From Marmoricola sp. OAE513 (GTDB taxonomy: Bacteria; Actinomycetota; Actinomycetes; Propionibacteriales; Nocardioidaceae): a stretch of DNA of 64,000 bases. A program made the position numbers and the translations under genes. The notes under the pieces are model-generated. The model saw nothing but the letters and a program-made list of their open reading frames with translations, was not told where the DNA came from and did no database searches. Shown piece after piece: positions 1 through 64,000 of this stretch (its first letter is position 1; the number at the start of each line of letters is the position of its first letter). The stretch spans positions 1,674,001 through 1,738,000 of the forward strand of contig NZ_JBEPOC010000001.1 of the NCBI RefSeq assembly GCF_040546585.1. The letters are read 5' to 3'.

Positions 1-1035
1 GCTGTCCTCCCCGGAGCCCGCCGTCGGGACCGCTGCAGACGGGTGGTCCAGGGTGGCCACCGGGCGGAGCAGGTCGACGACCTGACCCAGCGGCATCGCG
101 TTGACCTCGGCGATGCTGCGCCCAGCGAAGCGGACGGCGAGCGCTTCCGGTTTCACCCCGCTCCCCCCGCAGGACGGGCACGGCAGGCTGCGGGTGAACC
201 GGAGGGCACGCTCGCGCATCCGCTCGCTGGTTGATTCGGCCAGCGTGTGCAGGACGTGCTTGCGCGCGCTCCAGAACTTGCCGTAGTAGCCGTGGTCGAC
301 GCGGTCCCGTTCGGGCTGGACGAGGACCGAAGGTTGTTCATCGGTGAAGAGCAGCCAGTCGCGGTCCTTCTTGCGCAGCTTGGCGAAGGGTCGGTCGACG
401 TCGATCCCCAGTCCCGCGACGATGCTGCGCAGGTTCGCCCCCTGCCACGCGCCGGGCCAGGCGGCGATCGCACCTTCCCGGATGCTCAGGGAGTCGTCGG
501 GGACGAGCAGGTACTCGACGACGTCGTGGATCGTGCCGAGACCGTGACACGTCGGGCAGGCACCCGCAGGCGTGTTCGGCGAGAAGTCCTCCGCCTCCAG
601 CCTCGGCGCTCCCCGGGGGTAGGTCCCGGCCCGCGAGTAGAGCATCCGCAGCAGGTTGGACAACGTGGTGATCGTGCCCACCGAGGATCGGCTGGTCGGC
701 GCTCCTCGCCGCTGCTGCAGCGCGACAGCAGGGGGAAGGCCGGTGATCTCCTCGACGTGCGGGGCGCCGACCTGTTGGAGCAAGCGCCGCGCGTACGGCG
801 CGACCGACTCGAAGTAGCGACGCTGCGCCTCGGCGTACAACGTCCCGAAGGCCAACGACGACTTGCCCGAACCGGAGACGCCGGTGAAGACCACCAGAGC
901 GCCTCGAGGGACGTCCACATCCACGTTGCGCAGGTTGTTCTCGCTCGCCCCGCGGACCCGGACGAATCCCGCGAGCTGGTCATCCTGCGACGTCGGCTGC
1001 ACGAGTACGCCGTACCCCGGCGGCGGGGTCCGCAC
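1..1035 (-). CDS. UvrA-like excinuclease ABC ATPase (class II UvrA), N-terminal part, cut by window edge
   Basis: Reads leftward and runs off the left edge, so only about 345 N-terminal residues are present. Seen: Walker A GVSGSGKS near residues 52-59, then YARRLLQQVG and PPAVALQQRRGAPTSRSSVG, and two cysteine pairs (CPTCHGLG, CPSCGGSG) of the UvrA zinc-binding type. The compact spacing from Walker A to the zinc modules, and the APTSRSSVG stretch, resemble the shorter UvrA-like ATPases linked to DNA damage or DNA-binding drug tolerance rather than housekeeping UvrA. That subclass is my inference. The GTG at 1035 gives the longest start without leaving the family match. A GTG at 1002, preceded by a GGGG run, is an alternative. 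The gene has no partner in view and follows tRNA-Arg on the same strand, separated by a strong hairpin. Confidence 0.88.
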   Translation of the reverse strand, partial: MRTPPPGYGVLVQPTSQDDQLAGFVRVRGASENNLRNVDVDVPRGALVVFTGVSGSGKSSLAFGTLYAEAQRRYFESVAPYARRLLQQVGAPHVEEITGLPPAVALQQRRGAPTSRSSVGTITTLSNLLRMLYSRAGTYPRGAPRLEAEDFSPNTPAGACPTCHGLGTIHDVVEYLLVPDDSLSIREGAIAAWPGAWQGANLRSIVAGLGIDVDRPFAKLRKKDRDWLLFTDEQPSVLVQPERDRVDHGYYGKFWSARKHVLHTLAESTSERMRERALRFTRSLPCPSCGGSGVKPEALAVRFAGRSIAEVNAMPLGQVVDLLRPVATLDHPSAAVPTAGSGEDS

Positions 1036-1136
1036 GCGAGCGCCCGCGAGGTGAGGCGTGTCGGTGGTTCTCTCATGTGGTCTCGCTGCGCGGCTGTGCT
1101 CCTCGCTTCGCTCGTCGGCAGCCGCTTGTTCGCCGT

Positions 1137-1185
1137 GAATGTGAAAGACCCCCGAGGTGAAGCGTTTCGGGGGTCTTCCACATTC
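1137..1185 (-). terminator. Strong hairpin, terminator of tRNA-Arg
   Basis: A 19-base arm, GAATGTGAAAGACCCCCGA (1137-1155), is matched by its inverted copy at 1167-1185 with a single mismatch, across an 11-base loop. It lies just downstream of tRNA-Arg on the minus strand and upstream of the UvrA-like gene. It should end tRNA transcription and insulate the next gene. Confidence 0.8.
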
Positions 1186-1195
1186 AGGCTCTCTG

Positions 1196-1268
1196 CGCGG
1201 CTGTAGGGATTCGAACCCCAAACCTTCTGATCCGTAGTCAGATGCTCTATCCGTTGAGCTACAGCCGC
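1196..1268 (-). tRNA. tRNA-Arg (anticodon ACG)
   Basis: The minus strand folds into a full cloverleaf. The acceptor stem is GCGGCTG with CAGCCGC. The D arm has GCTC and GAGC. The anticodon stem is TCTGA/TCAGA around loop CTACGGA, giving anticodon ACG (read as ICG, for CGU/CGC/CGA). The T arm has loop TTCGAAT. The discriminator is G. CCA is not encoded. Total 73 nt. Confidence 0.96.
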
Positions 1269-1299
1269 TCGTCCCGGTGCTCCGCACGAGGACCCGCAT

Positions 1300-1328
1300 A
1301 CTCTAGCGGAGGTCGATCCCTGTTCGAA
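1300..1328 (-). promoter_or_regulatory. Candidate promoter of tRNA-Arg
   Basis: On the minus strand TTCGAA (1323-1328) and TAGAGT (1300-1305) are separated by exactly 17 bases, about 30 bases before the tRNA 5' end. The -10 matches the consensus at 4 of 6 positions and the -35 at 3 of 6. The rest of the 1329-1538 gap holds no gene; it carries the leader of the PEP carboxykinase gene, where I see no clear promoter. Confidence 0.4.
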
Positions 1329-1538
1329 ATCGGGTGGCCGCCGTCACCTCTGCGGCAGGCCTGGGCGGGACTTGATCGATCCAATAGGTACCCACCAGAA
1401 CCCGGTCTAAATTCTTCAGATCGATCGCTGCAGCGTCGCGGGGATCGGACCATCCACTTTCAAGATCCGTCGATGCGCTCGGCGGCCGGTCCGGCCACGT
1501 CCCCGTGAGTCCTGATCGCGATCGAAAGGAACACCGGC

Positions 1539-3360
1539 ATGACTGCCACCGCTCCCACCAGCACGACCGCGCCCACCACGCGCGAAGACATCCTCGCCTG
1601 GGTCTCCGAGATCGCGGAGCTCACCCAGCCCGACGCCATCCACTGGTGCACCGGCTCCGACGAGGAGTGGACCGAGCTCACCAACTTCCTGGTCGGCACC
1701 GGCACCTTCATCAAGCTCGACGAGAACAAGAAGCCGAACAGCTACTACGCGGCCTCCAACCCCACCGACGTGGCGCGTGTCGAGGACAAGACGTTCATCT
1801 GCTCGGTCGACGAGAAGGACTGCGGGCCGACCAACAACTGGATGGACCCGAACGCGATGAAGGAGATCATGCGCGGGCTGTACGCCGGCTGCATGAAGGG
1901 CCGCACGATGTACGTGATCCCGTTCGTCATGGGTCACCTCGAGGCTGAGAAGCCGATGTTCGGCATCGAGATCACCGACTCCGCCTACGTCGTCGCGAGC
2001 ATGAAGGTCATGGCCGCGGATGGGCACCGAGGTGCTGCGCAAGCTCGAGGAGTCCAACGCGCCGTACGTGCCGGCGCTGCACTCCGTGGGCCACCCGCTC
2101 GCCGAGGGCCAGGCCGACGTCGCCTGGCCGTGCAACGACACCAAGTACATCGTCCAGTTCCCCGAGGAGCGGATGATCTGGAGCTTCGGCTCGGGCTACG
2201 GCGGCAACGCGCTGCTCGGCAAGAAGTGCTACGCCCTGCGCATCGCGAGCGTCATGGCGCGCGACGAGGGTTGGATGGCCGAGCACATGCTCATCCTCAA
2301 GCTCACCTCGCCGCAGGGCGTCGTGAAGTACATCGCGGCGGCGTTCCCGTCGGCCTGCGGCAAGACCAACCTGGCGATGCTCGAGCCGACCGTCCCGGGC
2401 TGGAAGGTCGAGGCCATCGGCGACGACATCGCCTGGATGCGCATCGGTGACGACGGCCGCCTGTGGGCGGTCAACCCGGAGTTCGGCTTCTTCGGCGTCG
2501 CGCCGGGCACCAACGAGCACACCAACCCGAACGCGATGAAGACCATCAACAAGGGCAACTCGGTCTTCACCAACGTCGCGCTCACCGAGGACGGCGACGT
2601 CTGGTGGGAGGGCCTGGAGAACCCGCCGGCCAAGGCGACCTCCTGGAAGGGCGAGCCGTGGACGCCGGAGTCGACCGAGCTCTCCAGCCACCCGAACAGC
2701 CGCTACTGCACCCCGATCAAGCAGTGCGACATGCTCGCGGCCGAGTACGACGACCCGCGCGGTGTCCCGATCGACGCGATCCTGTTCGGCGGCCGTCGCA
2801 AGACGACGATCCCGCTGGTCTCCGAGGCCCGCGACTGGACCCACGGCACCTTCCTCGGCGCGACCCTGTCGTCGGAGACCACCGCTGCCGCGGTCGGTGC
2901 GGTCGGCGTCGTGCGTCGTGACCCGATGGCGATGATCCCGTTCATCGGCTACAACGCCGGCGACTACTTCAGCCACTGGATCAACATGGGCAAGGACAAC
3001 GACGCGTCCAAGATGCCGAAGATCTTCTACGTGAACTGGTTCCGCCTCGACTCCGACGGCAACTTCATGTGGCCCGGGTTCGGCGAGAACAGCCGCGTCC
3101 TGAAGTGGATCATCGAGCGCATCGACGGCCAGGCCGCCGCGGTCGAGACCCCGATCGGCCACGTGCCGGCGCCGGGCACCTTCGACCTCGACGGTCTCGA
3201 CATGACCGAGGAGCAGCTCGAGGCTGCCCTCGCGGTCGACGTCGAGGAGTGGAAGGCCGAGATCCCGCAGATCCAGGAGTGGTTCGAGAAGTTCGGCGAC
3301 GACCTGCCGTCCGTGCTCTGGACCGAACTCGACGGCCTGAAGGCCCGCTTGGGTCTCTGA
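1539..3360 (+). pseudogene. pckG: Phosphoenolpyruvate carboxykinase (GTP), interrupted by a one-base frameshift
   Basis: Catalyses oxaloacetate + GTP to PEP + GDP + CO2, the entry step of gluconeogenesis. The first 160 codons run in one frame from ATG 1539 (AAAGGA ribosome site at about 1526) to about 2013. The rest continues one base later, from about 2014, to the stop at 3360. Both parts match GTP-type [22 protein letters not shown], then [11 protein letters not shown], the kinase loop [13 protein letters not shown], and [10 protein letters not shown]. Removing one base from GGCCGCGG at 2012-2019 restores ...VMARMGTEV and a 606-residue protein, the usual family length. The break is therefore either a real inactivating indel or a sequencing error in a GC-rich run. 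An intact C-terminal two-thirds without codon decay favours a recent event or an error. A strong terminator follows. Confidence 0.9.
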
Positions 3361-3379
3361 CCCGCCGCTAGACCGCTTG

Positions 3380-3409
3380 CGGGCCCGCACCCACGGGGGT
3401 GCGGGCCCG
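3380..3409 (+). terminator. Terminator after pckG
   Basis: A perfect 13-bp stem, CGGGCCCGCACCC with its complement, closes on a 4-base loop (3393-3396) 20 bases after the pckG stop. It is followed by TTGCACTTTT. The same T-rich tail overlaps the palindrome in front of the next gene. Confidence 0.8.
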
Positions 3410-3425
3410 TTGCACTTTTCTGCAA
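3410..3425 (+). promoter_or_regulatory. Inverted repeat TTGCA-N6-TGCAA, candidate operator of the downstream regulator
   Basis: A 16-bp element, TTGCA CTTTTC TGCAA, ends 10 bases before the regulator start at 3436. An element of the same length and spacing (TTGCA-N6-TGCAG on the minus strand) lies at 4905-4920, upstream of the convergent secreted-peptide gene. The shared half-sites suggest one protein controls both; the regulator itself is the obvious candidate (inference). Confidence 0.5.
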
Positions 3426-3435
3426 TATTGGACCT

Positions 3436-4449
3436 ATGACGCCCGAATTCACTGCAGAGCAGCGCGAGCTGTTGCAGAACGATGCGGGCGACCTGTACCA
3501 GAAGATCGTCCTCAAGGGCTCGATCGCGCACGACGACGAGCACATCGTCCCCGGCGGCGTCGACCACGCCTCGTTCGCGTTCCTGCTCGACCTCGGGCTC
3601 GTCGCCATCGACCCGGCCACCGACACCTACCTGCCCGTCGACCCGGCCATCGTGCAGTCACGCGTCGTCGCCCCGATGGGGCAGCGCGCCGCCGAGCTCC
3701 TCGCCGAGTCGACGGGGTGGGCGACCACCTTCGCCGAGCTCGGGCTGGCGTTCCGGCGTACGGCACCCAGCGACCTGCCGATCGTGGAGATCCGCGGGCT
3801 GCCGAACATCAACCGCTTCATCGTCGCCGCTCTCGGAGACGCCGAGTCCGAGCTGCTCACCGCCCAGCCCGACGGCGCGAGGTCCGCCGCGGTGCTCGAC
3901 GTCGCCCTCGAGCGCGACAAGCGGACGCTCGGTCGCGGGGTGAAGATGCGGACGCTCTACCAGCACTCGGCGCGGCGCAGCATCGCCACCCGCGAGTACG
4001 TCGAGGAGGTCACCAAGCTGGGCGCCGAGGTGCGCACGCTGGACGAGTTCTTCAACCGGATGATCGTCGTCGACCGTCGACTCGCGATGATCCCGGGCAT
4101 GGACGGCTCCGACGTCGCGATCGTGATCCACGACCCGAACCTGGTCAACTACCTCGCCGACATCTTCGAGCGGTCCTGGGAGCGGGCGCACGTCTTCACC
4201 GACCGCGAGAGCACGACCGAGCGCGAGATCGCCGAGGACGTGCACAACATGACGATCCGGATGCTCGTCGAGGGCCACAGCGACAACGCCAGCTCCAAGC
4301 GCGTCGGCGTCAGCACCCGCACGTACGCCGGCTACGTCGCCTCGCTCAAGGCCGAGTACAACGTCGAGACGCGCTTCCAGCTCGGCTACGCGATCGGGCA
4401 GCAGGAGCTGCGCGAGAAGATGCGGGACAAGCCCACGAAGCAGACATGA
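3436..4449 (+). CDS. Transcriptional regulator with N-terminal winged helix (TrmB-like) and C-terminal LuxR-type HTH
   Basis: A 337-residue DNA-binding regulator of a type common in actinobacteria. The first ~70 residues have a winged-helix-like pattern (helix, helix, then LLDLGLVAIDPATDTYLPVD as a wing). The middle 190 residues are an unassigned sensor-like region that includes a phospholipase-D-like LAMIPGMDG/VVIHDPNLV segment, as in other TrmB/LuxR-type regulators. The last ~80 residues carry a degenerate LuxR HTH, RMLVEGHSDNASSKRVGVST. There is no receiver domain and no transmembrane segment. It has its own palindrome just upstream and faces a small secreted-peptide gene tail to tail. The ligand and targets are unknown. 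Control of the neighbour is inferred from the shared upstream element. Confidence 0.8.
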   Translation: MTPEFTAEQRELLQNDAGDLYQKIVLKGSIAHDDEHIVPGGVDHASFAFLLDLGLVAIDPATDTYLPVDPAIVQSRVVAPMGQRAAELLAESTGWATTFAELGLAFRRTAPSDLPIVEIRGLPNINRFIVAALGDAESELLTAQPDGARSAAVLDVALERDKRTLGRGVKMRTLYQHSARRSIATREYVEEVTKLGAEVRTLDEFFNRMIVVDRRLAMIPGMDGSDVAIVIHDPNLVNYLADIFERSWERAHVFTDRESTTEREIAEDVHNMTIRMLVEGHSDNASSKRVGVSTRTYAGYVASLKAEYNVETRFQLGYAIGQQELREKMRDKPTKQT

Positions 4450-4489
4450 CAAGAGCGGAGAGTTGGGGGTCCTCTCCGCTCCTGTCATG
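4445..4489. terminator. Long bidirectional hairpin between convergent genes
   Basis: Two 18-base arms (4445-4462 and 4472-4489) are complementary except for one position, with a 9-base loop TTGGGGGTC. The stop codon of the regulator lies inside the left arm. The position between convergent genes suits a terminator used by both. The remaining gap up to 4572 shows nothing else. Confidence 0.7.
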
Positions 4490-4572
4490 AGACGGCCCAC
4501 CCGAGGGGGCCCGACGAGCACCTGGGGGGTGGTCCTCGTCTTCGTCTCTGGTCTTCAGTTGTGCCTGTCGGC

Positions 4573-4782
4573 TCAGCCCCAGCCGGTGTCCGTCCGCAGG
4601 ACGCCGCCGCTTCCGGTGCCGCTGTCGTCCACGGTGATCGGGGACGTCGGTGCCTTCCAGTGGTAGCGCTGACCGTCACGAGCAGCGTTCGCCGGGCCCA
4701 AGCTCCCGGCGATCACGCCCGTCGTGGCCAGACCTGTTGCGAGGATCGTGGCTGCAACACGGGCCAAGAACTTCTTGTTCAT
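4573..4782 (-). CDS. Small secreted peptide precursor (69 aa), unknown function
   Basis: Starts at ATG 4782 behind a good ribosome site (AAGGAC, 8 bases upstream). The first 33 residues are a classical signal peptide: MNKKFLARVA, a hydrophobic Ala/Thr/Leu/Gly core, and a cleavage site after ANA. The predicted mature product is about 36 residues, begins ARDGQRYHWKAP and ends RTDTGWG. It has no cysteines and is rich in Gly, Thr, Ser and Asp. I do not recognise the family. It is convergent with the LuxR/TrmB-like regulator, and its upstream region repeats the TTGCA-N6-TGCA element found before that regulator. This suggests a regulated exported, perhaps signalling, peptide (inference). No processing or transport gene is adjacent. 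Confidence 0.75.
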   Translation of the reverse strand: MNKKFLARVAATILATGLATTGVIAGSLGPANAARDGQRYHWKAPTSPITVDDSGTGSGGVLRTDTGWG

Positions 4783-4882
4783 GTGTTTCTGTCCTTCAGT
4801 TGTCCCGGTTGCTCAGGGGATGCCACCGGATGACTCCATTGTCGTGAAGGCATCGCGCGACCCGGAAGTAGACCAGTTACCT

Positions 4883-4920
4883 CATGAACATGCAGTTCAC
4901 CTTTCTGCAGGTTCATGCAA
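4883..4920 (-). promoter_or_regulatory. Cluster of TGCA half-sites and nested inverted repeats upstream of the secreted-peptide gene
   Basis: On the minus strand TTGCATGAACCTGCAG (4905-4920) matches the spacing of the palindrome at 3410-3425. It is followed by GGTGAACTGCATGTTCATG, so CATGAAC and GTTCATG form a second, larger inverted repeat (4883-4917). The cluster lies 101-138 bases before the peptide start. The rest of the gap to the start, and 4921-4968, shows no gene. Confidence 0.5.
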
Positions 4921-4968
4921 TCGGGACGTACCGGTCGCCCGGTGGCCGCTGCACGTGCCCCGACGCGA

Positions 4969-5002
4969 AGAGCCCCACCCGGCGATAACCAGGTGGGGCT
5001 CT
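4969..5002 (-). terminator. Terminator of tRNA-Ser(GCU)
   Basis: AGAGCCCCACC (4969-4979) and its perfect complement (4992-5002) form an 11-bp stem with a 12-base loop. It begins about 15 bases after the tRNA 3' end on the minus strand. Confidence 0.7.
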
Positions 5003-5016
5003 GCGTGCTTTCTCGG

Positions 5017-5107
5017 CGGAGGCGGAGGGATTTGAACCCTCGATGGGGTTGTAGCCCCAAACCCGCTTAGCAGGCGGGCGCCATAGACCGGACTAGGCGA
5101 CGCCTCC
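5017..5107 (-). tRNA. tRNA-Ser (anticodon GCT)
   Basis: A 91-nt class II tRNA on the minus strand. The acceptor stem is GGAGGCG with CGCCTCC. The anticodon stem is CCCGC/GCGGG around loop CTGCTAA, giving anticodon GCT for AGC/AGU codons. A long variable arm (TTTGGGGCTACAACCCCATC) is typical of serine tRNAs. The T arm is GAGGG TTCAAAT CCCTC. The discriminator is G. CCA is not encoded. Confidence 0.96.
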
Positions 5108-5172
5108 AAGACAGCGAGGGAAAGGTTACCCACTCCGAGCCGACCTCGGGAAATCGGGTCCTGGGCCGGCGG

Positions 5173-5634
5173 TCAGCGCTTGCTGTTGCCGTGCTGCCCG
5201 TTCAGGCGTCGCATCAGCTCGGACACGAACGCTTCCGGGTCGCCCTCGATCAGGGTCACCGGGATCGTCGTCGAGCGTCCGTCGCGGAGCCGGATCACCA
5301 CGCACCGCGTGCCGTGCAGCTCGGAGGTGGCCAGGTCCTCGACCGAGGACCACTTCGCGTTCTTCTCGCCGGCGCCGCGGACGAACCGCACCTGGTAGCC
5401 GATGTCGTCGATCCGCACGACGTACCAGCGGCGGCCGAGCAGGAAGCCCAGGGTGAAGACGCCGACGACCGCGAGGATGACCAGTCCGCTGAGGACGTCA
5501 CCGGGGAGATCGAAGGCGACCACGACGATCGTGACCAGCAGCAGGAGCACCCCGAGGGCGACGAGGAACGCGCCCATCAGTCGCGCCCGCAGCTGGGGCG
5601 CCAGGCCGTAGTCGCGGCGGTCGTTCGGAGTCAC
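5173..5634 (-). CDS. Small membrane protein, PH-domain-like, unknown function
   Basis: About 153 residues from a GTG at 5634 directly behind a GGGGG run. The frame stays open further upstream, but that stretch lies in the gap to the divergent gene and looks non-coding. Seen: two adjacent hydrophobic helices (MGAFLVALGVLLLLVTIVVV, and LSGLVILAVVGVFTLGFLLG), then a soluble ~85-residue domain of short strands (WYVVRIDDIGYQVRFVRG, CVVIRLRDGRSTTIPVTL) and a final helix. This is the layout of bacterial PH-like domain (bPH) membrane proteins. The PH assignment is by pattern only. It is divergent from the gene at 5783 and ends 65 bases before tRNA-Ser. Confidence 0.7.
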   Translation of the reverse strand: MTPNDRRDYGLAPQLRARLMGAFLVALGVLLLLVTIVVVAFDLPGDVLSGLVILAVVGVFTLGFLLGRRWYVVRIDDIGYQVRFVRGAGEKNAKWSSVEDLATSELHGTRCVVIRLRDGRSTTIPVTLIEGDPEAFVSELMRRLNGQHGNSKR

Positions 5635-5782
5635 CCCCCGATTACATCGGTTCGGCCCGGCGTACGGCGAATCGGCCCGGGCCAGAGGTCCCCTTTCGTC
5701 CCCGGGGTCTTGTCTACGGGTGTGGCGTGGGTCACACTCTAGGTCCCACTGTGCACGGCGAACCTCGTGGAGGTGGTGGCTC

Positions 5783-6139
5783 ATGACGCTTGAGTCAGCA
5801 ATCTCGGACCTGCAGCACACCCTCGGAAGCAGCCGCACGGCCTCGAACTGGCGACTGATGACGCGCAACCAGCTCGCCGCCGTCCGCGAGGCCCTGAGCG
5901 ACGAACGGTTCGCCTCGTGGGACGGCTGGCTAGCAGCCCGCAGCAGCGGGTCGGACCGCGAGCGGCAGCAGCTGCTCGCCCGCATCACCGCTCTCGGCAC
6001 CGGACTGCTCGACCGGCTCGACACCGACCGGGTGGCCTCGGAGGTCAGACGGCTCCTGCACGACGTGGAGCACTACCGGCAGAAGATGCACGACCTGGTC
6101 TACGACTCCGTCTCCATGGAGATCGGCGGCAGCGAGTAG
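5783..6139 (+). CDS. Conserved-looking small helical protein, unknown function
   Basis: 118 residues from ATG 5783, which has a strong GGAGGTGG ribosome site seven bases upstream; an upstream in-frame start at 5720 lacks one. The product is almost wholly alpha-helical by composition: long charged Leu/Arg/Glu heptad-like stretches such as REALSDERFASWDGWLAAR and RLLHDVEHYRQKMHDLVYDS. It has no signal peptide, no membrane segment and no cysteine. I recognise no domain. It is divergent from the PH-like membrane protein and ends three bases before the stop of the convergent ABC-F gene, so the 3' ends abut without a terminator that I can see. Confidence 0.65.
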   Translation: MTLESAISDLQHTLGSSRTASNWRLMTRNQLAAVREALSDERFASWDGWLAARSSGSDRERQQLLARITALGTGLLDRLDTDRVASEVRRLLHDVEHYRQKMHDLVYDSVSMEIGGSE

Positions 6140-6142
6140 ACC

Positions 6143-7705
6143 TCACCGCACCCGGGTGAGCACACCGCCCGGCTCCAGCTGCAGCTCGACGTCGAGCTCC
6201 AGCTCCTCGAGGAACGTCCGGTCGTGGCTGACGACCAGCAGCGCACCCCGGTACGCCGCCAGCGCACCGACCAGCTGGCCGACGCCGTCGAGGTCGAGGT
6301 TGTTGGTCGGCTCGTCGAGCACGAGCAGCTGTGGTGCCGGGGCCGCCAGCACGAGGCTTGCGAGGGCGACGCGCAGACGTTCACCGCCGGACAACGAGCC
6401 GTTCGGACGGTCGAGCATCTCGCCGCGCAGCAGCAGTCGCGCGAGCCGGTTGCGCAGCTCGCCGGGATCGGTCTCGGGTGCGACGGCCCGCACGGTCTCC
6501 CACACCGAGGCGTCGTCGTCGAGGACGATCGCCTGGGGCAGAAATGCGACCGGGACCTCGGCGAGCGGGAGCGTCTGCTGCAGCAGCGTGGTCTTGCCGG
6601 CTCCGTTGGGGCCCGTGAGCCCGACCCGCTCAGGACCGTGCAGCACGTGGTCACGACCGTCGGTCGACCGCACCGCGACGATCCGCCGACGAGCCGGTAC
6701 GCCGGGATCCGGCAGGACGACCTTGAGCTGGTCGTCGTCGCGGACGGCCCGACCGGCGGCGTCGACGGCGGCGCGCGCCCGGGCGATCCGGTCGTCGTGG
6801 ATACCGCGTCGTCCGGCCTGGGACTTCTCCGCACTGTTGCGGCGCTCGTTGAAGACGACCCCCATGAACTTGCGGTTCTCCCGGTCCTTGTAACCCTTCC
6901 GCTCGCTGCGAGAGATCTTCACCTCCGCCTCGATGCGCTCGCGCTGCTGCTTCCTGAGGTCCTGCTTGGCGGTGGCGAGCACCTGCTGGGCGACCTCCTG
7001 CTCGTGGGCGAGGTGCGCGGCGTACTGGCTGAACGGACCACCGAAGGTGGTCAGGGTGTGCTCGCGCAGCTCGACGGTCGCGTCGGTCCGGTCGAGCAGC
7101 AGCCGGTCGTGGCTGACCACGACCAGCGCACCTGACCAGGAGTCGACCAGTGAGTAGAGACGTTCCCGCGTGGGTTCGTCGAGGTTGTTCGTCGGTTCGT
7201 CGAGGAGGGCGACGCCGGCCCGCTGCAACCGGATGCCGGTCAGGGCGACGAGCATCGTCTCCCCGCCGGACAACGTCGGGACCGTTCGGTCGAGGCCGGT
7301 CGGCAGACCGAGGCCGGCGAGCTCGGCGACCGCCCGCTCCTCGACGTCCCAGTCGTCGCCGACCGCGTCGAAGTGGTGCTGGTCGGTCGACCCGTCCTCG
7401 ATCGCGCGGAGCGCGTCGACCGCAGGCCCGACCCCGAGCAGGTCGGCGATCCGCGTGTCCGGGGTCGTGGTCACGTGCTGCGGCAGGTACGCGACGCTCC
7501 CCGCCGTCGCGATGCTCCCGGACGTCGGGGTCAGCAGACCCGCAACCAGGCGGAGCAAGGTCGACTTGCCGGCGCCGTTGGCGCCGATCAGTCCGGTCCG
7601 CGCAGGACCGAACGCACCCGTGACGCCGTCGAGGACGACAGCACCGTCAGGCCAGGTGAAGGAGACGTCGCGCAGGGCGACAGAGCTTGAAGCAGAGGTA
7701 GGCAC
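6143..7705 (-). CDS. ABC-F family ATPase (ribosome-associated)
   Basis: 520 residues with two ABC cassettes and no membrane segment, the ABC-F architecture. First cassette: Walker A GANGAGKS, signature LSGGE, Walker B LLDEPTNNLD, switch SHDR. A charged inter-domain linker follows (HEQEVAQQVLATAKQDLRKQ ... RSERKGYKDREN). Second cassette: GPNGAGKT, LSGGERLRVALAS, LVLDEPTNNLDL, SHDR. ABC-F proteins bind the ribosomal E site and either rescue stalled ribosomes or protect against ribosome-targeting antibiotics. Which applies here cannot be told from sequence alone. The GTG start at 7705 has CGGAG 8-12 bases upstream. A 13-codon leader ORF and alternative hairpins precede it, pointing to translation-coupled control. 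Confidence 0.93.
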   Translation of the reverse strand: MPTSASSSVALRDVSFTWPDGAVVLDGVTGAFGPARTGLIGANGAGKSTLLRLVAGLLTPTSGSIATAGSVAYLPQHVTTTPDTRIADLLGVGPAVDALRAIEDGSTDQHHFDAVGDDWDVEERAVAELAGLGLPTGLDRTVPTLSGGETMLVALTGIRLQRAGVALLDEPTNNLDEPTRERLYSLVDSWSGALVVVSHDRLLLDRTDATVELREHTLTTFGGPFSQYAAHLAHEQEVAQQVLATAKQDLRKQQRERIEAEVKISRSERKGYKDRENRKFMGVVFNERRNSAEKSQAGRRGIHDDRIARARAAVDAAGRAVRDDDQLKVVLPDPGVPARRRIVAVRSTDGRDHVLHGPERVGLTGPNGAGKTTLLQQTLPLAEVPVAFLPQAIVLDDDASVWETVRAVAPETDPGELRNRLARLLLRGEMLDRPNGSLSGGERLRVALASLVLAAPAPQLLVLDEPTNNLDLDGVGQLVGALAAYRGALLVVSHDRTFLEELELDVELQLEPGGVLTRVR

Positions 7706-7711
7706 AGGAGA

Positions 7712-7740
7712 CTCCGAAGGGTTCGGCGGATGCGCCGACC
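7712..7740 (-). promoter_or_regulatory. Two mutually exclusive hairpins over the ABC-F ribosome binding site (candidate attenuator)
   Basis: Hairpin 1 pairs the two arms of 7720-7740 (GGTCGGCG with CGCCGAACC around CATC on the minus strand). Hairpin 2 pairs CCGAA with TTCGG (7714-7726) across three bases. They compete for the same CCGAA. Hairpin 2 hides most of the CGGAG ribosome site (7712-7716). Hairpin 1 starts just after the leader-peptide stop, as expected if a ribosome stalled on the leader shifts the balance. Confidence 0.45.
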
Positions 7741-7749
7741 ACCAAGGGG

Positions 7750-7791
7750 TCAGCGCGAGGACGCTGGAGTGATCTCCTGGTTGCCCGTCAT
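7750..7791 (-). CDS. 13-residue leader peptide upstream of the ABC-F gene
   Basis: ATG 7791 to TGA 7750 encodes MTGNQEITPASSR. It has a good GAGGAG ribosome site 6-11 bases upstream and ends 44 bases before the ABC-F start. Short leader ORFs of this sort control many resistance-type ABC-F and erm genes by drug-dependent ribosome stalling. The role here is inferred from position and from the hairpins that follow. Confidence 0.4.
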   Translation of the reverse strand: MTGNQEITPASSR

Positions 7792-7907
7792 CCTGTGCTC
7801 CTCGGTACAGCCCCTGACACGTGCGCGGAGTGCGCGAGGCTCGGGTTCCATTGTCCCCCGGTTGCGCGCGCGAGCCAACTGGTTATCGGGCAAACATCCG
7901 GCACTGG

Positions 7908-7992
7908 CAGAGGGGGAGGGATTTGAACCCCCGGTGGGTTTCCCCACGATCGCTTTCAAGGCGATTCCGATAGGCCGCTCCGGCACCCCTCC
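7908..7992 (-). tRNA. tRNA-Ser (anticodon TGA)
   Basis: An 85-nt class II tRNA on the minus strand. The acceptor stem is GGAGGGG with CCCCTCT (one G-U pair). The anticodon stem is ATCGC/GCGAT around loop CTTGAAA, giving anticodon TGA for UCN codons. The variable arm is long (CGTGGGGAAACCCACC). The T loop is TTCAAAT. The discriminator is G. CCA is not encoded. A TAGACT hexamer about 30 bases upstream (near 8022) may be its -10. Confidence 0.96.
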
Positions 7993-8025
7993 CTGGGACG
8001 GCGAACCGCCCTCAGGTGAGTGAGT

Positions 8026-8874
8026 CTAGTTGCTGCGCGCCGCGTCCGAGTCCGACCCCACGACCTGGAGCCTTGCTGCGACCGGCTCGAGCACGGTGAT
8101 CAGCTCGTCGCGCCCGGCTGCCGTCAGGGCGTCGTACGGCGCCTCGGCGAGCTCGTCGGTGAGCGCTTCGATCCTGTCCTTGGTCGCACGTCCGGCCGAC
8201 GTGAACCGCCCGTCGGTGTCGACCAGGCCGCGTTCGCGCAGGCCGCCCATGACGTCGGCGAGCAGCGTCTTCGGCAGGTGGTGGATCCGTCCGAACGACT
8301 CGGCCGGGTAGATGTCGTTGTCCAGCGCGCAGAGCACGTGTGCCTCGAGACCCCCGATGCGCTCGGAGACGAGCGCTGCGATGTGTCCGTCTCCGCGGTG
8401 CTCGCGCACCATGTTGGCTGCGTGCCACAACCGGGTCACCGGATCGGTGGGCACCGGGAGCGCGCGGAGGCCGGCGTACATGATCCGACCGTCGGTCGGG
8501 GCACTGACCGACGCCTGGGTCAGCAGCTCCGCGGCACGGGCGAGTCCGGGCGTCGCGGCGAGGTCGCCGAGGATCGCGCGCAGTGCTGCGACGCACCCGC
8601 GCTCGCGGGCGGCGTGCGCGTCCTCCGGGGTCGTCGTCTCCCAGACCTTGGGCAGGTGACGCGCGACCTCGCCCGGAGCGAAGTTGTAGAAGGCGGCGTG
8701 CACGACCTCCGCCGGAACGCGTCCCAGCGGGGCGGAACGACCGGCGAAGTAGCCGTCCCAGTAGTTCGCGAAACCGAGCTCGGCCATCGCGTCGTTCGGC
8801 TCGGGTGAGAAGAAGTTCACGAGCGAGATCGGCTCGGTCAGCTCGAACATGCGGCGTGCCACGGGCTGCGTCAT
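8026..8874 (-). CDS. SCO6745 family protein (MarR-like fold)
   Basis: 282 residues. Seen: a short N-terminal PISLVNFFSPEPNDAM element, ELGFANYWDGYFAGRSAPLG, FYNFAPGEVARHLPKVW, and near the C-terminus ALTDELAEAPYDALTAAGRD. These are the hallmarks of the actinobacterial family named after S. coelicolor SCO6745, whose C-terminal half resembles a winged helix. No enzymatic residues can be assigned and the function is unknown. It has no partner gene; tRNA-Ser(TGA) lies downstream and the biotin-carrier gene upstream, all on the minus strand. Confidence 0.8.
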   Translation of the reverse strand: MTQPVARRMFELTEPISLVNFFSPEPNDAMAELGFANYWDGYFAGRSAPLGRVPAEVVHAAFYNFAPGEVARHLPKVWETTTPEDAHAARERGCVAALRAILGDLAATPGLARAAELLTQASVSAPTDGRIMYAGLRALPVPTDPVTRLWHAANMVREHRGDGHIAALVSERIGGLEAHVLCALDNDIYPAESFGRIHHLPKTLLADVMGGLRERGLVDTDGRFTSAGRATKDRIEALTDELAEAPYDALTAAGRDELITVLEPVAARLQVVGSDSDAARSN

Positions 8875-8966
8875 CGGTCCATCCCCTGCGGTCGGTGCGG
8901 CACCCGGGTCGGCTGCCTCTCACCACTGCTACGAACAGGAGCAGCCGGATACGACACCCGTTGTGC

Positions 8967-9191
8967 TCAGCGCTCGAGAACCGCGAGCACGTCGCCCTCC
9001 TGGATCAGGTCACCGGCGACGACCCGGACTTCGCGGACGACCCCCGGGACCTCGACGAGCACCGGGATCTCCATCTTCATCGACTCCAGCAGCATCAGGG
9101 TGCCGCCGGCCTCGACCCGGTCCCCGGGGGCAACCGCGACGGACAGCACGCTGGCCACCATCTCCGCGAGGATCTCTGAGGTCTCGACCAT
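8967..9191 (-). CDS. Single-domain biotin/lipoyl carrier protein (TB7.3-like)
   Basis: 74 residues that make up one biotinyl domain. The modification site ESMKMEIPV has its lysine at about residue 39, flanked by the symmetrical hairpin halves GDRVEAGGTLMLLE and GDLIQEGDVLAVLE. It matches closely what I recall of mycobacterial TB7.3 (Rv3221c), a free-standing biotinylated carrier that is not part of a carboxylase polypeptide. Its carboxylase partner is not obvious here, since the carboxylase at 43354 has its own biotin domain. TAGGGT lies seven bases before the ATG with no ribosome site, so it is probably leaderless. Confidence 0.9.
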   Translation of the reverse strand: MVETSEILAEMVASVLSVAVAPGDRVEAGGTLMLLESMKMEIPVLVEVPGVVREVRVVAGDLIQEGDVLAVLER

Positions 9192-9230
9192 GATCCGGAC
9201 CCTAGCCGGGAGCGCTGGTTACTCGCGCGT

Positions 9231-11387
9231 TCAGTGCAGCGGCCGGGTGCGACGCGGCTCCGGCCGGTGCGCCACGGCCTCCTCGTCCCGCCGGGCCCGA
9301 CGCCCGTGCGAGCCGGTGAACGACTGCTCGATCCGGATCACCAGGTAGCCGATGACCAGGCCGATCACCAGGCTGTACACCGCGCCGAGGACGACGCTGG
9401 CGACGCCGAGGTCGGTGGCGATCAACCGCGTCGCGGTCGGCGCGGTGGCGGCGACACCGAAGGCGCACACCCACCAGCCCTGGCGGCGCCGAGCGCGCAT
9501 GAAGACGCCCCAGGCCAGCGCGGGGTAGCCGAGCAGGGCCATGATCGGGTGCGCCACGGCCCCGAGGTTCTCGCGCAGGGTCGCGCGCAGGTCGTCCAGG
9601 CTGTCGACCAGGTCGCGGGAGCCCCACTGGGAGATCGCTTCGGTGTAGGCCATCGCGACGAAGAGCAGGAAAACCGCTCCCCCGGCAATGGCGTAGCCGC
9701 GGCGGCCGAGTCCGTGCAGACCGGCGCCGAGCCGGTAGACCAGCGCGAACGCGGCGATCAGCGAGAACGCGAAGACGACGTACCCGAAGCGGTCGACGTC
9801 CTGGTCCTTGTTGTCCGCGTAGCCGAGGACACCGAGTGCACCCACCCACGAGATGGCGGTCGCGATCAGCACCTCGCGGATGGCGATGCCGAACGTCGCG
9901 GCGGGGACCGTGGTCATGAAGGCGAGGGTCGCGGCGAGCACACCGGTGCCGATCGCAGCACCTGAGAGCAGGGCCGACCACTGGGTGCCGAAGGCTCCGA
10001 CCGCGAGCACGGCGGTCAACGTCGTCGCCCAGACCGGACGACCACCGGTGCGCACGGCGAGACCCCACGCCAGGGCGCAGGAGACCAGACCGCCGCCGAC
10101 GTACCGGATGACCTCGGGGAGGTCCGGCACCAGGCGGGCGGCCGCTACGGCAGCGGCACCGACGAGCAGCGCAAGGATCCAGGACTCGTTCTCGGTGAGC
10201 GAGGTGCTGCGGGCCGAGCCGACGCGTTCGCGCAGCTCGAGTCGTCGGACAGCGGCGGGACCGGGCTCACCGGTGCGCGCTGCAGCGGGGTTGAGCGCGC
10301 TCGGGACCGGCGCGGCGGCGGCCGCCGCGGCGGCCTCGGTGGCCTCGCGCACGGCCTGGCGCGCAGCCGGCGCAGCGGTCGCGGCACGAGCAGCACGGGC
10401 CGCGGACCGGGCCGCCGGTCGGTCGACCTTCGGTCGCGGTTCGGTACGCCGGCGCAGCTTGCTCGGTGCCGGCGCGGGCGTCGCCGGCGCGGGCGCGGGT
10501 TTCGGAGCGCCGGGAACCGGCGGGCTCACGGGCTGGGCGACCGGAGCCGGCTTCGGCGGGGTGATCGGTTCAGGCTGGGCGACCGGCTGGGCGACCGGCT
10601 GGGCGACGGGCTTGGCCGCCGGTTTGGCCACGGGCTTGGTCACGCGCGTGGCGACGGGCTTGGCCACCGGAGCCGGTTGCGGAGGGGCGACCGGCTTGGC
10701 TACCGGAGCCGGTTTCGGAGGGGCGACGGGCTCGGGCTGGGCGACCGGCTGGGCGACGGGCCGGGCAGCCGGCTTGGTCGCCGGAGCAGGCTTGACCGGG
10801 GTGGTCACCGGTTTCGCGACCGGCGCGGGTGCGGGCGCCGCAGCAGGCGGTGCCGCGGCGGGGGCTGCCTTCGCAGCGGGAGCGGTGGGCACCGCCTTGC
10901 GCGTCGGCTTCGGTCGGGCCGGGCGGAAGAGCCCGCGCTTCGCCGTCTTCGCCGGGATGACGACCGGAACCTCAGGAGGATCCGCGATCGGCTCGGTGAT
11001 GCGCGCGTGCGACCCGGTGGCCTCCAGCGGGTCGTCGTGCGGGACGTCGGGTCGACGGTCGGCGGGAGCCGCGATCCGACGTCCGGCCGGACGCGTCGTC
11101 GGGGTGCCGGTCGCCGACTCGGCAGCGGGAGCCGGGGCCGAGACCTGCGCGGTCCGGGCGACGGTGAGCGGGTCGGTCAGCGGGTCCGGGCGCCGTACGT
11201 CGGCACGACGGGCACCCCCTGCCGGCCGGGCAGCGGGGCGGCCACTCGCCGGGATCAGCGGGAAGTTCGTCGACGGCGGTCGGTTCGCAGGCCTGGCGGC
11301 CGGCCGGGACACATCGGCGCGGCGTCGTCCAGGAGCGGGCTCCGGAGGACTCTCCGGGGTGCCGTCAGGACCAGACACGTCTGCCAC
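9231..11387 (-). CDS. Large Pro/Ala/Lys-rich cytoplasmic region fused to a multi-span membrane domain
   Basis: 718 residues starting at a GTG. The first ~390 residues are low complexity and probably disordered: PAPVAKPV/VAQPVAQP repeats at about 190-310, then an Ala/Arg-rich helix-forming segment. Residues ~405-690 contain about eight hydrophobic spans, e.g. SWILALLVGAAAVAAARLVP and FGYVVFAFSLIAAFALVYRL, and the tail is Arg/His rich. No catalytic motif is seen. The membrane part resembles no transporter I can name. The repeats make the opposite strand look open over 550 codons, but that frame has no coding features. It stands alone between the carrier protein and the amidase. Confidence 0.75.
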   Translation of the reverse strand: MADVSGPDGTPESPPEPAPGRRRADVSRPAARPANRPPSTNFPLIPASGRPAARPAGGARRADVRRPDPLTDPLTVARTAQVSAPAPAAESATGTPTTRPAGRRIAAPADRRPDVPHDDPLEATGSHARITEPIADPPEVPVVIPAKTAKRGLFRPARPKPTRKAVPTAPAAKAAPAAAPPAAAPAPAPVAKPVTTPVKPAPATKPAARPVAQPVAQPEPVAPPKPAPVAKPVAPPQPAPVAKPVATRVTKPVAKPAAKPVAQPVAQPVAQPEPITPPKPAPVAQPVSPPVPGAPKPAPAPATPAPAPSKLRRRTEPRPKVDRPAARSAARAARAATAAPAARQAVREATEAAAAAAAAPVPSALNPAAARTGEPGPAAVRRLELRERVGSARSTSLTENESWILALLVGAAAVAAARLVPDLPEVIRYVGGGLVSCALAWGLAVRTGGRPVWATTLTAVLAVGAFGTQWSALLSGAAIGTGVLAATLAFMTTVPAATFGIAIREVLIATAISWVGALGVLGYADNKDQDVDRFGYVVFAFSLIAAFALVYRLGAGLHGLGRRGYAIAGGAVFLLFVAMAYTEAISQWGSRDLVDSLDDLRATLRENLGAVAHPIMALLGYPALAWGVFMRARRRQGWWVCAFGVAATAPTATRLIATDLGVASVVLGAVYSLVIGLVIGYLVIRIEQSFTGSHGRRARRDEEAVAHRPEPRRTRPLH

Positions 11388-11434
11388 CTTCGTCTGGAGT
11401 GCTCACGAGATCGACTACCGAGAATATCAACCCT

Positions 11435-12208
11435 TCAGAGCCGCCGGTTCTGCAACGACGGGTTCTGCCGCCGGGTGTCGGCGACCTGGTCGAGCTCGAG
11501 GGTCGCGGTGATCCACTCCTCCCCCTCGCCGCCCTCGGCCACGACGTCGCCGGTCGGGGCGATCACGAGGGAGTGCCCGCAGTAGCGCGGGCCGGGCTGA
11601 GCCGCGGCCACCACCCAGCACAGGTTCTCGATCGCACGGGCTCGCAGCAGCGTCCGCCAGTGCTCGACCTTGCGCTCGCCGGCGACCCAGGCGGCCGGGA
11701 GGACGAGGACGTCGACTCCCTGCGCCGACAGTGCGCGGGCGAGCTCGGGGAACCTCAGGTCGTAGCAGGTGAGCAGCCCCACCCGCGCTCCGGCGACGTC
11801 GGCGACCACCGGGTCCAGCGGGCCGGGCATCACGACGTCGGACTCGCGCTGGCCGAAGGAGTCGTAGAGATGGATCTTCCGGTACGTCGTCAGCTGGTCC
11901 CCCTGGGCCAGGACGAGGGTGTTGAACGGGCGATCCGGATCATCGCTGGTCTCGAACATGCCGCCGACGACCGCGGCTCCGCTGCGCTGCGACGCGGCAC
12001 GAAGGGCCCCCACGAACGGGCCGTCCAGCGGCTCGGCGTACGGGGCCAGCGAGCTGCCGGGGTCCCCGAAGTCCCGCGCGAACGCTTCGGGGAGCACGAC
12101 CAGGTCGGCCCGGGTCTGCTCGGTGATCAGGTCGAGGGCCGCCCGGTTCTCCGCCGCGTCGAGGGCAGACGCGTGCTGCCACAGCTCGACGTCCAGGACT
12201 GCACCCAC
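11435..12208 (-). CDS. Carbon-nitrogen hydrolase (nitrilase superfamily amidase)
   Basis: 257 residues from a GTG start. It carries the nitrilase-fold catalytic triad: Glu in VVLPEAF, Lys in YRKIHLYDSFGQ, and Cys in GLLTCYDLRFPELAR, with a second conserved Glu in VEHWRTLLRARAIEN. The motif order and the length fit the omega-amidase/Nit2-like branch that hydrolyses small amides such as alpha-ketoglutaramate or deaminated glutathione. The exact substrate is not readable from sequence. It is divergent, with a 26-base gap, from the MobA-like gene. Confidence 0.87.
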   Translation of the reverse strand: MGAVLDVELWQHASALDAAENRAALDLITEQTRADLVVLPEAFARDFGDPGSSLAPYAEPLDGPFVGALRAASQRSGAAVVGGMFETSDDPDRPFNTLVLAQGDQLTTYRKIHLYDSFGQRESDVVMPGPLDPVVADVAGARVGLLTCYDLRFPELARALSAQGVDVLVLPAAWVAGERKVEHWRTLLRARAIENLCWVVAAAQPGPRYCGHSLVIAPTGDVVAEGGEGEEWITATLELDQVADTRRQNPSLQNRRL

Positions 12209-12234
12209 CCCGCAAGAGTGCCAGACTGCCGCTC

Positions 12235-12822
12235 ATGGAGAGTCCGAGGACCGGCGCGGTCATCCTGACCGGCGGCAGCGCCGTGCGCCTCAGCGGCGCC
12301 GACAAGGCCTCCATCGAGCTCGGTGGTCTGACCATGCTCGAGCACGCCATCGGCGCGCTGCTCGACGTGGACGAGGTGGTCGTGGTCGGCGAGCCGGTGC
12401 CGACGACGCGTCCGGTCACGTTCACCCGCGAGGACCCCGCGGGCGGTGGACCGGCTGCCGGCGTTCTGGCCGGCATGGCATGCTTCGCCCGGCGCCCCGA
12501 GCTGCTGGTGGTGCTCGCGGTCGACATGCCGCTGGTCACCAGCAGCACGATCCGACGACTGGTGGAGGCGGTGACCTCCGACGAGCGGTTCGACGGGGCC
12601 GCGCTGATCGACGCAGGCCGCAGGCTGCAGTACCTGTGCGCGGTGTACTCCTTCGAGGCACTCCAGCGGGTGCGGCCGTCGTACGAGGAGGAGCACGGGC
12701 TGGCCATGCGCCGCTTGGTGGGCACGCTGCGGCTCGAGCACGTCCCAGCCTTCGGACCGGAGTCCCGCGACGTGGACACCTGGGACGACCTGCTGGCGCT
12801 GCGCGAGGCCTTCGGAGACTGA
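12235..12822 (+). CDS. MobA-like nucleotidyltransferase (molybdenum cofactor guanylyltransferase type)
   Basis: 195 residues. The N-terminal nucleotide-binding loop is ILTGGSAVRLSGADKASIEL, a variant of LxGGxSxRMGxDKA with Ser and Ala at unusual positions. Then come GGGPAAGVLAGM and the metal-binding LAVDMPLV, where the Asp follows the family. MobA joins GMP to molybdopterin to make the dinucleotide cofactor used by enzymes of the formate dehydrogenase/DMSO reductase family. One such enzyme is encoded at 20401. The next gene is DUF6457, a usual neighbour of MobA-like genes in actinobacteria. CAGACT lies seven bases before the ATG and there is no ribosome site. Confidence 0.82.
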   Translation: MESPRTGAVILTGGSAVRLSGADKASIELGGLTMLEHAIGALLDVDEVVVVGEPVPTTRPVTFTREDPAGGGPAAGVLAGMACFARRPELLVVLAVDMPLVTSSTIRRLVEAVTSDERFDGAALIDAGRRLQYLCAVYSFEALQRVRPSYEEEHGLAMRRLVGTLRLEHVPAFGPESRDVDTWDDLLALREAFGD

Positions 12823-12867
12823 GCCGTTGCTCTTGCGCCGATCCCCGGCCTGGGTGATCGTTGTCAG

Positions 12868-13197
12868 GTGAACCTGCACGACTGGATCGACGAGCTCTGT
12901 GACGCGCTGGACGTCGAGATCGATCTCGACGAGGCGCTCATCCTCGACGTGGCCAAGGACGCCGCGCACAACGTCGAGCGCCCTGCGGCACCGATCACCA
13001 CCTTCCTGCTCGGGTACGCCGCGGCGCGCTCGAACGGCGACCCGGACAAGCTCGAGCAGCTCGCCGCTGCCGCGACCGACCTCGCCCTGCGCTGGGACAA
13101 GTCCTCGGACTCGATCGCGCACGAGGACGACGACGTGGACGTCGAGATCGACGACAGCGCGGAGATCGACGACGAGTACGAATCCGCTGGCGCGTGA
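12868..13197 (+). CDS. DUF6457 domain protein
   Basis: 109 residues from GTG 12868. The N-terminal 75 residues (LHDWIDELCDALDVEIDLDE ... VERPAAPITTFLLGYAAARS) match the small helical DUF6457 family. The last ~30 residues are an acidic tail rich in Asp and Glu. It lies 45 bases after the MobA-like gene in the same direction, an arrangement recurrent in actinobacteria, so a part in molybdenum cofactor metabolism is plausible but unproven. There is no signal peptide or membrane segment. Confidence 0.8.
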   Translation: MNLHDWIDELCDALDVEIDLDEALILDVAKDAAHNVERPAAPITTFLLGYAAARSNGDPDKLEQLAAAATDLALRWDKSSDSIAHEDDDVDVEIDDSAEIDDEYESAGA

Positions 13198-13225
13198 GCT
13201 GACGGCGGCTCGCTAGCCTCGACTC

Positions 13226-14203
13226 ATGTTCGCAGTCATCGCCCCCGAGCCCGGCGGCCCCGAGGCCCTGGTCCTCACCGATCTCCCCGACCCGGTCGCA
13301 GGTCCCGGCGAGGTCGTGCTCGACATCGTCGCCGCGTCGCTGAACCGCGCCGACCTGCTGCAGCGGCAAGGCTTCTACCCACCCCCGCCCGGCGCCAGCG
13401 ACGTGCTCGGCATGGAGTGCGCCGGTCGGGTGCGCTCGGTCGGCGAGGGTGTGACCGACTGGTCCGTCGGGGACGAGGCGTGCGCACTGCTCTCCGCCGG
13501 CGGGTACGCCGAGCAGGTCGCCGTCCCGGTCGGGCAGCTGATGCGCGTGCCGACAGGGCTCACCCTGACCCAGGCCGCGGCGCTGCCGGAGGTCGCCGCC
13601 ACCGTCTGGTCGAACGTCTTCATGATCGCCAACCTGCAGCAGGACGAGACCTTCCTGGTCCACGGCGGCGCCGGAGGGATCGGCACGTTCGCGATCCAGC
13701 TCGCCAAGGCGCTCGGTGCGCGGGTGCTCACCACCGCCGGCACCGCCGAGAAGCAGGAGCTCTGCCTCTCCCTCGGCGCCGACCGAGCGATCAACTACCA
13801 CGACGAGGACTACGTGCAGATCCTCACCGAGGCCGGCGGAGCCGACGTCATCCTCGACAACATGGGGGCGAAGTACCTGGACGGCAACGTCCGCGCGCTC
13901 GCCACCGAGGGGCGCCTGGTCATCATCGGCATGCAGGGTGGCGTCAAGGGCGAGCTCGACATCTCCGCGCTGCTGCGCAAGCGGGGAGCGGTGATCGCGA
14001 CGTCGTTGCGCGCGCGCCCGAGCGAGGAGAAGTCGGCGATCTGCCGCGGCGTCGAGGAGTACGTCTGGCCCTTGGTCGAGGACGGCTCGATCAGGGCGAT
14101 GGTCGATGCGACCTTCCCGCTCGCCGAGGTCGCCGAGGCACACCGGCTGATGGACTCCGGCAGCCACACCGGGAAGATCGTGCTGCTCAACGCGGAGCGC
14201 TAG
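13226..14203 (+). CDS. NAD(P)H-quinone oxidoreductase, zinc-free MDR family (PIG3/TIGR02824 type)
   Basis: 325 residues. The N-terminal GroES-like domain contains ASLNRADLLQRQGFYPPPPG and DVLGMECAGRV. The Rossmann part carries VHGGAGGIGTFAIQLAKALG and the typical GADRAINYHDEDYVQI. The zinc ligands of alcohol dehydrogenases are absent. The RADLLQRQGxYPPPPGAS signature is specific for the p53-induced gene 3 branch of quinone oxidoreductases. TAGCCT six bases before the ATG and the lack of a ribosome site suggest a leaderless mRNA. The stop overlaps the stop of the convergent lipoprotein gene by four bases. Confidence 0.92.
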   Translation: MFAVIAPEPGGPEALVLTDLPDPVAGPGEVVLDIVAASLNRADLLQRQGFYPPPPGASDVLGMECAGRVRSVGEGVTDWSVGDEACALLSAGGYAEQVAVPVGQLMRVPTGLTLTQAAALPEVAATVWSNVFMIANLQQDETFLVHGGAGGIGTFAIQLAKALGARVLTTAGTAEKQELCLSLGADRAINYHDEDYVQILTEAGGADVILDNMGAKYLDGNVRALATEGRLVIIGMQGGVKGELDISALLRKRGAVIATSLRARPSEEKSAICRGVEEYVWPLVEDGSIRAMVDATFPLAEVAEAHRLMDSGSHTGKIVLLNAER

Positions 14204-14748
14204 GCGGCACGCTTCACGACGTACGTCACCGAGATCTTGCTGTCGGCGCGGACGACGTTGACGCCGACCTCGTACTTCGAACTCCGGAAGATCGCGGTGC
14301 TCATCTGGTCGACGCTCATCCCCGGCGTCGCGGCGAACCCCTTCGCCTTCAGCGACCTGGTGATGTCGGCCATCACCGAGGCCGGTGACCCGCTGTCGAG
14401 CTGGAGCAGCACCGTGTAGGAGTACGGACCGGCGGCGTTGCCCTTGGTGCCACCGACGACGTCCCCGTCGACGATCGGGATCTCGTCCTTCGGGAAGCCG
14501 TCCGGCAGACCCTTGCCGACGACGGTCTCGCCGTCCTCGTTGGTGATCTTGATGCCGTCGCCGTCACCGTCGACCTTGGCGGTGACCTCACCGCTCGCGT
14601 CCGGCAGGACGACCTTCGTGGTGCCCTCGTCCGACGCCTTGGGCTTCTCGGAGTCGTCGTCCCCACCACAGCCCGAGAGGACGAGAGCGGCGGTCAGAAC
14701 AGCAGCGAGGGCACCCAGCCGGGTCCGCGAAGTCATGCCGGTATTCAA
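14200..14748 (-). CDS. Secreted lipoprotein, unknown function
   Basis: 182 residues with a lipoprotein signal: Arg-rich start, AALVLSG and lipobox LSGC, so Cys about 27 becomes the lipidated N-terminus. The following GGDDDSEKPKASDEG linker is short and acidic. The ~130-residue domain after it alternates strands and includes GDGDGIKITNEDGETVVGKG and DEIPIVDGDVVG. I recognise no family. An internal ATG (14736, MTSRTRL) is an equally good start and gives a more typical signal length. It is divergent from bpa with a 50-base gap and convergent with the quinone oxidoreductase. Confidence 0.8.
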   Translation of the reverse strand: MNTGMTSRTRLGALAAVLTAALVLSGCGGDDDSEKPKASDEGTTKVVLPDASGEVTAKVDGDGDGIKITNEDGETVVGKGLPDGFPKDEIPIVDGDVVGGTKGNAAGPYSYTVLLQLDSGSPASVMADITRSLKAKGFAATPGMSVDQMSTAIFRSSKYEVGVNVVRADSKISVTYVVKRAA

Positions 14749-14798
14749 CCAGTTGTCCGCCGGACGGAGGTCTGGATGGGAGGGCTAGGCTCGTCGTC

Positions 14799-15359
14799 AT
14801 GTCGAGCCAGCAGCCCGAGAACCCGTCCGACGCGCAGGACCCCCGCGTGATGATCATCGACCCGGAGGGCGTTCCTGCTGCCGACGGCAGCGGGGACGGG
14901 CACGAGGACGGCGAGCAGGTCACCGACCTGGTCGAGGAGCCCGCGAAGGTGATGCGGATCGGAAGCATGATCCGGATGCTGCTCGACGAGGTGAAGGCGG
15001 CGCCGGTCGACGACGCCGGGCGCGACCGTCTGGCCGGCGTCCTCTCCACCGCCATCTCCGAGCTCAAGCAGGGCCTGGCTCCCGAGCTCGGAAGCGAGCT
15101 CGACCGACTCATCGAGCCGTTCGGCGGTACCACGCCGTCGGAGTCCGAGCTGCGGATCGCCCAGGCTCAGCTGGTCGGTTGGCTCGAGGGCCTGTTCCAC
15201 GGGATCCAGACCGCGATCTACGCCCAGCAGATGGCCGCGCGCGCCCAGCTCGAGCAGATGCAGCGGGCCCTGCCGCCGGGCGCGATGCCGCCAGCGGGCG
15301 GCGCGTCCGACCAACCGGACGCAGCCGCGCAGAACAGCTCGGGCGGGATGTACCTCTAG
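14799..15359 (+). CDS. bpa: Bacterial proteasome activator Bpa/PafE
   Basis: 186 residues that match the mycobacterial ATP-independent proteasome activator (Rv3780) along the core: TDLVEEPAKVMRIGSMIRML, LAPELGSELDRLIEPF, and SELRIAQAQLVGWLEGLFHG. Bpa forms a dodecameric ring that docks its C-terminal tails into the 20S proteasome alpha ring and opens the gate for partly unfolded substrates. The tail here is GGMYL; the mycobacterial end, as I recall it, is GQYL, so the last two residues are kept and Gln is replaced by Met. The N-terminal ~45 residues are acidic and likely disordered. TAGGCT seven bases before ATG suggests leaderless transcription. No proteasome genes lie in the window. Confidence 0.92.
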   Translation: MSSQQPENPSDAQDPRVMIIDPEGVPAADGSGDGHEDGEQVTDLVEEPAKVMRIGSMIRMLLDEVKAAPVDDAGRDRLAGVLSTAISELKQGLAPELGSELDRLIEPFGGTTPSESELRIAQAQLVGWLEGLFHGIQTAIYAQQMAARAQLEQMQRALPPGAMPPAGGASDQPDAAAQNSSGGMYL

Positions 15360-15361
15360 CC

Positions 15362-15913
15362 TCAGGTCTTCTGGCGCAGGTACATCAGGCCGCCCAGCAC
15401 GAGCGCCAGCACCGCGCCGGTGCCCAGCACGGTCCACACCGAGGTGCCGGCGATCTGGTCGTCGTCGGTCGGCCCGGGCTTGCTCGGCGGCGTGACGAAC
15501 GGGCCCGTCGGCTCCCCGGTCGCGTCAGCCACCTCGGCCGCCGTGGTGGCGTCGTACGGCTCGGAGCCGCTGCACAGCCCGACCCGCATCTGGCCCGGGT
15601 GCTCGCCGTTCGCGAACAACAGGTAGCGCTGCTTCTCCGCCAGGTTCTCCAGGCCGCAGGACGCACTGCTCGCCGAGGTGCGGAGCTTCTCGAACTCTGC
15701 TGCCTTCCCCTTGTAGACCTCCCGCACGTCCACGCCGTACGTCGTCTCGATGCCGTTGCTCGCCTTCCAGGCGATGGTCGCGTCCATCACGGTGTCGGCG
15801 CCCTCGGCCTTCTCCACCGCGGACAGCGCCGCACAGCTGCACGCGAACGCGGCCGTCGGGGTGAGCAGCAGCAGGCCGCAGACCAGGCCGAGGGCGAGCA
15901 GGATCCGCTTCAT
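15362..15913 (-). CDS. Secreted, membrane-anchored protein with TIMP/netrin-like CxC domain
   Basis: 183 residues. The signal peptide MKRILLALGLVCGLLLLTPT ends in AFA, so the mature chain begins CSCAAL. This CxC N-terminus is followed by VDVREVYKG, TSASSASCGLENLAEKQRYL and VGLCSGS, the pattern of the TIMP/netrin (NTR) fold, where four cysteines form two disulfides. A C-terminal helix (VWTVLGTGAVLALVLGGLMY) and RQKT anchor it in the membrane. ATG 15913 overlaps the stop of the pterin dehydratase gene (TGATG), so the two are probably co-transcribed; longer starts lie inside that gene. The function of bacterial members is not known. Confidence 0.8.
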   Translation of the reverse strand: MKRILLALGLVCGLLLLTPTAAFACSCAALSAVEKAEGADTVMDATIAWKASNGIETTYGVDVREVYKGKAAEFEKLRTSASSASCGLENLAEKQRYLLFANGEHPGQMRVGLCSGSEPYDATTAAEVADATGEPTGPFVTPPSKPGPTDDDQIAGTSVWTVLGTGAVLALVLGGLMYLRQKT

Positions 15914-16188
15914 CAGAGCAGGCCGTCGATCGTGCGGGCGAGCTCGAAGTCCTGCTCGGTCAGCCCGCCGGCGGAGTGGGTGATGAGCCGGAAGGTGAGC
16001 GTGCGCCACCGGATGTCGATGTCGGGGTGGTGATCGGCTTCCTCGGCGTGGCGTCCTACCGCCGCGACCAGGTCGAGGCCCTCGAGGAACGACGGAGCCT
16101 CGACGGTGCGCACGATCTCCTCGCCCTCACGGGTCCACTCCGGGACGGTCGTCAGGGCCTGGTCGACTTCAGCGGGAGAGAGCACCAT
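15913..16188 (-). CDS. 4a-hydroxytetrahydrobiopterin dehydratase (pterin-4a-carbinolamine dehydratase)
   Basis: 91 residues, the normal size of the family. The catalytic histidine pair and Asp lie in HAEEADHHPDIDIRWRTLTF, matching the HHPD motif, with the His later in RLITHSAGGLTEQDFELA. The enzyme dehydrates the carbinolamine made when pterin-dependent hydroxylases turn over; in many bacteria such proteins serve unknown pterin reactions. It sits ten bases after the HAD phosphatase gene and overlaps the TIMP-like gene start, suggesting a three-gene unit. GAGG lies about 12 bases before the ATG. Confidence 0.92.
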   Translation of the reverse strand: MVLSPAEVDQALTTVPEWTREGEEIVRTVEAPSFLEGLDLVAAVGRHAEEADHHPDIDIRWRTLTFRLITHSAGGLTEQDFELARTIDGLL

Positions 16189-16198
16189 CCGTCCATCC

Positions 16199-17026
16199 TC
16201 AACCCGGTGCCGGAGACGTGTCGAGGAGGCCCTCCATGACCTGGGCCACACCGTCCTCGTCGTTGCTCGCTGCGAGATGGGTAGCGACAGCGCGGACACT
16301 CGGGTGCGCGTTGGCCATCGCGTACGACGTGCCTGCCCAGGACAGCATCGGCAGGTCGTTCGGCATGTCGCCGAGAGCGACCACCTCGGCCGCGGTGATC
16401 CCGCGCTCCGCGCAGAACAGCTCCAGCGTCGAGGCCTTCGTGACGTCGTACGCACTGATCTCGAGCAGGGTCGTCGTCGAGGACCAGGTCACCTCGACGA
16501 GGTCGCCGACGGCCTCGACCGCGCGATCCCAGTACTCCTGCGGGTCGAGCGACTCGTGCCGGGCCAGCAGCTTGAAGGCCGGCCCGGTGAGGATCTCCGC
16601 CGCGGTGCCGCGGACGCTCCCCGGCGGGAGCGGGTAGCGCTCCATGAAGCCGTGCTCCAGGGCGATGCCGGCGAGGGTCTCGACCGCGAAGTGCGAGTCC
16701 GGTACGGCGGCGCGCAGCCGCTCGGCGACCTCGAGCGCGACCGCCGGCTCGATCGCCCGGGTGCGCTGGACGGCCGAGCGGGCGACGTCCCAGACCAGGG
16801 CGCCGTTGGAGACGATCGCGAACCCGTGACGACCCACGTAGGAGAAGACCTCCTCGGCCCAGCGCAGCGGGCGACCGGTCACGAACACCACGTCGACGCC
16901 GGCCTCCTCGACGGCGATCAACGCCTCCGCCGTCCGTGGGGAGACCGTGCCGTCGCTGCGCAGCAGGGTGCCGTCCAGATCAGTGGCAACGAGCCGGACC
17001 GGCCCGGGGCGAGGAGCGGAGGACAC
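16199..17026 (-). CDS. Cof-type HAD-IIB phosphatase
   Basis: 275 residues with the HAD motifs in order: LVATDLDGTL (nucleophile and acid Asp), VFVTGRP, a Lys in the AFKLLAR region and in VTKASTLELF, and VVALGDMPNDLPML (metal-binding GDxxND). The ~100-residue cap between GRP and the KAS motif is of the C2b type. Members dephosphorylate sugar phosphates or flavin precursors; the substrate cannot be assigned. It heads the unit with the pterin dehydratase and the TIMP-like gene. A second, distinct Cof-type gene lies at 18208. Confidence 0.9.
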   Translation of the reverse strand: MSSAPRPGPVRLVATDLDGTLLRSDGTVSPRTAEALIAVEEAGVDVVFVTGRPLRWAEEVFSYVGRHGFAIVSNGALVWDVARSAVQRTRAIEPAVALEVAERLRAAVPDSHFAVETLAGIALEHGFMERYPLPPGSVRGTAAEILTGPAFKLLARHESLDPQEYWDRAVEAVGDLVEVTWSSTTTLLEISAYDVTKASTLELFCAERGITAAEVVALGDMPNDLPMLSWAGTSYAMANAHPSVRAVATHLAASNDEDGVAQVMEGLLDTSPAPG

Positions 17027-17050
17027 CTCGCGAGCCTAACCGTCGACCCC

Positions 17051-17080
17051 TTGACGCTTACTAAACCATTCGGTTGAATA
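17051..17080 (+). promoter_or_regulatory. Promoter with overlapping inverted repeat before the MDMPI-like gene
   Basis: TTGACG (17051-17056) and TTGAAT (17074-17079) are 17 bases apart, a good actinobacterial vegetative promoter ending seven bases before the ATG. The spacer holds AAACC-ATTC-GGTT, an inverted repeat of the TetR-operator kind that would block RNA polymerase. The regulator is not identifiable. Confidence 0.55.
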
Positions 17081-17086
17081 CGTGCC

Positions 17087-17662
17087 ATGACCGATCCCTC
17101 AGCAGAGCACCGCGCCGTGGCCGGGCAGTTCACCGAGCTGGTCCGCTCCGCCGCCCCCACGACGTGGGACGACCCCGCTGCCGTCGACGGCTGGAACGCG
17201 CGCGACGTGGTCCGGCACCTGGTCGAGTGGTTCCCCGCCTTCCTCGAGTCGGGCGCCGGCATCACCCTGCCCCCGGTCCCCGCCGTGGACGAGGATCCGG
17301 TGCGCGCGTGGACCGCGCACGCGGACGCCGTCCAGGCCCTGCTCGACGACCCGGCGACGTCGGACAAGGTGCTGAGCAACCCGCACCTCGGCGACGTCCC
17401 GCTGGACCAGGCCGTCTCGCGGTTCTACACCGCCGACGTCTTCATGCACACCTGGGACCTCGCGCGGGCCACCGGCCAGGGCGTGGCGCTCGACGAGGAG
17501 CGCTGTGCCGAGATGCTCGCCGGCATGGAGCCGATGGACGAGATGCTGCGCGCCTCGGGTCAGTACGGGCCGAAGGTGCCGGTGCCCGACGACGCCTCCG
17601 CGATGGACCGGCTGATGGGGTTCATCGGGCGCGACCCGGGGTTCCGTTCCCCGGCTGGCTGA
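17087..17662 (+). CDS. TIGR03086-type mycothiol-dependent maleylpyruvate isomerase-like (DinB superfamily) protein
   Basis: 191 residues. The N-terminal DinB-like four-helix domain shows WNARDVVRHLVEWFP and, later, FYTADVFMHTWDLARATG. The histidines at these positions are the metal-binding set of the mycothiol-dependent isomerase superfamily. Members use mycothiol as cofactor, and this subgroup has no assigned substrate. It has its own promoter with a possible repressor site and stands as a single gene, convergent with the GNAT gene. Confidence 0.85.
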   Translation: MTDPSAEHRAVAGQFTELVRSAAPTTWDDPAAVDGWNARDVVRHLVEWFPAFLESGAGITLPPVPAVDEDPVRAWTAHADAVQALLDDPATSDKVLSNPHLGDVPLDQAVSRFYTADVFMHTWDLARATGQGVALDEERCAEMLAGMEPMDEMLRASGQYGPKVPVPDDASAMDRLMGFIGRDPGFRSPAG

Positions 17663-17676
17663 GGGGCGGCCGCGCT

Positions 17677-17712
17677 GGCGCAGGTTGCGCCGGCGCAGGT
17701 TGCGCCGGCGCC
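17677..17712. repeat. Two tandem copies of a 15-bp palindromic unit
   Basis: GGCGCAGGTTGCGCC occurs twice without a spacer (17677-17691, 17692-17706), followed by GGCGCC. Each unit is itself an inverted repeat (GGCGCA/TGCGCC). The position between two convergent genes suggests a bidirectional terminator; the tandem duplication is unusual. Confidence 0.7.
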
Positions 17713-17716
17713 GCGG

Positions 17717-18220
17717 TCAGCCTGCGGGCAGCGGTCGGACCATCACGAGGTTCCCCTCGTCGTCCGACCCGCGCAGCGAGGTGAACCCGCACTTCGCGAG
17801 CACCCGGACGCTCGCGCGGTTGGCCGGCTCGACGCTGGCACGCACCCGGATGCCGAGAGCGTCGGTCTGCTCGAGCAGTCCGCGCACCGCCTCGGTCGCA
17901 GCGCCGTGCCCGCGAGCATCGGTCACCAGGCCGTAGCCGATCTCGACCTCCGCGACACCGTCGTCGGCCAGAGCCGGCGGTCCGAAGAAGCCGATCGAGC
18001 CGACCACGAGCGAGTCGAAGGCCCGGACGACGTGCCGAGGGCCCCAGGGCGACCCCTCCGCCGGGACCAGGGAGCACGCGTCCAGGTCGTCCTTGCGCGG
18101 GTAGGCCGGGTGGAAGTTGGGCCCGCGCCCCCCGGCGAGCATCGCGCGCGCCTCGTCGGGCGTGATCAGCTCCAGGCGCAGGCGCACCGTGCGGAGGACC
18201 GGGTCGATCAGGGGAACCAA
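17717..18220 (-). CDS. GNAT family N-acetyltransferase
   Basis: 167 residues of the RimJ/RimL-like GNAT type: TVRLRLELITPDEARAML at the start, VVGSIGFFGPP and VEIGYGLVTDARGHGAATEA, where the acetyl-CoA pyrophosphate loop is RGHGAATEA, then RVRASVEPANRASVRVLAKC with CGF. It transfers an acetyl group to an amine, which may be a protein N-terminus or a small molecule; the substrate is unknown. Its start overlaps the end of the HAD gene by 13 bases, so it belongs to the serS-HAD-GNAT group read leftward. Confidence 0.88.
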   Translation of the reverse strand: MVPLIDPVLRTVRLRLELITPDEARAMLAGGRGPNFHPAYPRKDDLDACSLVPAEGSPWGPRHVVRAFDSLVVGSIGFFGPPALADDGVAEVEIGYGLVTDARGHGAATEAVRGLLEQTDALGIRVRASVEPANRASVRVLAKCGFTSLRGSDDEGNLVMVRPLPAG

Positions 18221-19041
18221 CGCCGCAGCTCCAGAGCGGCGCCGTCCTCCTGGACGGTCGCCGTCACGTGGTCAGCGGCGTCGTGCACGACCTGCGGACC
18301 CTGGCCCATCGCCACCCCGCGGCCGGCCCAACCCAGCATCTCGATGTCGTTGCGCCCGTCGCCGATGGCCAGCACGTCGGCCGCATCGACACCGAGGTCG
18401 CGGCACACCCACTCCAGGCCGCTGGCCTTGCTGACGCCTTCCGGCGCGAGGTCGAGCCAGGCGGTCCAGCCGATGAAGTAGTTGGTGCCGTGCAGGCCGA
18501 GCTGCTTGGCCAGGTTCACGAAGTCCTCGGACGTCGAGTCCGGGTCGCGGATGATCACGCGACTGACGTCGGTGGAGATCATCTCTTCGAGGTCGCAGAT
18601 GATCATCTCGCCGTCGAGCTCCCCCTCGGGGAACAGCCGGTTCACCCGGTAGCCGACGCCGTGCTCCTCGACGGCGACCGCCGCGGCGGGCACGTGCTCG
18701 AGCACCGTGCGGACGGCGTCGCTCGCGTCGAAGCGGATCTCGTGGACCACCTGCATCGGTGCGTGCCGGAAGACGACCGAGCCGTTGGACGCGACGACGT
18801 GCAGACGCTGGCCGGTCAGGTCGGCGACGAGCGCCGTCAGACCCAGGCGATCGGCGACGCCCGCCATGCTCAGCGGCGCCCGGCCCGAGGCGAGCACCAC
18901 GTGCGCGCCCGCACGGGCGGCAGCCAGGACGGCGTCGGTCACCGCCTCGGTGACGACCTCGGAGCTGAACCCGTTCTCGAAGTCCGGGATCAGCAGGGTG
19001 CCGTCGATGTCGAGGGCGACCAGCTTGGGCTTCCAGGTCAT
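18208..19041 (-). CDS. Cof-type HAD-IIB phosphatase (second copy)
   Basis: 277 residues from ATG 19041. HAD motifs: VALDIDGTLL, VVLASGRAPL, the conserved Lys in GVSKASGLEWV, and VLAIGDGRNDIEML. The cap region (about residues 85-190) contains VVASNGSVVFRH, as in Cof/YbiV-type sugar or flavin phosphatases. It lies nine bases after the serS stop and runs into the GNAT gene, so it is probably co-transcribed with serS. This serS-HAD pairing is common in actinobacteria, but its functional meaning is not known. It is distinct in sequence from the 16199 copy. Confidence 0.9.
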   Translation of the reverse strand: MTWKPKLVALDIDGTLLIPDFENGFSSEVVTEAVTDAVLAAARAGAHVVLASGRAPLSMAGVADRLGLTALVADLTGQRLHVVASNGSVVFRHAPMQVVHEIRFDASDAVRTVLEHVPAAAVAVEEHGVGYRVNRLFPEGELDGEMIICDLEEMISTDVSRVIIRDPDSTSEDFVNLAKQLGLHGTNYFIGWTAWLDLAPEGVSKASGLEWVCRDLGVDAADVLAIGDGRNDIEMLGWAGRGVAMGQGPQVVHDAADHVTATVQEDGAALELRRWFP

Positions 19042-19049
19042 GGTCTCGA

Positions 19050-20354
19050 CTACGCTCGACCGGCCGCGACGTCTCGACCAGCCGGGTTCACCGGCTCGAG
19101 GACCTCGCGTCCGAGCCACTTCTGCAGTGCCTTCGGGACCCGCACCGAACCGTCCGCCTGCTGGTGGGTCTCCAGGATCGCGACGATCGTCCGCGTCATC
19201 GCGCAGAGCGTGCCGTTGAGCGTCGAGATCGGAGCCGTGCCCTCCTCGAACCGGCCGCGGGTGTTGAGCCGCCGGGTCTGGAACTCGGTGCAGTTCGAGG
19301 TCGAGGTCAGCTCGCGGTACTTCCCCTGCGTCGGGATCCACGCTTCGCAGTCGAACTTGCGCTGCGCCGAGAGGCCGAGGTCGCCCGCAGCGACGTCGAT
19401 GACCCGGTAGGCCAGCTCGAGCTTGTCGAGGAAGTCCTTCTCCCACTGCAGGAGGCGCTGGTGCTCGGCGTACGAGTCCTCCGTCGTCGTGTAGACGAAC
19501 ATCTCGACCTTGTCGAACCAGTGCACCCGGATGATGCCCTTGGTGTCCTTGCCGTGCGACCCGGCCTCCTTGCGGAAGCACGGGCTGAACGCGGCGTACC
19601 GCAGCGGCAGTGCAGCGCCGTCGAGGATCTCGTCGGAGTGGTACGCCGCCATCGGCACCTCGGAGGTGCCGACCAGGTACATGTCCTGGCCCTCGATCCG
19701 GTAGACGTCGTCCGCCGCCTGCCCCAGGAAGCCGGTGCCGGCCATCGCCTCGGGCTTGACCAGCGACGGCGCGATCACCTGGGTGAAGCCTGCTTCGCGG
19801 GCCTGCTCCATCGCGAGGTTGATCAGGGCGAACTCGAGCTCGGCGCCCACGCCGGTGAGGAAGTAGAAGCGCGATCCGGAGACCTTGGCGCCGCGGTCGA
19901 GGTCGATCGCGCCGAGCATCTTGCCGAGCTCGATGTGGTCGCGGGGCTCGAAACCCTCGGCCACGAAATCACGTGGAGCGCCGATGGTCTCGAGGACCAC
20001 GAAGTCCTCCTCGCCGCCGGCCGGCGCCTCTTCGGCGGCCGGGTTCGGGATCGCCAGCATGGCGTCCTGCCAGGCCGTCTCGGCCTCTCCCTGCGCCGCC
20101 TCGGCGGCCTTGACCTCGGCCGAGAGCGCCTTGGTCTTCTCCAGCAGTGCTGCCTTCTCGTCGCCCTGGACCTGCGGGATCTGCTTGCTCAGCGCCTTCT
20201 GCTCGGCCCGCAGCGCCTCGAAGGTCGCGATCGCGGCGCGGCGCGCGTCGTCCGCCGACAGCGCCACGTCGACCACGTCGTCGGAGAGACCACGCTTCGC
20301 CTGGGCGGCACGAATCAGGTCGGGGTTCTCTCGGAGCACGCGGGGATCGATCAC
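19050..20354 (-). CDS. serS: Seryl-tRNA synthetase
   Basis: 434 residues. The N-terminal coiled-coil arm is [20 protein letters not shown] through the Ala/Glu-rich helix pair. The class II catalytic core has motif 2 [20 protein letters not shown], then [15 protein letters not shown], and motif 3 around [17 protein letters not shown]. It charges tRNA-Ser with serine; two of its substrates are encoded at 5017 and 7908. The GTG at 20354 (VIDPRVL) is preferred because the family begins MID-R-LR; an ATG at 20384 would add ten residues without homology. Neither has a ribosome site, so transcription may be leaderless. Confidence 0.96.
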
Positions 20355-20400
20355 ACGAGTGAGGATATCGGTCGCTCCGGTCATCGAGCACAATGACTGG

Positions 20401-22686
20401 ATGACGCGACGCCCACCTCGGGACGACCCGGACGACAGCGACCTCGAGGTCGGGGCGCGCAAGCACGGGGCAGCCGGGTTGACCGCCGTCACCAAGGCGC
20501 TGCAGATGTCGAACGACCAGATGGGCGTGCGTCGTACGGCCCTGACCCTGGCTCGGATCAACCAGAAGCACGGCTTCGACTGCCCCGGCTGCGCCTGGCC
20601 GGACCCCGAGCACCGCAGCCCGGCCGAGTTCTGCGAGAACGGCGCGAAAGCGGTTGCCGAGGAGGCGACCCTGCGACGGGTGACGCCGGCCTTCTTCGCC
20701 GAGCACCCGATCAGCGACCTCGCCGAGCGGTCGGACTACTGGCTCGGCCAGCAGGGACGGATCGTCGAGCCCGTCCACCGCGCACCCGGCGCCGACCACT
20801 ACCGGCCCATCTCCTGGGACGACGCGTTCGCCCTGATCGCCGAGCGCCTCCGCGCACTGCCCAGCCCCGACGCCGCGTCGTTCTACACCTCGGGCCGCAC
20901 CTCCAACGAGGCGGCGTTCCTCTACCAGCTGATGGTCCGCCGCTTCGGGACGAACAACCTGCCGGACTGCTCGAACATGTGCCACGAGTCCAGCGGCGCT
21001 GCCCTCGCGCACTCCATCGGGATCGGCAAGGGCTCGGTCTCGCTGGAGGACGTCCACGCCGCCGACCTGATCCTCGTGGTCGGTCAGAACCCGGGCACCA
21101 ACCACCCGCGGATGCTCAGTGCGCTGGAGAAGGCGAAGAAGAACGGTGCCCACATCATCACGATCAACCCGCTCGACGAGGCGGGCCTGAGGCGCTTCCG
21201 GAACCCCCAGTCGCCGGTCGGTCTGGTCAAGGGCACCGAGCTGGCCGACGAGCTGCTGCAGATCCGGCTCTCCGGCGACCAGGCCCTGTTCGCCGCCCTC
21301 GCCAGGCTCACCGTCGACGCCGGTGCGGTCGACACCGACTTCGTGACGACGTACTGCTCGGAGTACGAGGAGTACCTCACCCACCTCGAGGACCTCGACT
21401 GGGACACCGTGCTCGCCGCCACCGGTCTCGAGCGCGCCCAGATCGAGTCGCTCGCCGAGCGCTACCGCAGCTCGGACCAGGTGGTCGTCTGCTGGGCGAT
21501 GGGGTTGACCCAGCACCGCGACGCTGTCGCGACCATCCAGGAGATCACCAACCTGATGCTGCTGCGCGGCAACATCGGCAAGCCCGGGGCCGGCCTGTGC
21601 CCGGTCCGCGGCCACTCCAACGTGCAGGGCGACCGGACGATGGGCATCTGGGAGAAGGCACCGGAGGACTTCCTCGCCGCCCTCGGTGCGGAGTTCGGTT
21701 TCGAGCCGCAGCGCGAGCACGGCCTGGACGCGGTCGACACCATCCGCGCGATGCGGTCCGGCGACGTCCGGGCGTTCTTCGGACTCGGCGGCAACTTCGT
21801 CGCGGCGACCCCGGACTCCGAGGCCACCGCGGCCGCCATGTCAGGACTGGACCTGACCGTCCAGGTCAGCACCAAGCTCAACCGGTCGCACGCGATCTGC
21901 GGGACCGAGGCACTGATCCTGCCGTGCCTCGGACGGACCGAGCGCGACGAGCAGGCCTCCGGCCCCCAGGTCGTCAGCGTCGAGGACTCGATGGGGATGG
22001 TGCACGTCTCCCGTGGCCGCCTCGACCCGGCGGGCGAGGACCTGCGCTCGGAGGTCGCCATCGTGAGCGGCCTGGCGGCCCACCTGTTCCCCGACGAGGC
22101 CGAGGACTGGGCAGCGCTCTGCGCCGACTACGACCGGATCCGGGACCGGATCGCGCGGGTGGTCCCCGACTTCGAGGACTTCAACGAGCGGGTGCACCAG
22201 CCGGGCGGCTTCGCGCTGCCGCACCCGCCCCGGGACCGGCGCGAGTTCCCGACCGAGACGGGCCGGGCCCGGTTCACCGTGAACGAGCTCGACCCGCTGG
22301 TGGTCCCCGAGGGTCACCTGCTGCTGCAGACCGTGCGCAGCCACGACCAGTTCAACACCACCATCTACGGGCTCGACGACCGCTACCGCGGCATCAGGGC
22401 CGGGCGCCGGGTGGTGTTCGTGAACCCCGACGACCTGGCCGCCCTGGGCATCACCGACGGTGACCTCGTCGACCTGGTGAGCGTGTGGAGCGACGGCGAG
22501 CGGCGGGCCGAGGAGTTCCGCGTCGTCGCGTACGCGACCGCCCGCGGGTGCGCCGCGGCGTACTTCCCGGAGACGAACGTGCTCGTGCCGCTCGACGCGG
22601 TCGCTAAGGTCTCCAACACCCCGGCGTCGAAGAGCATCGTAGTCAGGATCGAGCAGCGCGCCGGCCGGACGGGGGCAGCACAGTGA
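20401..22686 (+). CDS. FdhF/YdeP family molybdopterin-dependent oxidoreductase
   Basis: 761 residues. The family signature (TIGR01701-like) is clear: [54 protein letters not shown] with the Mo-ligand-type Cys, [14 protein letters not shown] and [20 protein letters not shown]. The C-terminal cofactor-binding beta-barrel domain includes [14 protein letters not shown]. The normal N-terminal [4Fe-4S] motif is reduced to DCPGC. The substrate of these formate-dehydrogenase-like proteins is unproven; E. coli YdeP is linked to acid resistance. ATG 20401 is used because upstream frame-open sequence overlaps serS on the other strand. It overlaps the PAP2 gene by four bases. It would need the cofactor made by a MobA such as the one at 12235. 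Confidence 0.9.
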
Positions 22687-23363
22687 TCGTGACCGAGGCG
22701 AGCAGACGACGCCTGGCCTGGTGGATCGTGGGGTGCACGACGGTCCTGGTCGCGCTCACGGTCCTGGCCGTCCTCGGTTCCGACGCGATGGACAAGATCG
22801 ACCACGCCATCGGCCGGGAGCCCCAGGACCTCACCGAGGACAACCGCAGCACCCTGACCGTCTGGAAGTGGATCGGAGAGGCGACCGCACCCCCGTGGAT
22901 CGTCCTGTACGGCGCCGCCGGCGCCGGGTGGTTGATGTCGCGCCACCTCTACCGACCCGCCGCGTGGGCCATGGTGACCCTGGTAGTGACCGATCCCCTC
23001 ACCCGGGGGCTCAAGGACGTGGTCGAGCGGCAGCGCCCGCACTGGCGCGAGCCCGTCGAGATCCTGCACAGCTACTCGTTCCCCTCCAGCCACGCCACCA
23101 GCGCGGCGGCGGCGGCCGGTGTCGCCATCGTGATGGCGGTGACGTTGGTCCGCGAGGTGCGGCGACGGAGGCTGATCATCGCGGCAGCCCTGGCGCTGGC
23201 GCTGCTGGTCGGCGCCGACCGGATCTTCCTGGGCGTGCACAACTTCTCCGACATCATCGCCGGTTACCTCTTCGGAGCGGTGGTCGTGATGAGCGGTCTG
23301 CTCGCGCTCGGGGACCCTGACGGAGCCGGTGACGCCGATCCTGCGACAGGGCCCGCCCGGTAG
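22683..23363 (+). CDS. PAP2 superfamily phosphatase
   Basis: 226 residues with five to six membrane helices and all three PAP2 motifs: KDVVERQRP (C1), YSFPSSHATS (C2, with the catalytic His), and RIFLGVHNFSD (C3, with the nucleophile His and Asp). It probably hydrolyses a lipid phosphate such as phosphatidic acid or undecaprenyl pyrophosphate at the membrane surface. The GTG start overlaps the stop of the molybdoenzyme gene (GTGA). The next gene contains a second, related PAP2 domain, so the two look like a tandem duplication. Confidence 0.9.
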   Translation: MIVTEASRRRLAWWIVGCTTVLVALTVLAVLGSDAMDKIDHAIGREPQDLTEDNRSTLTVWKWIGEATAPPWIVLYGAAGAGWLMSRHLYRPAAWAMVTLVVTDPLTRGLKDVVERQRPHWREPVEILHSYSFPSSHATSAAAAAGVAIVMAVTLVREVRRRRLIIAAALALALLVGADRIFLGVHNFSDIIAGYLFGAVVVMSGLLALGDPDGAGDADPATGPAR

Positions 23364-23372
23364 CATCCGGAC

Positions 23373-24959
23373 GTGATCGATTCCCCTCAGCAGCGGCAGA
23401 AGGCGCAGCTCCTGGCGCTGGTCAGCTCGGCCGCTTACGTGCTGCTGATGTCGCTCGTCGGCCAGGACGCCCAGGGGATCCTCGACCTCGACCGCACCCT
23501 GGGCCAGGACCCCTACGAGTTCACCCGGGACCACGAGTGGGCCCGTCACCTCTTCCTCGGGATCGGGCACGCGACCGCGTTCTGGCCGATGTTCGGGCTC
23601 ACGGTCGTCGTCGCCGTCGCGCTGTTCGCGAAGAACCACCGGCGGGCCGCGATCTGGGTCGTGATCGTGATGACGTCGACCTCGCTGATCACCACGCTCT
23701 GCAAGGTCGTGATCGACCGGGACCGACCGTTCCTCGACGACCCGATCGACGTGCTGACCAGCTCCTCCTTCCCCTCGGGCCACTCCAGCTCGATCGCTGC
23801 CGCGGCCGGCATCGCCATCGTGCTCGCCCGGATGCTCGTGCGTCGCCGGGGCCTGCGCCGCCTGACCTACGTGCTCGCGCTCTCCGTCGAGCTGCTCATC
23901 GGGATCGACCGGATCTTCCTGGGCGTGCACAACTTCTCCGACGTCGTCGGGGGTTACCTGCTCGGGGCCGCCACCGTGCTGCTGGCCCTGCTGCTCTTCG
24001 ACCCGCAGCCGCGGTCCACCGCCCTCAAGGCCGACCCGCTGCCGGAGACCGTCCCGCCGAGTCGTCGCAAGGTCGCCGCGATCCTCAACCCGATCAAGGT
24101 CGACGACCCGGCCGGCTTCCGGGCGATGGTCGAGCGGATGGCGACCGAGTCCGGCTGGGCCGAGGTCGCGTGGTGGCACACCACCGCGGAGGACACCGGC
24201 TACTCGATGGCCCACGAGGCGGCCGTGTCCGGCGCCGACCTGGTCATCGCGATCGGCGGCGACGGCACCATCCGCGCGGTCTGCGAGGAGCTTGCAGGCA
24301 CGGGCATCCCGGTCGGAATCATTCCGGCCGGCACCGGGAACCTGCTCGCCCGCAACCTCTCGATCCCGCTGTACCTGCGGGCCGCGGTCGACGTCGGCCT
24401 CAACGGCCAGGACCGCGCCATCGACATGGTGCGGGTCTCCGGCGACGAGATGGAGGACGCGACCTTCCTGGTGATGGCCGGGATGGGCTTCGACGCCGCG
24501 ATCATGGAGGGCGTCAACGAGGACTTCAAGAAGAAGGTCGGCTGGTTGGCCTACGCCTGGTCCGGTCTGAAGGCGCTGATGTTCCCGGCCATCAAGGTGG
24601 AGATCTCCATCGACGGCGGCGAGTTCACCAAGCACCGCGCCCGCACGATCGTGATCGGCAACGTCGGCAGCCTGCAGGCGGGCATGCCGCTCATCCCCGA
24701 TGCCGAGATCGACGACGGCCAGCTCGACGTGGTGCTGCTCTACCCCCGGCGGTTCCTGTCCTGGCTGCCGCTCGCCGCGAGGATCCTGACGAAGAACAAG
24801 CGCACCGACGCCAGCCTCACCCGGATGACCGGCCACACGGTCGTCGTACGGGCCTCCGCCGCGGCGCCGCGACAGCTCGACGGCGACCTGATCGAGCCCG
24901 GTCGCGAGCTGCGCGCGGAGTGCGACCACGGCCGTCTGCTCGTCCGCGTCCCCCGTTAG
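23373..24959 (+). CDS. Fusion of a PAP2 phosphatase and a diacylglycerol kinase-type lipid kinase
   Basis: 528 residues from GTG 23373. Residues ~1-210 are a membrane PAP2 domain: KVVIDRDRP, SSFPSGHSSS, RIFLGVHNFSD. Residues ~230-528 are a DagK/YegS-type kinase: KVAAILNPIK at the start, the nucleotide motif VIAIGGDGTIRAV, GIIPAGTGNLLARNL, and the C-terminal AEIDDGQLDVVLL. One half removes a lipid phosphate and the other adds one. That could make a coupled turnover of diacylglycerol/phosphatidate or of a prenol carrier (inference). It starts nine bases after the first PAP2 gene; TAGCAT six bases before the GTG could also give a separate leaderless transcript. Confidence 0.93.
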   Translation: MIDSPQQRQKAQLLALVSSAAYVLLMSLVGQDAQGILDLDRTLGQDPYEFTRDHEWARHLFLGIGHATAFWPMFGLTVVVAVALFAKNHRRAAIWVVIVMTSTSLITTLCKVVIDRDRPFLDDPIDVLTSSSFPSGHSSSIAAAAGIAIVLARMLVRRRGLRRLTYVLALSVELLIGIDRIFLGVHNFSDVVGGYLLGAATVLLALLLFDPQPRSTALKADPLPETVPPSRRKVAAILNPIKVDDPAGFRAMVERMATESGWAEVAWWHTTAEDTGYSMAHEAAVSGADLVIAIGGDGTIRAVCEELAGTGIPVGIIPAGTGNLLARNLSIPLYLRAAVDVGLNGQDRAIDMVRVSGDEMEDATFLVMAGMGFDAAIMEGVNEDFKKKVGWLAYAWSGLKALMFPAIKVEISIDGGEFTKHRARTIVIGNVGSLQAGMPLIPDAEIDDGQLDVVLLYPRRFLSWLPLAARILTKNKRTDASLTRMTGHTVVVRASAAAPRQLDGDLIEPGRELRAECDHGRLLVRVPR

Positions 24960-24969
24960 TCTCACGCCC

Positions 24970-25440
24970 ATGGCAAACGTGCTCACGCCGGTGGCGATCT
25001 GGATCGGCGGGCTCTCCTGGGTGCCGCGGTTCCTCAAGCAGATCACCGCGATGGACAAGCTCCTCGCCCGGATCACCCGCGGTCGCTGGACCTTCGTCCG
25101 GATCGCCGGGCTCACCAGCCTGATGCTCACCGTGGTCGGCCGGAAGTCCGGTGTCGCCCGCTCCACGCCGGTGCTGTGCGTCCCGTACCAGGGCGGTCAC
25201 CTGATCGCCGGCTCCAACTTCGGTGGTCCGAAGGAACCCGTCTGGGTCCTCAACGTGCGCGCCGCGCAGACCGTCGAGGTCGGCATCGACGGGGCCACCC
25301 ACACCGCGGTCCCCCGTGAGCTCGCCGGAGCCGAGCGCGACGCCGCGTGGACGGCGATGCTGCGCACCTGGCCCAACTACGCCAAGTACGCCGAGCGCGT
25401 GGACCGGACCATCCCGGTCTTCCTGCTCGAACCGAGATAG
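24970..25440 (+). CDS. Deazaflavin (F420)-dependent nitroreductase family protein
   Basis: 156 residues of the DUF385/Ddn family. Core motifs are LMLTVVGRKSGVARSTPVLC and GGHLIAGSNFGGPKEPVWVL, the latter forming the F420-binding split barrel, then AAQTVEVGIDGATH and a C-terminal WTAMLRTWPNYAKYAERVDR. Members reduce quinones or nitro compounds with F420H2; others bind fatty acids. The substrate is unknown. TAGTCT, formed by the stop of the preceding gene, lies seven bases before the ATG, so it may be leaderless; otherwise it is the last gene of the PAP2 unit. Confidence 0.88.
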   Translation: MANVLTPVAIWIGGLSWVPRFLKQITAMDKLLARITRGRWTFVRIAGLTSLMLTVVGRKSGVARSTPVLCVPYQGGHLIAGSNFGGPKEPVWVLNVRAAQTVEVGIDGATHTAVPRELAGAERDAAWTAMLRTWPNYAKYAERVDRTIPVFLLEPR

Positions 25441-25453
25441 TCCCCACCTGGGA

Positions 25454-25855
25454 CTACCGACCCCGGGCGCGCTCGACGGCGTCGGACTCCTCGGGGGAGA
25501 GCGGCTGCTCGCAGACCCAGCCGGTGATCGTCTTCGCGTAGGTGCGTGCCTCGGTACGTCCGTGGATCGAGGTCAGCACGGTACCGTCGCCGCGGTCGTC
25601 GAGCAGCGCCAGCGACCAGGAGAGCTTGCCGCCCGTGTCCTCGAACGCGTCGTACCGGACGACCGCGAGGTTCTTCAGCGCCGTCGCCGCCTCCGCGCGC
25701 AGCGCGGCCACCTCGTGCCGCAGGCCGAGCGCGTCCTCGGGCAGGTCCGAGACGTCGCCCGGGTCGCGGCGCGAGCGTCGCACGCGCGGCGCCAGCTCCA
25801 GACCGAGTGCCGCCAGCGCGACGAGGAGCGCGAGGACCGAGACAGTGAGGCTCAC
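25454..25855 (-). CDS. DUF4446 family membrane-anchored protein
   Basis: 133 residues from a GTG at 25855. It has one N-terminal membrane helix (SLTVSVLALLVALAALGLEL), a basic linker, then a helical heptad region (LRHEVAALRAEAATALKN) and the family core VVRYDAFEDTGGKLSWSLAL with DDRGDGTVLTSIHGRTEART. DUF4446 proteins occur across Gram-positives and have no known function. It is convergent with the nitroreductase gene, 13 bases apart, and divergent from pheA. TAGGGT lies eight bases before the GTG. Confidence 0.87.
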   Translation of the reverse strand: MSLTVSVLALLVALAALGLELAPRVRRSRRDPGDVSDLPEDALGLRHEVAALRAEAATALKNLAVVRYDAFEDTGGKLSWSLALLDDRGDGTVLTSIHGRTEARTYAKTITGWVCEQPLSPEESDAVERARGR

Positions 25856-25919
25856 GCTGACCAACCCTAGGCGCGAAACCCGGTCCTCCCCCGGCGGCGT
25901 GCCGTGGGAGCATCGCCCT

Positions 25920-26780
25920 GTGACCGAACAGCCTGCGACCCCACAGCGCCGCATCGCCTACCAGGGCGAACCCGGCGCCAACTCCCACCTGGTGTGCAAG
26001 CAGCACTACCCCGACTGGGAGCCCGTCCCGTGCGCGTCGTTCGAGGACGTCTTCGCGGCGGTCGAGGGCGGCGACGCCGAGCTCGCGATGATTCCGATCG
26101 ACAACTCGATCGCCGGCCGGGTCGCCGACATCCACCACTTCCTGCCGTCCTCGAGCCTGCACATCATCGGCGAGCACTTCCTGCGCGTGCAGTTCTCCCT
26201 CATGGTCGTCCCCGGTGCGAGCCTGGAGACGATCAAGACGGTGCACAGCCACGTGCACGCGCTCGGTCAGTGCCGGCGGGTGATCCGCGAGCACGGGCTG
26301 AACCCGATCATCTCCGGCGACACGGCCGGCGCTGCGCGCGAGGTCGCCGAGGCGAACGATCCGACGCAAGCCGCGATCGCGCCCCCGCTGGCTGCGGAGA
26401 TCTACGGTCTGGAGATCCTCGCGAACGACGTGGAGGACGAGGACGACAACACCACCCGCTTCGTCGTGCTGTCTCCCGACTACGTCGAGGCGCCCCGGGG
26501 CAACGGTCCGGTCGTCACCAGCTTCATCTTCAACGTGCGCAACCTGCCGGCCGCGCTCTACAAGGCGCTCGGGGGCTTCGCCACCAACGGCGTGAACATG
26601 ACCAAGCTCGAGAGCTACATGGTCGACGGGCAGTTCACCGGCGCGACGCAGTTCCTCGCCGAGGTGGACGGCCACCCGGGCGACCCCGCGCTGAAGAACG
26701 CGCTGGAGGAGCTCGCCTTCTTCACCACCGAGGTCAAGGTGCTCGGCGTCTACCCGGCATCCGACTTCCGGAGCAGGTAG
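25920..26780 (+). CDS. pheA: Prephenate dehydratase
   Basis: 286 residues from GTG 25920, with GGGAG about ten bases upstream. The prephenate dehydratase domain has RIAYQGEPGANSHLVCKQHY, LAMIPIDNSIAGRVADIHHF and the catalytic Thr-Arg-Phe in DNTTRFVV. The ACT domain follows (VTSFIFNVRNLPAALYKALG). The usual ESRP of the regulatory site is LESYMV here. It converts prephenate to phenylpyruvate in phenylalanine synthesis and is probably feedback-inhibited through the ACT domain. The PGANSH and NSIAGRVADIHHFLP wording resembles the alpha-proteobacterial branch, as I recall it, more than the mycobacterial one, so the gene may have moved between phyla. Confidence 0.93.
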   Translation: MTEQPATPQRRIAYQGEPGANSHLVCKQHYPDWEPVPCASFEDVFAAVEGGDAELAMIPIDNSIAGRVADIHHFLPSSSLHIIGEHFLRVQFSLMVVPGASLETIKTVHSHVHALGQCRRVIREHGLNPIISGDTAGAAREVAEANDPTQAAIAPPLAAEIYGLEILANDVEDEDDNTTRFVVLSPDYVEAPRGNGPVVTSFIFNVRNLPAALYKALGGFATNGVNMTKLESYMVDGQFTGATQFLAEVDGHPGDPALKNALEELAFFTTEVKVLGVYPASDFRSR

Positions 26781-26802
26781 CACCGGTCCGTAGATTGGCC
26801 CC

Positions 26803-27414
26803 ATGGACATCGCCGTCGTCGCCCTCAGCTTCGCAGCGATCTTCGTGGTCGAGCTCCCCGACAAGACGTTCATCGCGGCGCTGGTGCTCTCCACGCGCTA
26901 CCCCGGCCGCTTCGTCTGGATCGGCGTCGGTCTCGCCTTCCTGATCCAGACGCTGATCGCGGTGAGCGTCGGTCGGGTCATCACGTTCCTGCCCGACACG
27001 GCGGTCAAGGTCGTCGCCGCCGTGATCTTCCTCGCCGGCGCGATCCTGCTGTTCCGGGAGGCACCGAAGGCCGATGCCGAGGAGGCCGGGACCGAGGACG
27101 AGTTCGCCGCCAAGGCCGACGCCCGTGCCGCCAAGACCGGTCTGGCTGCGATCGGCGCCTCGTTCATCGTCCTGTTCGCGGCCGAGTGGGGCGACCTGTC
27201 CCAGCTGCTCACGATCAGCCTGGTCAGCAAGTACGACGAACCGGTGAGCGTCTTCCTCGGGGCGTGGCTCGCCCTGCTGGCGGTCTCCGGCCTCGCGGTG
27301 CTCGCGGGGCGCTTCCTGCTGCAGCGGATCCGGCTCTCGCTGGTCTACTACCTCGGCGGCGGTATCTGCCTGATCCTCGAGGCGCTGACGATCTACGAGA
27401 TCGCGTTCTCCTGA
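26803..27414 (+). CDS. TMEM165/GDT1 family cation transporter
   Basis: 203 residues with six predicted membrane helices in two repeats, each carrying the family E-x-G/P-D-[KR/L]-[TS] motif: VVELPDKTF in the first half and FAAEWGDLSQ in the second. An acidic cytoplasmic loop (AEEAGTEDEFAAKADA) lies between them. Members export Mn2+ or exchange Ca2+/Mn2+ for protons, and manganese export is the usual bacterial role. I see no manganese riboswitch upstream. TAGATT six bases before the ATG suggests leaderless transcription, although pheA ends only 22 bases upstream. Confidence 0.93.
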   Translation: MDIAVVALSFAAIFVVELPDKTFIAALVLSTRYPGRFVWIGVGLAFLIQTLIAVSVGRVITFLPDTAVKVVAAVIFLAGAILLFREAPKADAEEAGTEDEFAAKADARAAKTGLAAIGASFIVLFAAEWGDLSQLLTISLVSKYDEPVSVFLGAWLALLAVSGLAVLAGRFLLQRIRLSLVYYLGGGICLILEALTIYEIAFS

Positions 27415-27479
27415 CGACGGCACCCCGGCCCGTGCTCGTCGTCGGGGTCGACAGCCACCGCTGCAACTAGGCTCCTGGC

Positions 27480-28682
27480 ATGTCCCTTCACAGTGGTCGT
27501 TCCTGGGGAGCCAGCAGCGAGGTCGGTCGGCTCCGCACGGTGATGCTGCACCGACCCGGACCCGAGCTGAAGAGACTGACCCCGCGCAACAACGACAAGC
27601 TCCTCTTCGACGGCATCCCCTGGGTCAGCCGGGCCCAGGACGAGCACGACGCCTTCGCCGCAGCCCTGACCGACCGCGGCGTCGAGGTCCTCTACCTGAC
27701 CGAGCTGCTCACCGAGGCGCTCGCGGCGGACCCCGGAGCCCGCGAGGACGCGATCACCGACGTCCTGGGGTCCCTGCACCTCGGCGACACCCTGCGCACC
27801 TACCTGCGCTCGGTCCTCACCGACCTGAGCCCGGAGGCGCTGACCCTCGTCCTGACGGCCGGCCTGCGCAACGACGAGGTCCGCGGCGGCTTCGGTCTGG
27901 TGACGTCGCTCCTCGCCGACGACGACTTCCTCATCGACCCGCTGCCCAACCTGCTCTTCACCCGCGACTCGAGCGTGTGGATCGGCGACCAGGTCGCGAT
28001 CACCTCGCTGAAGATGCCCGCGCGCGAGCGGGAGAGCGGGCTGACCGACCTGATCTACTCCCGGCACCCGCGCTTCGCGGGCGCACCGCGGATCCACGGA
28101 CCGCACCACGAGTACGTCGAGGGTGGGGACGTGCTGCTGCTCTCCCCCGGCGTGATCGCGGTCGGGGTCGGCGAGCGCACCACCCCCGCCGGCGCCGAGC
28201 GACTGGCCCGGCAGGCCTTCGACCGCGGCTTGGCGCACACGCTGCTCGCCGTACCGATCGCGCAGGAGCGGGCGACCATGCACCTGGACACCGTGGCGAC
28301 GATGGTCGACGTCGACAAGATCGTGATGTACCCCAACGTCGCCGACCGGCTGCAGGCGTACGCCGTCACCGGCGACGGGGAGGACCTCGAGGTCGCTGCT
28401 GCGGCACCCTTCCTCGAGGCCGCGGCCCGGGCGATGGACATCGACGTGCTGCACCGGATCGACACCGGCCTGGACGCGGTGACGGCCGAGCGAGAGCAGT
28501 GGGACGACGGCAACAACACCCTGGCCCTCGCGCCCCGGGTGGCGGTCGCCTACGAGCGCAACCTCGAGACCAACACCCGGCTCGAGGCGGCGGGCATCGA
28601 GGTCATCGCGATCGCGGGGTCCGAGCTGGGCTCGGGGCGGGGCGGCCCGCGGTGCATGAGCTGCCCGGTGCTGCGCGACTGA
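27480..28682 (+). CDS. arcA: Arginine deiminase
   Basis: 400 residues, the family length. It converts arginine to citrulline and ammonia, the first step of the ATP-yielding arginine deiminase pathway. Seen: an N-terminal [34 protein letters not shown] with the substrate-binding Arg/Asp, [11 protein letters not shown], a catalytic His in ATMHLDTV, and the nucleophile Cys in the C-terminal [14 protein letters not shown]. No arcB, arcC or arcD is adjacent, so the pathway would have to be completed elsewhere. TAGGCT six bases before ATG points to leaderless transcription. Confidence 0.96.
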
Positions 28683-28720
28683 GGTCCGATCGACACGCGA
28701 CCGACGCGGGAATTGAAAGA

Positions 28721-28758
28721 CCCGGCCGATGTTGACGGGGGATGCAACACCGACCGGG
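28721..28758 (+). terminator. Terminator-like hairpin after arcA
   Basis: CCCGGCCGATGTTG (28721-28734) pairs with CAACACCGACCGGG (28745-28758), interrupted by two mismatches, across a 10-base loop. It starts 38 bases after the arcA stop. The rest of the 28683-28822 gap shows no gene. Confidence 0.55.
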
Positions 28759-28822
28759 CAAATCAGACTCTAGAACACGTCATCGAATTGTGCCAAGGAT
28801 TGCGAAACTCGGCTGTACCAGT

Positions 28823-29770
28823 TCAGCGGATGGTGAGCTGACGGCTGGTCAGTCCGGCCCGCGCGGAGCGCTCCGCGGTCTCCAGCGGACGGGCGTCCGC
28901 GAGCGTCGCGCTGATCTTGGCGGCGAAGTCCGCCACCGGGCCGACGAGGGCCTCGGCCCCGGTGCCCTGCGGCAGGTCCCACACCGGGACGAGCACGCCG
29001 TGCGCCCGGAACATGCCGATCAGCTTGCCGCCCTCGACCAGGTGGTCCTCGCCGGCGGCGTGCAGCCGGGCCAGCGCGTCGAGCAGGACGTCCTCGTCCT
29101 CGGGCCGCACCCAGCGCAGGTACTCCCGCTCCCCGAGAGCCGTCCAGTACGCCGAGTCGACCCCGTCGAGGCGGACCGTGGGCGCCACCGCGGCGTTCGC
29201 CTGCTCCAGCACCGCGGCCATGCTGCCGTCCGCGTCGTCGAGTCCGTCGAGCCAGTAGTCGAAGCCGTCGTGCACGGTGACGACCAGGTCGCCCTCGACC
29301 AGGTCCTGCAGCGTCGGACCCTCACCGGGATTCTCGGTCAGGCCGACCATGGTGCCGGGCTCCGCCTCGAGCGCGGCGTTGAGCACCGCTGCGAGGTCGC
29401 GGCTCGGGTCGCCGTACGCGTGCTGAACCTGGAGGCCCAGGAAGATCGAGCCGTTGTCGCGGACCAGCGCGGGAACCGCACCGGGGAGCAACGAGCAGAG
29501 GGTGACGGAGCGGTCGCTGCCCTTGACCTTCAGGGGCGCGGTCGCGGCGGGCACGAACTCGCGCAGCGCGATCAGGTCGCTCTCGCCGGCGAGACCGGCG
29601 AACGGCCGCGCGCTGAAGACCGGCGGCGGACCGGACGGGTTGCCGTGGCAGGACTTGTACTGGCGGCCCGAGCCACAGGGGCACGGTTGCCGGGGGCCGA
29701 CCGCACCCGGGGCGGCGCCCTCGGCGGAGGCTGCTGCGGAACGTGCCTTCTTGCGAGAACTCTTACCCAT
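28823..29770 (-). CDS. SEC-C motif, DUF5926 family protein
   Basis: 315 residues. A basic N-terminus (MGKSSRKKARSAAAS) precedes a SEC-C zinc motif, QPCPCGSGRQYKSCHG at about residues 28-43, the module that binds zinc in SecA tails. The remaining ~250 residues (ARPFAGLAGESDLIALREFV, TLQDLVEGDLVVTVHDGFDY, ALGEREYLRWVRPEDEDVLL) match the actinobacterial DUF5926 family. The function is unknown; SEC-C proteins are often tied to ribosome or Sec contacts. TAACCT lies six bases before the ATG with no ribosome site, so it is probably leaderless. It is the downstream neighbour of the RsbW-like gene. Confidence 0.85.
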   Translation of the reverse strand: MGKSSRKKARSAAASAEGAAPGAVGPRQPCPCGSGRQYKSCHGNPSGPPPVFSARPFAGLAGESDLIALREFVPAATAPLKVKGSDRSVTLCSLLPGAVPALVRDNGSIFLGLQVQHAYGDPSRDLAAVLNAALEAEPGTMVGLTENPGEGPTLQDLVEGDLVVTVHDGFDYWLDGLDDADGSMAAVLEQANAAVAPTVRLDGVDSAYWTALGEREYLRWVRPEDEDVLLDALARLHAAGEDHLVEGGKLIGMFRAHGVLVPVWDLPQGTGAEALVGPVADFAAKISATLADARPLETAERSARAGLTSRQLTIR

Positions 29771-29790
29771 GGGTCGAGGTTAGCGAGAGG

Positions 29791-30303
29791 TCAGAGCGCG
29801 TCGTCCAGGGAGGGTTGTCCTGAGCCGTCCATCCGCAGGTGCACGTGCACGGCGTGCACCTGGTTGCTGCGCTCGACGTGCCACCGCACGGCCAGCGCCT
29901 CGACGATCGCGAGCCCACGACCCGACTCCGACTCGTTGGTCACGACGCGCAGCGTGGGCGCGGTCGCACCGCCGCCGTCGGCCACGGTGAGGACCAGGTC
30001 GCCGCCCTCCTGCCGCCAGCGCACCAGCAAGGTCGCGTTGCGCAGCGGATCGGCGTGCCGGATCGCGTTCGCGACCAGCTCGGTCGCGACGAGGCGGGCA
30101 TCGTCGATCACCGATTCGGGCGAGCCGTGGTGGCGGAGCCAGCTGACCAGGGCGCGTCGCACCTCGCCCGCGCTCTGGGAGGTGAACGGCAGGCTGAGTG
30201 AAACGGGTCCCTGCAGGGGCGCTGCAAGGGAGCAGGACAAACGATTTCCTTCGTCAGGTACTTCGCCTGAGTGCCAGGCGACTTCCCCGACAGTTCCCCG
30301 CAT
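29791..30303 (-). CDS. RsbW-like ATP-binding protein (anti-sigma serine kinase family)
   Basis: 170 residues. The HATPase_c (GHKL) motifs are DARLVATELVANAIRHA (N box), LVLTVADGGG (G1) and SESGRGLAIVEALA (G2), the compact form found in RsbW/SpoIIAB-type anti-sigma kinases of actinobacteria. These bind a sigma factor or phosphorylate an anti-anti-sigma protein, but no partner is encoded nearby. The first ~25 residues do not match the fold, so the true start may be inside. A perfect 15-bp palindrome sits ten bases before this ATG. Confidence 0.85.
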   Translation of the reverse strand: MRGTVGEVAWHSGEVPDEGNRLSCSLAAPLQGPVSLSLPFTSQSAGEVRRALVSWLRHHGSPESVIDDARLVATELVANAIRHADPLRNATLLVRWRQEGGDLVLTVADGGGATAPTLRVVTNESESGRGLAIVEALAVRWHVERSNQVHAVHVHLRMDGSGQPSLDDAL

Positions 30304-30312
30304 CGGAACCGC

Positions 30313-30327
30313 TGAAACCCGGTTTCA
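30313..30327. promoter_or_regulatory. Perfect palindrome TGAAACC-C-GGTTTCA, candidate operator
   Basis: Seven-base arms with a one-base centre. It lies ten bases upstream of the RsbW-like gene start and overlaps the stop codon of the glycerophosphodiesterase gene, both read leftward. Its size and position suit a repressor site; as a terminator it would be weak and has no T run. Confidence 0.4.
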
Positions 30328-31110
30328 ACGATCCAGGTACCGCAACGTCTCGCCCGGTTTGTCCGTGATCACGGCAGAAACGCCGAGCTCGAGGCACAGG
30401 TCGATGTCCGCCTGCTTGTTCACGGTCCACACGTGCACCTCGGCTCCCGAGGCCCGCATCCGCTCGATGAGCTCGGGGTGCTTGCGCAGCAGCTTGATCC
30501 CCGGTCCCGCGATCCAGTCGTGATCGGCGAACGGCCGCACCCGGACCCAGTCGGACGGGCCGTCCATGAGGAAGACCAGGCGCAGGTCGGGGGCCAGCCG
30601 GCGAACGCGGCGCAGGGCGATCCACGAGAAGCTCATGATCCGCGCCGGCGAGTCCTGGCCGGCCCACCCGAACTCGTCGAGCAGCTCGACCAGGCGGCGC
30701 TCCACGAGCCCGGCGTACCGGGTCGGGTGCTTGGTCTCGATCGCGAGCTCGACGGGCCGCCGGTACGCCGCCACCGTCTCGAGCAGCCGGCGCATCGTCA
30801 GGACCTTCCCGAACTCCGGGTCCAGGTCAGGCGCCTCGTCGTCGAGGTCGGCCCAGGGGTGCTTCCAGGACGCGAAGTCGAGCTGCTCGAGCTCGGAGAG
30901 CTCCATCGAGGACACGACCCGCTTCTGGTGGGCGGTGCGCTTCAGGTCGCGGTCGTGCACGCAGACGAGATGGCCGTCCGCGGTGAGCCGCACGTCGCAC
31001 TCCAGCGCCTCGGCACCTTGGTCGAGCGCGGCGACGTACGCCCCGAGGGTGTGCTCGGCGTTGTCCGCGCTCGCCCCCCGGTGCGCGACCACCTGCGGCC
31101 TACCTCCCAT
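30325..31110 (-). CDS. Glycerophosphodiester phosphodiesterase
   Basis: About 261 residues. The GDPD TIM-barrel motifs are present: VVAHRGASADNAEHTLGAY (catalytic His-Arg and Glu), ALECDVRLTADGHLVCVHD (metal ligands and catalytic His), ELAIETKHPTRYAG, and the C-terminal VHVWTVNKQADIDLCLELG with AVITDKPG. It splits glycerophosphodiesters from phospholipid turnover into glycerol-3-phosphate and an alcohol. There is no signal peptide, so it acts in the cytoplasm. ATG 31110 (MGGRPQ) is chosen; ATG 31119 would add MAR. It is divergent from the zinc-ribbon SDR with a 36-base gap. Confidence 0.93.
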   Translation of the reverse strand: MGGRPQVVAHRGASADNAEHTLGAYVAALDQGAEALECDVRLTADGHLVCVHDRDLKRTAHQKRVVSSMELSELEQLDFASWKHPWADLDDEAPDLDPEFGKVLTMRRLLETVAAYRRPVELAIETKHPTRYAGLVERRLVELLDEFGWAGQDSPARIMSFSWIALRRVRRLAPDLRLVFLMDGPSDWVRVRPFADHDWIAGPGIKLLRKHPELIERMRASGAEVHVWTVNKQADIDLCLELGVSAVITDKPGETLRYLDR

Positions 31111-31146
31111 GCGAGCCATTGTCGCGCACCGGCATACGATTCGTCG

Positions 31147-32637
31147 GTGACCGACGCGATCGACCCGGACGACCTGGCGACGACTCTTCGCGTCCTGAGC
31201 GACCTGCAGAAGCTCGACCCCGACCACCCCGACGTCCGCACGGTGAAGCGGGCGGCGTCGTACATGTACAAGATGCTGAAGAAGGCCCGGCGGGCCGAGA
31301 TCCGGCAGGTCCGCATCAAGCACGACCAGGACATCATCGAGAAGACCGCGACCGGGTCGCCGATGCGGATCGACGACGAGACCGCCGGCATCCCGCTGGT
31401 CTCGACGGCCCCGGGCGCCTTCGCGGGCGAGCTGATCACCGCGCGCGGCTGCTACATCTGCAAGCAGGACTTCACCCTGGTCGACGCGTTCTACCACTGG
31501 CTGTGCCCGACCTGCGCCGCGATGAGCCACGCCAAGCGCGACCAGCGCACCGACCTCACCGGCAAGCGCGCGCTGCTCACCGGTGGTCGCGCGAAGATCG
31601 GGATGTACATCGCGCTACGGCTGCTGCGCGACGGCGCGCACACGACCATCACCACCCGGTTCCCCAAGGACGCCGTACGCCGGTTCGCCGCCATGGAGGA
31701 CTCCGCCGACTGGCTGCACCGCCTGAAGATCGTCGGCATCGACCTGCGGGACCCGACCCAGGTGGTCGCGCTGACCGACGACGTCGCCGCCGACGGCCCG
31801 CTCGACATCATCATCAACAACGCCTGCCAGACCGTACGGCGCCTGCCCGGGTCCTACTCGCACCTGATCGAAGGCGAGGTCGCGCCGCTCCCCGAGCTGG
31901 ACGCGCTTCCCGAGATGGTGACCTTCGACCGGATCTCCGAGGCGCACCCGGCCGCGATCGCGGGAGCGCTCGCCGAGACCGCCGTCGCCCACCACGAGGG
32001 CGAGTCGAGCGAGCACGCGCTCGCGGCCCACACCGCGGCGTCGCTGACCGCTCTCGCGCTCAAGGCGGGAGGAGCCTCCCTGGACGCGCACCTCGCCGGG
32101 ACGGCGATCGACGCGGGTGGCCTCATCCCCGACATCCAGGACAACAACTCCTGGACCCAGGTGCTCGACGAGGTCGACCCGCTGGAGCTGCTCGAGGTCC
32201 AGTTCTGCAACTCGATCGCGCCGTTCCTCATCAACTCGCGGCTGCGCCCGGCGATGCGGGCCGCCGTGCAGAACGGCGCGCGCCGTGCGTACATCGTCAA
32301 CGTCTCGGCGATGGAGGGTCAGTTCGGCGGCCGTCGCTACAAGGGCGCCGGGCACCCGCACACGAACATGGCCAAGGCCGCGCTCAACATGATGACCCGG
32401 ACCTCGTCGGGCGAGCTGTTCGAGACCGACAAGATCCTGATGACCGCCGTCGACACCGGGTGGATCACCGACGAGCGCCCGCACCACGAGAAGCTCCGGA
32501 TCGCCGCGGAGGGCTGGCACGCGCCGCTCGACCTGGTCGACGGCGCGGCGCGGGTCTACGACCCGATCGTGCTCGGCGAGGCCGGCGAGGACGTGTACGG
32601 CTGCTTCCTGAAGGACTACAAGCCCGCCGCCTGGTGA
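31147..32637 (+). CDS. Short-chain dehydrogenase-like protein with N-terminal four-cysteine module
   Basis: 496 residues from GTG 31147; TACGAT lies six bases upstream (probably leaderless). Residues 1-100 are a helical extension. Residues 102-123 hold CYIC...CPTC, a treble-clef or zinc-ribbon-like set. The SDR fold begins at ~138 with KRALLTGGRAKIGMYIALRL, DIIINNACQTVRR and, after a ~120-residue insertion, VNVSAMEGQF. The usual YxxxK is replaced: the Lys of MAKAALNMM is kept, but Thr stands at the Tyr position (HPHTNMAK). The protein may therefore bind NAD(P) without normal SDR chemistry, or use another residue. The substrate is unknown. Confidence 0.85.
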   Translation: MTDAIDPDDLATTLRVLSDLQKLDPDHPDVRTVKRAASYMYKMLKKARRAEIRQVRIKHDQDIIEKTATGSPMRIDDETAGIPLVSTAPGAFAGELITARGCYICKQDFTLVDAFYHWLCPTCAAMSHAKRDQRTDLTGKRALLTGGRAKIGMYIALRLLRDGAHTTITTRFPKDAVRRFAAMEDSADWLHRLKIVGIDLRDPTQVVALTDDVAADGPLDIIINNACQTVRRLPGSYSHLIEGEVAPLPELDALPEMVTFDRISEAHPAAIAGALAETAVAHHEGESSEHALAAHTAASLTALALKAGGASLDAHLAGTAIDAGGLIPDIQDNNSWTQVLDEVDPLELLEVQFCNSIAPFLINSRLRPAMRAAVQNGARRAYIVNVSAMEGQFGGRRYKGAGHPHTNMAKAALNMMTRTSSGELFETDKILMTAVDTGWITDERPHHEKLRIAAEGWHAPLDLVDGAARVYDPIVLGEAGEDVYGCFLKDYKPAAW

Positions 32638-32639
32638 CC

Positions 32640-32680
32640 CGTGTGCCTGAGCGCGTCACCGGTGACGCGCTGGGCACACG
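32640..32680. terminator. 41-bp near-perfect palindrome between convergent genes
   Basis: CGTGTGCC and AGCGCGTCACC (32640-32660) pair with GGTGACGCGCT and GGCACACG (32661-32680), with only a two-base against one-base bulge. It starts three bases after the SDR stop and ends two bases before the acyltransferase stop. It can fold as a terminator on both strands. Confidence 0.75.
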
Positions 32681-32682
32681 AC

Positions 32683-33264
32683 TTATGCGGATTCCTCGCG
32701 CAGCCGCGGCACGGTCCCGTTCTCCGGGACGATGCCGACCTTGTCGGCGTAGAAGGCTCGCACGAGGTCCATGTCGGCCACGATGTCGTCGGTCGGGTGG
32801 AAGGTCGGGCCGATGCCGACACTCCTGCTCGGGCCGTCGACGAACCCCAGCGTGATCGGCAGTCCGGTCTGCTGGGCGATCCGGTAGAAGCCGGCCTTCC
32901 AGTACTCGCCCTTGCCACGGATGCCCTCGGGCGCGATCGCGAGCAGGAAGTTCGGGTGGCCGTCGGCCTCCTTGAGCAGCGCCCGGATCGTCGCGCCCGG
33001 GTTCTCCCGGTCCAACGGGATGCCGCCGGTGCGCCGCAGGATCGAACCCATCGGCCCGGTGAAGTAGGTGTGCTTGATGAGGATGCTCGGCTGGCTGCCG
33101 TGGCTCCACGTCATCAACATCGTGACGACCCAGTCCCAGCGCGACGTGTGCGGGGCGCCGACGAGGATGCCTGCCTCCGGCGGAGCCTCGCCGACGAGGT
33201 TCCAACGGGTCACCTGCAGGACGCTGCGAGCGATCGCTCGGCGCACCTTCATCGTCTGGGCCAT
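32683..33264 (-). CDS. 1-acyl-sn-glycerol-3-phosphate acyltransferase-like protein
   Basis: 193 residues from ATG 33264 (MAQTMKV). The PlsC motifs are visible: GAPHTSRWDWV (H-x4-D, catalytic), GGIPLDRENPG, and AIAPEGIRGKGEYWKAGFYR (the phosphate-binding EG-R segment). The H-T-S-R-W-D wording is that of the small actinobacterial acyltransferases annotated for phospholipid synthesis. It has no clear membrane segment. An ATG nine codons upstream and one four codons inside are alternatives. It is the last gene of a leftward row, separated from the winged-helix gene by 36 bases. Confidence 0.88.
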   Translation of the reverse strand: MAQTMKVRRAIARSVLQVTRWNLVGEAPPEAGILVGAPHTSRWDWVVTMLMTWSHGSQPSILIKHTYFTGPMGSILRRTGGIPLDRENPGATIRALLKEADGHPNFLLAIAPEGIRGKGEYWKAGFYRIAQQTGLPITLGFVDGPSRSVGIGPTFHPTDDIVADMDLVRAFYADKVGIVPENGTVPRLREESA

Positions 33265-33300
33265 GCCGAAGGGTAGCGGTCGGCCGGGCACCCGGTTCGC

Positions 33301-33585
33301 CTACAGGTCTCCGATGATCGCCCGCAGCTCGGCGACGTGCGCCGTCAGCGCTTTCCGACCCTTCCCGGTGATCGCGACCCACGTCGTACGACGGCCGGCG
33401 AGCGTTCCCTTGCGGCTGCGCGCGTAGCCGACCTCGGCGAGGGCGGCGACGTGCTTGGAGAGCACCGAGTCCGAGACGTCGAGGCCGTCGCGCAGCGTCA
33501 CGAACTCCACCTCCGAGACGGTCGCGAGCATCGTCATCAGCCTGAGCCGCGCGGGAGCCTGCAGGGTGCGGTCCAGCTCCCCCAT
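33301..33585 (-). CDS. Winged-helix transcriptional regulator
   Basis: 94 residues, essentially one winged helix: LDRTLQAPARLRLMTMLATV, FVTLRDGLDVSDSVLSKHVA as the HTH, and ARSRKGTLAGRRTTWVAITG as the wing, then GKGRKALTAHVAEL. This matches the short HTH_34/MarR-like regulators found beside small membrane proteins in actinobacteria. It lies 13 bases after the four-helix membrane gene and is probably co-transcribed with it. The complex palindromes before that gene (34150-34201) are its likely binding sites (inference). Confidence 0.87.
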   Translation of the reverse strand: MGELDRTLQAPARLRLMTMLATVSEVEFVTLRDGLDVSDSVLSKHVAALAEVGYARSRKGTLAGRRTTWVAITGKGRKALTAHVAELRAIIGDL

Positions 33586-33598
33586 CAGCTCTCCCCCA

Positions 33599-34156
33599 TC
33601 AGCTCTGGACCACCAGGAGGACTCCGAGGACGACGACCGAGACGGCTGTCAGGCCGAGCATCAGCATCGTCTCGCCGCGGCCGTGCCGGACAGGGTCGGC
33701 GCGGTAGGTGCGCATCCACCGCACGCCGCTCACGACGTAGCCGACGCCGCCGAGCAGCGCGCAGATCCCCACCGCCCACCAGAGGTCCTCGAAGGCGGCC
33801 CACACGGCAGCTCCGAAGGTGAGCGCGTACACGGTCGAGGCGAGCGACGCCGTACCGAAGACGACCCGGCTGACCAGGCCGCCGAGCCAGACGCCGTTGA
33901 GACGGCGGAAGGCGACGAGCTGCAGTGCCCCGACGCCGTAGAACACAGCCACGCCGAGCACGACGACCTGCATCCCGGGACCATCCTGCCGAGCGATCCC
34001 GATCGCGCCGGTGACGATCTGGGCGACGATCGCGGCGCCGATCGAGAGGTGGAACAGCGGCGGCAGCACCAGGTCGCCGACCAGCTTGTCGCGCGAGACC
34101 TCGGCGTCGCGCAGAGCGGCGGCCGCCTCAGCCGGCGTGGGCCTCGAAGTTTCCAT
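33599..34156 (-). CDS. Four-helix membrane protein co-transcribed with the winged-helix regulator
   Basis: 185 residues. After a ~30-residue soluble start (METSRPTPAEAAAALRDAEV) come about five hydrophobic segments: LFHLSIGAAIVAQIVTGAIG, MQVVVLGVAVFYGVGALQLV, LVSRVVFGTASLASTVYALT, LWWAVGICALLGGVGYVVSG and LMLGLTAVSVVVLGVLLVV. The pairing with a small winged-helix regulator is common in actinobacteria; the function is unknown. The ATG lies inside a palindrome. CATACT seven bases upstream, with TTGCCA 18 bases before it, forms a fitting promoter for a leaderless mRNA. Confidence 0.75.
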   Translation of the reverse strand: METSRPTPAEAAAALRDAEVSRDKLVGDLVLPPLFHLSIGAAIVAQIVTGAIGIARQDGPGMQVVVLGVAVFYGVGALQLVAFRRLNGVWLGGLVSRVVFGTASLASTVYALTFGAAVWAAFEDLWWAVGICALLGGVGYVVSGVRWMRTYRADPVRHGRGETMLMLGLTAVSVVVLGVLLVVQS

Positions 34157-34201
34157 AATGGAAAGTATGGACCTCCACTTTCCACTTTGGCAAGTATGGA
34201 C
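34150..34201. promoter_or_regulatory. Promoter with three overlapping inverted repeats
   Basis: TTTCCAT-A-ATGGAAA (34150-34164) is a perfect palindrome. GGAAAGT-at-GGA-cc-TCC-ACTTTCC (34160-34183) and ACTT-t-CCA-ct-TTGG-c-AAGT (34177-34195, imperfect) overlap it. The direct repeat AAGTATGGAC occurs at 34163 and 34192. On the minus strand TTGCCA and CATACT serve the membrane-protein/regulator pair. Dense, nested repeats of this kind fit autoregulation by the winged-helix protein. Confidence 0.55.
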
Positions 34202-35416
34202 TCAGCCGCGCTCGCGCAGGTACTTCCCGAAGTGCGGCACGGTGAACGCGATCCGTCCGCGCTCGCCGGAGTAGATCAACCCCTTCTTCATGAGGGCATC
34301 CCGAGCCGGCGAGAGCGACTGCGGCTTCTTGCCGAGCACGGCCGCCACCTCGGCCGTGCTCACGGACTCACCCATCCCGTCCCAAGCGGTGTCGAGCTCG
34401 TCCAGCGCGAGTGCCGCGTCGGCCATCGCGCGCAGGTACTCCCGCTCCCCCGGCGTCGCCCTGTCGTAACGGCTTCCGAAGAAACCCACCGCGAGCTCGG
34501 CCTCGGCCTCGGGTGCCGCGACGGCCACGTCGGCAGCGGTCACCGGCGAGGTCGGCGCGACGTCCCAGACCGCCTTGCCGTAGGCCTGGATGAAGTAGGG
34601 ATAGCCGCCGGTCGCGACGTACAGCGCAGCCAGGGCCTCCTCCTCGTACGCCGCGTCCTCCTCGACCGCCGGAGCAGACAGCGCCACGTCGGCGGCGTCG
34701 CGCGCCAACCGGTCGATGCGCTGGAACCGGAACAAGCGCTCGGAGTACGACTTGCTCGCCGACAGCACGGCCGGCAGGTGCGGCAGCCCGGCGCCGACCA
34801 CGATCACCGGCAGCCCTGACTGGCTGATCTCGTGGCACGCGGCACAGAGCGCCGAGACGTCGTCCGGGCCGAGGTCCTGCATCTCGTCGATGAAGACGGC
34901 GATGCCCTTGCCGACGTCGGCAGCGAGCCCGCCGACGTCGGTGAACAGCTCGACCAGGTCGATCTCGATGTCTCCGGAGTCGGCCCGCCCCTTCGCCGCC
35001 GCCACGTCGATCCCCGGGTTCCACTGGTCGCGCAGCTTGGTCCCGGGAGCCGAGTCGCGCTGGGCGAAGGCCTTGATCACCCCGAGCACCCCGGCGACCT
35101 GGTCGGCCTCAGGGTGCCCGAGCTCGCGCACGGCCTGGTGCAGCGCGCTGGAGAGCGGGCGTCGCAGGCTCTGGTCCGGGCGTGCCTCGAGCTTGCCGGT
35201 GCCCCAGCCGCGTCGTACGGCGGCGGAGCGGAGCGCGTTGAGCAGCACGGTCTTGCCGACGCCGCGCAGCCCGGTCAGCACCAGCGAGCGCTCGGGCCGG
35301 CCCTTGGCGATCCGCTCGAGCACGATGTCGAAGGCGTCGAGCTGCTCCGCGCGACCTGCCAGCTCGGGCGGGCGCTGTCCGGCGCCGGGGGCGTACGGGT
35401 TCCGGATCGGGTCCAT
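34202..35416 (-). CDS. AAA+ ATPase with C-terminal winged helix (Orc1/Cdc6-like or ATPase_2 type)
   Basis: 404 residues. It has an N-terminal PIRNPYAPGAGQRPPELAGR (the box before the AAA core), Walker A LTGLRGVGKT, Walker B IAVFIDEMQDL, sensor 1 VIVVGAGLPH, and an arginine-rich sensor 2 region near FFGSRYDRATPGERE. The last ~70 residues form a winged helix (STAEVAAVLGKKPQSLSPAR, DALMKKGLIYSGERGRIAFT). Such solitary actinobacterial ATPases are of unknown function and resemble archaeal MoxR-unrelated ATPases with DNA-binding tails. No toxin or phage gene is adjacent. Its promoter region is rich in CTAG (35435-35474). Confidence 0.87.
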   Translation of the reverse strand: MDPIRNPYAPGAGQRPPELAGRAEQLDAFDIVLERIAKGRPERSLVLTGLRGVGKTVLLNALRSAAVRRGWGTGKLEARPDQSLRRPLSSALHQAVRELGHPEADQVAGVLGVIKAFAQRDSAPGTKLRDQWNPGIDVAAAKGRADSGDIEIDLVELFTDVGGLAADVGKGIAVFIDEMQDLGPDDVSALCAACHEISQSGLPVIVVGAGLPHLPAVLSASKSYSERLFRFQRIDRLARDAADVALSAPAVEEDAAYEEEALAALYVATGGYPYFIQAYGKAVWDVAPTSPVTAADVAVAAPEAEAELAVGFFGSRYDRATPGEREYLRAMADAALALDELDTAWDGMGESVSTAEVAAVLGKKPQSLSPARDALMKKGLIYSGERGRIAFTVPHFGKYLRERG

Positions 35417-35434
35417 GATCGGACAGTATCCGGC

Positions 35435-35474
35435 TATCTAGCAGATACCCTAGATTCGGCTAGCGAAGGCTAGC
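35435..35474 (-). promoter_or_regulatory. CTAG-rich palindromic region before the AAA+ ATPase gene
   Basis: TATCT-AGC-AGATA (35435-35447) is a perfect inverted repeat, and GGCTAGCGAA/GGCTAGCGCG (35458-35477) is a direct repeat. CTAG, a generally rare tetramer in bacterial genomes, occurs four times in 36 bases (35438, 35450, 35460, 35470). The repeats lie 19-58 bases before the ATG, where an operator would act. Confidence 0.5.
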
Positions 35475-35601
35475 GCGTGTCACTCCCCGACCGCGAAGCC
35501 CAGTCCGGCCGCTCCCAGACCCGGTCGTCGTCCGCTCCCGTTCGCGCCACGGTGTTGTCCAGGGACATCGCCCTCGGACGCGCCGGACCGAACACCATGG
35601 C

Positions 35602-35697
35602 CTAGGTCGTCCGACGCTGCGCGATCCGGTAGCCCAGGGCAAAGCACGCACAACCCCAGGCGACTGCCGCAGCTCCGAGAAAGACGAGAGAAGACAT
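35602..35697 (-). CDS. 31-residue small membrane protein, candidate
   Basis: ATG 35697 to TAG 35602 encodes one hydrophobic helix with a basic tail: MSSLVFLGAAAVAWGCACFA, then LGYRIAQRRTT. TAGGCT lies exactly six bases before the ATG, the arrangement of other probable leaderless genes in this window, and there is no ribosome site. It is too short for certainty, but the helix-plus-Arg design is typical of real small membrane proteins. The surrounding 35475-35601 region shows no other gene. Confidence 0.4.
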   Translation of the reverse strand: MSSLVFLGAAAVAWGCACFALGYRIAQRRTT

Positions 35698-35816
35698 AGC
35701 GCGAGCCTAGGTGCGAAATGTCCGTTTCGCCGCCGAATCGCGGACGTCGATTCGCGGTCCCCCGGACCCGCACGTACGATCGCAAGCACGTTGCACCTAT
35801 CGGGAGATGTCAACGA

Positions 35817-37139
35817 ATGGCCATCAAACTCGCGTCTGACTCGCTGAGCGACGCCGAAGTCACCGACGGAATCGGTCGCGGTGACCTCGAGTCGGCGGCC
35901 CGTCTCTGGGTCCGGTACTGGCAGACCGCCCTCTCCGCGGCGCGCCTGTACGTCGATCCGCCGGAGGTCCCCGGCCTGGCCGCCGAGGCGCTCGTCGGGA
36001 CCGTCTCGCTGATCGCGATCGGTCGCGGTCCGCGCGAGGACGTCGCCTCGTTCGTCAGCTCGGCGGTGCGCGAGCTCGGCGAGGACGACCACCCCCCGAT
36101 GCTGATGCACGCCGACTCCGAGCACCCCGAGCTCTTCGAGTCCGTCCGGATGACCTCGTCGTTCGCCGACCTGACCGACGAGGACCGCGCGGCCCTGCGT
36201 CGTTCCCTCGCGGGCGGCCCGGAAACCGACGACGCGGAGGTCACCCACGCGCTGACCGTCCTGCAGACGACCTTCCTCACCAACCACCTCGACGTCTCGC
36301 CGACCCCGGACTGCCGTGCCGCGCACATCGCGATCATGCGGAACACCATGGGTGTCACCAGCGACGGGTTCGCCCGGGAGAACTGGGTGCACCTGAGCAG
36401 CTGTGCCTGGTGCACCGAGGCGTTCCACGAGCTCGCGTTCAGCAACGTGGCCCTGGACTCGCTGGTGGCACCCGACGTGCTGCACCACGTCGACACCCCG
36501 GCTCCGCTCTTCGTCGAGCCGCCGGTCGAGCTGGTGGTCGAACCCGTCGCGCCCGCCGTGGCGGAGGCGCCGCTGCCTGCCCTCGACTCGGTGATCCTGC
36601 AGCCCGCCGAGGCCGCCGTGCTCGAGCCCCCGCCGGAGCCGCTGATCGTCGAGCGTCCCGGCCTGGTCGAGGTCGCGCGCGACGCCCGGCACCGCCTCCT
36701 CGCCGTCGGTGCGCTGGCCCTCGGCGTCACGATCGTCGTCGGACTGCTGCTGACGAAGAACCCGGACACCACCTCGCCGGCATCGGCCCAGGCCGGTCCG
36801 CAGGCCGCTACGACGTCGCCCGCCCCTGCGACGTCCGGGGACTCCCTCGGCGCGCCCGTCGGACCGAGCGAGACCGTCCCGACCGACGGGGTCTCGGTCG
36901 CCGGGCCGCTCGAGATCGCGTCGCCGACCGAGGAGCCCACCGCCGAGGTGGAGAAGACCAAGGCCGCCAAACCGACGCCCAAGCCGTCCGCGAAGCCGAC
37001 GGTCGATCCCGCCCCCGACCCGGAGCCGTCGGATCCGGCACCGTCCGAGGAACCGCCGGCCTCGGAGCCGCCGCCGAGCCCCTCCCCGACGCCTACGAAG
37101 CACTGCAGCGCGCTGGAGCACATCCTCGGCTTCTGCTGA
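35817..37139 (+). CDS. Membrane protein with degenerate sigma-factor-like head, HxxxCxxC zinc-finger and Pro-rich extracellular tail
   Basis: 440 residues from ATG 35817 (GGGAGA ribosome site). Residues ~1-80 resemble region 2 of ECF sigma factors (SDAEVTDGIGRGDLESAARL, AEALVGTVSLIA). Residues ~165-210 hold CRAAHIAIMRN and HLSSCAWCTEAF, the zf-HC2 pattern of anti-sigma factors. A membrane helix (LLAVGALALGVTIVVGLLL) lies near 300. The outside part is a Pro/Glu/Thr/Ser-rich spacer that ends in a two-Cys tip, HCSALEHILGFC. The combination suggests a one-protein regulator or sensor in which the sigma-like part has lost its normal role. The function is unknown. Confidence 0.75.
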   Translation: MAIKLASDSLSDAEVTDGIGRGDLESAARLWVRYWQTALSAARLYVDPPEVPGLAAEALVGTVSLIAIGRGPREDVASFVSSAVRELGEDDHPPMLMHADSEHPELFESVRMTSSFADLTDEDRAALRRSLAGGPETDDAEVTHALTVLQTTFLTNHLDVSPTPDCRAAHIAIMRNTMGVTSDGFARENWVHLSSCAWCTEAFHELAFSNVALDSLVAPDVLHHVDTPAPLFVEPPVELVVEPVAPAVAEAPLPALDSVILQPAEAAVLEPPPEPLIVERPGLVEVARDARHRLLAVGALALGVTIVVGLLLTKNPDTTSPASAQAGPQAATTSPAPATSGDSLGAPVGPSETVPTDGVSVAGPLEIASPTEEPTAEVEKTKAAKPTPKPSAKPTVDPAPDPEPSDPAPSEEPPASEPPPSPSPTPTKHCSALEHILGFC

Positions 37140-37180
37140 GGGGACCACGCGCAGGCCGGAGCACTCGCTAGGCTCGGTTC

Positions 37181-38047
37181 ATGCCCGAGCTGCCCGAGGT
37201 CGAGGCGCTGGCACGGGACCTGAGCCAGCGCCTGAAGGACCGAGCGATCGTCCGTGTCGACATCGCCAACTTCAGCTGCCTCAAGACCTACGACCCGCCC
37301 GTGAGCGCACTCGCGGGAGCGATGGTCGAGAGCGTGACCCGCCAGGGCAAGTTCCTGGTCTTCGACGTGGGCGGTACCTACCTGGTGCTGCACCTCGCGC
37401 TGGCCGGGTGGGTGCGCTGGAAGGACGAGGTGCCCAAGCTCCCGGCCAAGCCGAACAGCAAGTCCCCGCTGGCCGCTCGGATCGTGCTGGACAACGACAG
37501 CGGCCTGGACATCACCGAGGCCGGCACCCGCAAGAGCCTGGCCCTGTACGTCGTCCGCGACCCCGCCGAGGTCGAGGGCATCGCGCGGCTCGGCCCGGAC
37601 GCCCTGTCCGACGACTTCACCGTCGACGTGCTCGGCCAGGTCCTCGCCGACGCCGGCCGTGCCCAGATCAAGGGCGTGCTGCGCTACCAGTCCAACATCG
37701 CCGGCATCGGGAACGCCTACTCCGACGAGATCCTGCACGCCGCGAAGATGTCGCCGTTCAAGCCGGCCAACAGCCTGACGCCCGAGGAGCTCGAGCTCCT
37801 GCACGCCACGATCAAGGCCGAGCTCGGGGCCGCGCTGGCCCGGGCCGACGGACTGGCGGCCAGCGAGCTCAAGGGCGAGAAGAAGTCGAACATGCGGGTG
37901 CACGGTCGCACTGGTGAGAAGTGCCCCGTCTGCGGCGACGTGGTGCGGGAAGTCTCCTTCGCCGACCGGAGCCTGCAGTACTGCGCCACCTGCCAGACCG
38001 GCGGCAAGCCGCTGGCCGACCGACGGATGTCGAAGCTGCTCAAGTAG
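37181..38047 (+). CDS. Fpg/Nei family DNA glycosylase/AP lyase
   Basis: 288 residues. The processed N-terminus PELPEVEALARDL provides the catalytic Pro-Glu. The conserved Lys is in SVTRQGKFLVFDV. The helix-two-turn-helix lies around KGVLRYQSNIAGIGNAYSDE, and the C-terminal zinc finger is CPVCGDVVREV...YCATC with the DNA-contacting segment. It removes oxidised bases and nicks the strand at the abasic site. The GNAYSDEILHAAKMSPFKPA stretch is typical of the actinobacterial Fpg/Nei branch; which lesions it prefers is not readable. TAGGCT six bases before the ATG suggests a leaderless mRNA. Confidence 0.93.
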   Translation: MPELPEVEALARDLSQRLKDRAIVRVDIANFSCLKTYDPPVSALAGAMVESVTRQGKFLVFDVGGTYLVLHLALAGWVRWKDEVPKLPAKPNSKSPLAARIVLDNDSGLDITEAGTRKSLALYVVRDPAEVEGIARLGPDALSDDFTVDVLGQVLADAGRAQIKGVLRYQSNIAGIGNAYSDEILHAAKMSPFKPANSLTPEELELLHATIKAELGAALARADGLAASELKGEKKSNMRVHGRTGEKCPVCGDVVREVSFADRSLQYCATCQTGGKPLADRRMSKLLK

Positions 38048-38068
38048 CCGCTGACGTAGGTTTGCCCC

Positions 38069-38401
38069 ATGAGCATCCCCACGATCACGATCGACCAGGT
38101 CCCCGCCGACCTCCCCGCAGGCGTCACCCTGATCGACGTGCGCGAGCCGGTCGAGTGGGCCCACGGCCACGCTCCCGACGCCGTGCACATCCCGATGAAC
38201 GAGATCCCCGAGCGGATCGCCGAGATCCCGCAGGACGGCCAGGTCCTGGTGGTCTGCAAGGTCGGCGGGCGTTCGGGGCAGGTCGTCGGCTACCTGGTGC
38301 AGAACGGCTACGACGCGGTCAACATCGACGGTGGCATGCTCGAGTGGCAGGCAGCCGGCCGCCCGATGGTCGCCGACGCCGGCGAGCCGACGGTCTTCTA
38401 G
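38069..38401 (+). CDS. Rhodanese-like sulfurtransferase (single domain)
   Basis: 110 residues. Rhodanese fold motifs: TLIDVREPVEWAHGHAPDAV, HIPMNEIPERI, and the active-site loop VVCKVGGRSGQV with Cys about 69, then GYDAVNIDGGMLEWQAAGRP. It can carry a persulfide and pass sulfur to an acceptor. It is cytoplasmic with no signal. TAGGTT six bases before the ATG makes a leaderless start likely, and the TAG stop overlaps the GTG of the next gene by one base (TAGTG), so the two are probably translated from one mRNA. Confidence 0.93.
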   Translation: MSIPTITIDQVPADLPAGVTLIDVREPVEWAHGHAPDAVHIPMNEIPERIAEIPQDGQVLVVCKVGGRSGQVVGYLVQNGYDAVNIDGGMLEWQAAGRPMVADAGEPTVF

Positions 38402-39426
38402 TGCCCCGGACCCAGCGACAGATCGTCCTGCGACGCCGTCCCGAGGGTCTTGTCGTCCCCGACGACACCGAGCTGGTCAGCGTCCCCGTGCCGGAGCCGG
38501 CCGACGGGGAGGCCCTCGTGCGGATCACCTACGTCGGGGTGGACGCCGCCGCGCGCACCTGGCTCGACGACCAGCCCGGTTACCTCCCGCCGGTGCAGAT
38601 CGGGGAGGTCGTGCGCGCCGCCGGGATCGGCGTCGTCGAGGAGTCGCGCTGCGACGCGTACGCCGTCGGTGACGTGGTCACCATGCTCGCCGGTTTCAGC
38701 GAGTACACGATCGTGCGCGACGACCTCTTCTGTACGCCGGTGGACCCGGAGTACGTCGCCGACCACCAGGCCGTGCTCTCGCTCTACGGTCCGACCGGCG
38801 CCACGGCGTACTTCGGCATGCACGGCGTCGGCAAGCCGCAGGCCGGCCAGACGGTCGTGGTCTCGGCCGCCGCCGGCGCGACCGGATCGGTCGCGGGCCA
38901 GATTGCGAAGATCGCCGGCGCCCGGGTCGTCGGCATCGCCGGCGGACCGGAGAAGTGCCGAGCGGTCGTCGAGGACTTCGGCTTCGACGCGTGCATCGAC
39001 TACCGAGCCGCCCAGGGCGGGCAGGGCTTGGACGCAGCACTCAAGGAGCACTGCCCGGCTGGCGTCGACGTCTACTTCGACAACGTCGGGGGCGAGATCC
39101 TCGATGCTGTGCTCGGCCGGCTGGCGCACAACGCCCGCGTGGTCCTGTGCGGCGTGATCTCCAGCTACCTCACCGGCGAGCACCCTGGCCCGTCGAACTA
39201 CGTCAACCTGCTGGCGAAGACCGCGACGATGCAGGGCTTCAACGCGCTCAACGAGTGGGAGCACTTCGACGAGGCGTTCGCCGCGCTGCGTCGCTGGGAC
39301 CTGGAGGGGAAGCTGGTGCACCGCGAGACCGTGTACGACGGGCTCGAGTCGTGCGTCGACGCTCTCAACGGCATCTTCACCGGGACCAACACCGGCAAGA
39401 TGATGGTGAAGATCTCCGAGCCCTGA
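38401..39426 (+). CDS. NADP-dependent MDR oxidoreductase (2-alkenal reductase/leukotriene B4 dehydrogenase type)
   Basis: 341 residues from GTG 38401. The short GroES-like domain carries ITYVGVDAAARTWLDD and IGEVVRAAGIGVV. The Rossmann part has YGPTGATAYFGMHGVGKPQA and VVVSAAAGATGSVAGQIAKI, followed by GVDVYFDNVGGEILDAVLGR and GVISSY. These are the signature stretches of the curcumin/alkenal double-bond reductases, which are zinc-free. The likely reaction is NADPH-dependent reduction of alpha,beta-unsaturated ketones or aldehydes. It is coupled to the rhodanese gene and convergent with marR. Confidence 0.93.
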   Translation: MPRTQRQIVLRRRPEGLVVPDDTELVSVPVPEPADGEALVRITYVGVDAAARTWLDDQPGYLPPVQIGEVVRAAGIGVVEESRCDAYAVGDVVTMLAGFSEYTIVRDDLFCTPVDPEYVADHQAVLSLYGPTGATAYFGMHGVGKPQAGQTVVVSAAAGATGSVAGQIAKIAGARVVGIAGGPEKCRAVVEDFGFDACIDYRAAQGGQGLDAALKEHCPAGVDVYFDNVGGEILDAVLGRLAHNARVVLCGVISSYLTGEHPGPSNYVNLLAKTATMQGFNALNEWEHFDEAFAALRRWDLEGKLVHRETVYDGLESCVDALNGIFTGTNTGKMMVKISEP

Positions 39427-39427
39427 G

Positions 39428-39889
39428 TCAGGTCTCACTCCCCCGGAAACCCGGGTGCGCCAGTCCGCCCAGGCCGCGGGCCTCGGCAAGCTTGCCCAGC
39501 AGGGCGACCAGCTCCCGCTTCTCCTCAGCGGTGAGACCCGCGCCGATCGCGCGGTCGTGCTCGACCACCGTCGCCATCACGGCGTCGAGCTTCGACCTCG
39601 CAGCGGGCGACAGGTGCAGCTCGTGGTGGCGACGGTCGATCTCGCTCCGCCGCCGCTCCACCAGTCCGCGAGCGCCGAGCTCGTCCAGGAGCTTCACCAC
39701 CCGGCTGGGCACGGCTCCGATCACCTCGGCGAGCTCCTGCTGGTTGATCCCGGGCCGGACGGCGAGCGTCCTCAACACTCCCACGTGGGCGGGCGTGAGA
39801 CCGAGAGGCTCCAGCCGGCGGGCGAACTCACCTGCCACGTGACTGCCCAGCTGGGACAGCAGCAGGGCGAGGCTGGACGGTCGGGACAC
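39428..39889 (-). CDS. MarR family transcriptional regulator
   Basis: 153 residues from a GTG. It has the MarR fold: an N-terminal dimerisation helix (LALLLSQLGSHVAGEFARRL), LTPAHVGVLRTLAVRPGINQ, the HTH QELAEVIGAVPSRVVKLLDE, and the wing LVERRRSEIDRRHHELHLSP (with the conserved D-R-R). It is divergent from a two-gene membrane protein unit, with only 46 bases between the starts. A palindrome lies over that unit's promoter, so it probably represses those genes. No ligand can be guessed. Confidence 0.93.
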   Translation of the reverse strand: MSRPSSLALLLSQLGSHVAGEFARRLEPLGLTPAHVGVLRTLAVRPGINQQELAEVIGAVPSRVVKLLDELGARGLVERRRSEIDRRHHELHLSPAARSKLDAVMATVVEHDRAIGAGLTAEEKRELVALLGKLAEARGLGGLAHPGFRGSET

Positions 39890-39899
39890 GACGCACAGT

Positions 39900-39937
39900 T
39901 TGGCACGACGCGTCAGTCATGTAATAGTTCACACTAT
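39900..39937 (+). promoter_or_regulatory. Promoter with ATAGT-TCAC-ACTAT operator between marR and membrane genes
   Basis: TTGGCA (39900-39905) and TAATAG (39922-39927) are 16 bases apart and point toward the ATG at 39936, which has no ribosome site (leaderless). The perfect inverted repeat ATAGT-N4-ACTAT (39924-39937) covers the -10 and the start codon. MarR binding here would block transcription. Confidence 0.6.
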
Positions 39938-40304
39938 GAACGAATATGCCCATCGAGCCCTTCTGACGGCTGCGCTGGCGTTCGGCGCCCTGGGGATCTC
40001 CCTCCTGTGGGCTGGTGGCGTCGAGTTCCCGATCGTCGTTCCCCCCGGCCTGGTGATCCTCACCGTCGGGGCCGTCGTCGTGAGCGCGGTGCGTCGTCGT
40101 TGGACCGCGTGGCTCGGCTGCGTCCTCGGCGTCTTCGTCCTCGTCGGCTTCGTGGTCTCGGGCATCAACGGCGAGGGCTTCGAGAACCTCGTCGGCGACC
40201 ACGGCACCACGATCGCGGTCGGTCAGGTGGTCCAGCTGATCGGCGTCGGTGCGGCGGCCGCCCTGGGCGCCACCCTCGGACTGCGCAGCCCGGCTCGGGA
40301 CTGA
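39936..40304 (+). CDS. Small four-helix membrane protein
   Basis: 122 residues from ATG 39936, whose first bases lie in the operator palindrome. The hydrophobic segments are LLTAALAFGALGISLLWAGG, VPPGLVILTVGAVVVSAV, WLGCVLGVFVLVGFVVSG and VGQVVQLIGVGAAAALGATL. The NGEGFENLVGDHGTT loop is the only polar stretch of note. I recognise no family. It lies seven bases before the next membrane protein and both appear to be under the divergent MarR protein. Confidence 0.7.
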   Translation: MNEYAHRALLTAALAFGALGISLLWAGGVEFPIVVPPGLVILTVGAVVVSAVRRRWTAWLGCVLGVFVLVGFVVSGINGEGFENLVGDHGTTIAVGQVVQLIGVGAAAALGATLGLRSPARD

Positions 40305-40311
40305 ACCGACC

Positions 40312-41049
40312 ATGACGGAACGGAGCAACCGCCTGTTGCTCGGCATCGCCGGACTGCTCGTCGTCTCCGGACTTGTCCACCTCGGTGTCTTCGCTCTCGA
40401 CGACCGACCGTGGGGCGGACCGGTCTCCTGGCGCAAGCCGTTCACCTTCGGCCTGTCCTTCGGTGTCACGCTGGCCGCCGTCGTCTGGCTCGCCCGGCGG
40501 CTGGACGTGCCGGGGCGCTCGACGCTCCTGTGGGTGTTCGCGATCGACTGCGTCGTCGAGGTCGGCGGAATCACGCTGCAGGCCTGGCGCCACCAACCGT
40601 CCCACCTGAACACATCGACGCCGCTCAACACGGCGGTCGCGATGTCGCTGGCCGTAGGCGGCGGTGTCCTGATCCTCGTGCTCGGGATCTTCGCCGTCGC
40701 TGCGGTACGGGGGCGAACGACGGGCGGCCCGAGCACGGAGGCCGCCTACCGCGCAGGCTTCGCGCTCCTGATCGTGGGGCTGCTGTCAGGAGCAGCGATG
40801 ATCGCGCGCGGGTCGATCGCCCGCGCCGACGCCAACACCGCCGACGTGGTGTACCGGGTCACGGGGTTCGTGAAGGACTTCCACGGTGTCACGCTCCACG
40901 GGGTCCTGGTGCTTCCGGCGATCGACTGGATCCTCGAGCGTCTCGGCACCGAACCCGCTCGACGCCTGACCTTGGTCCGCTCTGCCACCACTGCCTACGT
41001 CCTGGTCGCCCTCGGCGTCCTGGCGCTCGATCTGGTCAGGGCGTTCTGA
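40312..41049 (+). CDS. Multi-span membrane protein, MarR-controlled unit
   Basis: 245 residues with about seven membrane helices, e.g. LLLGIAGLLVVSGLVHLGVF, FTFGLSFGVTLAAVVWLARR and AGFALLIVGLLSGAAMIARG. Polar motifs kept between helices are PVSWRKPFTFG, HQPSHLNTSTPLNTA and VKDFHGVTLHG; the conserved-looking His and Trp residues could bind a cofactor such as heme, but this is speculation. I recognise no named family. It is second in the unit begun at 39936, and its end overlaps the aat gene on the other strand by 14 bases. Confidence 0.72.
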   Translation: MTERSNRLLLGIAGLLVVSGLVHLGVFALDDRPWGGPVSWRKPFTFGLSFGVTLAAVVWLARRLDVPGRSTLLWVFAIDCVVEVGGITLQAWRHQPSHLNTSTPLNTAVAMSLAVGGGVLILVLGIFAVAAVRGRTTGGPSTEAAYRAGFALLIVGLLSGAAMIARGSIARADANTADVVYRVTGFVKDFHGVTLHGVLVLPAIDWILERLGTEPARRLTLVRSATTAYVLVALGVLALDLVRAF

Positions 41050-41707
41050 ACGCTGCCGGCAGCGGCAGTGCGAGGGCGGAGTTCAGACGCTCGAAGTACT
41101 CCGCGCGCGGAATCTCCTCCACGCCCAGCGTCGCGAGGTGGTCGGTCTGCCACTGGGTGTCGAGCACCCGCACCCCGGCGTGCTCGTCGGTGAGCAGCTC
41201 GACGAGGTGCACCAGCGCGACCTTGGACGCGTCGGTGGCACGGGAGAACATCGACTCCCCGGCGAAGAGGCCGTTGATCGCCAGCCCGTAGAGCCCGCCG
41301 ACGAGCTCGCCGTCGAGCCAGGTCTCCACCGAGTGCGCCCAGCCCATCGCGTGCAGCTGCAGGTACGCCGCCGTGATCTGCTCGTCGATCCAGACCCCGT
41401 CGCGGCCCGGGTCGGCGCAGCCGGCGAGGACGTCGGCGAACGCCTGGTTGGAAGTGACCGTGTACTTCTTCCGCGACTTGCGCAGCGACCGGGACACGAC
41501 GAGCCCGTCCAACGGCAGCACTCCGCGCCACTCGGGCGACCACCAGCCGATCTCCGAACCCGCCTCGACCGGCATCGGAAAGAGCCCGCCCCGGTACGCC
41601 GCCAGCACGGTCGAAGGGGCCAGGTCGCCGCCGATGGCGATCAGGTCGCCGGCACGCGGGCCGGGCACCGGCAGCTGCCAGTGGGTGGGTCCGGGGTCGA
41701 TCGGCAT
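41036..41707 (-). CDS. aat: Leucyl/phenylalanyl-tRNA--protein transferase
   Basis: 223 residues. Typical Aat motifs: LIAIGGDLAPSTVLAAYRGG, LFPMPVEAGSEIGWWSPEWR, the GVWIDEQITAAYLQLHAMGW helix, AHSVETWLDGELVGGLYGLA, and SMFSRATDASKVALVHLVEL. It adds Leu or Phe from tRNA to proteins with N-terminal Arg or Lys, making them N-degron substrates for ClpS/ClpAP-type proteolysis. Together with bpa in this window it belongs to the protein-turnover set. It is divergent from the EcsC-like gene, with a 29-base gap. Confidence 0.95.
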   Translation of the reverse strand: MPIDPGPTHWQLPVPGPRAGDLIAIGGDLAPSTVLAAYRGGLFPMPVEAGSEIGWWSPEWRGVLPLDGLVVSRSLRKSRKKYTVTSNQAFADVLAGCADPGRDGVWIDEQITAAYLQLHAMGWAHSVETWLDGELVGGLYGLAINGLFAGESMFSRATDASKVALVHLVELLTDEHAGVRVLDTQWQTDHLATLGVEEIPRAEYFERLNSALALPLPAAFRTP

Positions 41708-41736
41708 GCAGACATGATCCCCCTAGGCTGGAACCC

Positions 41737-42438
41737 ATGAGCACCGCCAAGAAGATCGGGGCCGTCCTGGCCCCGAAGATCCCCCAGCTCGCGCCGAACC
41801 TGTCGGCCGCCTTCGTGCACCAGGCCCTGGACAAGGCCATCGTCGGCGTCGGTCCGCTGCCCAGCGCAGCCTCGGCGGCGGACAAGCAGCTGGCTGAGAA
41901 CGACGGCGACCTCGAACGTGGCACCCACGACGTCATCGAGAACCACGTCCGGTACGCCGGGCTCCAGGGCTTCGTCACCAACATCGGCGGCCTGGTGACG
42001 ATGGCGTTCACCGTCCCCACGAACATCACCGGCCTGGCGCTCATCCAGTGCCGGATGGTCGCCGGCATCGTGCACCTGCGCGGCTACGACCTCGCCGACC
42101 CGCGCACCCGAGCAGCGATCCTGACCTGTCTGCTCGGTGAGGACCGGATCACCAAGCTGGTCAAGGACCGCACCCTGCCCGGCACGCCGATGGAGCTGGC
42201 CAGCGCGCAGGTGTTCGACTCCTCGCTCAACGCGCTGCTCGCCAACGAGGTCGCCGCCGAGCTGATCACCCGCGCCGCGGGCAAGCGCCTCGCCACCACC
42301 GTCGGACGCCGGGTGCCGGTCGTCGGCGGAGTGGTCGGTGCCGGCACCGACGCGTACGTCACCTGGAAGATCGGTCGGTACGTCGACCGCGAGTTCCTGC
42401 CGCGCAGCCCCGGCGGCAAGCGCAAGAAGCGGAAGTAG
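41737..42438 (+). CDS. EcsC family protein
   Basis: 233 residues. The EcsC-type core is visible: LQGFVTNIGGLVTMAFTVPT, NITGLALIQCRMVAGIVHLR, and the C-terminal Gly-rich segment VPVVGGVVGAGTDAYVTWKI with GRYVDREF. The hydrophobic stretches suggest membrane association without regular helices. A very basic tail (GGKRKKRK) ends the protein. EcsC proteins are widespread but functionally unclear; the name comes from a locus tied to an ABC exporter in Bacillus. TAGGCT seven bases before the ATG suggests leaderless transcription. Confidence 0.88.
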   Translation: MSTAKKIGAVLAPKIPQLAPNLSAAFVHQALDKAIVGVGPLPSAASAADKQLAENDGDLERGTHDVIENHVRYAGLQGFVTNIGGLVTMAFTVPTNITGLALIQCRMVAGIVHLRGYDLADPRTRAAILTCLLGEDRITKLVKDRTLPGTPMELASAQVFDSSLNALLANEVAAELITRAAGKRLATTVGRRVPVVGGVVGAGTDAYVTWKIGRYVDREFLPRSPGGKRKKRK

Positions 42439-42457
42439 CCCGCTCAGCCGCTCCTGC

Positions 42458-43357
42458 TCAGCTCAGCGCCGTCACCACGCGGGACACGCTCGGCTTCCCG
42501 AGAACGCCCGCCATCCAGGTGCTCGTCGCAACAAGAGCATCCAGGTCGACCCCCGTCTCCACCCCGAGTCCGCGGAACATCCAGACGAGGTCCTCGGTCG
42601 CGAGGTTCCCGGTCGCCGACTCGGCGTACGGGCAGCCACCGAGGCCGCCGGCGCTGGCGTCGAAGGTCCGGATGCCGTGCTGGTACGCCGCGTACGCGTT
42701 CGCAAGTGCCTGGCCGTAGGTGTCGTGGAAGTGCACCGCGAGCACGTCGTCGGGCAGACCGGCGGCGTTGAAGACGTCCAGCAGCGTGCCGACCTGGCCG
42801 GCCGTGCCGACGCCGATGGTGTCGCCCAGGGAGAGCTCGCTCGCGCCGAGGTCGAAGAGCCGCTTGCCGACGCCGACGACCTGGTCGACCGGGACGGCTC
42901 CCTCCCACGGGTCTCCGAAGCACATCGACACGTACGCGCGAACGTCCATGCCCGCCGCGCGGGCACGGGTGACCGTCGGCTCGAACATCGCGAACTGCTC
43001 GTCGAGACTGCGGTTGAGGTTCTTCTGCGCGAACGTCTCGGTGGCGCTGCCGAAGATCGCGATGTGCTCCAGCCCCAGCTCGAGTGCCCGGTCGAGTCCG
43101 CGCTCGTTCGGCACGAGCACCGGCAGGTGCCGACCGTCCTCTCCGAGGAGCTCCATCAGGTCACCGGCGTCGGCGAGCTGGGGGACCCACCGCGGGTGCA
43201 CGAACGAGGTGGCCTCGACGACCGGAAGGCCGGCCGCGAGCAGGCGGCCGATGAACTCGGCCTTCGCCTCGACCGGCACGATGCCCTTCTCGTTCTGGAG
43301 GCCGTCGCGCGCGCCGACCTCGTAGATCGTGACGTCCCTGGTCTGGTCGTCGGTCAC
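42458..43357 (-). CDS. Hydroxymethylglutaryl-CoA lyase
   Basis: 299 residues. It splits HMG-CoA to acetyl-CoA and acetoacetate, the last step of leucine breakdown. Seen: YEVGARDGLQNEKGIVPVEA with the catalytic Arg-Asp, EATSFVHPRWVPQLADAGDL, IAIFGSATETFAQKNLNRSL, VHFHDTYGQALANAYAAYQH (metal-binding His-x-His) and the Cys loop AGGLGGCPYA. All family residues I can check are present. Its GTG start overlaps the carboxylase alpha stop by four bases, so it is third in the methylcrotonyl-CoA carboxylase operon. Confidence 0.95.
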   Translation of the reverse strand: MTDDQTRDVTIYEVGARDGLQNEKGIVPVEAKAEFIGRLLAAGLPVVEATSFVHPRWVPQLADAGDLMELLGEDGRHLPVLVPNERGLDRALELGLEHIAIFGSATETFAQKNLNRSLDEQFAMFEPTVTRARAAGMDVRAYVSMCFGDPWEGAVPVDQVVGVGKRLFDLGASELSLGDTIGVGTAGQVGTLLDVFNAAGLPDDVLAVHFHDTYGQALANAYAAYQHGIRTFDASAGGLGGCPYAESATGNLATEDLVWMFRGLGVETGVDLDALVATSTWMAGVLGKPSVSRVVTALS

Positions 43358-45363
43358 TGCGCGTCTCCTGACGTCTCGGCAGGCTCGACGACCGCGGGTG
43401 CAGGCTCGACGATTGAGGACTCAGGCTCGACGACCGCGACCGTGAAGATCTCCTGCTTGAGCTGGACCTGACCGCCGACGCTCGCGCCGACCGCGGTGAC
43501 GGCTCCGTCGAAGGGCGCCGTCAACGCCAGCTCCATCTTCATCGCCTCGACCACGCCGAGCCGCTGCCCGGCGACGACGGTGTCCCCGACCGCCACGTCC
43601 ACCGCGAGCACGGTGCCCGGCATCGGGGAGAGAACCGACCCGTCACCGGGCCCCGACCCCGCACCGGGTGCGAACGGGTCGGGCCGCAGGAAGGTGAAGG
43701 TGTTGCCGAGGAAGACCACGTCCACCTCGCGCGGACGCACCCGGACCGCAGCCTCCCGGATCCGCCCCTCGATCTCGAGGGTGAGGAAGCCGTCCTCCCG
43801 CGAGACCAGACGGGTGGGGACGTCGCCGTACGGGCCGACGACCCGCTTCCACGACGCCGTCCACCGGGTCTCCTCGCCGTCGACGACCAACCCGATCGTG
43901 GCCGGGGCCGCCGGACCGGAGAGCCGCCAGCCGTCCGCGGTGCCGAACGGGTGCCCGGGCCGCAGGCCGATCTCGTGGTCGGCGATCGCCCAGACCGCGA
44001 ACACCGCGGCGACCCTCGCGCCGGACGGGGTGATCTCGTCCGGGTTGCGGTCGAGCCATGCGGTGTCGATCTCGCAGTCCCGGAACGCGGGGCTCGCTGC
44101 CAGCGCCCGGACGAAGCCGACGTTGGTCGTCAGGCCGAGGATCGTCGTGCCGTCGAGCGCGCCGACCAGCTGGCGTCGGGCCGCTGCGCGGTCGGGTCCG
44201 TGCGCGATCACCTTGCCGAGCATCGGGTCGTAGGAGCTGCTGACGACCTGGCCCGACACGAGCGCCACGTCGTTGCGGGCGCGCGGCGACCAGCGCACGA
44301 GCTCGGCCGTGCCCGCCTGCGGGAGGAAGCCGTTGAACGCATCCTCGGCGTACACCCTGGCCTCGATGGCGTGGCCGGTGACGGTCACGTCGTCCTGGGT
44401 CAGCGGGAGCCGTTCCCCCATGGCGACCTTGAGCTGGAGCTCGACGAGGTCGAGGCCGGTGATGGCCTCGGTGACGGGGTGCTCGACCTGGAGGCGGGTG
44501 TTCATCTCCAGGAAGTACGCCTCGTCCGCAACGTCGTCGACGAGGAACTCCACCGTGCCGGCGTTCACGTAGCCGACGTGCTTCGACAGCGCGACCGAGG
44601 ACTCGGTCAGCAGGGTGCGCATGGCGGCACTGATCGTCGGCGCCGGCGCCTCCTCAAGGACCTTCTGGTGCCGCCGTTGGGTGGAGCAGTCGCGCTCGTA
44701 GAAGTGCAGCACGTTGCCGTGGTCGTCACCCATCACCTGCACCTCGATGTGCCGACCGCGCGCGACGTACTTCTCGATGAGGATGGTGTCGTCGCCGAAG
44801 GCACTGGCGGCCTCCCGCTTCGCGGCGGCGATCGCCGCGTCCAGGTCGGCCGCGTCGTGGACGATCCGCATGCCCTTCCCGCCACCACCGGCAGCAGCCT
44901 TGACCAGCACCGGGAACGAGACGTCGGAGGCACCCGGGACGAACTCGGGGACCACCGGGACCCCGGACGCGATCGCGATCTCCCGGGCGTGGTCCTTGCG
45001 GCCCATCCGCTCCATCACGTCACCCGACGGACCGACGAACACGAGACCGGCGTCGACGACCGCCCGGGCGAACTCGGCCCTCTCGGAGAGGAAGCCGTAG
45101 CCCGGGTGGATCGCCTCGGCACCGGTGTCCGCGGCCGCCTGGAGGATCGCCGGGACCGACAGGTAGGACTCGGTCGCGACGGTGGGACCGATGAGGACCG
45201 CGGCGTCGGCGTACGCGACGTGCGGCGCCTGGCGATCGGCCTCGGAGTAGACGGCGACGGTGCGCAGGCCCATCGCGCGGGCGGTGCGCATGACGCGGAT
45301 CGCGATCTCGCCGCGGTTGGCGACGAGCAGGGTGCCGAAGGGACGTCCAGTCATCGTCATCAC
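43354..45363 (-). CDS. Methylcrotonyl-CoA (acyl-CoA) carboxylase, biotin-containing alpha subunit
   Basis: 669 residues. The biotin carboxylase part starts [20 protein letters not shown] and has the ATP-grasp loop [35 protein letters not shown] and [20 protein letters not shown]. The C-terminal biotinyl domain has the site EAMKMELAL with Lys 609. The length and operon partners (beta subunit and HMG-CoA lyase) argue for 3-methylcrotonyl-CoA rather than acetyl- or propionyl-CoA. After the biotin domain a three-fold heptapeptide VEPxxxx (21-bp DNA repeat) extends the C-terminus, which is unusual. It overlaps both neighbours by four bases. Confidence 0.93.
43380..43442. repeat. Three 21-bp tandem repeats inside the carboxylase alpha C-terminus
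   Basis: CAGGCTCGAC recurs at 43380, 43401 and 43422, exactly 21 bases apart, with the following bases partly conserved. In frame this gives [14 protein letters not shown] and VEPAETS at the end of the protein. The unit resembles short REP-type motifs of actinobacterial genomes (impression, not checked) and adds residues beyond the normal biotinyl domain end. Confidence 0.7.
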
Positions 45364-46931
45364 ATCCGGAAGATTCCGTAGCTGGGCTTCGGCGTCGGGA
45401 CCCGGGCGGCGACGGCCAGCCCCATCCCGAGCACCCGTCGGGTGTCGACCGGGTCGATGACCCCGTCGTCCCAGAGCCGCGCGGTCGCGTAGTAAGGCGA
45501 GCCCTGCCGCTCGTACTGGTCTCGGATCGGCGCCTTGAACGCCTCCTCGTCCTCAGCCGACCAGCTCTCCCCAGCGGCCTCGATGCCATCACGCTTGACC
45601 GTCGAGAGCACGCCCGCGGCCTGCTCACCACCCATCACCGAGATGCGCGCGTTCGGCCACATCCAGAGGAACCGCGGATCGTAGGCCCGCCCGCACATGC
45701 CGTAGTTGCCGGCGCCGAACGAGCCGCCGATGACGACCGTGAACTTCGGGACCACCGAGCAGGCGACCGCGGTGACCAGCTTCGCGCCGTCGCGGGCGAT
45801 GCCGTTGTTCTCGTACTCGCGGCCGACCATGAAGCCGTTGATGTTCTGCAGGAAGACCAGCGGTACGCCGCGCTGGTTGCAGAGCTCGATGAAGTGCGCC
45901 CCCTTGAGGGCGGACTCGGAGAACAAGATGCCGTTGTTCGCCACGATGCCGACCTTGTGACCCCAGATGCGGGCGAAGCCGCAGACCAGGGTCTCGCCGT
46001 ACAGGGCCTTGAACTCGTGGAAGCGGGATCCGTCGACGATCCGGGAGATCACCTCGCGGACGTCGTACGGCGTGCGGGTGTCGGTGGGCACGACGTCGTA
46101 CAGACCTTCGGGGTCCAGCGCCGGCTCGTCGAAGTCGGCCTCGCCTGCCGCGACCTGCTCGGGCTCCGGCAGCGTGTCCACGATCGAGCGGATGATCGCC
46201 AGCGCGTGCGCGTCGTCCTCGGCCAGGTGGTCCACGACGCCGCTGCGCTTGGCGTGCACCTCGCCGCCGCCGAGCTCCTCGGCCGTGACGACCTCCCCGG
46301 TCGCGGCCTTCACCAGCGGCGGACCGCCGAGGAAGATCGTGCCCTGGTCGCGGACGATCACGCTCTCGTCGGCCATCGCCGGCACGTAGGCACCGCCTGC
46401 CGTGCAGGAACCCATCACCGCAGCGATCTGCGGGATGCCCTCGCCGGACATGTTGGCCTGGTTGAAGAAGATCCGGCCGAAGTGCTCCTTGTCTGGGAAC
46501 ACGTCGTCCTGCATCGGGAGGAACGCGCCGCCGGAGTCCACCAGGTAGATGCACGGAAGCTTGTTGGCGCGCGCGACCTCCTGGGCACGCAGGTGCTTCT
46601 TGACCGTGATCGGGTAGTAGGTGCCGCCCTTCACGGTGGCGTCGTTCGCGACCACCATGACCGGTCTGCCGGCGACCCGACCGATGCCCGTGACGATGCT
46701 GGCGCTCGGGACGGCGTTGTCGTCGCCCTCGCGGCCGTACATCCCGTAGGCCGCCAGCGGGCTCAGCTCGAGGAACGGCGAACCCGGATCGAGGAGCACG
46801 TCGACGCGGTCACGGGCGAGCAGCTTGCCGCGGTCGGTGTGCTTGCGACGAGCAGCTTCCGAGCCGCCCTGCCGCACGACAGCCAGCCGCTCGCGCAGCT
46901 CGGTCACGAGATCTCGCATCGAGGAAGTCAC
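45360..46931 (-). CDS. Methylcrotonyl-CoA (acyl-CoA) carboxylase, carboxyltransferase beta subunit
   Basis: 523 residues from a GTG. The carboxyltransferase motifs are [80 protein letters not shown] and, in the C half, [20 protein letters not shown]. The [16 protein letters not shown] and [20 protein letters not shown] stretches are characteristic of the methylcrotonyl-CoA type. It transfers the carboxyl group from biotin to 3-methylcrotonyl-CoA. It is first gene of the three-gene operon and divergent from a TetR gene, with a matching operator just upstream of its start. Confidence 0.94.
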
Positions 46932-46948
46932 GGGGCCCAGCGTGCCAG

Positions 46949-46964
46949 GTTAACGATCATTAAC
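46949..46964 (-). promoter_or_regulatory. TetR-type operator before the carboxylase operon
   Basis: GTTAA-CGATCA-TTAAC is a perfect-arm palindrome 18 bases before the carboxylase beta start. Read on the minus strand (GTTAATGATCGTTAACC) it matches the site at 47023 at 14 of 17 positions. It is probably bound by the divergent TetR protein. Confidence 0.65.
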
Positions 46965-47022
46965 TCAAGTCGTTCGTCGAAGTTCGCCGACGGCCGCTCG
47001 ACCAGCTGCGGACCGTGGGTCG

Positions 47023-47048
47023 GTGAACGGTCGTTAACCGTTTAGAAT
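47023..47048 (+). promoter_or_regulatory. TetR gene promoter with second operator copy
   Basis: GTGAACGGTCGTTAACC (47023-47039) repeats the operator at 46949. TAGAAT (47043-47048) follows and lies exactly six bases before GTG 47055, so the TetR mRNA is probably leaderless and autoregulated. No good -35 is visible, as in many regulated promoters. Confidence 0.6.
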
Positions 47049-47054
47049 CCTCCC

Positions 47055-47603
47055 GTGACCACCCGCCGTGAGCAGATCCTCGAGACCGCGGCCGGACTCT
47101 TCGCCGAGCACGGTTTCCACGGTGTCTCGATCGCCGATCTCGGCGCTGCCTGCGGCTTCTCGGGCCCTGCGCTCTACAAGCACTTCCGCGGCAAGCAGGC
47201 GATCCTCTCCGAGATGCTGGTCTCGATCAGCGAGGAGCTTCTCCGCGAGGGACGCCAGCGCGTCCGCGACGCCGGCGACGACAAGGCGGCCCTGGAGTCG
47301 TTGATCGCGTGGCACGTCGACTTCGCCCTCCATCACAAGGCCCTGATCGTCGTGCAGGACCGGGACTGGTCGGCCCTGCCGCTCGAGGCCCGCGAGAAGG
47401 TACGCGACACCCAGCGCAAGTACGTCGAGGTCTGGGTCAAGGTGCTGCGGTCGTTGCGACCCGAGCTCGCCGCCGCGCCGGCACGCGCGACCGTCCACGC
47501 TGCTTTCGGGCTGATCAACTCCACGCCGCACAGTGCGCTCGTCTCCGACGACGCCATGCAGGAGATCCTGGCGGGGATGGCGCTGCGGGCGCTGCTCGGC
47601 TGA
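47055..47603 (+). CDS. TetR family transcriptional regulator of the carboxylase operon
   Basis: 182 residues from GTG 47055. The N-terminal HTH is typical: REQILETAAGLFAEHGFHGV, SIADLGAACGFSGPALYKHF and RGKQAILSEML. The C-terminal domain (ALESLIAWHVDFALHHKALI, VVQDRDWSALPLEAREKVRD) is that of the actinobacterial TetR proteins found next to methylcrotonyl-CoA carboxylase genes. A CoA ester of the leucine pathway is the likely inducer (inference from context). Two similar operators lie in the shared intergenic region. Confidence 0.93.
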   Translation: MTTRREQILETAAGLFAEHGFHGVSIADLGAACGFSGPALYKHFRGKQAILSEMLVSISEELLREGRQRVRDAGDDKAALESLIAWHVDFALHHKALIVVQDRDWSALPLEAREKVRDTQRKYVEVWVKVLRSLRPELAAAPARATVHAAFGLINSTPHSALVSDDAMQEILAGMALRALLG

Positions 47604-47766
47604 TCCCCTCCCACCGCTGACGAGGACTGGTACGCCCGTCCTGTCCGGTTGTGGGGAGGTTCCGAGAAGCACTGGTCTAGTTTCGGAGTTCAGGATCTCG
47701 GTGTTCCGGCGCGCGCAGCACCGGCCGGTGTCACGATTCCGGACCGCCGCTTTCTAGGAGTCCGCT

Positions 47767-50562
47767 GTGCGTCTCGCTTCTTCTCGGGAACCTCGTCGTG
47801 TTCTCACCTCCGTCCTCTCCACGCTTCTCCTCGCGCTCGCGATGCTCACGCTCGCCGCGCCGGCCGCTCGGGCCGCCACCACCGGCACGGTCTCCGGTCA
47901 GGTGACCAACTCGGTCGGGACGCCGCTCGAGGGCGCTCTCGTGGAGATCGTCGACGCTGCCGGCGGAGACGACTATTACGACGAGGCCGAGACGGACGGC
48001 ACGGGGCACTTCACCTTCAGCGGCCTGCCCGCCGGCGGCTACAAGATCTACGTCGAGGGGACCGGGCCCAACGTCGGCACCTACTACCCCAGCACCACGA
48101 GCTTCGCGAGCGCGGGCACCATCACGGTCACCGGCGGTGCGACGACCACCGCCAACGTGACGATGGTCAAGGCGTCCGGGATCACCGGCAAGGCGACGAA
48201 GGCCGCGGGTGGGGTGGCAGCCGGAGCGACCGTCGAGGTGCTCATGCCGTACGCCGGCTCCTGGTACGGGGTCGACGAGGACGAGACCGACGTCAACGGC
48301 AACTACTCCTTCAGCCGACTGCCGGCCGGTTCCTACGCGATCGCGGTCTACCTCGACGGCTACCAGCCCGAGTACTACGACGGGGTGCACACCCTGTCGG
48401 CCGCGACGCCGGTCGTGGTCGCAGTCGGCGAGACCAAGAACAACATCAACTTCCAGCTCGATGTCGGCGGCGCGATCAGCGGCACGGTCAAGGACCGCAA
48501 CGGCACCCCGGCACGGGGCCTCGGCATCCGGGTCTCCAACGAGGACGGCACCGTCGGCTACGGGCAGACCAACGCGAACGGCAACTACACCGTCAACGGT
48601 CTGCCCACCGGGACCTACAAGGTCTCCACCAGCGACACCGACCGCTACTCGCGTGCCTCGGTCAACGCCACCGTCACGGTGCCCAACACCACGGCGAACG
48701 TGAACCTGGTCGTCACCCAGCTCAGCGTGGTGACCGGAACCGTGCGCGACCACACCGGGGCCAAGGTGCCCTACGGCGACCTGACGATCTTCCAGAAGGT
48801 GGGGACCAGGTTCGAGTACTCCGACGCCTACGGCGAGGTCGACGACGGCGTCTACTCCGTGGCGCTCCCCCCGGGCACCTATCGCATCCAGGCGACCGGC
48901 TACAGCGAGGACGAGGACTACGTCGACTCGCCGACCTTCTACGGCAACGTCCCGAGCCTGGACGCTGCTACGGACATCAAGGTCAACAGCTACGAGGACA
49001 CGATCGGCGGCAAGAACATCCAGCTCCTCCAGGGCGCGACGGTGGCGGGCACGATCGACGTGCCGGCAGGCGTCGACGTCGACGAGGACGAAGGAATCCG
49101 CGTCGATGCCGTCAACGCGAGCACCGGCAAGGTCGTCGCCGGGACCTACAGCGACGGCGACTACTACGAGATCGGCGGACTTCCCGCCGGCAGCTACAAG
49201 GTGCAGTTCGCGCGCGAGGGTGCCATCAGCCCGCTGGCCGGCCAGTACTACAACGGCGTGAGCGAGAGCGCCGGGCTGGCTGCCGCGACCACCGTCACGC
49301 TCGCCAAGGGTCAGGTCCGGACCAACGTCAACGCGACGATGACCCAGGGCGCGGTGCTGACCGGCAAGGTCCTGCACGCGGACGGTGGAGCCGCTCCCGG
49401 CTGTCTCGTCCAGGTCTACACGACCGACGACCACCTCACGTCGCGCTACGCCTTCACCAAGGCCGACGGAACCTTCTCGGTCGAGGGCCTCTCCTCCGGC
49501 GACTTCGACGTCGCCGTGCACGCCGACGCGTACAACGGGGACACCGAGGAGGAAGCGATCGACAACGCCTGGAAGTGCGCCGGCGTGGCGAACCCCGGCG
49601 ACGGCAGCGTCCCGGACTCCGGCTACTACTCGGACGTCAGCGGGACCTTGTCCAACACGCAGAAGAACCTCCGGACCGTGGCCGTCGGTGCGTCCGGCAG
49701 CACGGCGATGCCGGTGGACCTCAGGTTCGGCACCCCCGCCGGGACGGTGCAGAACCTCACCGTTCCGACCATCACCGGGGCGCCGATCGTGGGCAACGAG
49801 CTGATCGCGAACCCGGGGACCTGGGACCCTGCGGACGTCGACCTGTCCTACGTCTGGCGGGTCGGTCCGTACGCCGTGGGCGGGAACGAGCCGACCTTCA
49901 CCCCCAGTCCCAGCATGGCGGGCTTGAAGGTCACCGTGCGGGTCACCGCGAGCGCCGAAGGTCTCGCGAGCAAGTCCGTCACCTCCGCGGCCACCGAGCC
50001 GATCGCGGACCAGGCGTTCGTCGAGCTCGAGAACGTCACCCTGCCGAAGATCACCGGCACCGCGAAGGTCGGGCAGGTGCTCACCGCCGGCAACGGCACC
50101 TGGACCCCGAGCGGTCCGGACCTCGCGTACACCTACCAGTGGCTCCGCAACGGCTCGCCGATCTCGGGCGCGACCAAGCAGAAGTACACCGCCGGTGCGG
50201 GTGACCTCGGAGCACAGCTGCGGGTCAAGGTGACGGCGTCGAAGCCCGGTGCGCTGAACCGGAGCAAGACCACCGCGCCCACCGCGCTGGTCAAGGCCGG
50301 GACCCTCGCCGTCAAGGGCGGCTCGGTCTCCGGCAAGACCAAGGTCGGGAAGAAGCTCCGGGCGACCCCGCCGAGCTGCACCCCGGGTGCCAAGGTCTCG
50401 TACCGGTGGCTCCGCAACGGCAGCCCGATCTCCGGCGCGACCAAGTCGGCGTACAAGGTGAAGAAGGCTGACAAGGGCAAGAAGATCAGCGTCAGGATCA
50501 CCCTGGCACGAGCTGGCTACACCACGGTGGTGAAGACCATCAAGGCCGGCAAGGTCAAGTAG
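47767..50562 (+). CDS. Large secreted protein with carboxypeptidase-regulatory-like and Ig-like repeats
   Basis: 931 residues from GTG 47767, with AGGAG 8-12 bases upstream. The signal peptide ends in AARA|ATTGT. Residues ~40-640 hold about seven Cna-B/carboxypeptidase-regulatory-like beta-sandwich repeats, each with a G-x-V/I-x-G-x-V start and a DGxGxFxFxGLPAGxYKV close (e.g. FTFSGLPAGGYKIYVEG, YSFSRLPAGSYAIAVYLDG). Residues ~640-930 hold three Ig-like units with the phrase YQWLRNGSPISGATK. The C-terminus is very Lys-rich. There is no LPxTG motif or membrane anchor, so it is released or held by charge. The role may be adhesion or surface structure. It has a strong terminator. Confidence 0.87.
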   Translation: MRLASSREPRRVLTSVLSTLLLALAMLTLAAPAARAATTGTVSGQVTNSVGTPLEGALVEIVDAAGGDDYYDEAETDGTGHFTFSGLPAGGYKIYVEGTGPNVGTYYPSTTSFASAGTITVTGGATTTANVTMVKASGITGKATKAAGGVAAGATVEVLMPYAGSWYGVDEDETDVNGNYSFSRLPAGSYAIAVYLDGYQPEYYDGVHTLSAATPVVVAVGETKNNINFQLDVGGAISGTVKDRNGTPARGLGIRVSNEDGTVGYGQTNANGNYTVNGLPTGTYKVSTSDTDRYSRASVNATVTVPNTTANVNLVVTQLSVVTGTVRDHTGAKVPYGDLTIFQKVGTRFEYSDAYGEVDDGVYSVALPPGTYRIQATGYSEDEDYVDSPTFYGNVPSLDAATDIKVNSYEDTIGGKNIQLLQGATVAGTIDVPAGVDVDEDEGIRVDAVNASTGKVVAGTYSDGDYYEIGGLPAGSYKVQFAREGAISPLAGQYYNGVSESAGLAAATTVTLAKGQVRTNVNATMTQGAVLTGKVLHADGGAAPGCLVQVYTTDDHLTSRYAFTKADGTFSVEGLSSGDFDVAVHADAYNGDTEEEAIDNAWKCAGVANPGDGSVPDSGYYSDVSGTLSNTQKNLRTVAVGASGSTAMPVDLRFGTPAGTVQNLTVPTITGAPIVGNELIANPGTWDPADVDLSYVWRVGPYAVGGNEPTFTPSPSMAGLKVTVRVTASAEGLASKSVTSAATEPIADQAFVELENVTLPKITGTAKVGQVLTAGNGTWTPSGPDLAYTYQWLRNGSPISGATKQKYTAGAGDLGAQLRVKVTASKPGALNRSKTTAPTALVKAGTLAVKGGSVSGKTKVGKKLRATPPSCTPGAKVSYRWLRNGSPISGATKSAYKVKKADKGKKISVRITLARAGYTTVVKTIKAGKVK

Positions 50563-50575
50563 TCACGATCCATCA

Positions 50576-50610
50576 GCGGGGTCGGTCGGCGAGCAGCCGG
50601 CCGGCCCCGC
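50576..50610 (+). terminator. Terminator after the large secreted-protein gene
   Basis: GCGGGGTCGGTCGG (50576-50589) pairs with CCGGCCGGCCCCGC (50597-50610), a 14-bp stem with two G-U pairs and a 7-base loop, starting 14 bases after the stop. Confidence 0.7.
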
Positions 50611-50620
50611 GGTCGTTTCC

Positions 50621-50704
50621 GCCGAGAGGGCCCAGATGTCCCACCCACGGACGCCGAGAGGGCCCAGATGTCTCGCGCACGGACGCCGAGAGGGCTCAGA
50701 TGTC
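50621..50704. repeat. Three copies of a 32-bp intergenic tandem repeat
   Basis: GCCGAGAGGGCCCAGATGTC starts at 50621, 50653 and 50685, exactly 32 bases apart (one C to T change in the third copy). The intervening 12 bases are similar (CCACCCACGGAC, TCGCGCACGGAC). The units are contiguous, so there are no spacers. They lie between the convergent ends of the secreted-protein and SHOCT genes. Their role is unknown. Confidence 0.85.
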
Positions 50705-50710
50705 TCGCGC

Positions 50711-51187
50711 TCAGAGCGAGTCGATGATCTTCGTACGTCGCGTGTCGTACTCGACCAGCGTGATGAGTCCGGCGTCGAGAAGGCGCTTGAGCTCCTCGAG
50801 ACGCTCCGTCGCGGTGCCCTTCGGCGCTTCGGGCGGCGTGCGCCGCTCCAGGTTCGGATCCTCGTACGGGCGGTTGGTACGCAGGCTGGAGGCGAGGTAC
50901 GTCGCGCTCAGGCCGTTGTCGTCGAGCAGGGTCATGCCGGTGGCGACGTCCGGGTCCATGCCCGACTGCCGGGCGAGGTCGCGAGCGACGACGACCTTCC
51001 AGATCGTGGCTCCGACGGCGAACAACGCGACGATCACGAAGAAGGCGACGAACCCGCCCGGAACTCCGCCGTCCGAAGCGCTCTCCAGATCGGAGTACTG
51101 GTCGGCGGACGCCGGACCGGCCACGGACAGCGTGACCGTGCAGAGGACCGCGACGACGCCGAAGCGCAGAAACCCGAGACGTGACAT
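50711..51187 (-). CDS. SHOCT-domain membrane protein
   Basis: 158 residues from ATG 51187. The N-terminal segment (FLRFGVVAVLCTVTLSVAGP ending in ASA) looks like a cleavable signal. A membrane helix follows at about 44-66 (GGFVAFFVIVALFAVGATIW). The last ~32 residues form a SHOCT motif, ERLEELKRLLDAGLITLVEY with DTRR, a short helical oligomerisation module common at bacterial C-termini. The function is unknown. It is convergent with the large secreted-protein gene across the 32-bp repeats. Confidence 0.8.
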   Translation of the reverse strand: MSRLGFLRFGVVAVLCTVTLSVAGPASADQYSDLESASDGGVPGGFVAFFVIVALFAVGATIWKVVVARDLARQSGMDPDVATGMTLLDDNGLSATYLASSLRTNRPYEDPNLERRTPPEAPKGTATERLEELKRLLDAGLITLVEYDTRRTKIIDSL

Positions 51188-51249
51188 GACTGGAGTCAAC
51201 CACCAGATCCGCCCGCGGAGAGCCAACTCCGGAGAACTCCGGCCCAGGA

Positions 51250-51951
51250 CTAGAGCAGCCGGCTGACCTCGTCGTCGTACGCCGCCACCGCGGTGTCCGC
51301 CAGCCCGTGCCCACCCGGTGCGTCCTCGGCCAGCGCCAGGATCGTCGCTGCCCGCGCGGCGGCGTCATCGGCCTCGACGGGCAGCGCAGCGCCGGGGTCC
51401 TGCACCTGGTCGCGGGTGCGGCCGCGGAGGAGGAGCAGCGCGTACGGGTCGCGATCGATGCTCCACGCCAGCTGGTAGAGCAGCGCGAGCACGTGCACGC
51501 AGGGTTGGATCCAGGCGTCGCACTCGCAGGCGGAGTCGAAGTCACCCGGACCCGGCATCACCTCGACACCGGACTCGTCGAGGTGCTCGACCAGGTCGAC
51601 GGGCAGGTCACCGGTCTCGAGCGCAGCGAGGTGCCCGGCCTCGCGGGCGAGCTCGGCGGCGAAGCGCTGCCACTGCGGTTCCTCGAGACGGCGTACCCGG
51701 ACCTGGGCGATCATCGCGGTGGACGTACCCGGGTCGACGACGGCCGAGGCCATCCCGGAGATGATCATGACGGCGCCGAGGCGGCCCGAGCGCGACAACG
51801 CACGCGCGGTGATCAGGTCGTTCGGCTCGACGACCGTCTCCTCGAAGCTGCGCACCCAGGCCTTGCCCCACCAGGTGGTGCTCCGCGCGGACGGCCCGCG
51901 CTGCCGACCGGCGCGGGGGAAGACCATCGGGTCGTTGCCGGCCTCAGGCAT
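51250..51951 (-). CDS. SWIM zinc-finger protein partner of the SNF2 helicase
   Basis: 233 residues. It begins with STTWWGKAWVRSFE, typical of actinobacterial SWIM proteins, and contains the SWIM finger CECDAWIQPCVHVLALLYQL (C-x-C-xn-C-x-H) at about residues 143-162. SWIM domains bind DNA or proteins. In bacteria this gene is regularly paired with a SNF2/RapA-type helicase, as here, where its start overlaps the helicase stop by eight bases. The two are probably co-expressed and act together on nucleic acid; the cellular role is not known. Confidence 0.9.
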   Translation of the reverse strand: MPEAGNDPMVFPRAGRQRGPSARSTTWWGKAWVRSFEETVVEPNDLITARALSRSGRLGAVMIISGMASAVVDPGTSTAMIAQVRVRRLEEPQWQRFAAELAREAGHLAALETGDLPVDLVEHLDESGVEVMPGPGDFDSACECDAWIQPCVHVLALLYQLAWSIDRDPYALLLLRGRTRDQVQDPGAALPVEADDAAARAATILALAEDAPGGHGLADTAVAAYDDEVSRLL

Positions 51952-54661
51952 CGTTCACCCTCCGCCGCAGGGTGACCAGGTCGCGCAGCTCGGCGTTGGA
52001 GAGCTCGGTCAGGGCGACCTCGCCGTTGCCGAGCACCGACTCGGCCAGTCCGCGCTTGCGGGTGAGCAGCTCGTCGATCTTCTGCTCGATGGTGCCCTCG
52101 GTGATCAGCCGGTGCACCTGCACCGGACGGGTCTGCCCGATCCGGTACGCGCGGTCGGTGGCCTGGTCCTCGACCGCCGGGTTCCACCAGCGGTCGACGT
52201 GGATCACGTGGTCGGCCCGGGTCAGGTTCAACCCGGTGCCGCCGGCCTTCAGCGAGAGCAGGAAGACGGGAGCCTCGCCGGCCTGGAACGCGTCGACCAT
52301 CGCCTCGCGCTGCTTCACCGGCGTCCCGCCGTGCAGGAACAGCGTCGGCACCCCGGCAGCGGCGAGGTGCTTCTCCAGCAGCTCGGCCATGGCGACGTAC
52401 TGGGTGAAGAGCAGGACCGACCCGTCCTCGGCGAGGATCGTGCCGAGCAGCTCGTCGAGCAGGTCGATCTTCTCCGAGCGTCCCTTGATCCGTCCGTTCG
52501 GTTGCCGCAGGTAGTGAGCCGGGTGGTTGCAGATCTGCTTGAGCCCGGTGAGCAGCGCGAGCACCAGGCCGCGGCGCGCCTCCTCGGGTGCGTTCTCGAT
52601 CCGGTCCATCGCCTCGCGGACCAACGCCTCGTAGAGGACGACCTGCTCGCTGGTCAGTCCGACGACCTGGTCGGTCTCGGTCTTCGGCGGCAGCTCCGGC
52701 GCGATGCCGGGATCGGACTTGCGGCGGCGCAGCAGGAACGGCTCGACGAGCAGCGCGAACTGCCGTGCCACCAGAGGGTCGACCCCGCTCTCGATCGGTG
52801 CCGCCCACACCTTCCGAAAGGCGTTGCGCGAGCCCAGCAGACCGGGCGTCGTCCAGTCGAGGATCGCCCACAGCTCGGTCAGGTTGTTCTCCACCGGCGT
52901 CCCGGTCAGGGCCACCCGGCAGGCCGAGTCGATGAGCCGCAGGTTGCGCGCGGTCGAGGAGGTGGCGTTCTTGATGTGCTGCGCCTCGTCGGCGACGACC
53001 AGGTCCCAACCGACCGCGGCGAGCGCCTCGTGGTCGCGACGCATCGTTCCGTAGGTGGTGAAGACGAAACCGTCACCGAGGTCAGCGAGGTCACGAGCGG
53101 ACCCGTGGAACCGACGGGTCCGTACGCCGGGCGCGAACCGCTCGACCTCACGCTGCCAGTTGCCCATCAACGACGCCGGGCACACGACCAGCGTCGGGCC
53201 TTTCGCCTGCCCGGTCTGGCGCCGGTGCAGGTGCAGAGCGATCAGCGTGATCGTCTTGCCGAGCCCCATGTCGTCGGCCAGGCAAGCACCCAGGCCGGCG
53301 TGAGTGAGCTCGGCCAGCCAGGTGAACCCCTGCCGCTGGTAGTCGCGCAGGGTCGCGTCCAGCCCGACCGGGTCGTCGTACGGCGCACGGGTGGCGGCCC
53401 CGACGACGCGCTCGCGGACCTTCTCCAGAGTCGCGCCGGGGTGCACCTCGACGGTGGCCGAGTCGAAGTCGATCTCGCCGGTCAGCGCCGCCCGCAGCGC
53501 GACCACCGGGGCGATGGGCTTCGCGCCCTTCTTCAACGCCGCCCGCGCCTTGCGGGCCACGCTCGGGTCGACGACCACCCAGTTGTTGCGCAGCTTGATC
53601 ATCGGCGTCGAGGCGGCGGCGAGCGCTGCCATCTCGTCGTCGGTGAGCGGGTCCTTGCCGAGCGCGAGACGCCAGTCGAAGCCGAAGAGCGCCTCGGACC
53701 CGAAGAGGCCGGTCATCAGCGCTTCCTCACGGATCGCGCCACCACCGTCGGAGGACCTGACGTCGATGCGGGCCTGCGGAGTCAGCTCCTGCCGCAGACC
53801 GCGCGGCCAGTAGACCTCGACGCCGATGCCGGCGAGTGCCTCCAGCCCGACGTCGAGAAGGTCGGTGAGCTCCTCCGGCTGCAGCACCAGCCGGTCCGGC
53901 ACCTGGCGGCGCAGCAGCCGGTCCAGGGCGGGCCAGGCGAGCGCGGCCCGCCGCAGGGCGACGCCGGCGCTGACCTTGGCCTTGCGTGAGAACCCGTGGC
54001 CCCCGGCCTCACCGGGTGGTGCCAGCCAGAGCTCCGCAGCGTCGACGACGTGCGTGGCGACGTCGAGCTCGTGCACCTGCGGGACGATGCTGAGGGTGCC
54101 GGCCTCGAGCTGCTCCTCGGGAGCCTCGACGCGCAGGCTGAGGTAGACCTCGGCGGGCAGGTGTGCGTCCGAAGTGTGCTCAGCGGTCGCGCGGGCGAGC
54201 CGATCCTCCAGCGTCTGTGACGGCGCCGTCCGCGGTGCGATCCCCCCGGTCACCGAGCGCGCCGGCTGCCGGGTCATGGTGTCGGCGACCGCGTCGAGCA
54301 GTCCGCGCACGACCGTCTCGGCCGCCGCGGCGTCGAGGTCGCCGTGCGCCCGCGCCGCGGCCAGCTCGCGCACGCGGTCCTCGTCGACGGGCGGCAACGG
54401 TCCGACCTCCCAGGCCTCACCGGTGTCCGACCGGCGCAGCTGACCGGCGGCGACGAACTTCATCGCCAGCATCGTGGCGGCACCGAGCAGCGAGACCGAG
54501 GCGTGCGCGTCCTGGACCCGCAGCGCCCGGGTGAGTACCGGGATCGCGCCCTTCATCGGCAACCGGATTACCCGGCGCGGCCCGCTGAACTCGATCTCGC
54601 TGTCCCGCGGCGGATCGGCCAGGTGCAAGGTGGCCTGACCTTCGAGCGGGACGAAACTCAC
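51944..54661 (-). CDS. SNF2/RapA-type DEAD-like helicase
   Basis: 905 residues. An N-terminal ~400-residue region specific to the bacterial group (DUF3670/SNF2_N-associated) precedes the ATPase: CLADDMGLGKTITLIALHLH (Walker A), VVADEAQHIKN (Walker B, DEAQ), ALTGTPVENNLTELWAILDW, then LFTQYVAMAELLEKHL, FLLSLKAGGTGLNLTRADHV and ATDRAYRIGQTRPVQVHRLI (motif VI). Such Swi2/Snf2 translocases move along double-stranded DNA without strand separation. It is followed by the overlapping SWIM gene. No restriction or defence genes are adjacent, so I do not call it a defence system. Confidence 0.94.
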   Translation of the reverse strand: MSFVPLEGQATLHLADPPRDSEIEFSGPRRVIRLPMKGAIPVLTRALRVQDAHASVSLLGAATMLAMKFVAAGQLRRSDTGEAWEVGPLPPVDEDRVRELAAARAHGDLDAAAAETVVRGLLDAVADTMTRQPARSVTGGIAPRTAPSQTLEDRLARATAEHTSDAHLPAEVYLSLRVEAPEEQLEAGTLSIVPQVHELDVATHVVDAAELWLAPPGEAGGHGFSRKAKVSAGVALRRAALAWPALDRLLRRQVPDRLVLQPEELTDLLDVGLEALAGIGVEVYWPRGLRQELTPQARIDVRSSDGGGAIREEALMTGLFGSEALFGFDWRLALGKDPLTDDEMAALAAASTPMIKLRNNWVVVDPSVARKARAALKKGAKPIAPVVALRAALTGEIDFDSATVEVHPGATLEKVRERVVGAATRAPYDDPVGLDATLRDYQRQGFTWLAELTHAGLGACLADDMGLGKTITLIALHLHRRQTGQAKGPTLVVCPASLMGNWQREVERFAPGVRTRRFHGSARDLADLGDGFVFTTYGTMRRDHEALAAVGWDLVVADEAQHIKNATSSTARNLRLIDSACRVALTGTPVENNLTELWAILDWTTPGLLGSRNAFRKVWAAPIESGVDPLVARQFALLVEPFLLRRRKSDPGIAPELPPKTETDQVVGLTSEQVVLYEALVREAMDRIENAPEEARRGLVLALLTGLKQICNHPAHYLRQPNGRIKGRSEKIDLLDELLGTILAEDGSVLLFTQYVAMAELLEKHLAAAGVPTLFLHGGTPVKQREAMVDAFQAGEAPVFLLSLKAGGTGLNLTRADHVIHVDRWWNPAVEDQATDRAYRIGQTRPVQVHRLITEGTIEQKIDELLTRKRGLAESVLGNGEVALTELSNAELRDLVTLRRRVNDA

Positions 54662-54730
54662 GCAGCAGCCTCCGGGTGTTCTGGGAAGGGGACTGCAATC
54701 TAACGCCGGGGTCGGACACTCCGTTCCCGG

Positions 54731-55669
54731 TCAGTCGAGGAAGTGCACCCCGGTCAACCGTGACGCGGCCTCCCAGAGTCGGGCTCCGTCGACGTACGCC
54801 CGCGGGCTGATCTTCGCCGGGCCGGCAGCACCGTTGACCTCGCCGAAACCCGACGGCCCGTAGTAGGTGCCGCCGAGGATGCCCGGCTCCGTGGCGGCGC
54901 GCACCGACGCGTCGGCACCCAGCTCCGGCACGTTGAGGGCCTTGCCCTCCAGCCACGCGGCGATCGGCCTGATGCCAGGCACCCGGATGATCCACATCCG
55001 GTCGGCGATCCCGGTGAACGAGGCGCCCGGGTGCCCGCCGACGCTGATGGTCGGAGCACCCGCCAGGCGCAGGCGCCGTTCGAGCTCGAGCATGAAGGTC
55101 GTGTTCGCCAGCTTGCTCTGCGCGTACGCCGTCCAGGGGTGGTAGCGACGCCCGGGCTCGAAGGCGAGGTTCTCGTAGCGCAGCCGACCCGTCCGGTGAG
55201 CGAGGCTGCCGACGTGCACGACCCGGCTTCCCGGCGTCGCGACCAGAAGATCGATCAGGTGACCGGTGAGCGCGAAGTGACCCAGGAAGTTGGCGCCGAG
55301 GTGCGACTCGAAGCCGTCGGTGGTCCGCGCGTTCGCCACCAGGGCGACGCCGGCGTTGTTGACCAGGACGTCGAGCCGGTCGGTGCGGGCCAGGACGTCG
55401 TCGGCAGCCTTGCGGACCGATGCCAGGTCGGCCAGGTCGAGCGGGATGATCTCGAGCTGCGCGTCGGGCACCTGGGCCTTGATGTCGGCGTACGCCTGAT
55501 CGGCCTTGGGCAGCGACCGGCACGCCATCAGCACCCGAGCGCCGGCGCGGGCCAGCGCCAACGCGGTCCAGTACCCGATACCGCCGTTGGCCCCGGTGAC
55601 GAGCACGACCTTGTCGGTGAGGTCGCCCGGGATCCACGGGGTGTCGGTACGGCGGTTCCGAGAGGGCAC
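54731..55669 (-). CDS. Short-chain dehydrogenase/reductase (retinol dehydrogenase-like)
   Basis: 312 residues from GTG 55669 (CGGAG upstream). Canonical SDR motifs: VVLVTGANGGIGYWTALALA, LDVLVNNAGVAL, GSRVVHVGSLAHRTG (catalytic Ser) and YAQSKLANTTFMLELERRL (YxxxK). The K-VVLVTGANGGIGYWTA start and C-terminal GTYYGPSGFGEVNGAAGPAK match the actinobacterial oxidoreductases related to light-dependent protochlorophyllide/retinol reductases. The substrate is unknown. It is divergent from the van-like gene set, with a 96-base gap. Confidence 0.92.
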   Translation of the reverse strand: MPSRNRRTDTPWIPGDLTDKVVLVTGANGGIGYWTALALARAGARVLMACRSLPKADQAYADIKAQVPDAQLEIIPLDLADLASVRKAADDVLARTDRLDVLVNNAGVALVANARTTDGFESHLGANFLGHFALTGHLIDLLVATPGSRVVHVGSLAHRTGRLRYENLAFEPGRRYHPWTAYAQSKLANTTFMLELERRLRLAGAPTISVGGHPGASFTGIADRMWIIRVPGIRPIAAWLEGKALNVPELGADASVRAATEPGILGGTYYGPSGFGEVNGAAGPAKISPRAYVDGARLWEAASRLTGVHFLD

Positions 55670-55765
55670 GGTGGGCTCCGAGGTCGAAGGGCTTCGTCCT
55701 TGAGGACAGCAGGACGGTACTTCAGGTGGAGGCACCGCACCGGGGGAACGACCGAGGGTTGAACC

Positions 55766-56398
55766 ATGACGATCCTCCTGTCCGACCCCGCCGTCGCCGC
55801 CGTGCCTGTCCTGGAGTGCCGCGAACCGCTGGTCACCCTCGACGCCTTCTTCGGTCGGCCGCAGTCGCTGGTCCGCGCGGGCCTCGCTACCCGGCTCGCC
55901 GACGCGAACGCGCTGCTGCCCGCCGGCGTCAGTCTGCGGGTGGTCGAGGGACACCGTCGGGTCGAGGACCAGCTCGCGATCATCGCGCGTTACTCCGCCG
56001 AGGTGTGCGCCGAGCGACCCGGCATCTCGGGCGACGAGCTGGATCGCCTCACCAGCCGGTTCGTCGCGCCGTTGGGTGTCGCGCCGCACGTCGCCGGCGC
56101 CGCGGTCGACCTGACCCTCGTCGACGCCTGCGGCGAGGAGCTGGACCTCGGCACACCGATCGACGCGACGCCGGAGCAGTCCGGCGGCCGGTGCTACTTC
56201 GATGCCGAGGTCGGCGCCGAAGCCCGGGCCAACCGCACCCTGCTCGCCGAGGTGCTGGGCGCGGCAGGATTCGTGAACTACCCGACCGAGTGGTGGCACT
56301 GGTCCTTCGGCGATCGCTACTGGGCGCTGATGACCGGCGCCCCCACCGCGCTGTACGGCCCGGTGCGGCTGCGCCCGCGGACCGAGGAGGCGGCGTGA
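55766..56398 (+). CDS. D-alanyl-D-alanine dipeptidase-like metallopeptidase (VanX type, M15D)
   Basis: 210 residues, near the size of VanX (about 202), with no signal peptide. Zinc ligands His108 and Asp115 lie in PHVAGAAVDLTL, and Glu175 and His178 in YPTEWWHWSFGDRYW; these correspond to the SxHxxGxAxD and EWWH motifs of VanX. Arg64 in EGHRR takes the place of the catalytic Arg. It should hydrolyse the free dipeptide D-Ala-D-Ala in the cytoplasm. GAGGG lies eight bases before the ATG. Its stop overlaps the racemase start (GTGA). It heads a set of racemase, ligase and two-component system. Confidence 0.9.
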   Translation: MTILLSDPAVAAVPVLECREPLVTLDAFFGRPQSLVRAGLATRLADANALLPAGVSLRVVEGHRRVEDQLAIIARYSAEVCAERPGISGDELDRLTSRFVAPLGVAPHVAGAAVDLTLVDACGEELDLGTPIDATPEQSGGRCYFDAEVGAEARANRTLLAEVLGAAGFVNYPTEWWHWSFGDRYWALMTGAPTALYGPVRLRPRTEEAA

Positions 56399-57543
56399 GC
56401 CCGGCGGTCACGGTGCTGCGCAGCGTGCAGGGGACCCGTCCCCGGTTGACCGGCCCGCAGCTGGTGGTCGACCTCGACGCGATCGCCGCGAACACCCAGA
56501 CGTTCGCGCGACGGACCCCGGGCGAGCTGATGGCGGTGGTCAAGGCGGACGGCTTCGGGCACGGCGCCGCCGACGTCGCGCGCACCGCCCTGGCGCACGG
56601 TGCCTCCCAGCTCGGTGTCACGGCGATCGCCGAGGGCCTCGCCCTCCGCGCCGCGGGCCTGAGTGCCCCGGTGCTCTCCTGGCTCAACCCCGTCGACGCC
56701 GACTGGGCCGCGGCGATCGGTGCGGACCTCGACGTCGCGGTCCCGTCCCGTGATCACCTCGACGCGCTGGCGCACGCCGCGGCGCAGATCGGCGGGCGTG
56801 CACGGGTGCACCTGCACCTCGACGCCGGCATGGCCCGCGACGGGGCCTCCCCCAGCGAGTGGGCGGCCCTGTGCCGCGCAGCCCGTCGCGCCGAGCTGCT
56901 CGGCCAGGTCCAGGTCGTCGGGATGATGGGCCACCTCGGCTGCGCCGACGACCCGGCGCACCCGTCCAACAGCACCGGTCGCACCCGGTTCGCCTGGGGT
57001 CTGATGACTGCCCGGGCGGCCGGGCTGCGTCCGGCCCAGCGTCACCTCGCCGCCACCTCGGCGACCCTGCTGGACCCGCTGAGCCACCACACGATGAGCC
57101 GCGTCGGCGCCGGCCTGGTCGGCATCGACCCGACCGGGACGACCGAGCTCCGCGGCGCGCTCACCGTGACGGCGCCGCTGGTCGAGGTCCGCTCGGTGCT
57201 CGCCGGGACTCCCGTCGGCTACGGCCACAGCTGGACCGCTCCAGCCGCCACCCGCCTCGGCCTGGTGCCGCTCGGGTACGCCGACGGGTTGCCCCGTCTC
57301 GCGTCCGGCGAGGCGTGGATGCGAGTCCGCGGCGTCCACGCCCCGGTGGCAGGACGGATCTCGATGGACATGACCGTCGTCGACCTCGGCAGCTCGGGAG
57401 CCGACGTCGGGGACGAGGTCACGGTCATCGGTCCGCGCGGCAGCGGGGGCCCGACCGTGGCCGACTGGGCAGGCTGGTCGGGCCTCCTCCCGCACGAGAT
57501 CGTCACCGGTCTCGGCGGCCGGCTGGTGCGGAGGACTGCATGA
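56395..57543 (+). CDS. alr: Alanine racemase
   Basis: 382 residues from GTG 56395. It is a PLP-dependent fold III racemase: the PLP lysine is Lys50 in AVVKADGFGHG (the common Tyr before GHG is Phe here), with HLHLDAGMARDG, GHLGCADDP, and a C-terminal VGYGHSWTAPAATRLGLVPL with the catalytic Tyr and GRISMDMTVVDL. There are no membrane segments, so it is not a full VanT with its sensor domain. It makes D-Ala from L-Ala; a role in D-Ser cannot be excluded. It is not next to tsaE/tsaB, the usual place of the housekeeping alr in actinobacteria, so it is probably a second copy. Confidence 0.93.
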   Translation: MSPAVTVLRSVQGTRPRLTGPQLVVDLDAIAANTQTFARRTPGELMAVVKADGFGHGAADVARTALAHGASQLGVTAIAEGLALRAAGLSAPVLSWLNPVDADWAAAIGADLDVAVPSRDHLDALAHAAAQIGGRARVHLHLDAGMARDGASPSEWAALCRAARRAELLGQVQVVGMMGHLGCADDPAHPSNSTGRTRFAWGLMTARAAGLRPAQRHLAATSATLLDPLSHHTMSRVGAGLVGIDPTGTTELRGALTVTAPLVEVRSVLAGTPVGYGHSWTAPAATRLGLVPLGYADGLPRLASGEAWMRVRGVHAPVAGRISMDMTVVDLGSSGADVGDEVTVIGPRGSGGPTVADWAGWSGLLPHEIVTGLGGRLVRRTA

Positions 57544-58487
57544 GCAGCGCGATCCGCGTCGCCGTGCTCGGCGGCGGTCAGAACTGCGAGCACGACGTCT
57601 CCCTCGCGTCCGCAACGTCGGTGGCAGCCGCGCTCGACCCCACGCGCTACGACGTCGTCCGGCTGACGATCGACCCTGACGGCGGGTGGCGCGACGGACG
57701 CGGGGATCTCCTCGGCATCGCCGGAGCAGTCCACCTGCTCACGACCTGCGACGTCGTGCTCCCCGTCCTGCACGGCCCGAAGGCTGAGGACGGCACCCTC
57801 GCCGGACTGCTCGACCTCGCCGGCGTCCCGTACGTCGGCTCTGGCGTCCGCGCCGGGGCACTCGCGATGGACAAGTGGGCGACCAAGCTCGTCGCCGAGG
57901 CGGTCGGCGTCGCGACGGCACCGGGCGTCATGCTCACCGCGGCGACCGCACGCTCCTACCGCTGGACGCACCCGGTCGTCGTCAAGCCGATCGCAGCAGG
58001 CTCCAGCCACGGCGTTGCCCTGGTCACCGAGCCCGACCGGCTCGAGGCTGCGCTCCGCGCCGCGCTCGCGCTGGACGAGCGCGTGCTGGTCGAGGACCTC
58101 GTCGTCGGTCGCGAGATCGACCTGGCCGTCCTCGGCCGCTCCGACGGCACCCGGATCGTCGCGCCCGCACTGGAGATCGTCACCGACGGACTCTTCGACT
58201 TCGCCACCAAGTACGACGGCAGCGCCGTCTTCCAGGTCCCGGCAGCCCTCGACGAGGCCGACCTCAAGGCGCTCGAGCACGCCGCGCTCGCGGTGTACGA
58301 CGCGCTCGGCTGCGCGGGTGTCGCACGCGTCGACTTCTTCCTGACCAGCAACGGCCCGGTGCTCAACGAGGTCAACACCTTCCCCGGCTTCACCGAGCAG
58401 TCGCAGGTGCCGAAGATGTTCGCCGCCGGCGGCACGTCGTACGGAGACCTGCTGGACCTCCTGGTCCAGGACGTTCTTGAGGGATGA
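57540..58487 (+). CDS. ddl: D-alanine--D-alanine ligase family protein
   Basis: 315 residues, DdlB-like in length and shorter than the ~370-residue mycobacterial Ddl. ATP-grasp motifs: LGGGQNCEHDVSLASAT, VVVKPIAAGSSHGVALV, the omega loop LFDFATKYDGSAVFQVPA with the Lys-Tyr found in D-Ala-D-Ala and VanC-type enzymes, ARVDFFL and LNEVNTFPGFT. It joins D-Ala to a second D-residue; whether that is D-Ala, D-Ser or D-lactate cannot be read safely. The start overlaps the racemase stop (ATGA). A peptidase that destroys D-Ala-D-Ala encoded in the same unit would make sense if the product differs from D-Ala-D-Ala. Confidence 0.93.
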   Translation: MSSAIRVAVLGGGQNCEHDVSLASATSVAAALDPTRYDVVRLTIDPDGGWRDGRGDLLGIAGAVHLLTTCDVVLPVLHGPKAEDGTLAGLLDLAGVPYVGSGVRAGALAMDKWATKLVAEAVGVATAPGVMLTAATARSYRWTHPVVVKPIAAGSSHGVALVTEPDRLEAALRAALALDERVLVEDLVVGREIDLAVLGRSDGTRIVAPALEIVTDGLFDFATKYDGSAVFQVPAALDEADLKALEHAALAVYDALGCAGVARVDFFLTSNGPVLNEVNTFPGFTEQSQVPKMFAAGGTSYGDLLDLLVQDVLEG

Positions 58488-58494
58488 TGGCTGC

Positions 58495-59751
58495 ATGACG
58501 ACGGCCCCCACCAGGGACCGGGCGCCGATCGACTGGCGCGAGTGGGTCCCCGACGTTCTCGTGGGTCTCGTCGTCCTCGGCTTCGGGCTCAGCGAGGCAC
58601 TCAGCACCGACTACGTGCCGTACTCGGCCGTCGACTTCCAGCCGTCCCGGGTCGCGCTGGTCTGGGTCGCGCTCGCGACCGCGCTCGCCGTCGGGCTGAG
58701 TCGACGGGCGCCATCGCTGGGGCTGGCCATCGTCTGGGCGGTCTGCGGCTACGAGCTGTCCGCGTCGATCCCGGTGATGTACGTCCAGCTCACCGTGGCG
58801 GCCGTCGCGTTCGGCGCCGCCCGCTGGGGCCACACCGCGACCGTCATCCTCAGCGGTCTGTCGATCCCGGTGGCGGGCGCCATCGCCGTGATCGCGGTGA
58901 ACACGAACATCCTCGGACCGGTCGTCGACGCCGCCCAGTTCCGGCGCCTGATGGACACCGTCCAACGGGTCACCGACTCCTGGCAGCTCGGCGCCGCCGT
59001 GCTCGGCATGGTGGTGCTCGCGGTGCCGTGGCTGATCGGCCTGACCGTGCGGTTCAGCAGCCGCGCGGCTGCCTCCGAGGCCTCGCAGCAGGTGGCCGAA
59101 CGCGAGGCTGCCCGAGCGCTGCGCGAGTCTGAGCAGGCCAAGGAGATCGCGCGTCTGCGCGAGGAGCAGACCCAGCTCGCCCGCGACGTGCACGACGTCG
59201 TCGGCCACTCCCTCGCCGTGATCCTGGCCCAGGCCGAGTCGGCGCAGTACCTCGACGAGGCCGACACCTCCGAGCTGCGGCGCTCCATGGCGAACATCGC
59301 CAGCTCCGCGCGCGGTTCGTTGCAGGACGTCCGTCAGGTGCTCACCTCGACCAACGAGCCGCTCACCGGTCCGGGCGACCTGCGCGAGCTGGTCGAGGGA
59401 GTGCGCTCCAGCGGCCACGAGGTCCGGTTCACCGAGGTCGGGACGCCGAGGCCGCTGCCGCCCGAGCTCGCCACCGTCGCCTACCGGGTGCTGCAGGAGA
59501 TGCTCACCAACGCGATCCGGCACGGCAGCCGGACGAGCCCGCTCGAGGTCGAGCTGGAGTGGCGCGAGTGGCTGCGGATCCAGGTGGTCAACAGCACCGA
59601 CATCCCCGGGCCGCCCACTGAGGGTGGCCACGGACTGGTCGGCATGCGCCGCCGCCTGGAGTCCGCCGGCGGGCGCCTCGAGCTCGGCCCCTTCGACCGG
59701 CCGACCTTCAGCGCGACTGCCTGGGTCCCGATGCGTACGGTCGTGACGTGA
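58495..59751 (+). CDS. Sensor histidine kinase (HisKA_3/NarL type)
   Basis: 418 residues from ATG 58495, seven bases after the ligase stop, with GAGGG upstream. About six membrane helices lie in residues 20-190 (e.g. VLVGLVVLGFGL, VALVWVALATALAVGL, LGAAVLGMVVLAVPWLIGL) with only short loops, so sensing is probably within the membrane. A short coiled coil follows (SEASQQVAEREAARALRESE). The HisKA_3 motif is QLARDVHDVVGHSLAVIL with phospho-His233, and the ATPase has EMLTNAIRHG and GGHGLVGMRRRLESAGG. This class includes LiaS/VraS, sensors of cell-wall damage. It forms a pair with the next gene. Confidence 0.93.
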   Translation: MTTAPTRDRAPIDWREWVPDVLVGLVVLGFGLSEALSTDYVPYSAVDFQPSRVALVWVALATALAVGLSRRAPSLGLAIVWAVCGYELSASIPVMYVQLTVAAVAFGAARWGHTATVILSGLSIPVAGAIAVIAVNTNILGPVVDAAQFRRLMDTVQRVTDSWQLGAAVLGMVVLAVPWLIGLTVRFSSRAAASEASQQVAEREAARALRESEQAKEIARLREEQTQLARDVHDVVGHSLAVILAQAESAQYLDEADTSELRRSMANIASSARGSLQDVRQVLTSTNEPLTGPGDLRELVEGVRSSGHEVRFTEVGTPRPLPPELATVAYRVLQEMLTNAIRHGSRTSPLEVELEWREWLRIQVVNSTDIPGPPTEGGHGLVGMRRRLESAGGRLELGPFDRPTFSATAWVPMRTVVT

Positions 59752-60416
59752 TGAGCGAGAACATCAAGGTCTTGCTCGTCGACGACCAGGACCTCTTCCG
59801 CGAGGGCGTGGCGGTGATCGTCAACGCCCAGGAGGGCATGGAGGTCGTCGGCCAGGCCGGGGACGGTCTCGAGGCGATCGCCCAGGTCGACGCGCTCGAC
59901 CCCGACGTCGTGCTGATGGACATCCGGATGCCCGAGATGGACGGTGTCGAGGCGACCCGGCAGCTGTTCGCCCCCGACCGGGCGGCGAAGCGGACCAAGC
60001 CGCTGCGGGTTCTGGTACTGACCACCTTCAACCTCGACGACCGCGCCGCGACCGCGATCCGGCACGGCGCCAGCGGCTTCCTGCTCAAGGACACCACCCC
60101 GGTGATGCTGCGCGACGCGATCCGGACCGTGCACGCCGGCAACGCCGTCCTCGCGCCCACCGACCTGACCACGCTGCTCGACCAGCAGTTCATCGAGGCG
60201 ACCCCGACCCCGTCGGCGTACCTGGAGCTCACCGAGAAGGAGCGCGAGGTCTTCGAGGCCGTCGCGCGCGGTCTGTCCAACGCCGAGATCGCGGGTCTGG
60301 TGTTCGCCAGCGAGTCCACGGTGAAGACCCACGTCGGCGCGATCCTGCGCAAGCTCGCCCTGCGCGACCGGGTACAGATCGTCGTGTTCGCCCACGAGCA
60401 CGGGCTCGTGGGCTAG
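59751..60416 (+). CDS. NarL/LuxR-type response regulator
   Basis: 221 residues. The receiver domain has VLLVDDQDLFREG, the phospho-acceptor Asp57 in VVLMDIRMPEMDG, VLVLTTF and GFLLKDTTP. The C-terminal LuxR HTH is LTEKEREVFEAVARGLSNAE with IAGLVFASESTVKTHVGAIL. Its ATG shares its first base with the kinase stop. With the kinase it makes a LiaSR/VraSR-class two-component system. Placed right after the dipeptidase-racemase-ligase genes, it may control them in response to cell-wall stress (inference). Confidence 0.95.
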   Translation: MSENIKVLLVDDQDLFREGVAVIVNAQEGMEVVGQAGDGLEAIAQVDALDPDVVLMDIRMPEMDGVEATRQLFAPDRAAKRTKPLRVLVLTTFNLDDRAATAIRHGASGFLLKDTTPVMLRDAIRTVHAGNAVLAPTDLTTLLDQQFIEATPTPSAYLELTEKEREVFEAVARGLSNAEIAGLVFASESTVKTHVGAILRKLALRDRVQIVVFAHEHGLVG

Positions 60417-60419
60417 TCC

Positions 60420-61208
60420 TCAGAAACCCGGGAAGACCTGGCGCAGCTGGTCGAGTGTGACGTTGCCGGTCACCGTCACGCTCTCCGGCGTGTACGCCGC
60501 TCCGAGCCGCCCGGTGATCAGCCGCTGCGCCGCTTCGGGGGACCCGGCGAACGTGGCCGTCGCCGCGTCACCGGCTGCCCCGAGGCTGACGGAGTCGTCG
60601 ATCACCAGGCTGTAGTCGGCACCGTCGACGGCCAGGACCACGCGCTCGTCGAGGACGTCGGCCTTGCCGATGAAGCCGAGCAGGAAGCCGAGGCCGCCGC
60701 GCAGGTGCTCGGGAAGCACGGCGGCACTGCTGTCGAGGAGACCGGCCTCGGGGTCGACCGCGACGCGGACGTCCCAGCTGTGGTGGGCCACCTCGTTCAG
60801 CCGCAGACCCGCTGCGCCGGCGATGCTCAGCGGTGCCGGCAGGAAGCCGATCGGCACCTCCACCGACTCGTGCTGCTCCGGGGTCAGCGACTCCAGCGCC
60901 TCGGTCAGGATCCGGTTGTGCTCGAGGAACCCGTCGCGCTGCTCGGTCGGGGACATCGCGTCCCACCGAGCCCAGACGCTCGGGTTGAAGTCGTCGCCCG
61001 GGACGTCGCGCTCACCGAGCGCCGCCTGGAAGCCGGCCAGCGAGATCTCCGACCCGCTGCCGAGGTGGGAGAGCACCTGGGCGACGGTCCACTCCGACGC
61101 GCCCGAGGGGCCGGTCAGCTGGGCGTCGGTGAAGGTCGCGGCGAGAGCGGTGAGGACGTCGTTCTCGTGACGGAGGGCATCGATCGTGCGCGCTGCGAGG
61201 GAGGTCAT
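60420..61208 (-). CDS. Maleylpyruvate isomerase family mycothiol-dependent protein (DinB plus SCP2-like domain)
   Basis: 262 residues from ATG 61208 with a GGAGGG ribosome site. The N-terminal DinB-like domain has WTVAQVLSHLGSGSEISLAG and LRLNEVAHHSWDVRVAVDPE; the metal-binding histidines lie in SHLG and HHSWD. The C-terminal ~90 residues form an SCP2-like/MDMPI C-terminal domain (VVLAVDGADYSLVIDDSVSL, TFAGSPEAAQRLITGRLGAA). The substrate is unknown. It is the longer relative of the gene at 17087. It is convergent with the response regulator gene, three bases apart. Confidence 0.87.
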   Translation of the reverse strand: MTSLAARTIDALRHENDVLTALAATFTDAQLTGPSGASEWTVAQVLSHLGSGSEISLAGFQAALGERDVPGDDFNPSVWARWDAMSPTEQRDGFLEHNRILTEALESLTPEQHESVEVPIGFLPAPLSIAGAAGLRLNEVAHHSWDVRVAVDPEAGLLDSSAAVLPEHLRGGLGFLLGFIGKADVLDERVVLAVDGADYSLVIDDSVSLGAAGDAATATFAGSPEAAQRLITGRLGAAYTPESVTVTGNVTLDQLRQVFPGF

Positions 61209-61257
61209 CCCTCCACGGTACTCACAACCTCCGCTCCGGACGCGCCATGATGTCCGG

Positions 61258-62247
61258 GTGACCGACATCGAGCAGCCCGAGCCGGCCGGACCCGTCCACA
61301 GCGCTGTCCAGGCGTACGCCGAGCTGCAGCCGCAGCTGCCCGAGGTCACCGACTTCTACGTGCACCTGATCACCCAGCTCCTCGACGACGCCGGCATCAA
61401 CTACCTGTCCGTCACCGGCCGCACCAAGAGCGTCGCGTCGTTCGCCTCGAAGGCCAACCGCACCGACCCGTCGGCGATCACCGACCAGGTCGGCGTCCGG
61501 GTGATCACCTACGTGCTCGCCGACGTCGCCGCCGTCGCCGACCTGCTGGCGGACCAGATGGTCGTGCTCGACGACCGGGACATGGCTCTGGAGACCGCGA
61601 GCAAGGGCAGCTTCGGCTACGCCAGCCGGCACGTGCTCGTCGACCTCAAGCCGACCGCGGGGCCGGCGAAGATCCGTCCGGCGTCGGTGCAGATCCGCAC
61701 GGTGCTGCAGCACGCGTGGGCGGAGTTCGAGCACGACATCCGCTACAAGGGCACCATCCCGCAGGAGTACGTCCCCGACCTCGACCGGCGCTTCACGCTG
61801 GCGGCCGGACTGCTCGAGCTCGCCGACCGCGAGTTCTCCGAGATCCGCGACCGACTGCAGGCCGCGACGCCGAAGCACCGCGACGGCGAGGACCCGGGCG
61901 ACCCGCGCCTCTCCGCGCAGGACCTGGCCGCCTTCCTCTCCGGTCAGTACGCCGACGCAGGCTGGTCGCGCACCGACCACTACGCCTGGATCTCCGGACT
62001 CCTGCTCGAGCTCGGCATCACCTCGCTCGAGGAGCTGGCCGGCCTGCTCACCTCGGTCGACAGCAGCGTCATCAACGAGCGGCTCGCCTACAAGTACCCG
62101 CCCGGCGCCGTACGCCGCCTCGACGACGCCCTGCTCGCCGTCTTCGGTCAGCAGTACGTCGACCTGCACGGGAACGGCCACCGGGTCGAGCTGCTCCGGA
62201 CGCGCCTGGAGAAGCTGCGCGCGGAGACCGAACCCGTCACCGAATGA
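61258..62247 (+). CDS. RelA/SpoT-domain protein (GTP pyrophosphokinase-like, small alarmone synthetase class)
   Basis: 329 residues from GTG 61258; no hydrolase HD domain is present. The synthetase fold shows YLSVTGRTKSVASFASKANR (ATP/GTP-binding segment), DQVGVRVITYVLADVAAVAD, GYASRHVLVDL and VQIRTVLQHAWAEFEHDIRY. The ~100-residue C-terminal helical extension (LSAQDLAAFLSGQYADAGWS, SLEELAGLLTSVDSSVINER) is not part of bifunctional Rel. Members make (p)ppGpp or related nucleotides from ATP and GDP/GTP. CATGAT lies six bases before the GTG with no ribosome site. It is divergent from the MDMPI-like gene. Confidence 0.9.
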   Translation: MTDIEQPEPAGPVHSAVQAYAELQPQLPEVTDFYVHLITQLLDDAGINYLSVTGRTKSVASFASKANRTDPSAITDQVGVRVITYVLADVAAVADLLADQMVVLDDRDMALETASKGSFGYASRHVLVDLKPTAGPAKIRPASVQIRTVLQHAWAEFEHDIRYKGTIPQEYVPDLDRRFTLAAGLLELADREFSEIRDRLQAATPKHRDGEDPGDPRLSAQDLAAFLSGQYADAGWSRTDHYAWISGLLLELGITSLEELAGLLTSVDSSVINERLAYKYPPGAVRRLDDALLAVFGQQYVDLHGNGHRVELLRTRLEKLRAETEPVTE

Positions 62248-62325
62248 TCACCGGACCGCAACCCTGAGGTCCCCTGGGCCCGATTGCCTTCGTGGGTACG
62301 CACGACCACTCTCGAAGGGACCCCG

Positions 62326-63774
62326 ATGTCCAAGCTCCGCACCGCAGCGCTCCGCACCTCCCTGGGTGCAGCGCTCGTCGCCGCGATCGTGGGCGGTACC
62401 GCCGCCGCCGACGCCACCTTCCTCCGGCCGGTCCTCGACCGGCACGCGCAGGGCCAGATCGACCAGGTCGGCGGTGCCCGCCGCGAGGCCGGCGACCAGA
62501 CGCGAACCATCGACCGCGCGATCCAGTACGGCAAGGCCAAGAACGTCATCCTGTTCATCGGCGACGGCATGGGTGACTCCGAGATCACCGTGGCCCGCAA
62601 CTACCTCCGTGGCGCGGGCGGCGCCTTCCCCGGCATCGACGCCCTCCCGATGACCGGTCAGATGACGCACTACAGCGTCAACAAGGCCACTGGGAAGGCC
62701 GACTACGTCCCCGACTCCGCCGCGACCGGCACCGCCTGGGCCACCGGCGTGAAGACCTACGACAACGCCGTCGGCGTCGACCGCTTCGGCGTCGCGCACC
62801 AGAACCTGCTGGAGCTGGCGAAGAAGAAGGGCAAGGCCACCGGCAACATCACCACCTCCGAGATCCAGGACGCCACCCCGGCCGTCCAGGAGGCGCACAT
62901 CAGCCTGCGGTCCTGCTACGGACCGAAGGCCACCACGGCGAACTGCCCCGAGGCAGCGCTCCAGAACGGCGGCAAGGGTTCGATCAGCGAGCAGCTGCTG
63001 ACCACCCGCCCCGACGTGACCATGGGTGGCGGCTCGGCGACCTTCACCGCGAGCACCCCGGCCGACCTCGCCCAGGCCGGCCCGTACGTCGGCCAGACCC
63101 TGCAGGCCCAGGCCGTCGCCCGCGGCTACAACTGGATCACCGACAAGTCCGCGCTGGCCGGCGTCACCGCCGCGAACCAGAACAAGCCGCTGCTCGCGCT
63201 CTTCGCGCCGGGCAACCTGCCGGTCAAGCTCACCGGTCCGGCCGCCACGAGCGGTGGGGCGAACCTCCCGGCCGCGGCCTGCACCGACAACCCGGCGTTC
63301 GCCGCGGTGCCGACGCTCAAGGAGATGACCAACAAGTCGATCGACTTGCTCACCAAGAACGCCAACGGCAAGAAGAAGGGCTTCTTCCTCCAGGTCGAGA
63401 GCGCGTCGATCGACAAGCAGGACCACGCCGCCGACGCCTGCGGCCAGATCGGTGAGACCCAGCAGCTCGACGAGGCCGTGAAGAGCGCTCTCGACTTCGC
63501 GCGCAAGCAGGGCAACACCCTGGTCATCGTCACCGCCGACCACGCCCACACCAGCCAGCTGGTCGACGGCAACACCCCCGGCCTGACGGTGAAGCTCGCC
63601 ACCAACGAGGGCTCCGAGATGATCGTGGCCTACGGCACCGCCGCTGCCGGCGGCAGCCAGCAGCACACCGGCAGCCAGCTCCGCGTCGCCGGTTACGGCC
63701 CTGGGGCAGCGAACCTGGTGGGCCTGATCGACCAGACGGACATCAACTTCATCATCCGTCGCGCATTCGGCTGA
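62326..63774 (+). CDS. phoA: Alkaline phosphatase, PhoA type
   Basis: 482 residues from ATG 62326 (AAGGGA ribosome site). A signal peptide (LRTSLGAALVAAIVGGTAAA) directs export. Active-site motifs: VILFIGDGMGDSE (metal), VPDSAATGTAWATGVKTYDN with the nucleophile Ser, FFLQVESASIDKQDHAADAC (Glu, Asp and His metal ligands; the common VEG is VES), VTADHAHTSQL (Asp-His) and QQHTGSQLRVAGYGPGA with the last zinc His. It releases phosphate from monoesters outside the cell. I find no PHO box in the 78-base upstream gap. A strong terminator follows. Confidence 0.95.
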   Translation: MSKLRTAALRTSLGAALVAAIVGGTAAADATFLRPVLDRHAQGQIDQVGGARREAGDQTRTIDRAIQYGKAKNVILFIGDGMGDSEITVARNYLRGAGGAFPGIDALPMTGQMTHYSVNKATGKADYVPDSAATGTAWATGVKTYDNAVGVDRFGVAHQNLLELAKKKGKATGNITTSEIQDATPAVQEAHISLRSCYGPKATTANCPEAALQNGGKGSISEQLLTTRPDVTMGGGSATFTASTPADLAQAGPYVGQTLQAQAVARGYNWITDKSALAGVTAANQNKPLLALFAPGNLPVKLTGPAATSGGANLPAAACTDNPAFAAVPTLKEMTNKSIDLLTKNANGKKKGFFLQVESASIDKQDHAADACGQIGETQQLDEAVKSALDFARKQGNTLVIVTADHAHTSQLVDGNTPGLTVKLATNEGSEMIVAYGTAAAGGSQQHTGSQLRVAGYGPGAANLVGLIDQTDINFIIRRAFG

Positions 63775-63794
63775 TCGACTCAGCCCCTTCGGGC

Positions 63795-63827
63795 GGCCCG
63801 GTACCGACCTCCCCTCGGTGCCGGGCC
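63795..63827. terminator. Bidirectional terminator after phoA
   Basis: GGCCCGGTACCGA (63795-63807) pairs with TCGGTGCCGGGCC (63815-63827), a 13-bp stem with one G-T pair and a 7-base loop. It lies between the convergent phoA and kdpE genes and could serve both. Confidence 0.75.
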
Positions 63828-63837
63828 GTTCGGCGTT

Positions 63838-64000
63838 CTACGGCTCGAAGCGGTAGCCCATCCCCGGCTCGTTGAGCAGGTGCACCGGTCGCGCGGGGTC
63901 GGCCTCGAGCTTGCGCCGGAGCTGGCCCATGTAGAGCCGCAGGTTTCCCTGGGCGGTCTCGTATCCGGGTCCCCAGACCTCCAGCAGCAGCTGCTTCTGG
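63838..64000 (-). CDS. kdpE: KdpE response regulator, C-terminal part, cut by window edge
   Basis: Only the last ~54 residues are present; the gene enters from the right edge and reads leftward to TAG at 63838. The visible part is an OmpR-type winged helix end: QLLLEVWGPGYETAQGNLRL, YMGQLRRKLEADPARPVHLL and NEPGMGYRFEP. The VWGPGYET and EPGMGYRFEP wording is specific to KdpE, the regulator of the high-affinity potassium pump Kdp. The kdpD/kdpFABC genes would lie to the right of the window. It is convergent with phoA. Confidence 0.88.
   Translation of the reverse strand, partial: QKQLLLEVWGPGYETAQGNLRLYMGQLRRKLEADPARPVHLLNEPGMGYRFEP

Follow-up and report, generated by a model that had tools for sequence, protein, structure and literature searches.

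In the VanC/E/G/L/N systems of enterococci (D-Ala-D-Ser), a racemase, a Ddl-family ligase and an M15 D,D-peptidase are found together with a two-component system, VanRS. Their racemase, VanT, has Asn at the Tyr354 position according to the relevant passage of PMC3485190, and is fused to a member of the acyltransferase-3 (AT3) family, as outlined in a section of PMC9558356. The VanA/VanB D-Ala-D-Lac clusters place the VanX, VanY and VanZ families under one regulator, and the vanA plasmid pIP816 carries all three. As summarized in one part of PMC8698665, the pdx operon of Micromonosporales joins a PLP enzyme (a PALP serine-threonine dehydratase), a Ddl-like ligase and a VanX-like dipeptidase to a VanRS-like pair; the same part describes a cluster in which vanRSY is linked to an alanine/aspartate racemase and ddl, the carboxypeptidase VanY lying in the cluster and a VanX-like dipeptidase not being mentioned in that part.

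The window, i.e. the whole stretch of DNA analysed (64,000 nt, positions 1,674,001-1,738,000 of the forward strand of NZ_JBEPOC010000001.1 from the soil actinobacterium Marmoricola sp. OAE513), contains a comparable unit of five co-directional genes, with a two-box operator 34 nt upstream of the ATG of its first gene:

55696..55731, + strand: two-box operator, GTCCTTGAGGAC ... CGGTACTTCAGGTGGAG, the proposed T binding site, conserved across unit loci
55766..56398, + strand: X, cytoplasmic M15 (VanX-like) D,D-dipeptidase (ORF, Pfam, zinc-ligand residues, fold)
56395..57543, + strand: R, fold-type III alanine-racemase family enzyme (ORF, Pfam; His367 at the Tyr354-equivalent position)
57540..58487, + strand: L, predicted D-Ala-D-X ligase of the ATP-grasp type (Pfam; Gln289, omega-loop Tyr225)
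58495..59751, + strand: K, HisKA_3 sensor kinase (Pfam; about five membrane-like segments)
59751..60416, + strand: T, NarL/LuxR-type response regulator (Pfam: Response_reg, GerE)

All five ORFs lie where the initial annotation had placed them, on the same strand and with the same junctions (4-base overlaps at X/R and R/L, a 7-base gap at L/K and a 1-base overlap at K/T). R starts with GTG, and T has an alternative in-frame GTG further upstream, at 59748. The family assigned to each gene agrees with Pfam: Ala_racemase N and C in R, Dala_Dala_lig N and C in L, HisKA_3 in K, Response_reg and GerE in T, and Peptidase_M15 in X (61.2 bits, cut-off 27). The zinc ligands of X that had been read as intact (His108, Asp115 and His178) are, together with Arg64 and Glu175, invariant in alignments of 16 and 33 X proteins. 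The fold of X resembles VanX, VanYB and VanXYc, the best match among solved structures being VanX (1r44, E 4.8e-9), and X falls below the curated cut-off of the VanX equivalog NF033115 of NCBIfam (35 bits, cut-off 320). K has about five hydrophobic segments. The designation LiaSR-type is apt for the two-component system as a class label, but not as an assignment to LiaS, whose equivalog model has a cut-off of 450 and gives 21.1 bits.

The unit is like the VanC/E/G/L/N systems in its enzyme classes and in possessing a two-component pair, in a racemase with a residue other than Tyr at position 354 (His or sometimes Asn here, Asn in VanT) and in the tie between AT3 and the racemase, which are fused in VanT, whereas here AT3 is a separate gene that 32 of the 80 named relatives have next to the set. 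It is unlike them in its NarL/GerE regulator and HisKA_3 kinase (the OmpR-type VanR and VanS there), in having no AT3-racemase fusion, in a ligase that keeps the omega Tyr and has Gln, and in a single VanX-like dipeptidase with VanY unlinked. Control by NarL/HisKA_3 likewise sets it apart from the pdx operon and the vanRSY cluster, as these are presented in the part of PMC8698665 cited above; the fold-III racemase further distinguishes it from the former. From VanA/VanB it differs in lacking VanH, in ligase residues and regulator family, and in its scattered partners, the common regulator being deduced here from a common operator. The differences from known van loci listed in the initial annotation thus stand for this window, in which no AT3 gene is present; its remark that the racemase lacks a membrane domain needs a rider, because of the separate AT3 gene in relatives. 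An AT3 protein searched against the vanT models gave no match at E 0.1, so its identification by profile as one half of VanT was dropped, and the tie to VanT consists in the shared Pfam family.

Gene order was compared across 40 hand-picked loci, each with an X relative. As the initial annotation would predict, the order X-R-L-K-T is conserved in relatives, being found in all 22 loci with X of at least 56% identity and in none of the 18 with X at 41-54%, which rules out a chance assembly of the five genes. Across the 22 family unit loci, the identity of T is 72-84% in 20 and 75% in the remaining two, of which L052 was matched in two pieces. X-R-L occurs in 67/80 named loci and is widespread among Actinomycetes, often with K-T next downstream; K-T is missing from the X-R-L-AT3 sets of Lentzea and others. 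The unit is chromosomal and common in soil actinobacteria, its neighbours vary, and inside a family its distribution is patchy.

In the same genome, ORFs resembling gpsA and thiL flank a second Ddl gene, and a further Alr gene lies beside nnrD-like and tsaE-like ones (names from ORF reading). The search for such copies, which the initial annotation had called for, thus found both in standard contexts, and housekeeping D-Ala metabolism is ruled out as the role of the unit. At least two Alr and at least two Ddl are encoded in 8/8 checked genomes with the unit, against a single one of each in 7/7 without it. The two sets also differ at specificity-linked sites: the Tyr354-equivalent residue is His in 8/8 unit Alr and Tyr in 15/15 housekeeping Alr (Asn is found in 5/76 named racemases), and ligase position 289 is Gln in 8/8 unit Ddl and Met in 15/15 housekeeping Ddl. 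These class-specific residues in R and L suggest that the second residue of the predicted L product is not D-Ala; a first guess is perhaps D-Ser.

Several features count against a non-Ala substrate or product. R (382 aa, racemase domains alone) scores 235 bits with the alanine racemase model, whose cut-off is 168, L is above the cut-offs of two D-Ala-D-Ala ligase models, and L retains omega-loop Tyr225, a residue typical of D-Ala-D-Ala ligases. R is far below the vanT models (71.6-167 bits, cut-offs 460-900), L below the VanG model (242.9 bits, cut-off 495), and the unit proteins fall far below the cut-offs of the other van models as well. The omega-loop residues of VanA/VanB are absent from L, and VanA/B ligases have Arg at the site of Gln289, for which we know of no precedent. 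Column 289 presumably corresponds to Arg322 of VanC2, which Healy, Park and Walsh reportedly tested as a specificity residue in 1998; the same work reportedly places Phe250 at the omega position of VanC2, which, if so, counts against a VanC-like reading, since L keeps Tyr.

The two-box operator precedes X in 23/23 unit loci and in 0/18 orphan X genes. It was found in 46 of 47 K-T loci, a result that holds under cross-validation: locus L141 has K-T without the operator, and in L160 the operator is weak. Two loci without K-T scored above shuffles (L154, 12.2; L132, 11.3). Part of this contrast may be phylogeny, because most loci without K-T belong to other lineages. The link between the two-component system and the enzymes proposed in the initial annotation survives, since gene order and operator are conserved together. 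Among 14 secondary operator sites fetched, seven lie before VanY, three before VanZ and two before DUF6518 genes, all unlinked to the unit, and an operator precedes a LAS-type peptidase gene in 5/5 genus mates with the unit, against 0/9 without; the spacing at these genes is mostly that seen at X. An operator-like site before VanY also occurs in three genomes that lack X, and the VanY site of the window genome itself is weak (score 5.8). A phylum-wide pattern scan allowing at most two mismatches, which served as background alone, matched 2/395 genomes besides the window genome. Judged by the sites before VanY, VanZ and the other genes, K-T appears to act on remote genes as well, of types known from vancomycin-resistance clusters, those of pIP816 included.

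We propose that the unit is probably the core of an accessory, signal-controlled Van-type regulon by which the terminus of the peptidoglycan stem peptide is altered. K-T would sense cell-envelope stress, perhaps inside the membrane, and T would bind the operator and turn on X-R-L-K-T. Going by enzyme classes and van precedent, R would provide a D-amino acid that L couples to D-Ala, and X would destroy the D-Ala-D-Ala that the housekeeping Ddl produces, leaving MurF to take the new dipeptide. The operator sites suggest that VanY lipoproteins (secreted D,D-peptidases), VanZ and DUF6518 proteins encoded elsewhere, and within the genus a membrane-anchored LAS-type peptidase, are driven in the same way; the secreted peptidases would trim escaped D-Ala-D-Ala termini. 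The expected outcome is an inducible, probably low-level tolerance of D-Ala-D-Ala-binding agents. Literature searches did not find a description of such a system, and on comparative sequence grounds its best reading is as a regulon outside the known van types. More tentatively, it could represent an undescribed actinobacterial van class, in which a NarL regulon includes a dedicated racemase-ligase pair for D-Ala-D-Ser or D-Ala with another polar D-amino acid, VanY, VanZ and others are scattered over the chromosome under one shared operator, and the separate AT3 partner is maybe the unfused state of VanT.

The initial annotation had left a choice between precursor remodelling and buffering of the D-Ala pool. 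The extra copies, class-specific residues and the operator common to VanY and VanZ favour the former; buffering gained no support of its own. A related but unlikely explanation is a stress-induced spare supply of D-Ala-D-Ala, in which R and L act as extra copies, e.g. under D-cycloserine-like inhibition of Alr/Ddl, and X trims excess dipeptide. The scores of R and L against the general models and the retained Tyr225 are consistent with it, as are a fused Alr-Ddl protein encoded on a Streptomyces plasmid (seen when the neighbourhoods of two racemase matches from plasmid searches were read) and integron-borne Ddl variants that confer D-cycloserine resistance, as reported in a passage of PMC7691350. 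However, the product would be undone by a D,D-dipeptidase of the same transcript, the specificity-linked residues are unlike those of housekeeping enzymes, and the operator is shared with VanY and VanZ genes.

Wall remodelling for growth or development, or dipeptide recycling, answering an internal signal and with no antibiotic role, seems still less probable: VanY/VanZ partners and two-component control fit an inducible defence and the patchy distribution an accessory trait, although a chromosomal unit widespread in soil actinobacteria, with variable neighbours and with K-T dispensed with in Lentzea and others, would suit it. A VanA/B-like D-Ala-D-Lac system is the least credible, to the point of having been discarded; one regulon does hold VanX-, VanY- and VanZ-family members, as in pIP816, but a racemase stands in place of a VanH-like gene and L has neither the omega-loop residues nor the Arg of VanA/VanB.

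If the remodelling reading is correct, inducible precursor remodelling would be commonplace among ordinary soil actinobacteria and not confined to pathogens and producers of glycopeptides; it would have a sensor family of its own and a regulon so scattered that position-based van surveys would overlook it. Such units could be parallels or ancestors of the D-Ala-D-Ser branch and would offer a natural racemase/ligase set whose specificity-linked sites show paired changes; the role of the AT3 half of VanT could be approached where its gene is separate and deletable. The operator would also be a handle for more candidate wall-remodelling genes, such as those for DUF6518 proteins and the LAS-type peptidase. 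Pfam gave no match for the latter (P0006), the best E being 0.17 and the family unrelated, and its PDB match is weak; we take it to be of the LAS type because of its motif SxHxxGxAxD...HxH.

The unit X-R-L-K-T (window 55766-60416, + strand) encodes a VanX-like M15 dipeptidase (X), members of the alanine racemase (R) and D-Ala ligase (L) families, a HisKA_3 kinase (K) and a NarL regulator (T). The initial annotation had described these as a van-like set of five tightly spaced genes; reading of the ORFs bore out all five with their overlaps, the Pfam domains are as expected, and the observation of the set is confirmed. The surrounding genome is available as one contig of 3.89 Mb, with the following features (neighbours of the second Ddl and Alr genes named by reading of ORFs).

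Window, upstream of the unit: SDR gene and SNF2 helicase (Pfam)
Window 55696-55731, before X: operator site
Window, downstream of the unit: mycothiol-isomerase-like gene, RelA/SpoT-domain gene and alkaline phosphatase (Pfam)
Genome position 502455: second Ddl gene, between gpsA-like and thiL-like ORFs
Genome position 1092058: second Alr gene, beside nnrD-like and tsaE-like ORFs
Genome 3766324-3766842: VanY gene, operator-like site score 5.8

The unit is not a housekeeping D-Ala set. Among 15 genomes examined, two Alr and two Ddl are present in 8/8 with the unit (a third Ddl in one of these), whereas 7/7 without it have one of each, Ddl being counted at E 1e-30 with weaker relatives left out. 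The copies also differ in sequence. R has His367 where five aligned solved Alrs have the Tyr of YE(I/V), and in the same 15 genomes this residue is His in 8/8 unit copies versus Tyr in 15/15 housekeeping Alrs; in 76 named racemases (from relatives with organism names) it is His in 67, Asn in five, Tyr in one (L167, unlinked to X) and a gap in three. According to PMC3485190, this Tyr helps to set Alr substrate choice, and VanT has Asn there. Similarly, the position of L Gln289 is Gln in 8/8 unit copies versus Met in 15/15 housekeeping Ddls, and Gln in 73 of 74 named ligases (Gly in one); VanA and VanB have Arg, and the solved Ddls have Met except for one pair with Val. Genomes G029 and G061 also contain a divergent Ddl match that carries Val. 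Omega-loop Tyr225 is retained in 73/74 named ligases (one gap), a residue that VanA and VanB do not share. A 733-aa Alr-Ddl-type fusion protein on a Streptomyces sp. SYP-A7193 plasmid (L087:6010-8211) carries the same His and Gln, which suggests that both alterations occur together. Alignment and fold alike make X a Van D,D-peptidase (predicted model pLDDT 88.8), the best solved structure matches being VanX, VanYB and VanXYc, and no signal peptide is apparent in X.

A search at E 0.001, which also admits weak M15 relatives, found X relatives in 113/294 Nocardioidaceae genomes. Forty family loci, hand-picked across the X identity range, divide sharply: the order X-R-L-K-T is present in 22/22 with X of at least 56% identity and absent from 18/18 with X at 41-54%, a distant Ddl adjoining X in one of the latter (L072). 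These form a second X-like dipeptidase clade (L067, L069, L071-L086) that keeps the catalytic motifs, with no link to R-L-K-T and no operator. In the best 80 named loci, R and L lie downstream of X in 67, and 46 of those share with the window a K-T pair no more than 6.5 kb away; in the remaining 13 the contig is truncated, X is unlinked or the order differs (R-L-X in Kribbella, K-T-R-L-X in Terracoccus, rearranged in Promicromonospora). X-R-L-AT3 (AT3, acyltransferase-3) without K-T is the arrangement in Lentzea, Actinopolyspora and some Cellulomonas. X-R-L is therefore the stable core and K-T its frequent controller. In L136 and L165 a NarL-type kinase-regulator pair precedes the enzyme genes rather than following them, so the core may have acquired such a pair on more than one occasion.

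The operator of K-T loci consists of two boxes, close to the consensus sequences GTCCTCGAGGAC and CGGCACCTCAGGTGGAG and spaced by about 22 bp, some 34 nt before the ATG of X, and T would bind it. In 13/40 loci examined (the window not among them), the ATG is preceded at 7 nt by TAGCGT or TAACGT, a placement resembling that in a leaderless promoter. With a matrix built from K-T loci, 46/47 of these score above 16 (L141, 0.3), the top of 405 shuffles being 0.55. Of 34 loci that have no K-T inside 6.5 kb, four exceed 35, three on short contigs and one with K-T beyond an insert; none of the other 30 exceeds 12.2, those above the shuffles being L154 (12.2), L132 (11.3) and L148 (2.1). A matrix trained on 29 Nocardioidaceae loci alone gives 49.9-52.8 in 4/4 Jiangella and 26.8-37.3 in 6/6 Micromonosporaceae, and 15-32 in six of eight other K-T loci, L160 (6.3) and L141 (-2.0) being low; scores for 20 loci that lack downstream K-T run from -18.2 to 9.9 (top of 1620 shuffles, 11.7). 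Phylogeny confounds this contrast because those 20 are mostly of other lineages. The cleaner, same-family control gives 20.4-53.1 in 23/23 unit loci, some from genomes also in the training set, versus -24.0 to -3.8 in 18/18 orphan X genes, which lack R-L-K-T beside them.

The operator pattern also recurs away from X. The window genome has two sites (none for a reversed control pattern), and across 43 chosen genomes the pattern is present in 33/33 with unit-type X versus 0/10 without (control, four matches over the 43), the five-gene order being read directly only for the 40 hand-picked loci. The second site of the window genome precedes the gene of a membrane-anchored protein (248 aa) that contains SAHYEGRAID and HVHVD, which we take to be a LAS-peptidase signature. 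Relatives of this gene are general in the family (some match in 282/288 genomes); the site before its close copy, in 14 genus mates, is found in 5/5 with the unit (22.4-37.1) versus 0/9 without (-27.1 to -7.6; exact p 0.0005). Of 18 sites not before X in the 43 genomes, three precede the LAS-type gene, and 14 further non-X sites examined comprise seven before VanY-motif lipoproteins, three VanZ, two DUF6518 and two chance-like; Pfam agreed for VanY (5/5 tested), VanZ (3/3 tested) and DUF6518 (2/2). The start lies 31-34 nt downstream of the site in 11/12 of these VanY, VanZ and DUF6518 genes, and 61 in one VanZ. The DUF6518 membrane proteins (L239 and L241, in G087 and G110) start at +33 directly behind the operator, which may offer a clue to what that family does. 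One operator-linked VanY, used as query, matches 83/288 family genomes at E 1e-20; 24 of the 30 best loci belong to genomes with unit-type X, and 23/24 have an operator-like site (4.1-34.9) followed at +33 to +35 by an in-frame start, none being found before VanY in G090. The six X-less genomes lack the site in three and have it in three (14.2, 17.2, 23.3), and VanY control is therefore not strictly tied to X. In the latter, L311 (G206), L329 (G126) and L331 (G214), the site stands 34 nt before VanY, with no X match in the family search.

In van systems, as PMC8541618 outlines, VanH or VanT, an altered ligase and a D-Ala-D-Ala dipeptidase act together, VanY takes the terminal D-Ala off pentapeptides that escaped, VanZ has a role in teicoplanin resistance, and the resistance conferred by D-Ser types is low to moderate; VanZ is proposed to act on the lipid II head group (PMC12419801). 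The gene kinds of the unit and its operator targets fit this logic, whereas the regulators differ. Our verdict is that the unit probably operates in the manner of a van system. The features tested place it outside the known van types, since it has no AT3-racemase fusion, VanRS or VanH, though L might share a van-type ligase specificity; the initial reading of a van-like precursor-remodelling or D-Ala-buffering set is supported in part, and extended. Sequence comparison establishes the genes, their order, the residues and the operator with its targets; binding by T, the substrates of R and L and any effect on precursors or antibiotics are inferred. K has about five membrane-like segments and might, as a guess, sense membrane or lipid-cycle stress. 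PMC8698665, which surveys van-like genes across Actinobacteria, reports the pdx operon and rare vanRSY-racemase-ddl sets, and contains no word beginning Nocardioid. A full-text literature search, with most subscription journals outside its scope, found by title and abstract no description of X-R-L genes combined with a NarL pair, which does not establish absence from print.

VanT is an AT3-racemase fusion in which the role of the AT3 part is unknown, according to PMC9558356; in some relatives of the unit AT3 is a separate operon gene. An AT3 gene (PF01757) adjoins the set in 32 of the best 80 named loci (tblastn, one query); in L050, L051, L053-L056, L058, L064, L065 and others it stands alone between L and K. 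Close downstream of the unit, the RelA/SpoT-domain gene (window 61186-62247) is likewise found in three genus mates (L047-L049), which suggests a conserved neighbourhood in the genus.
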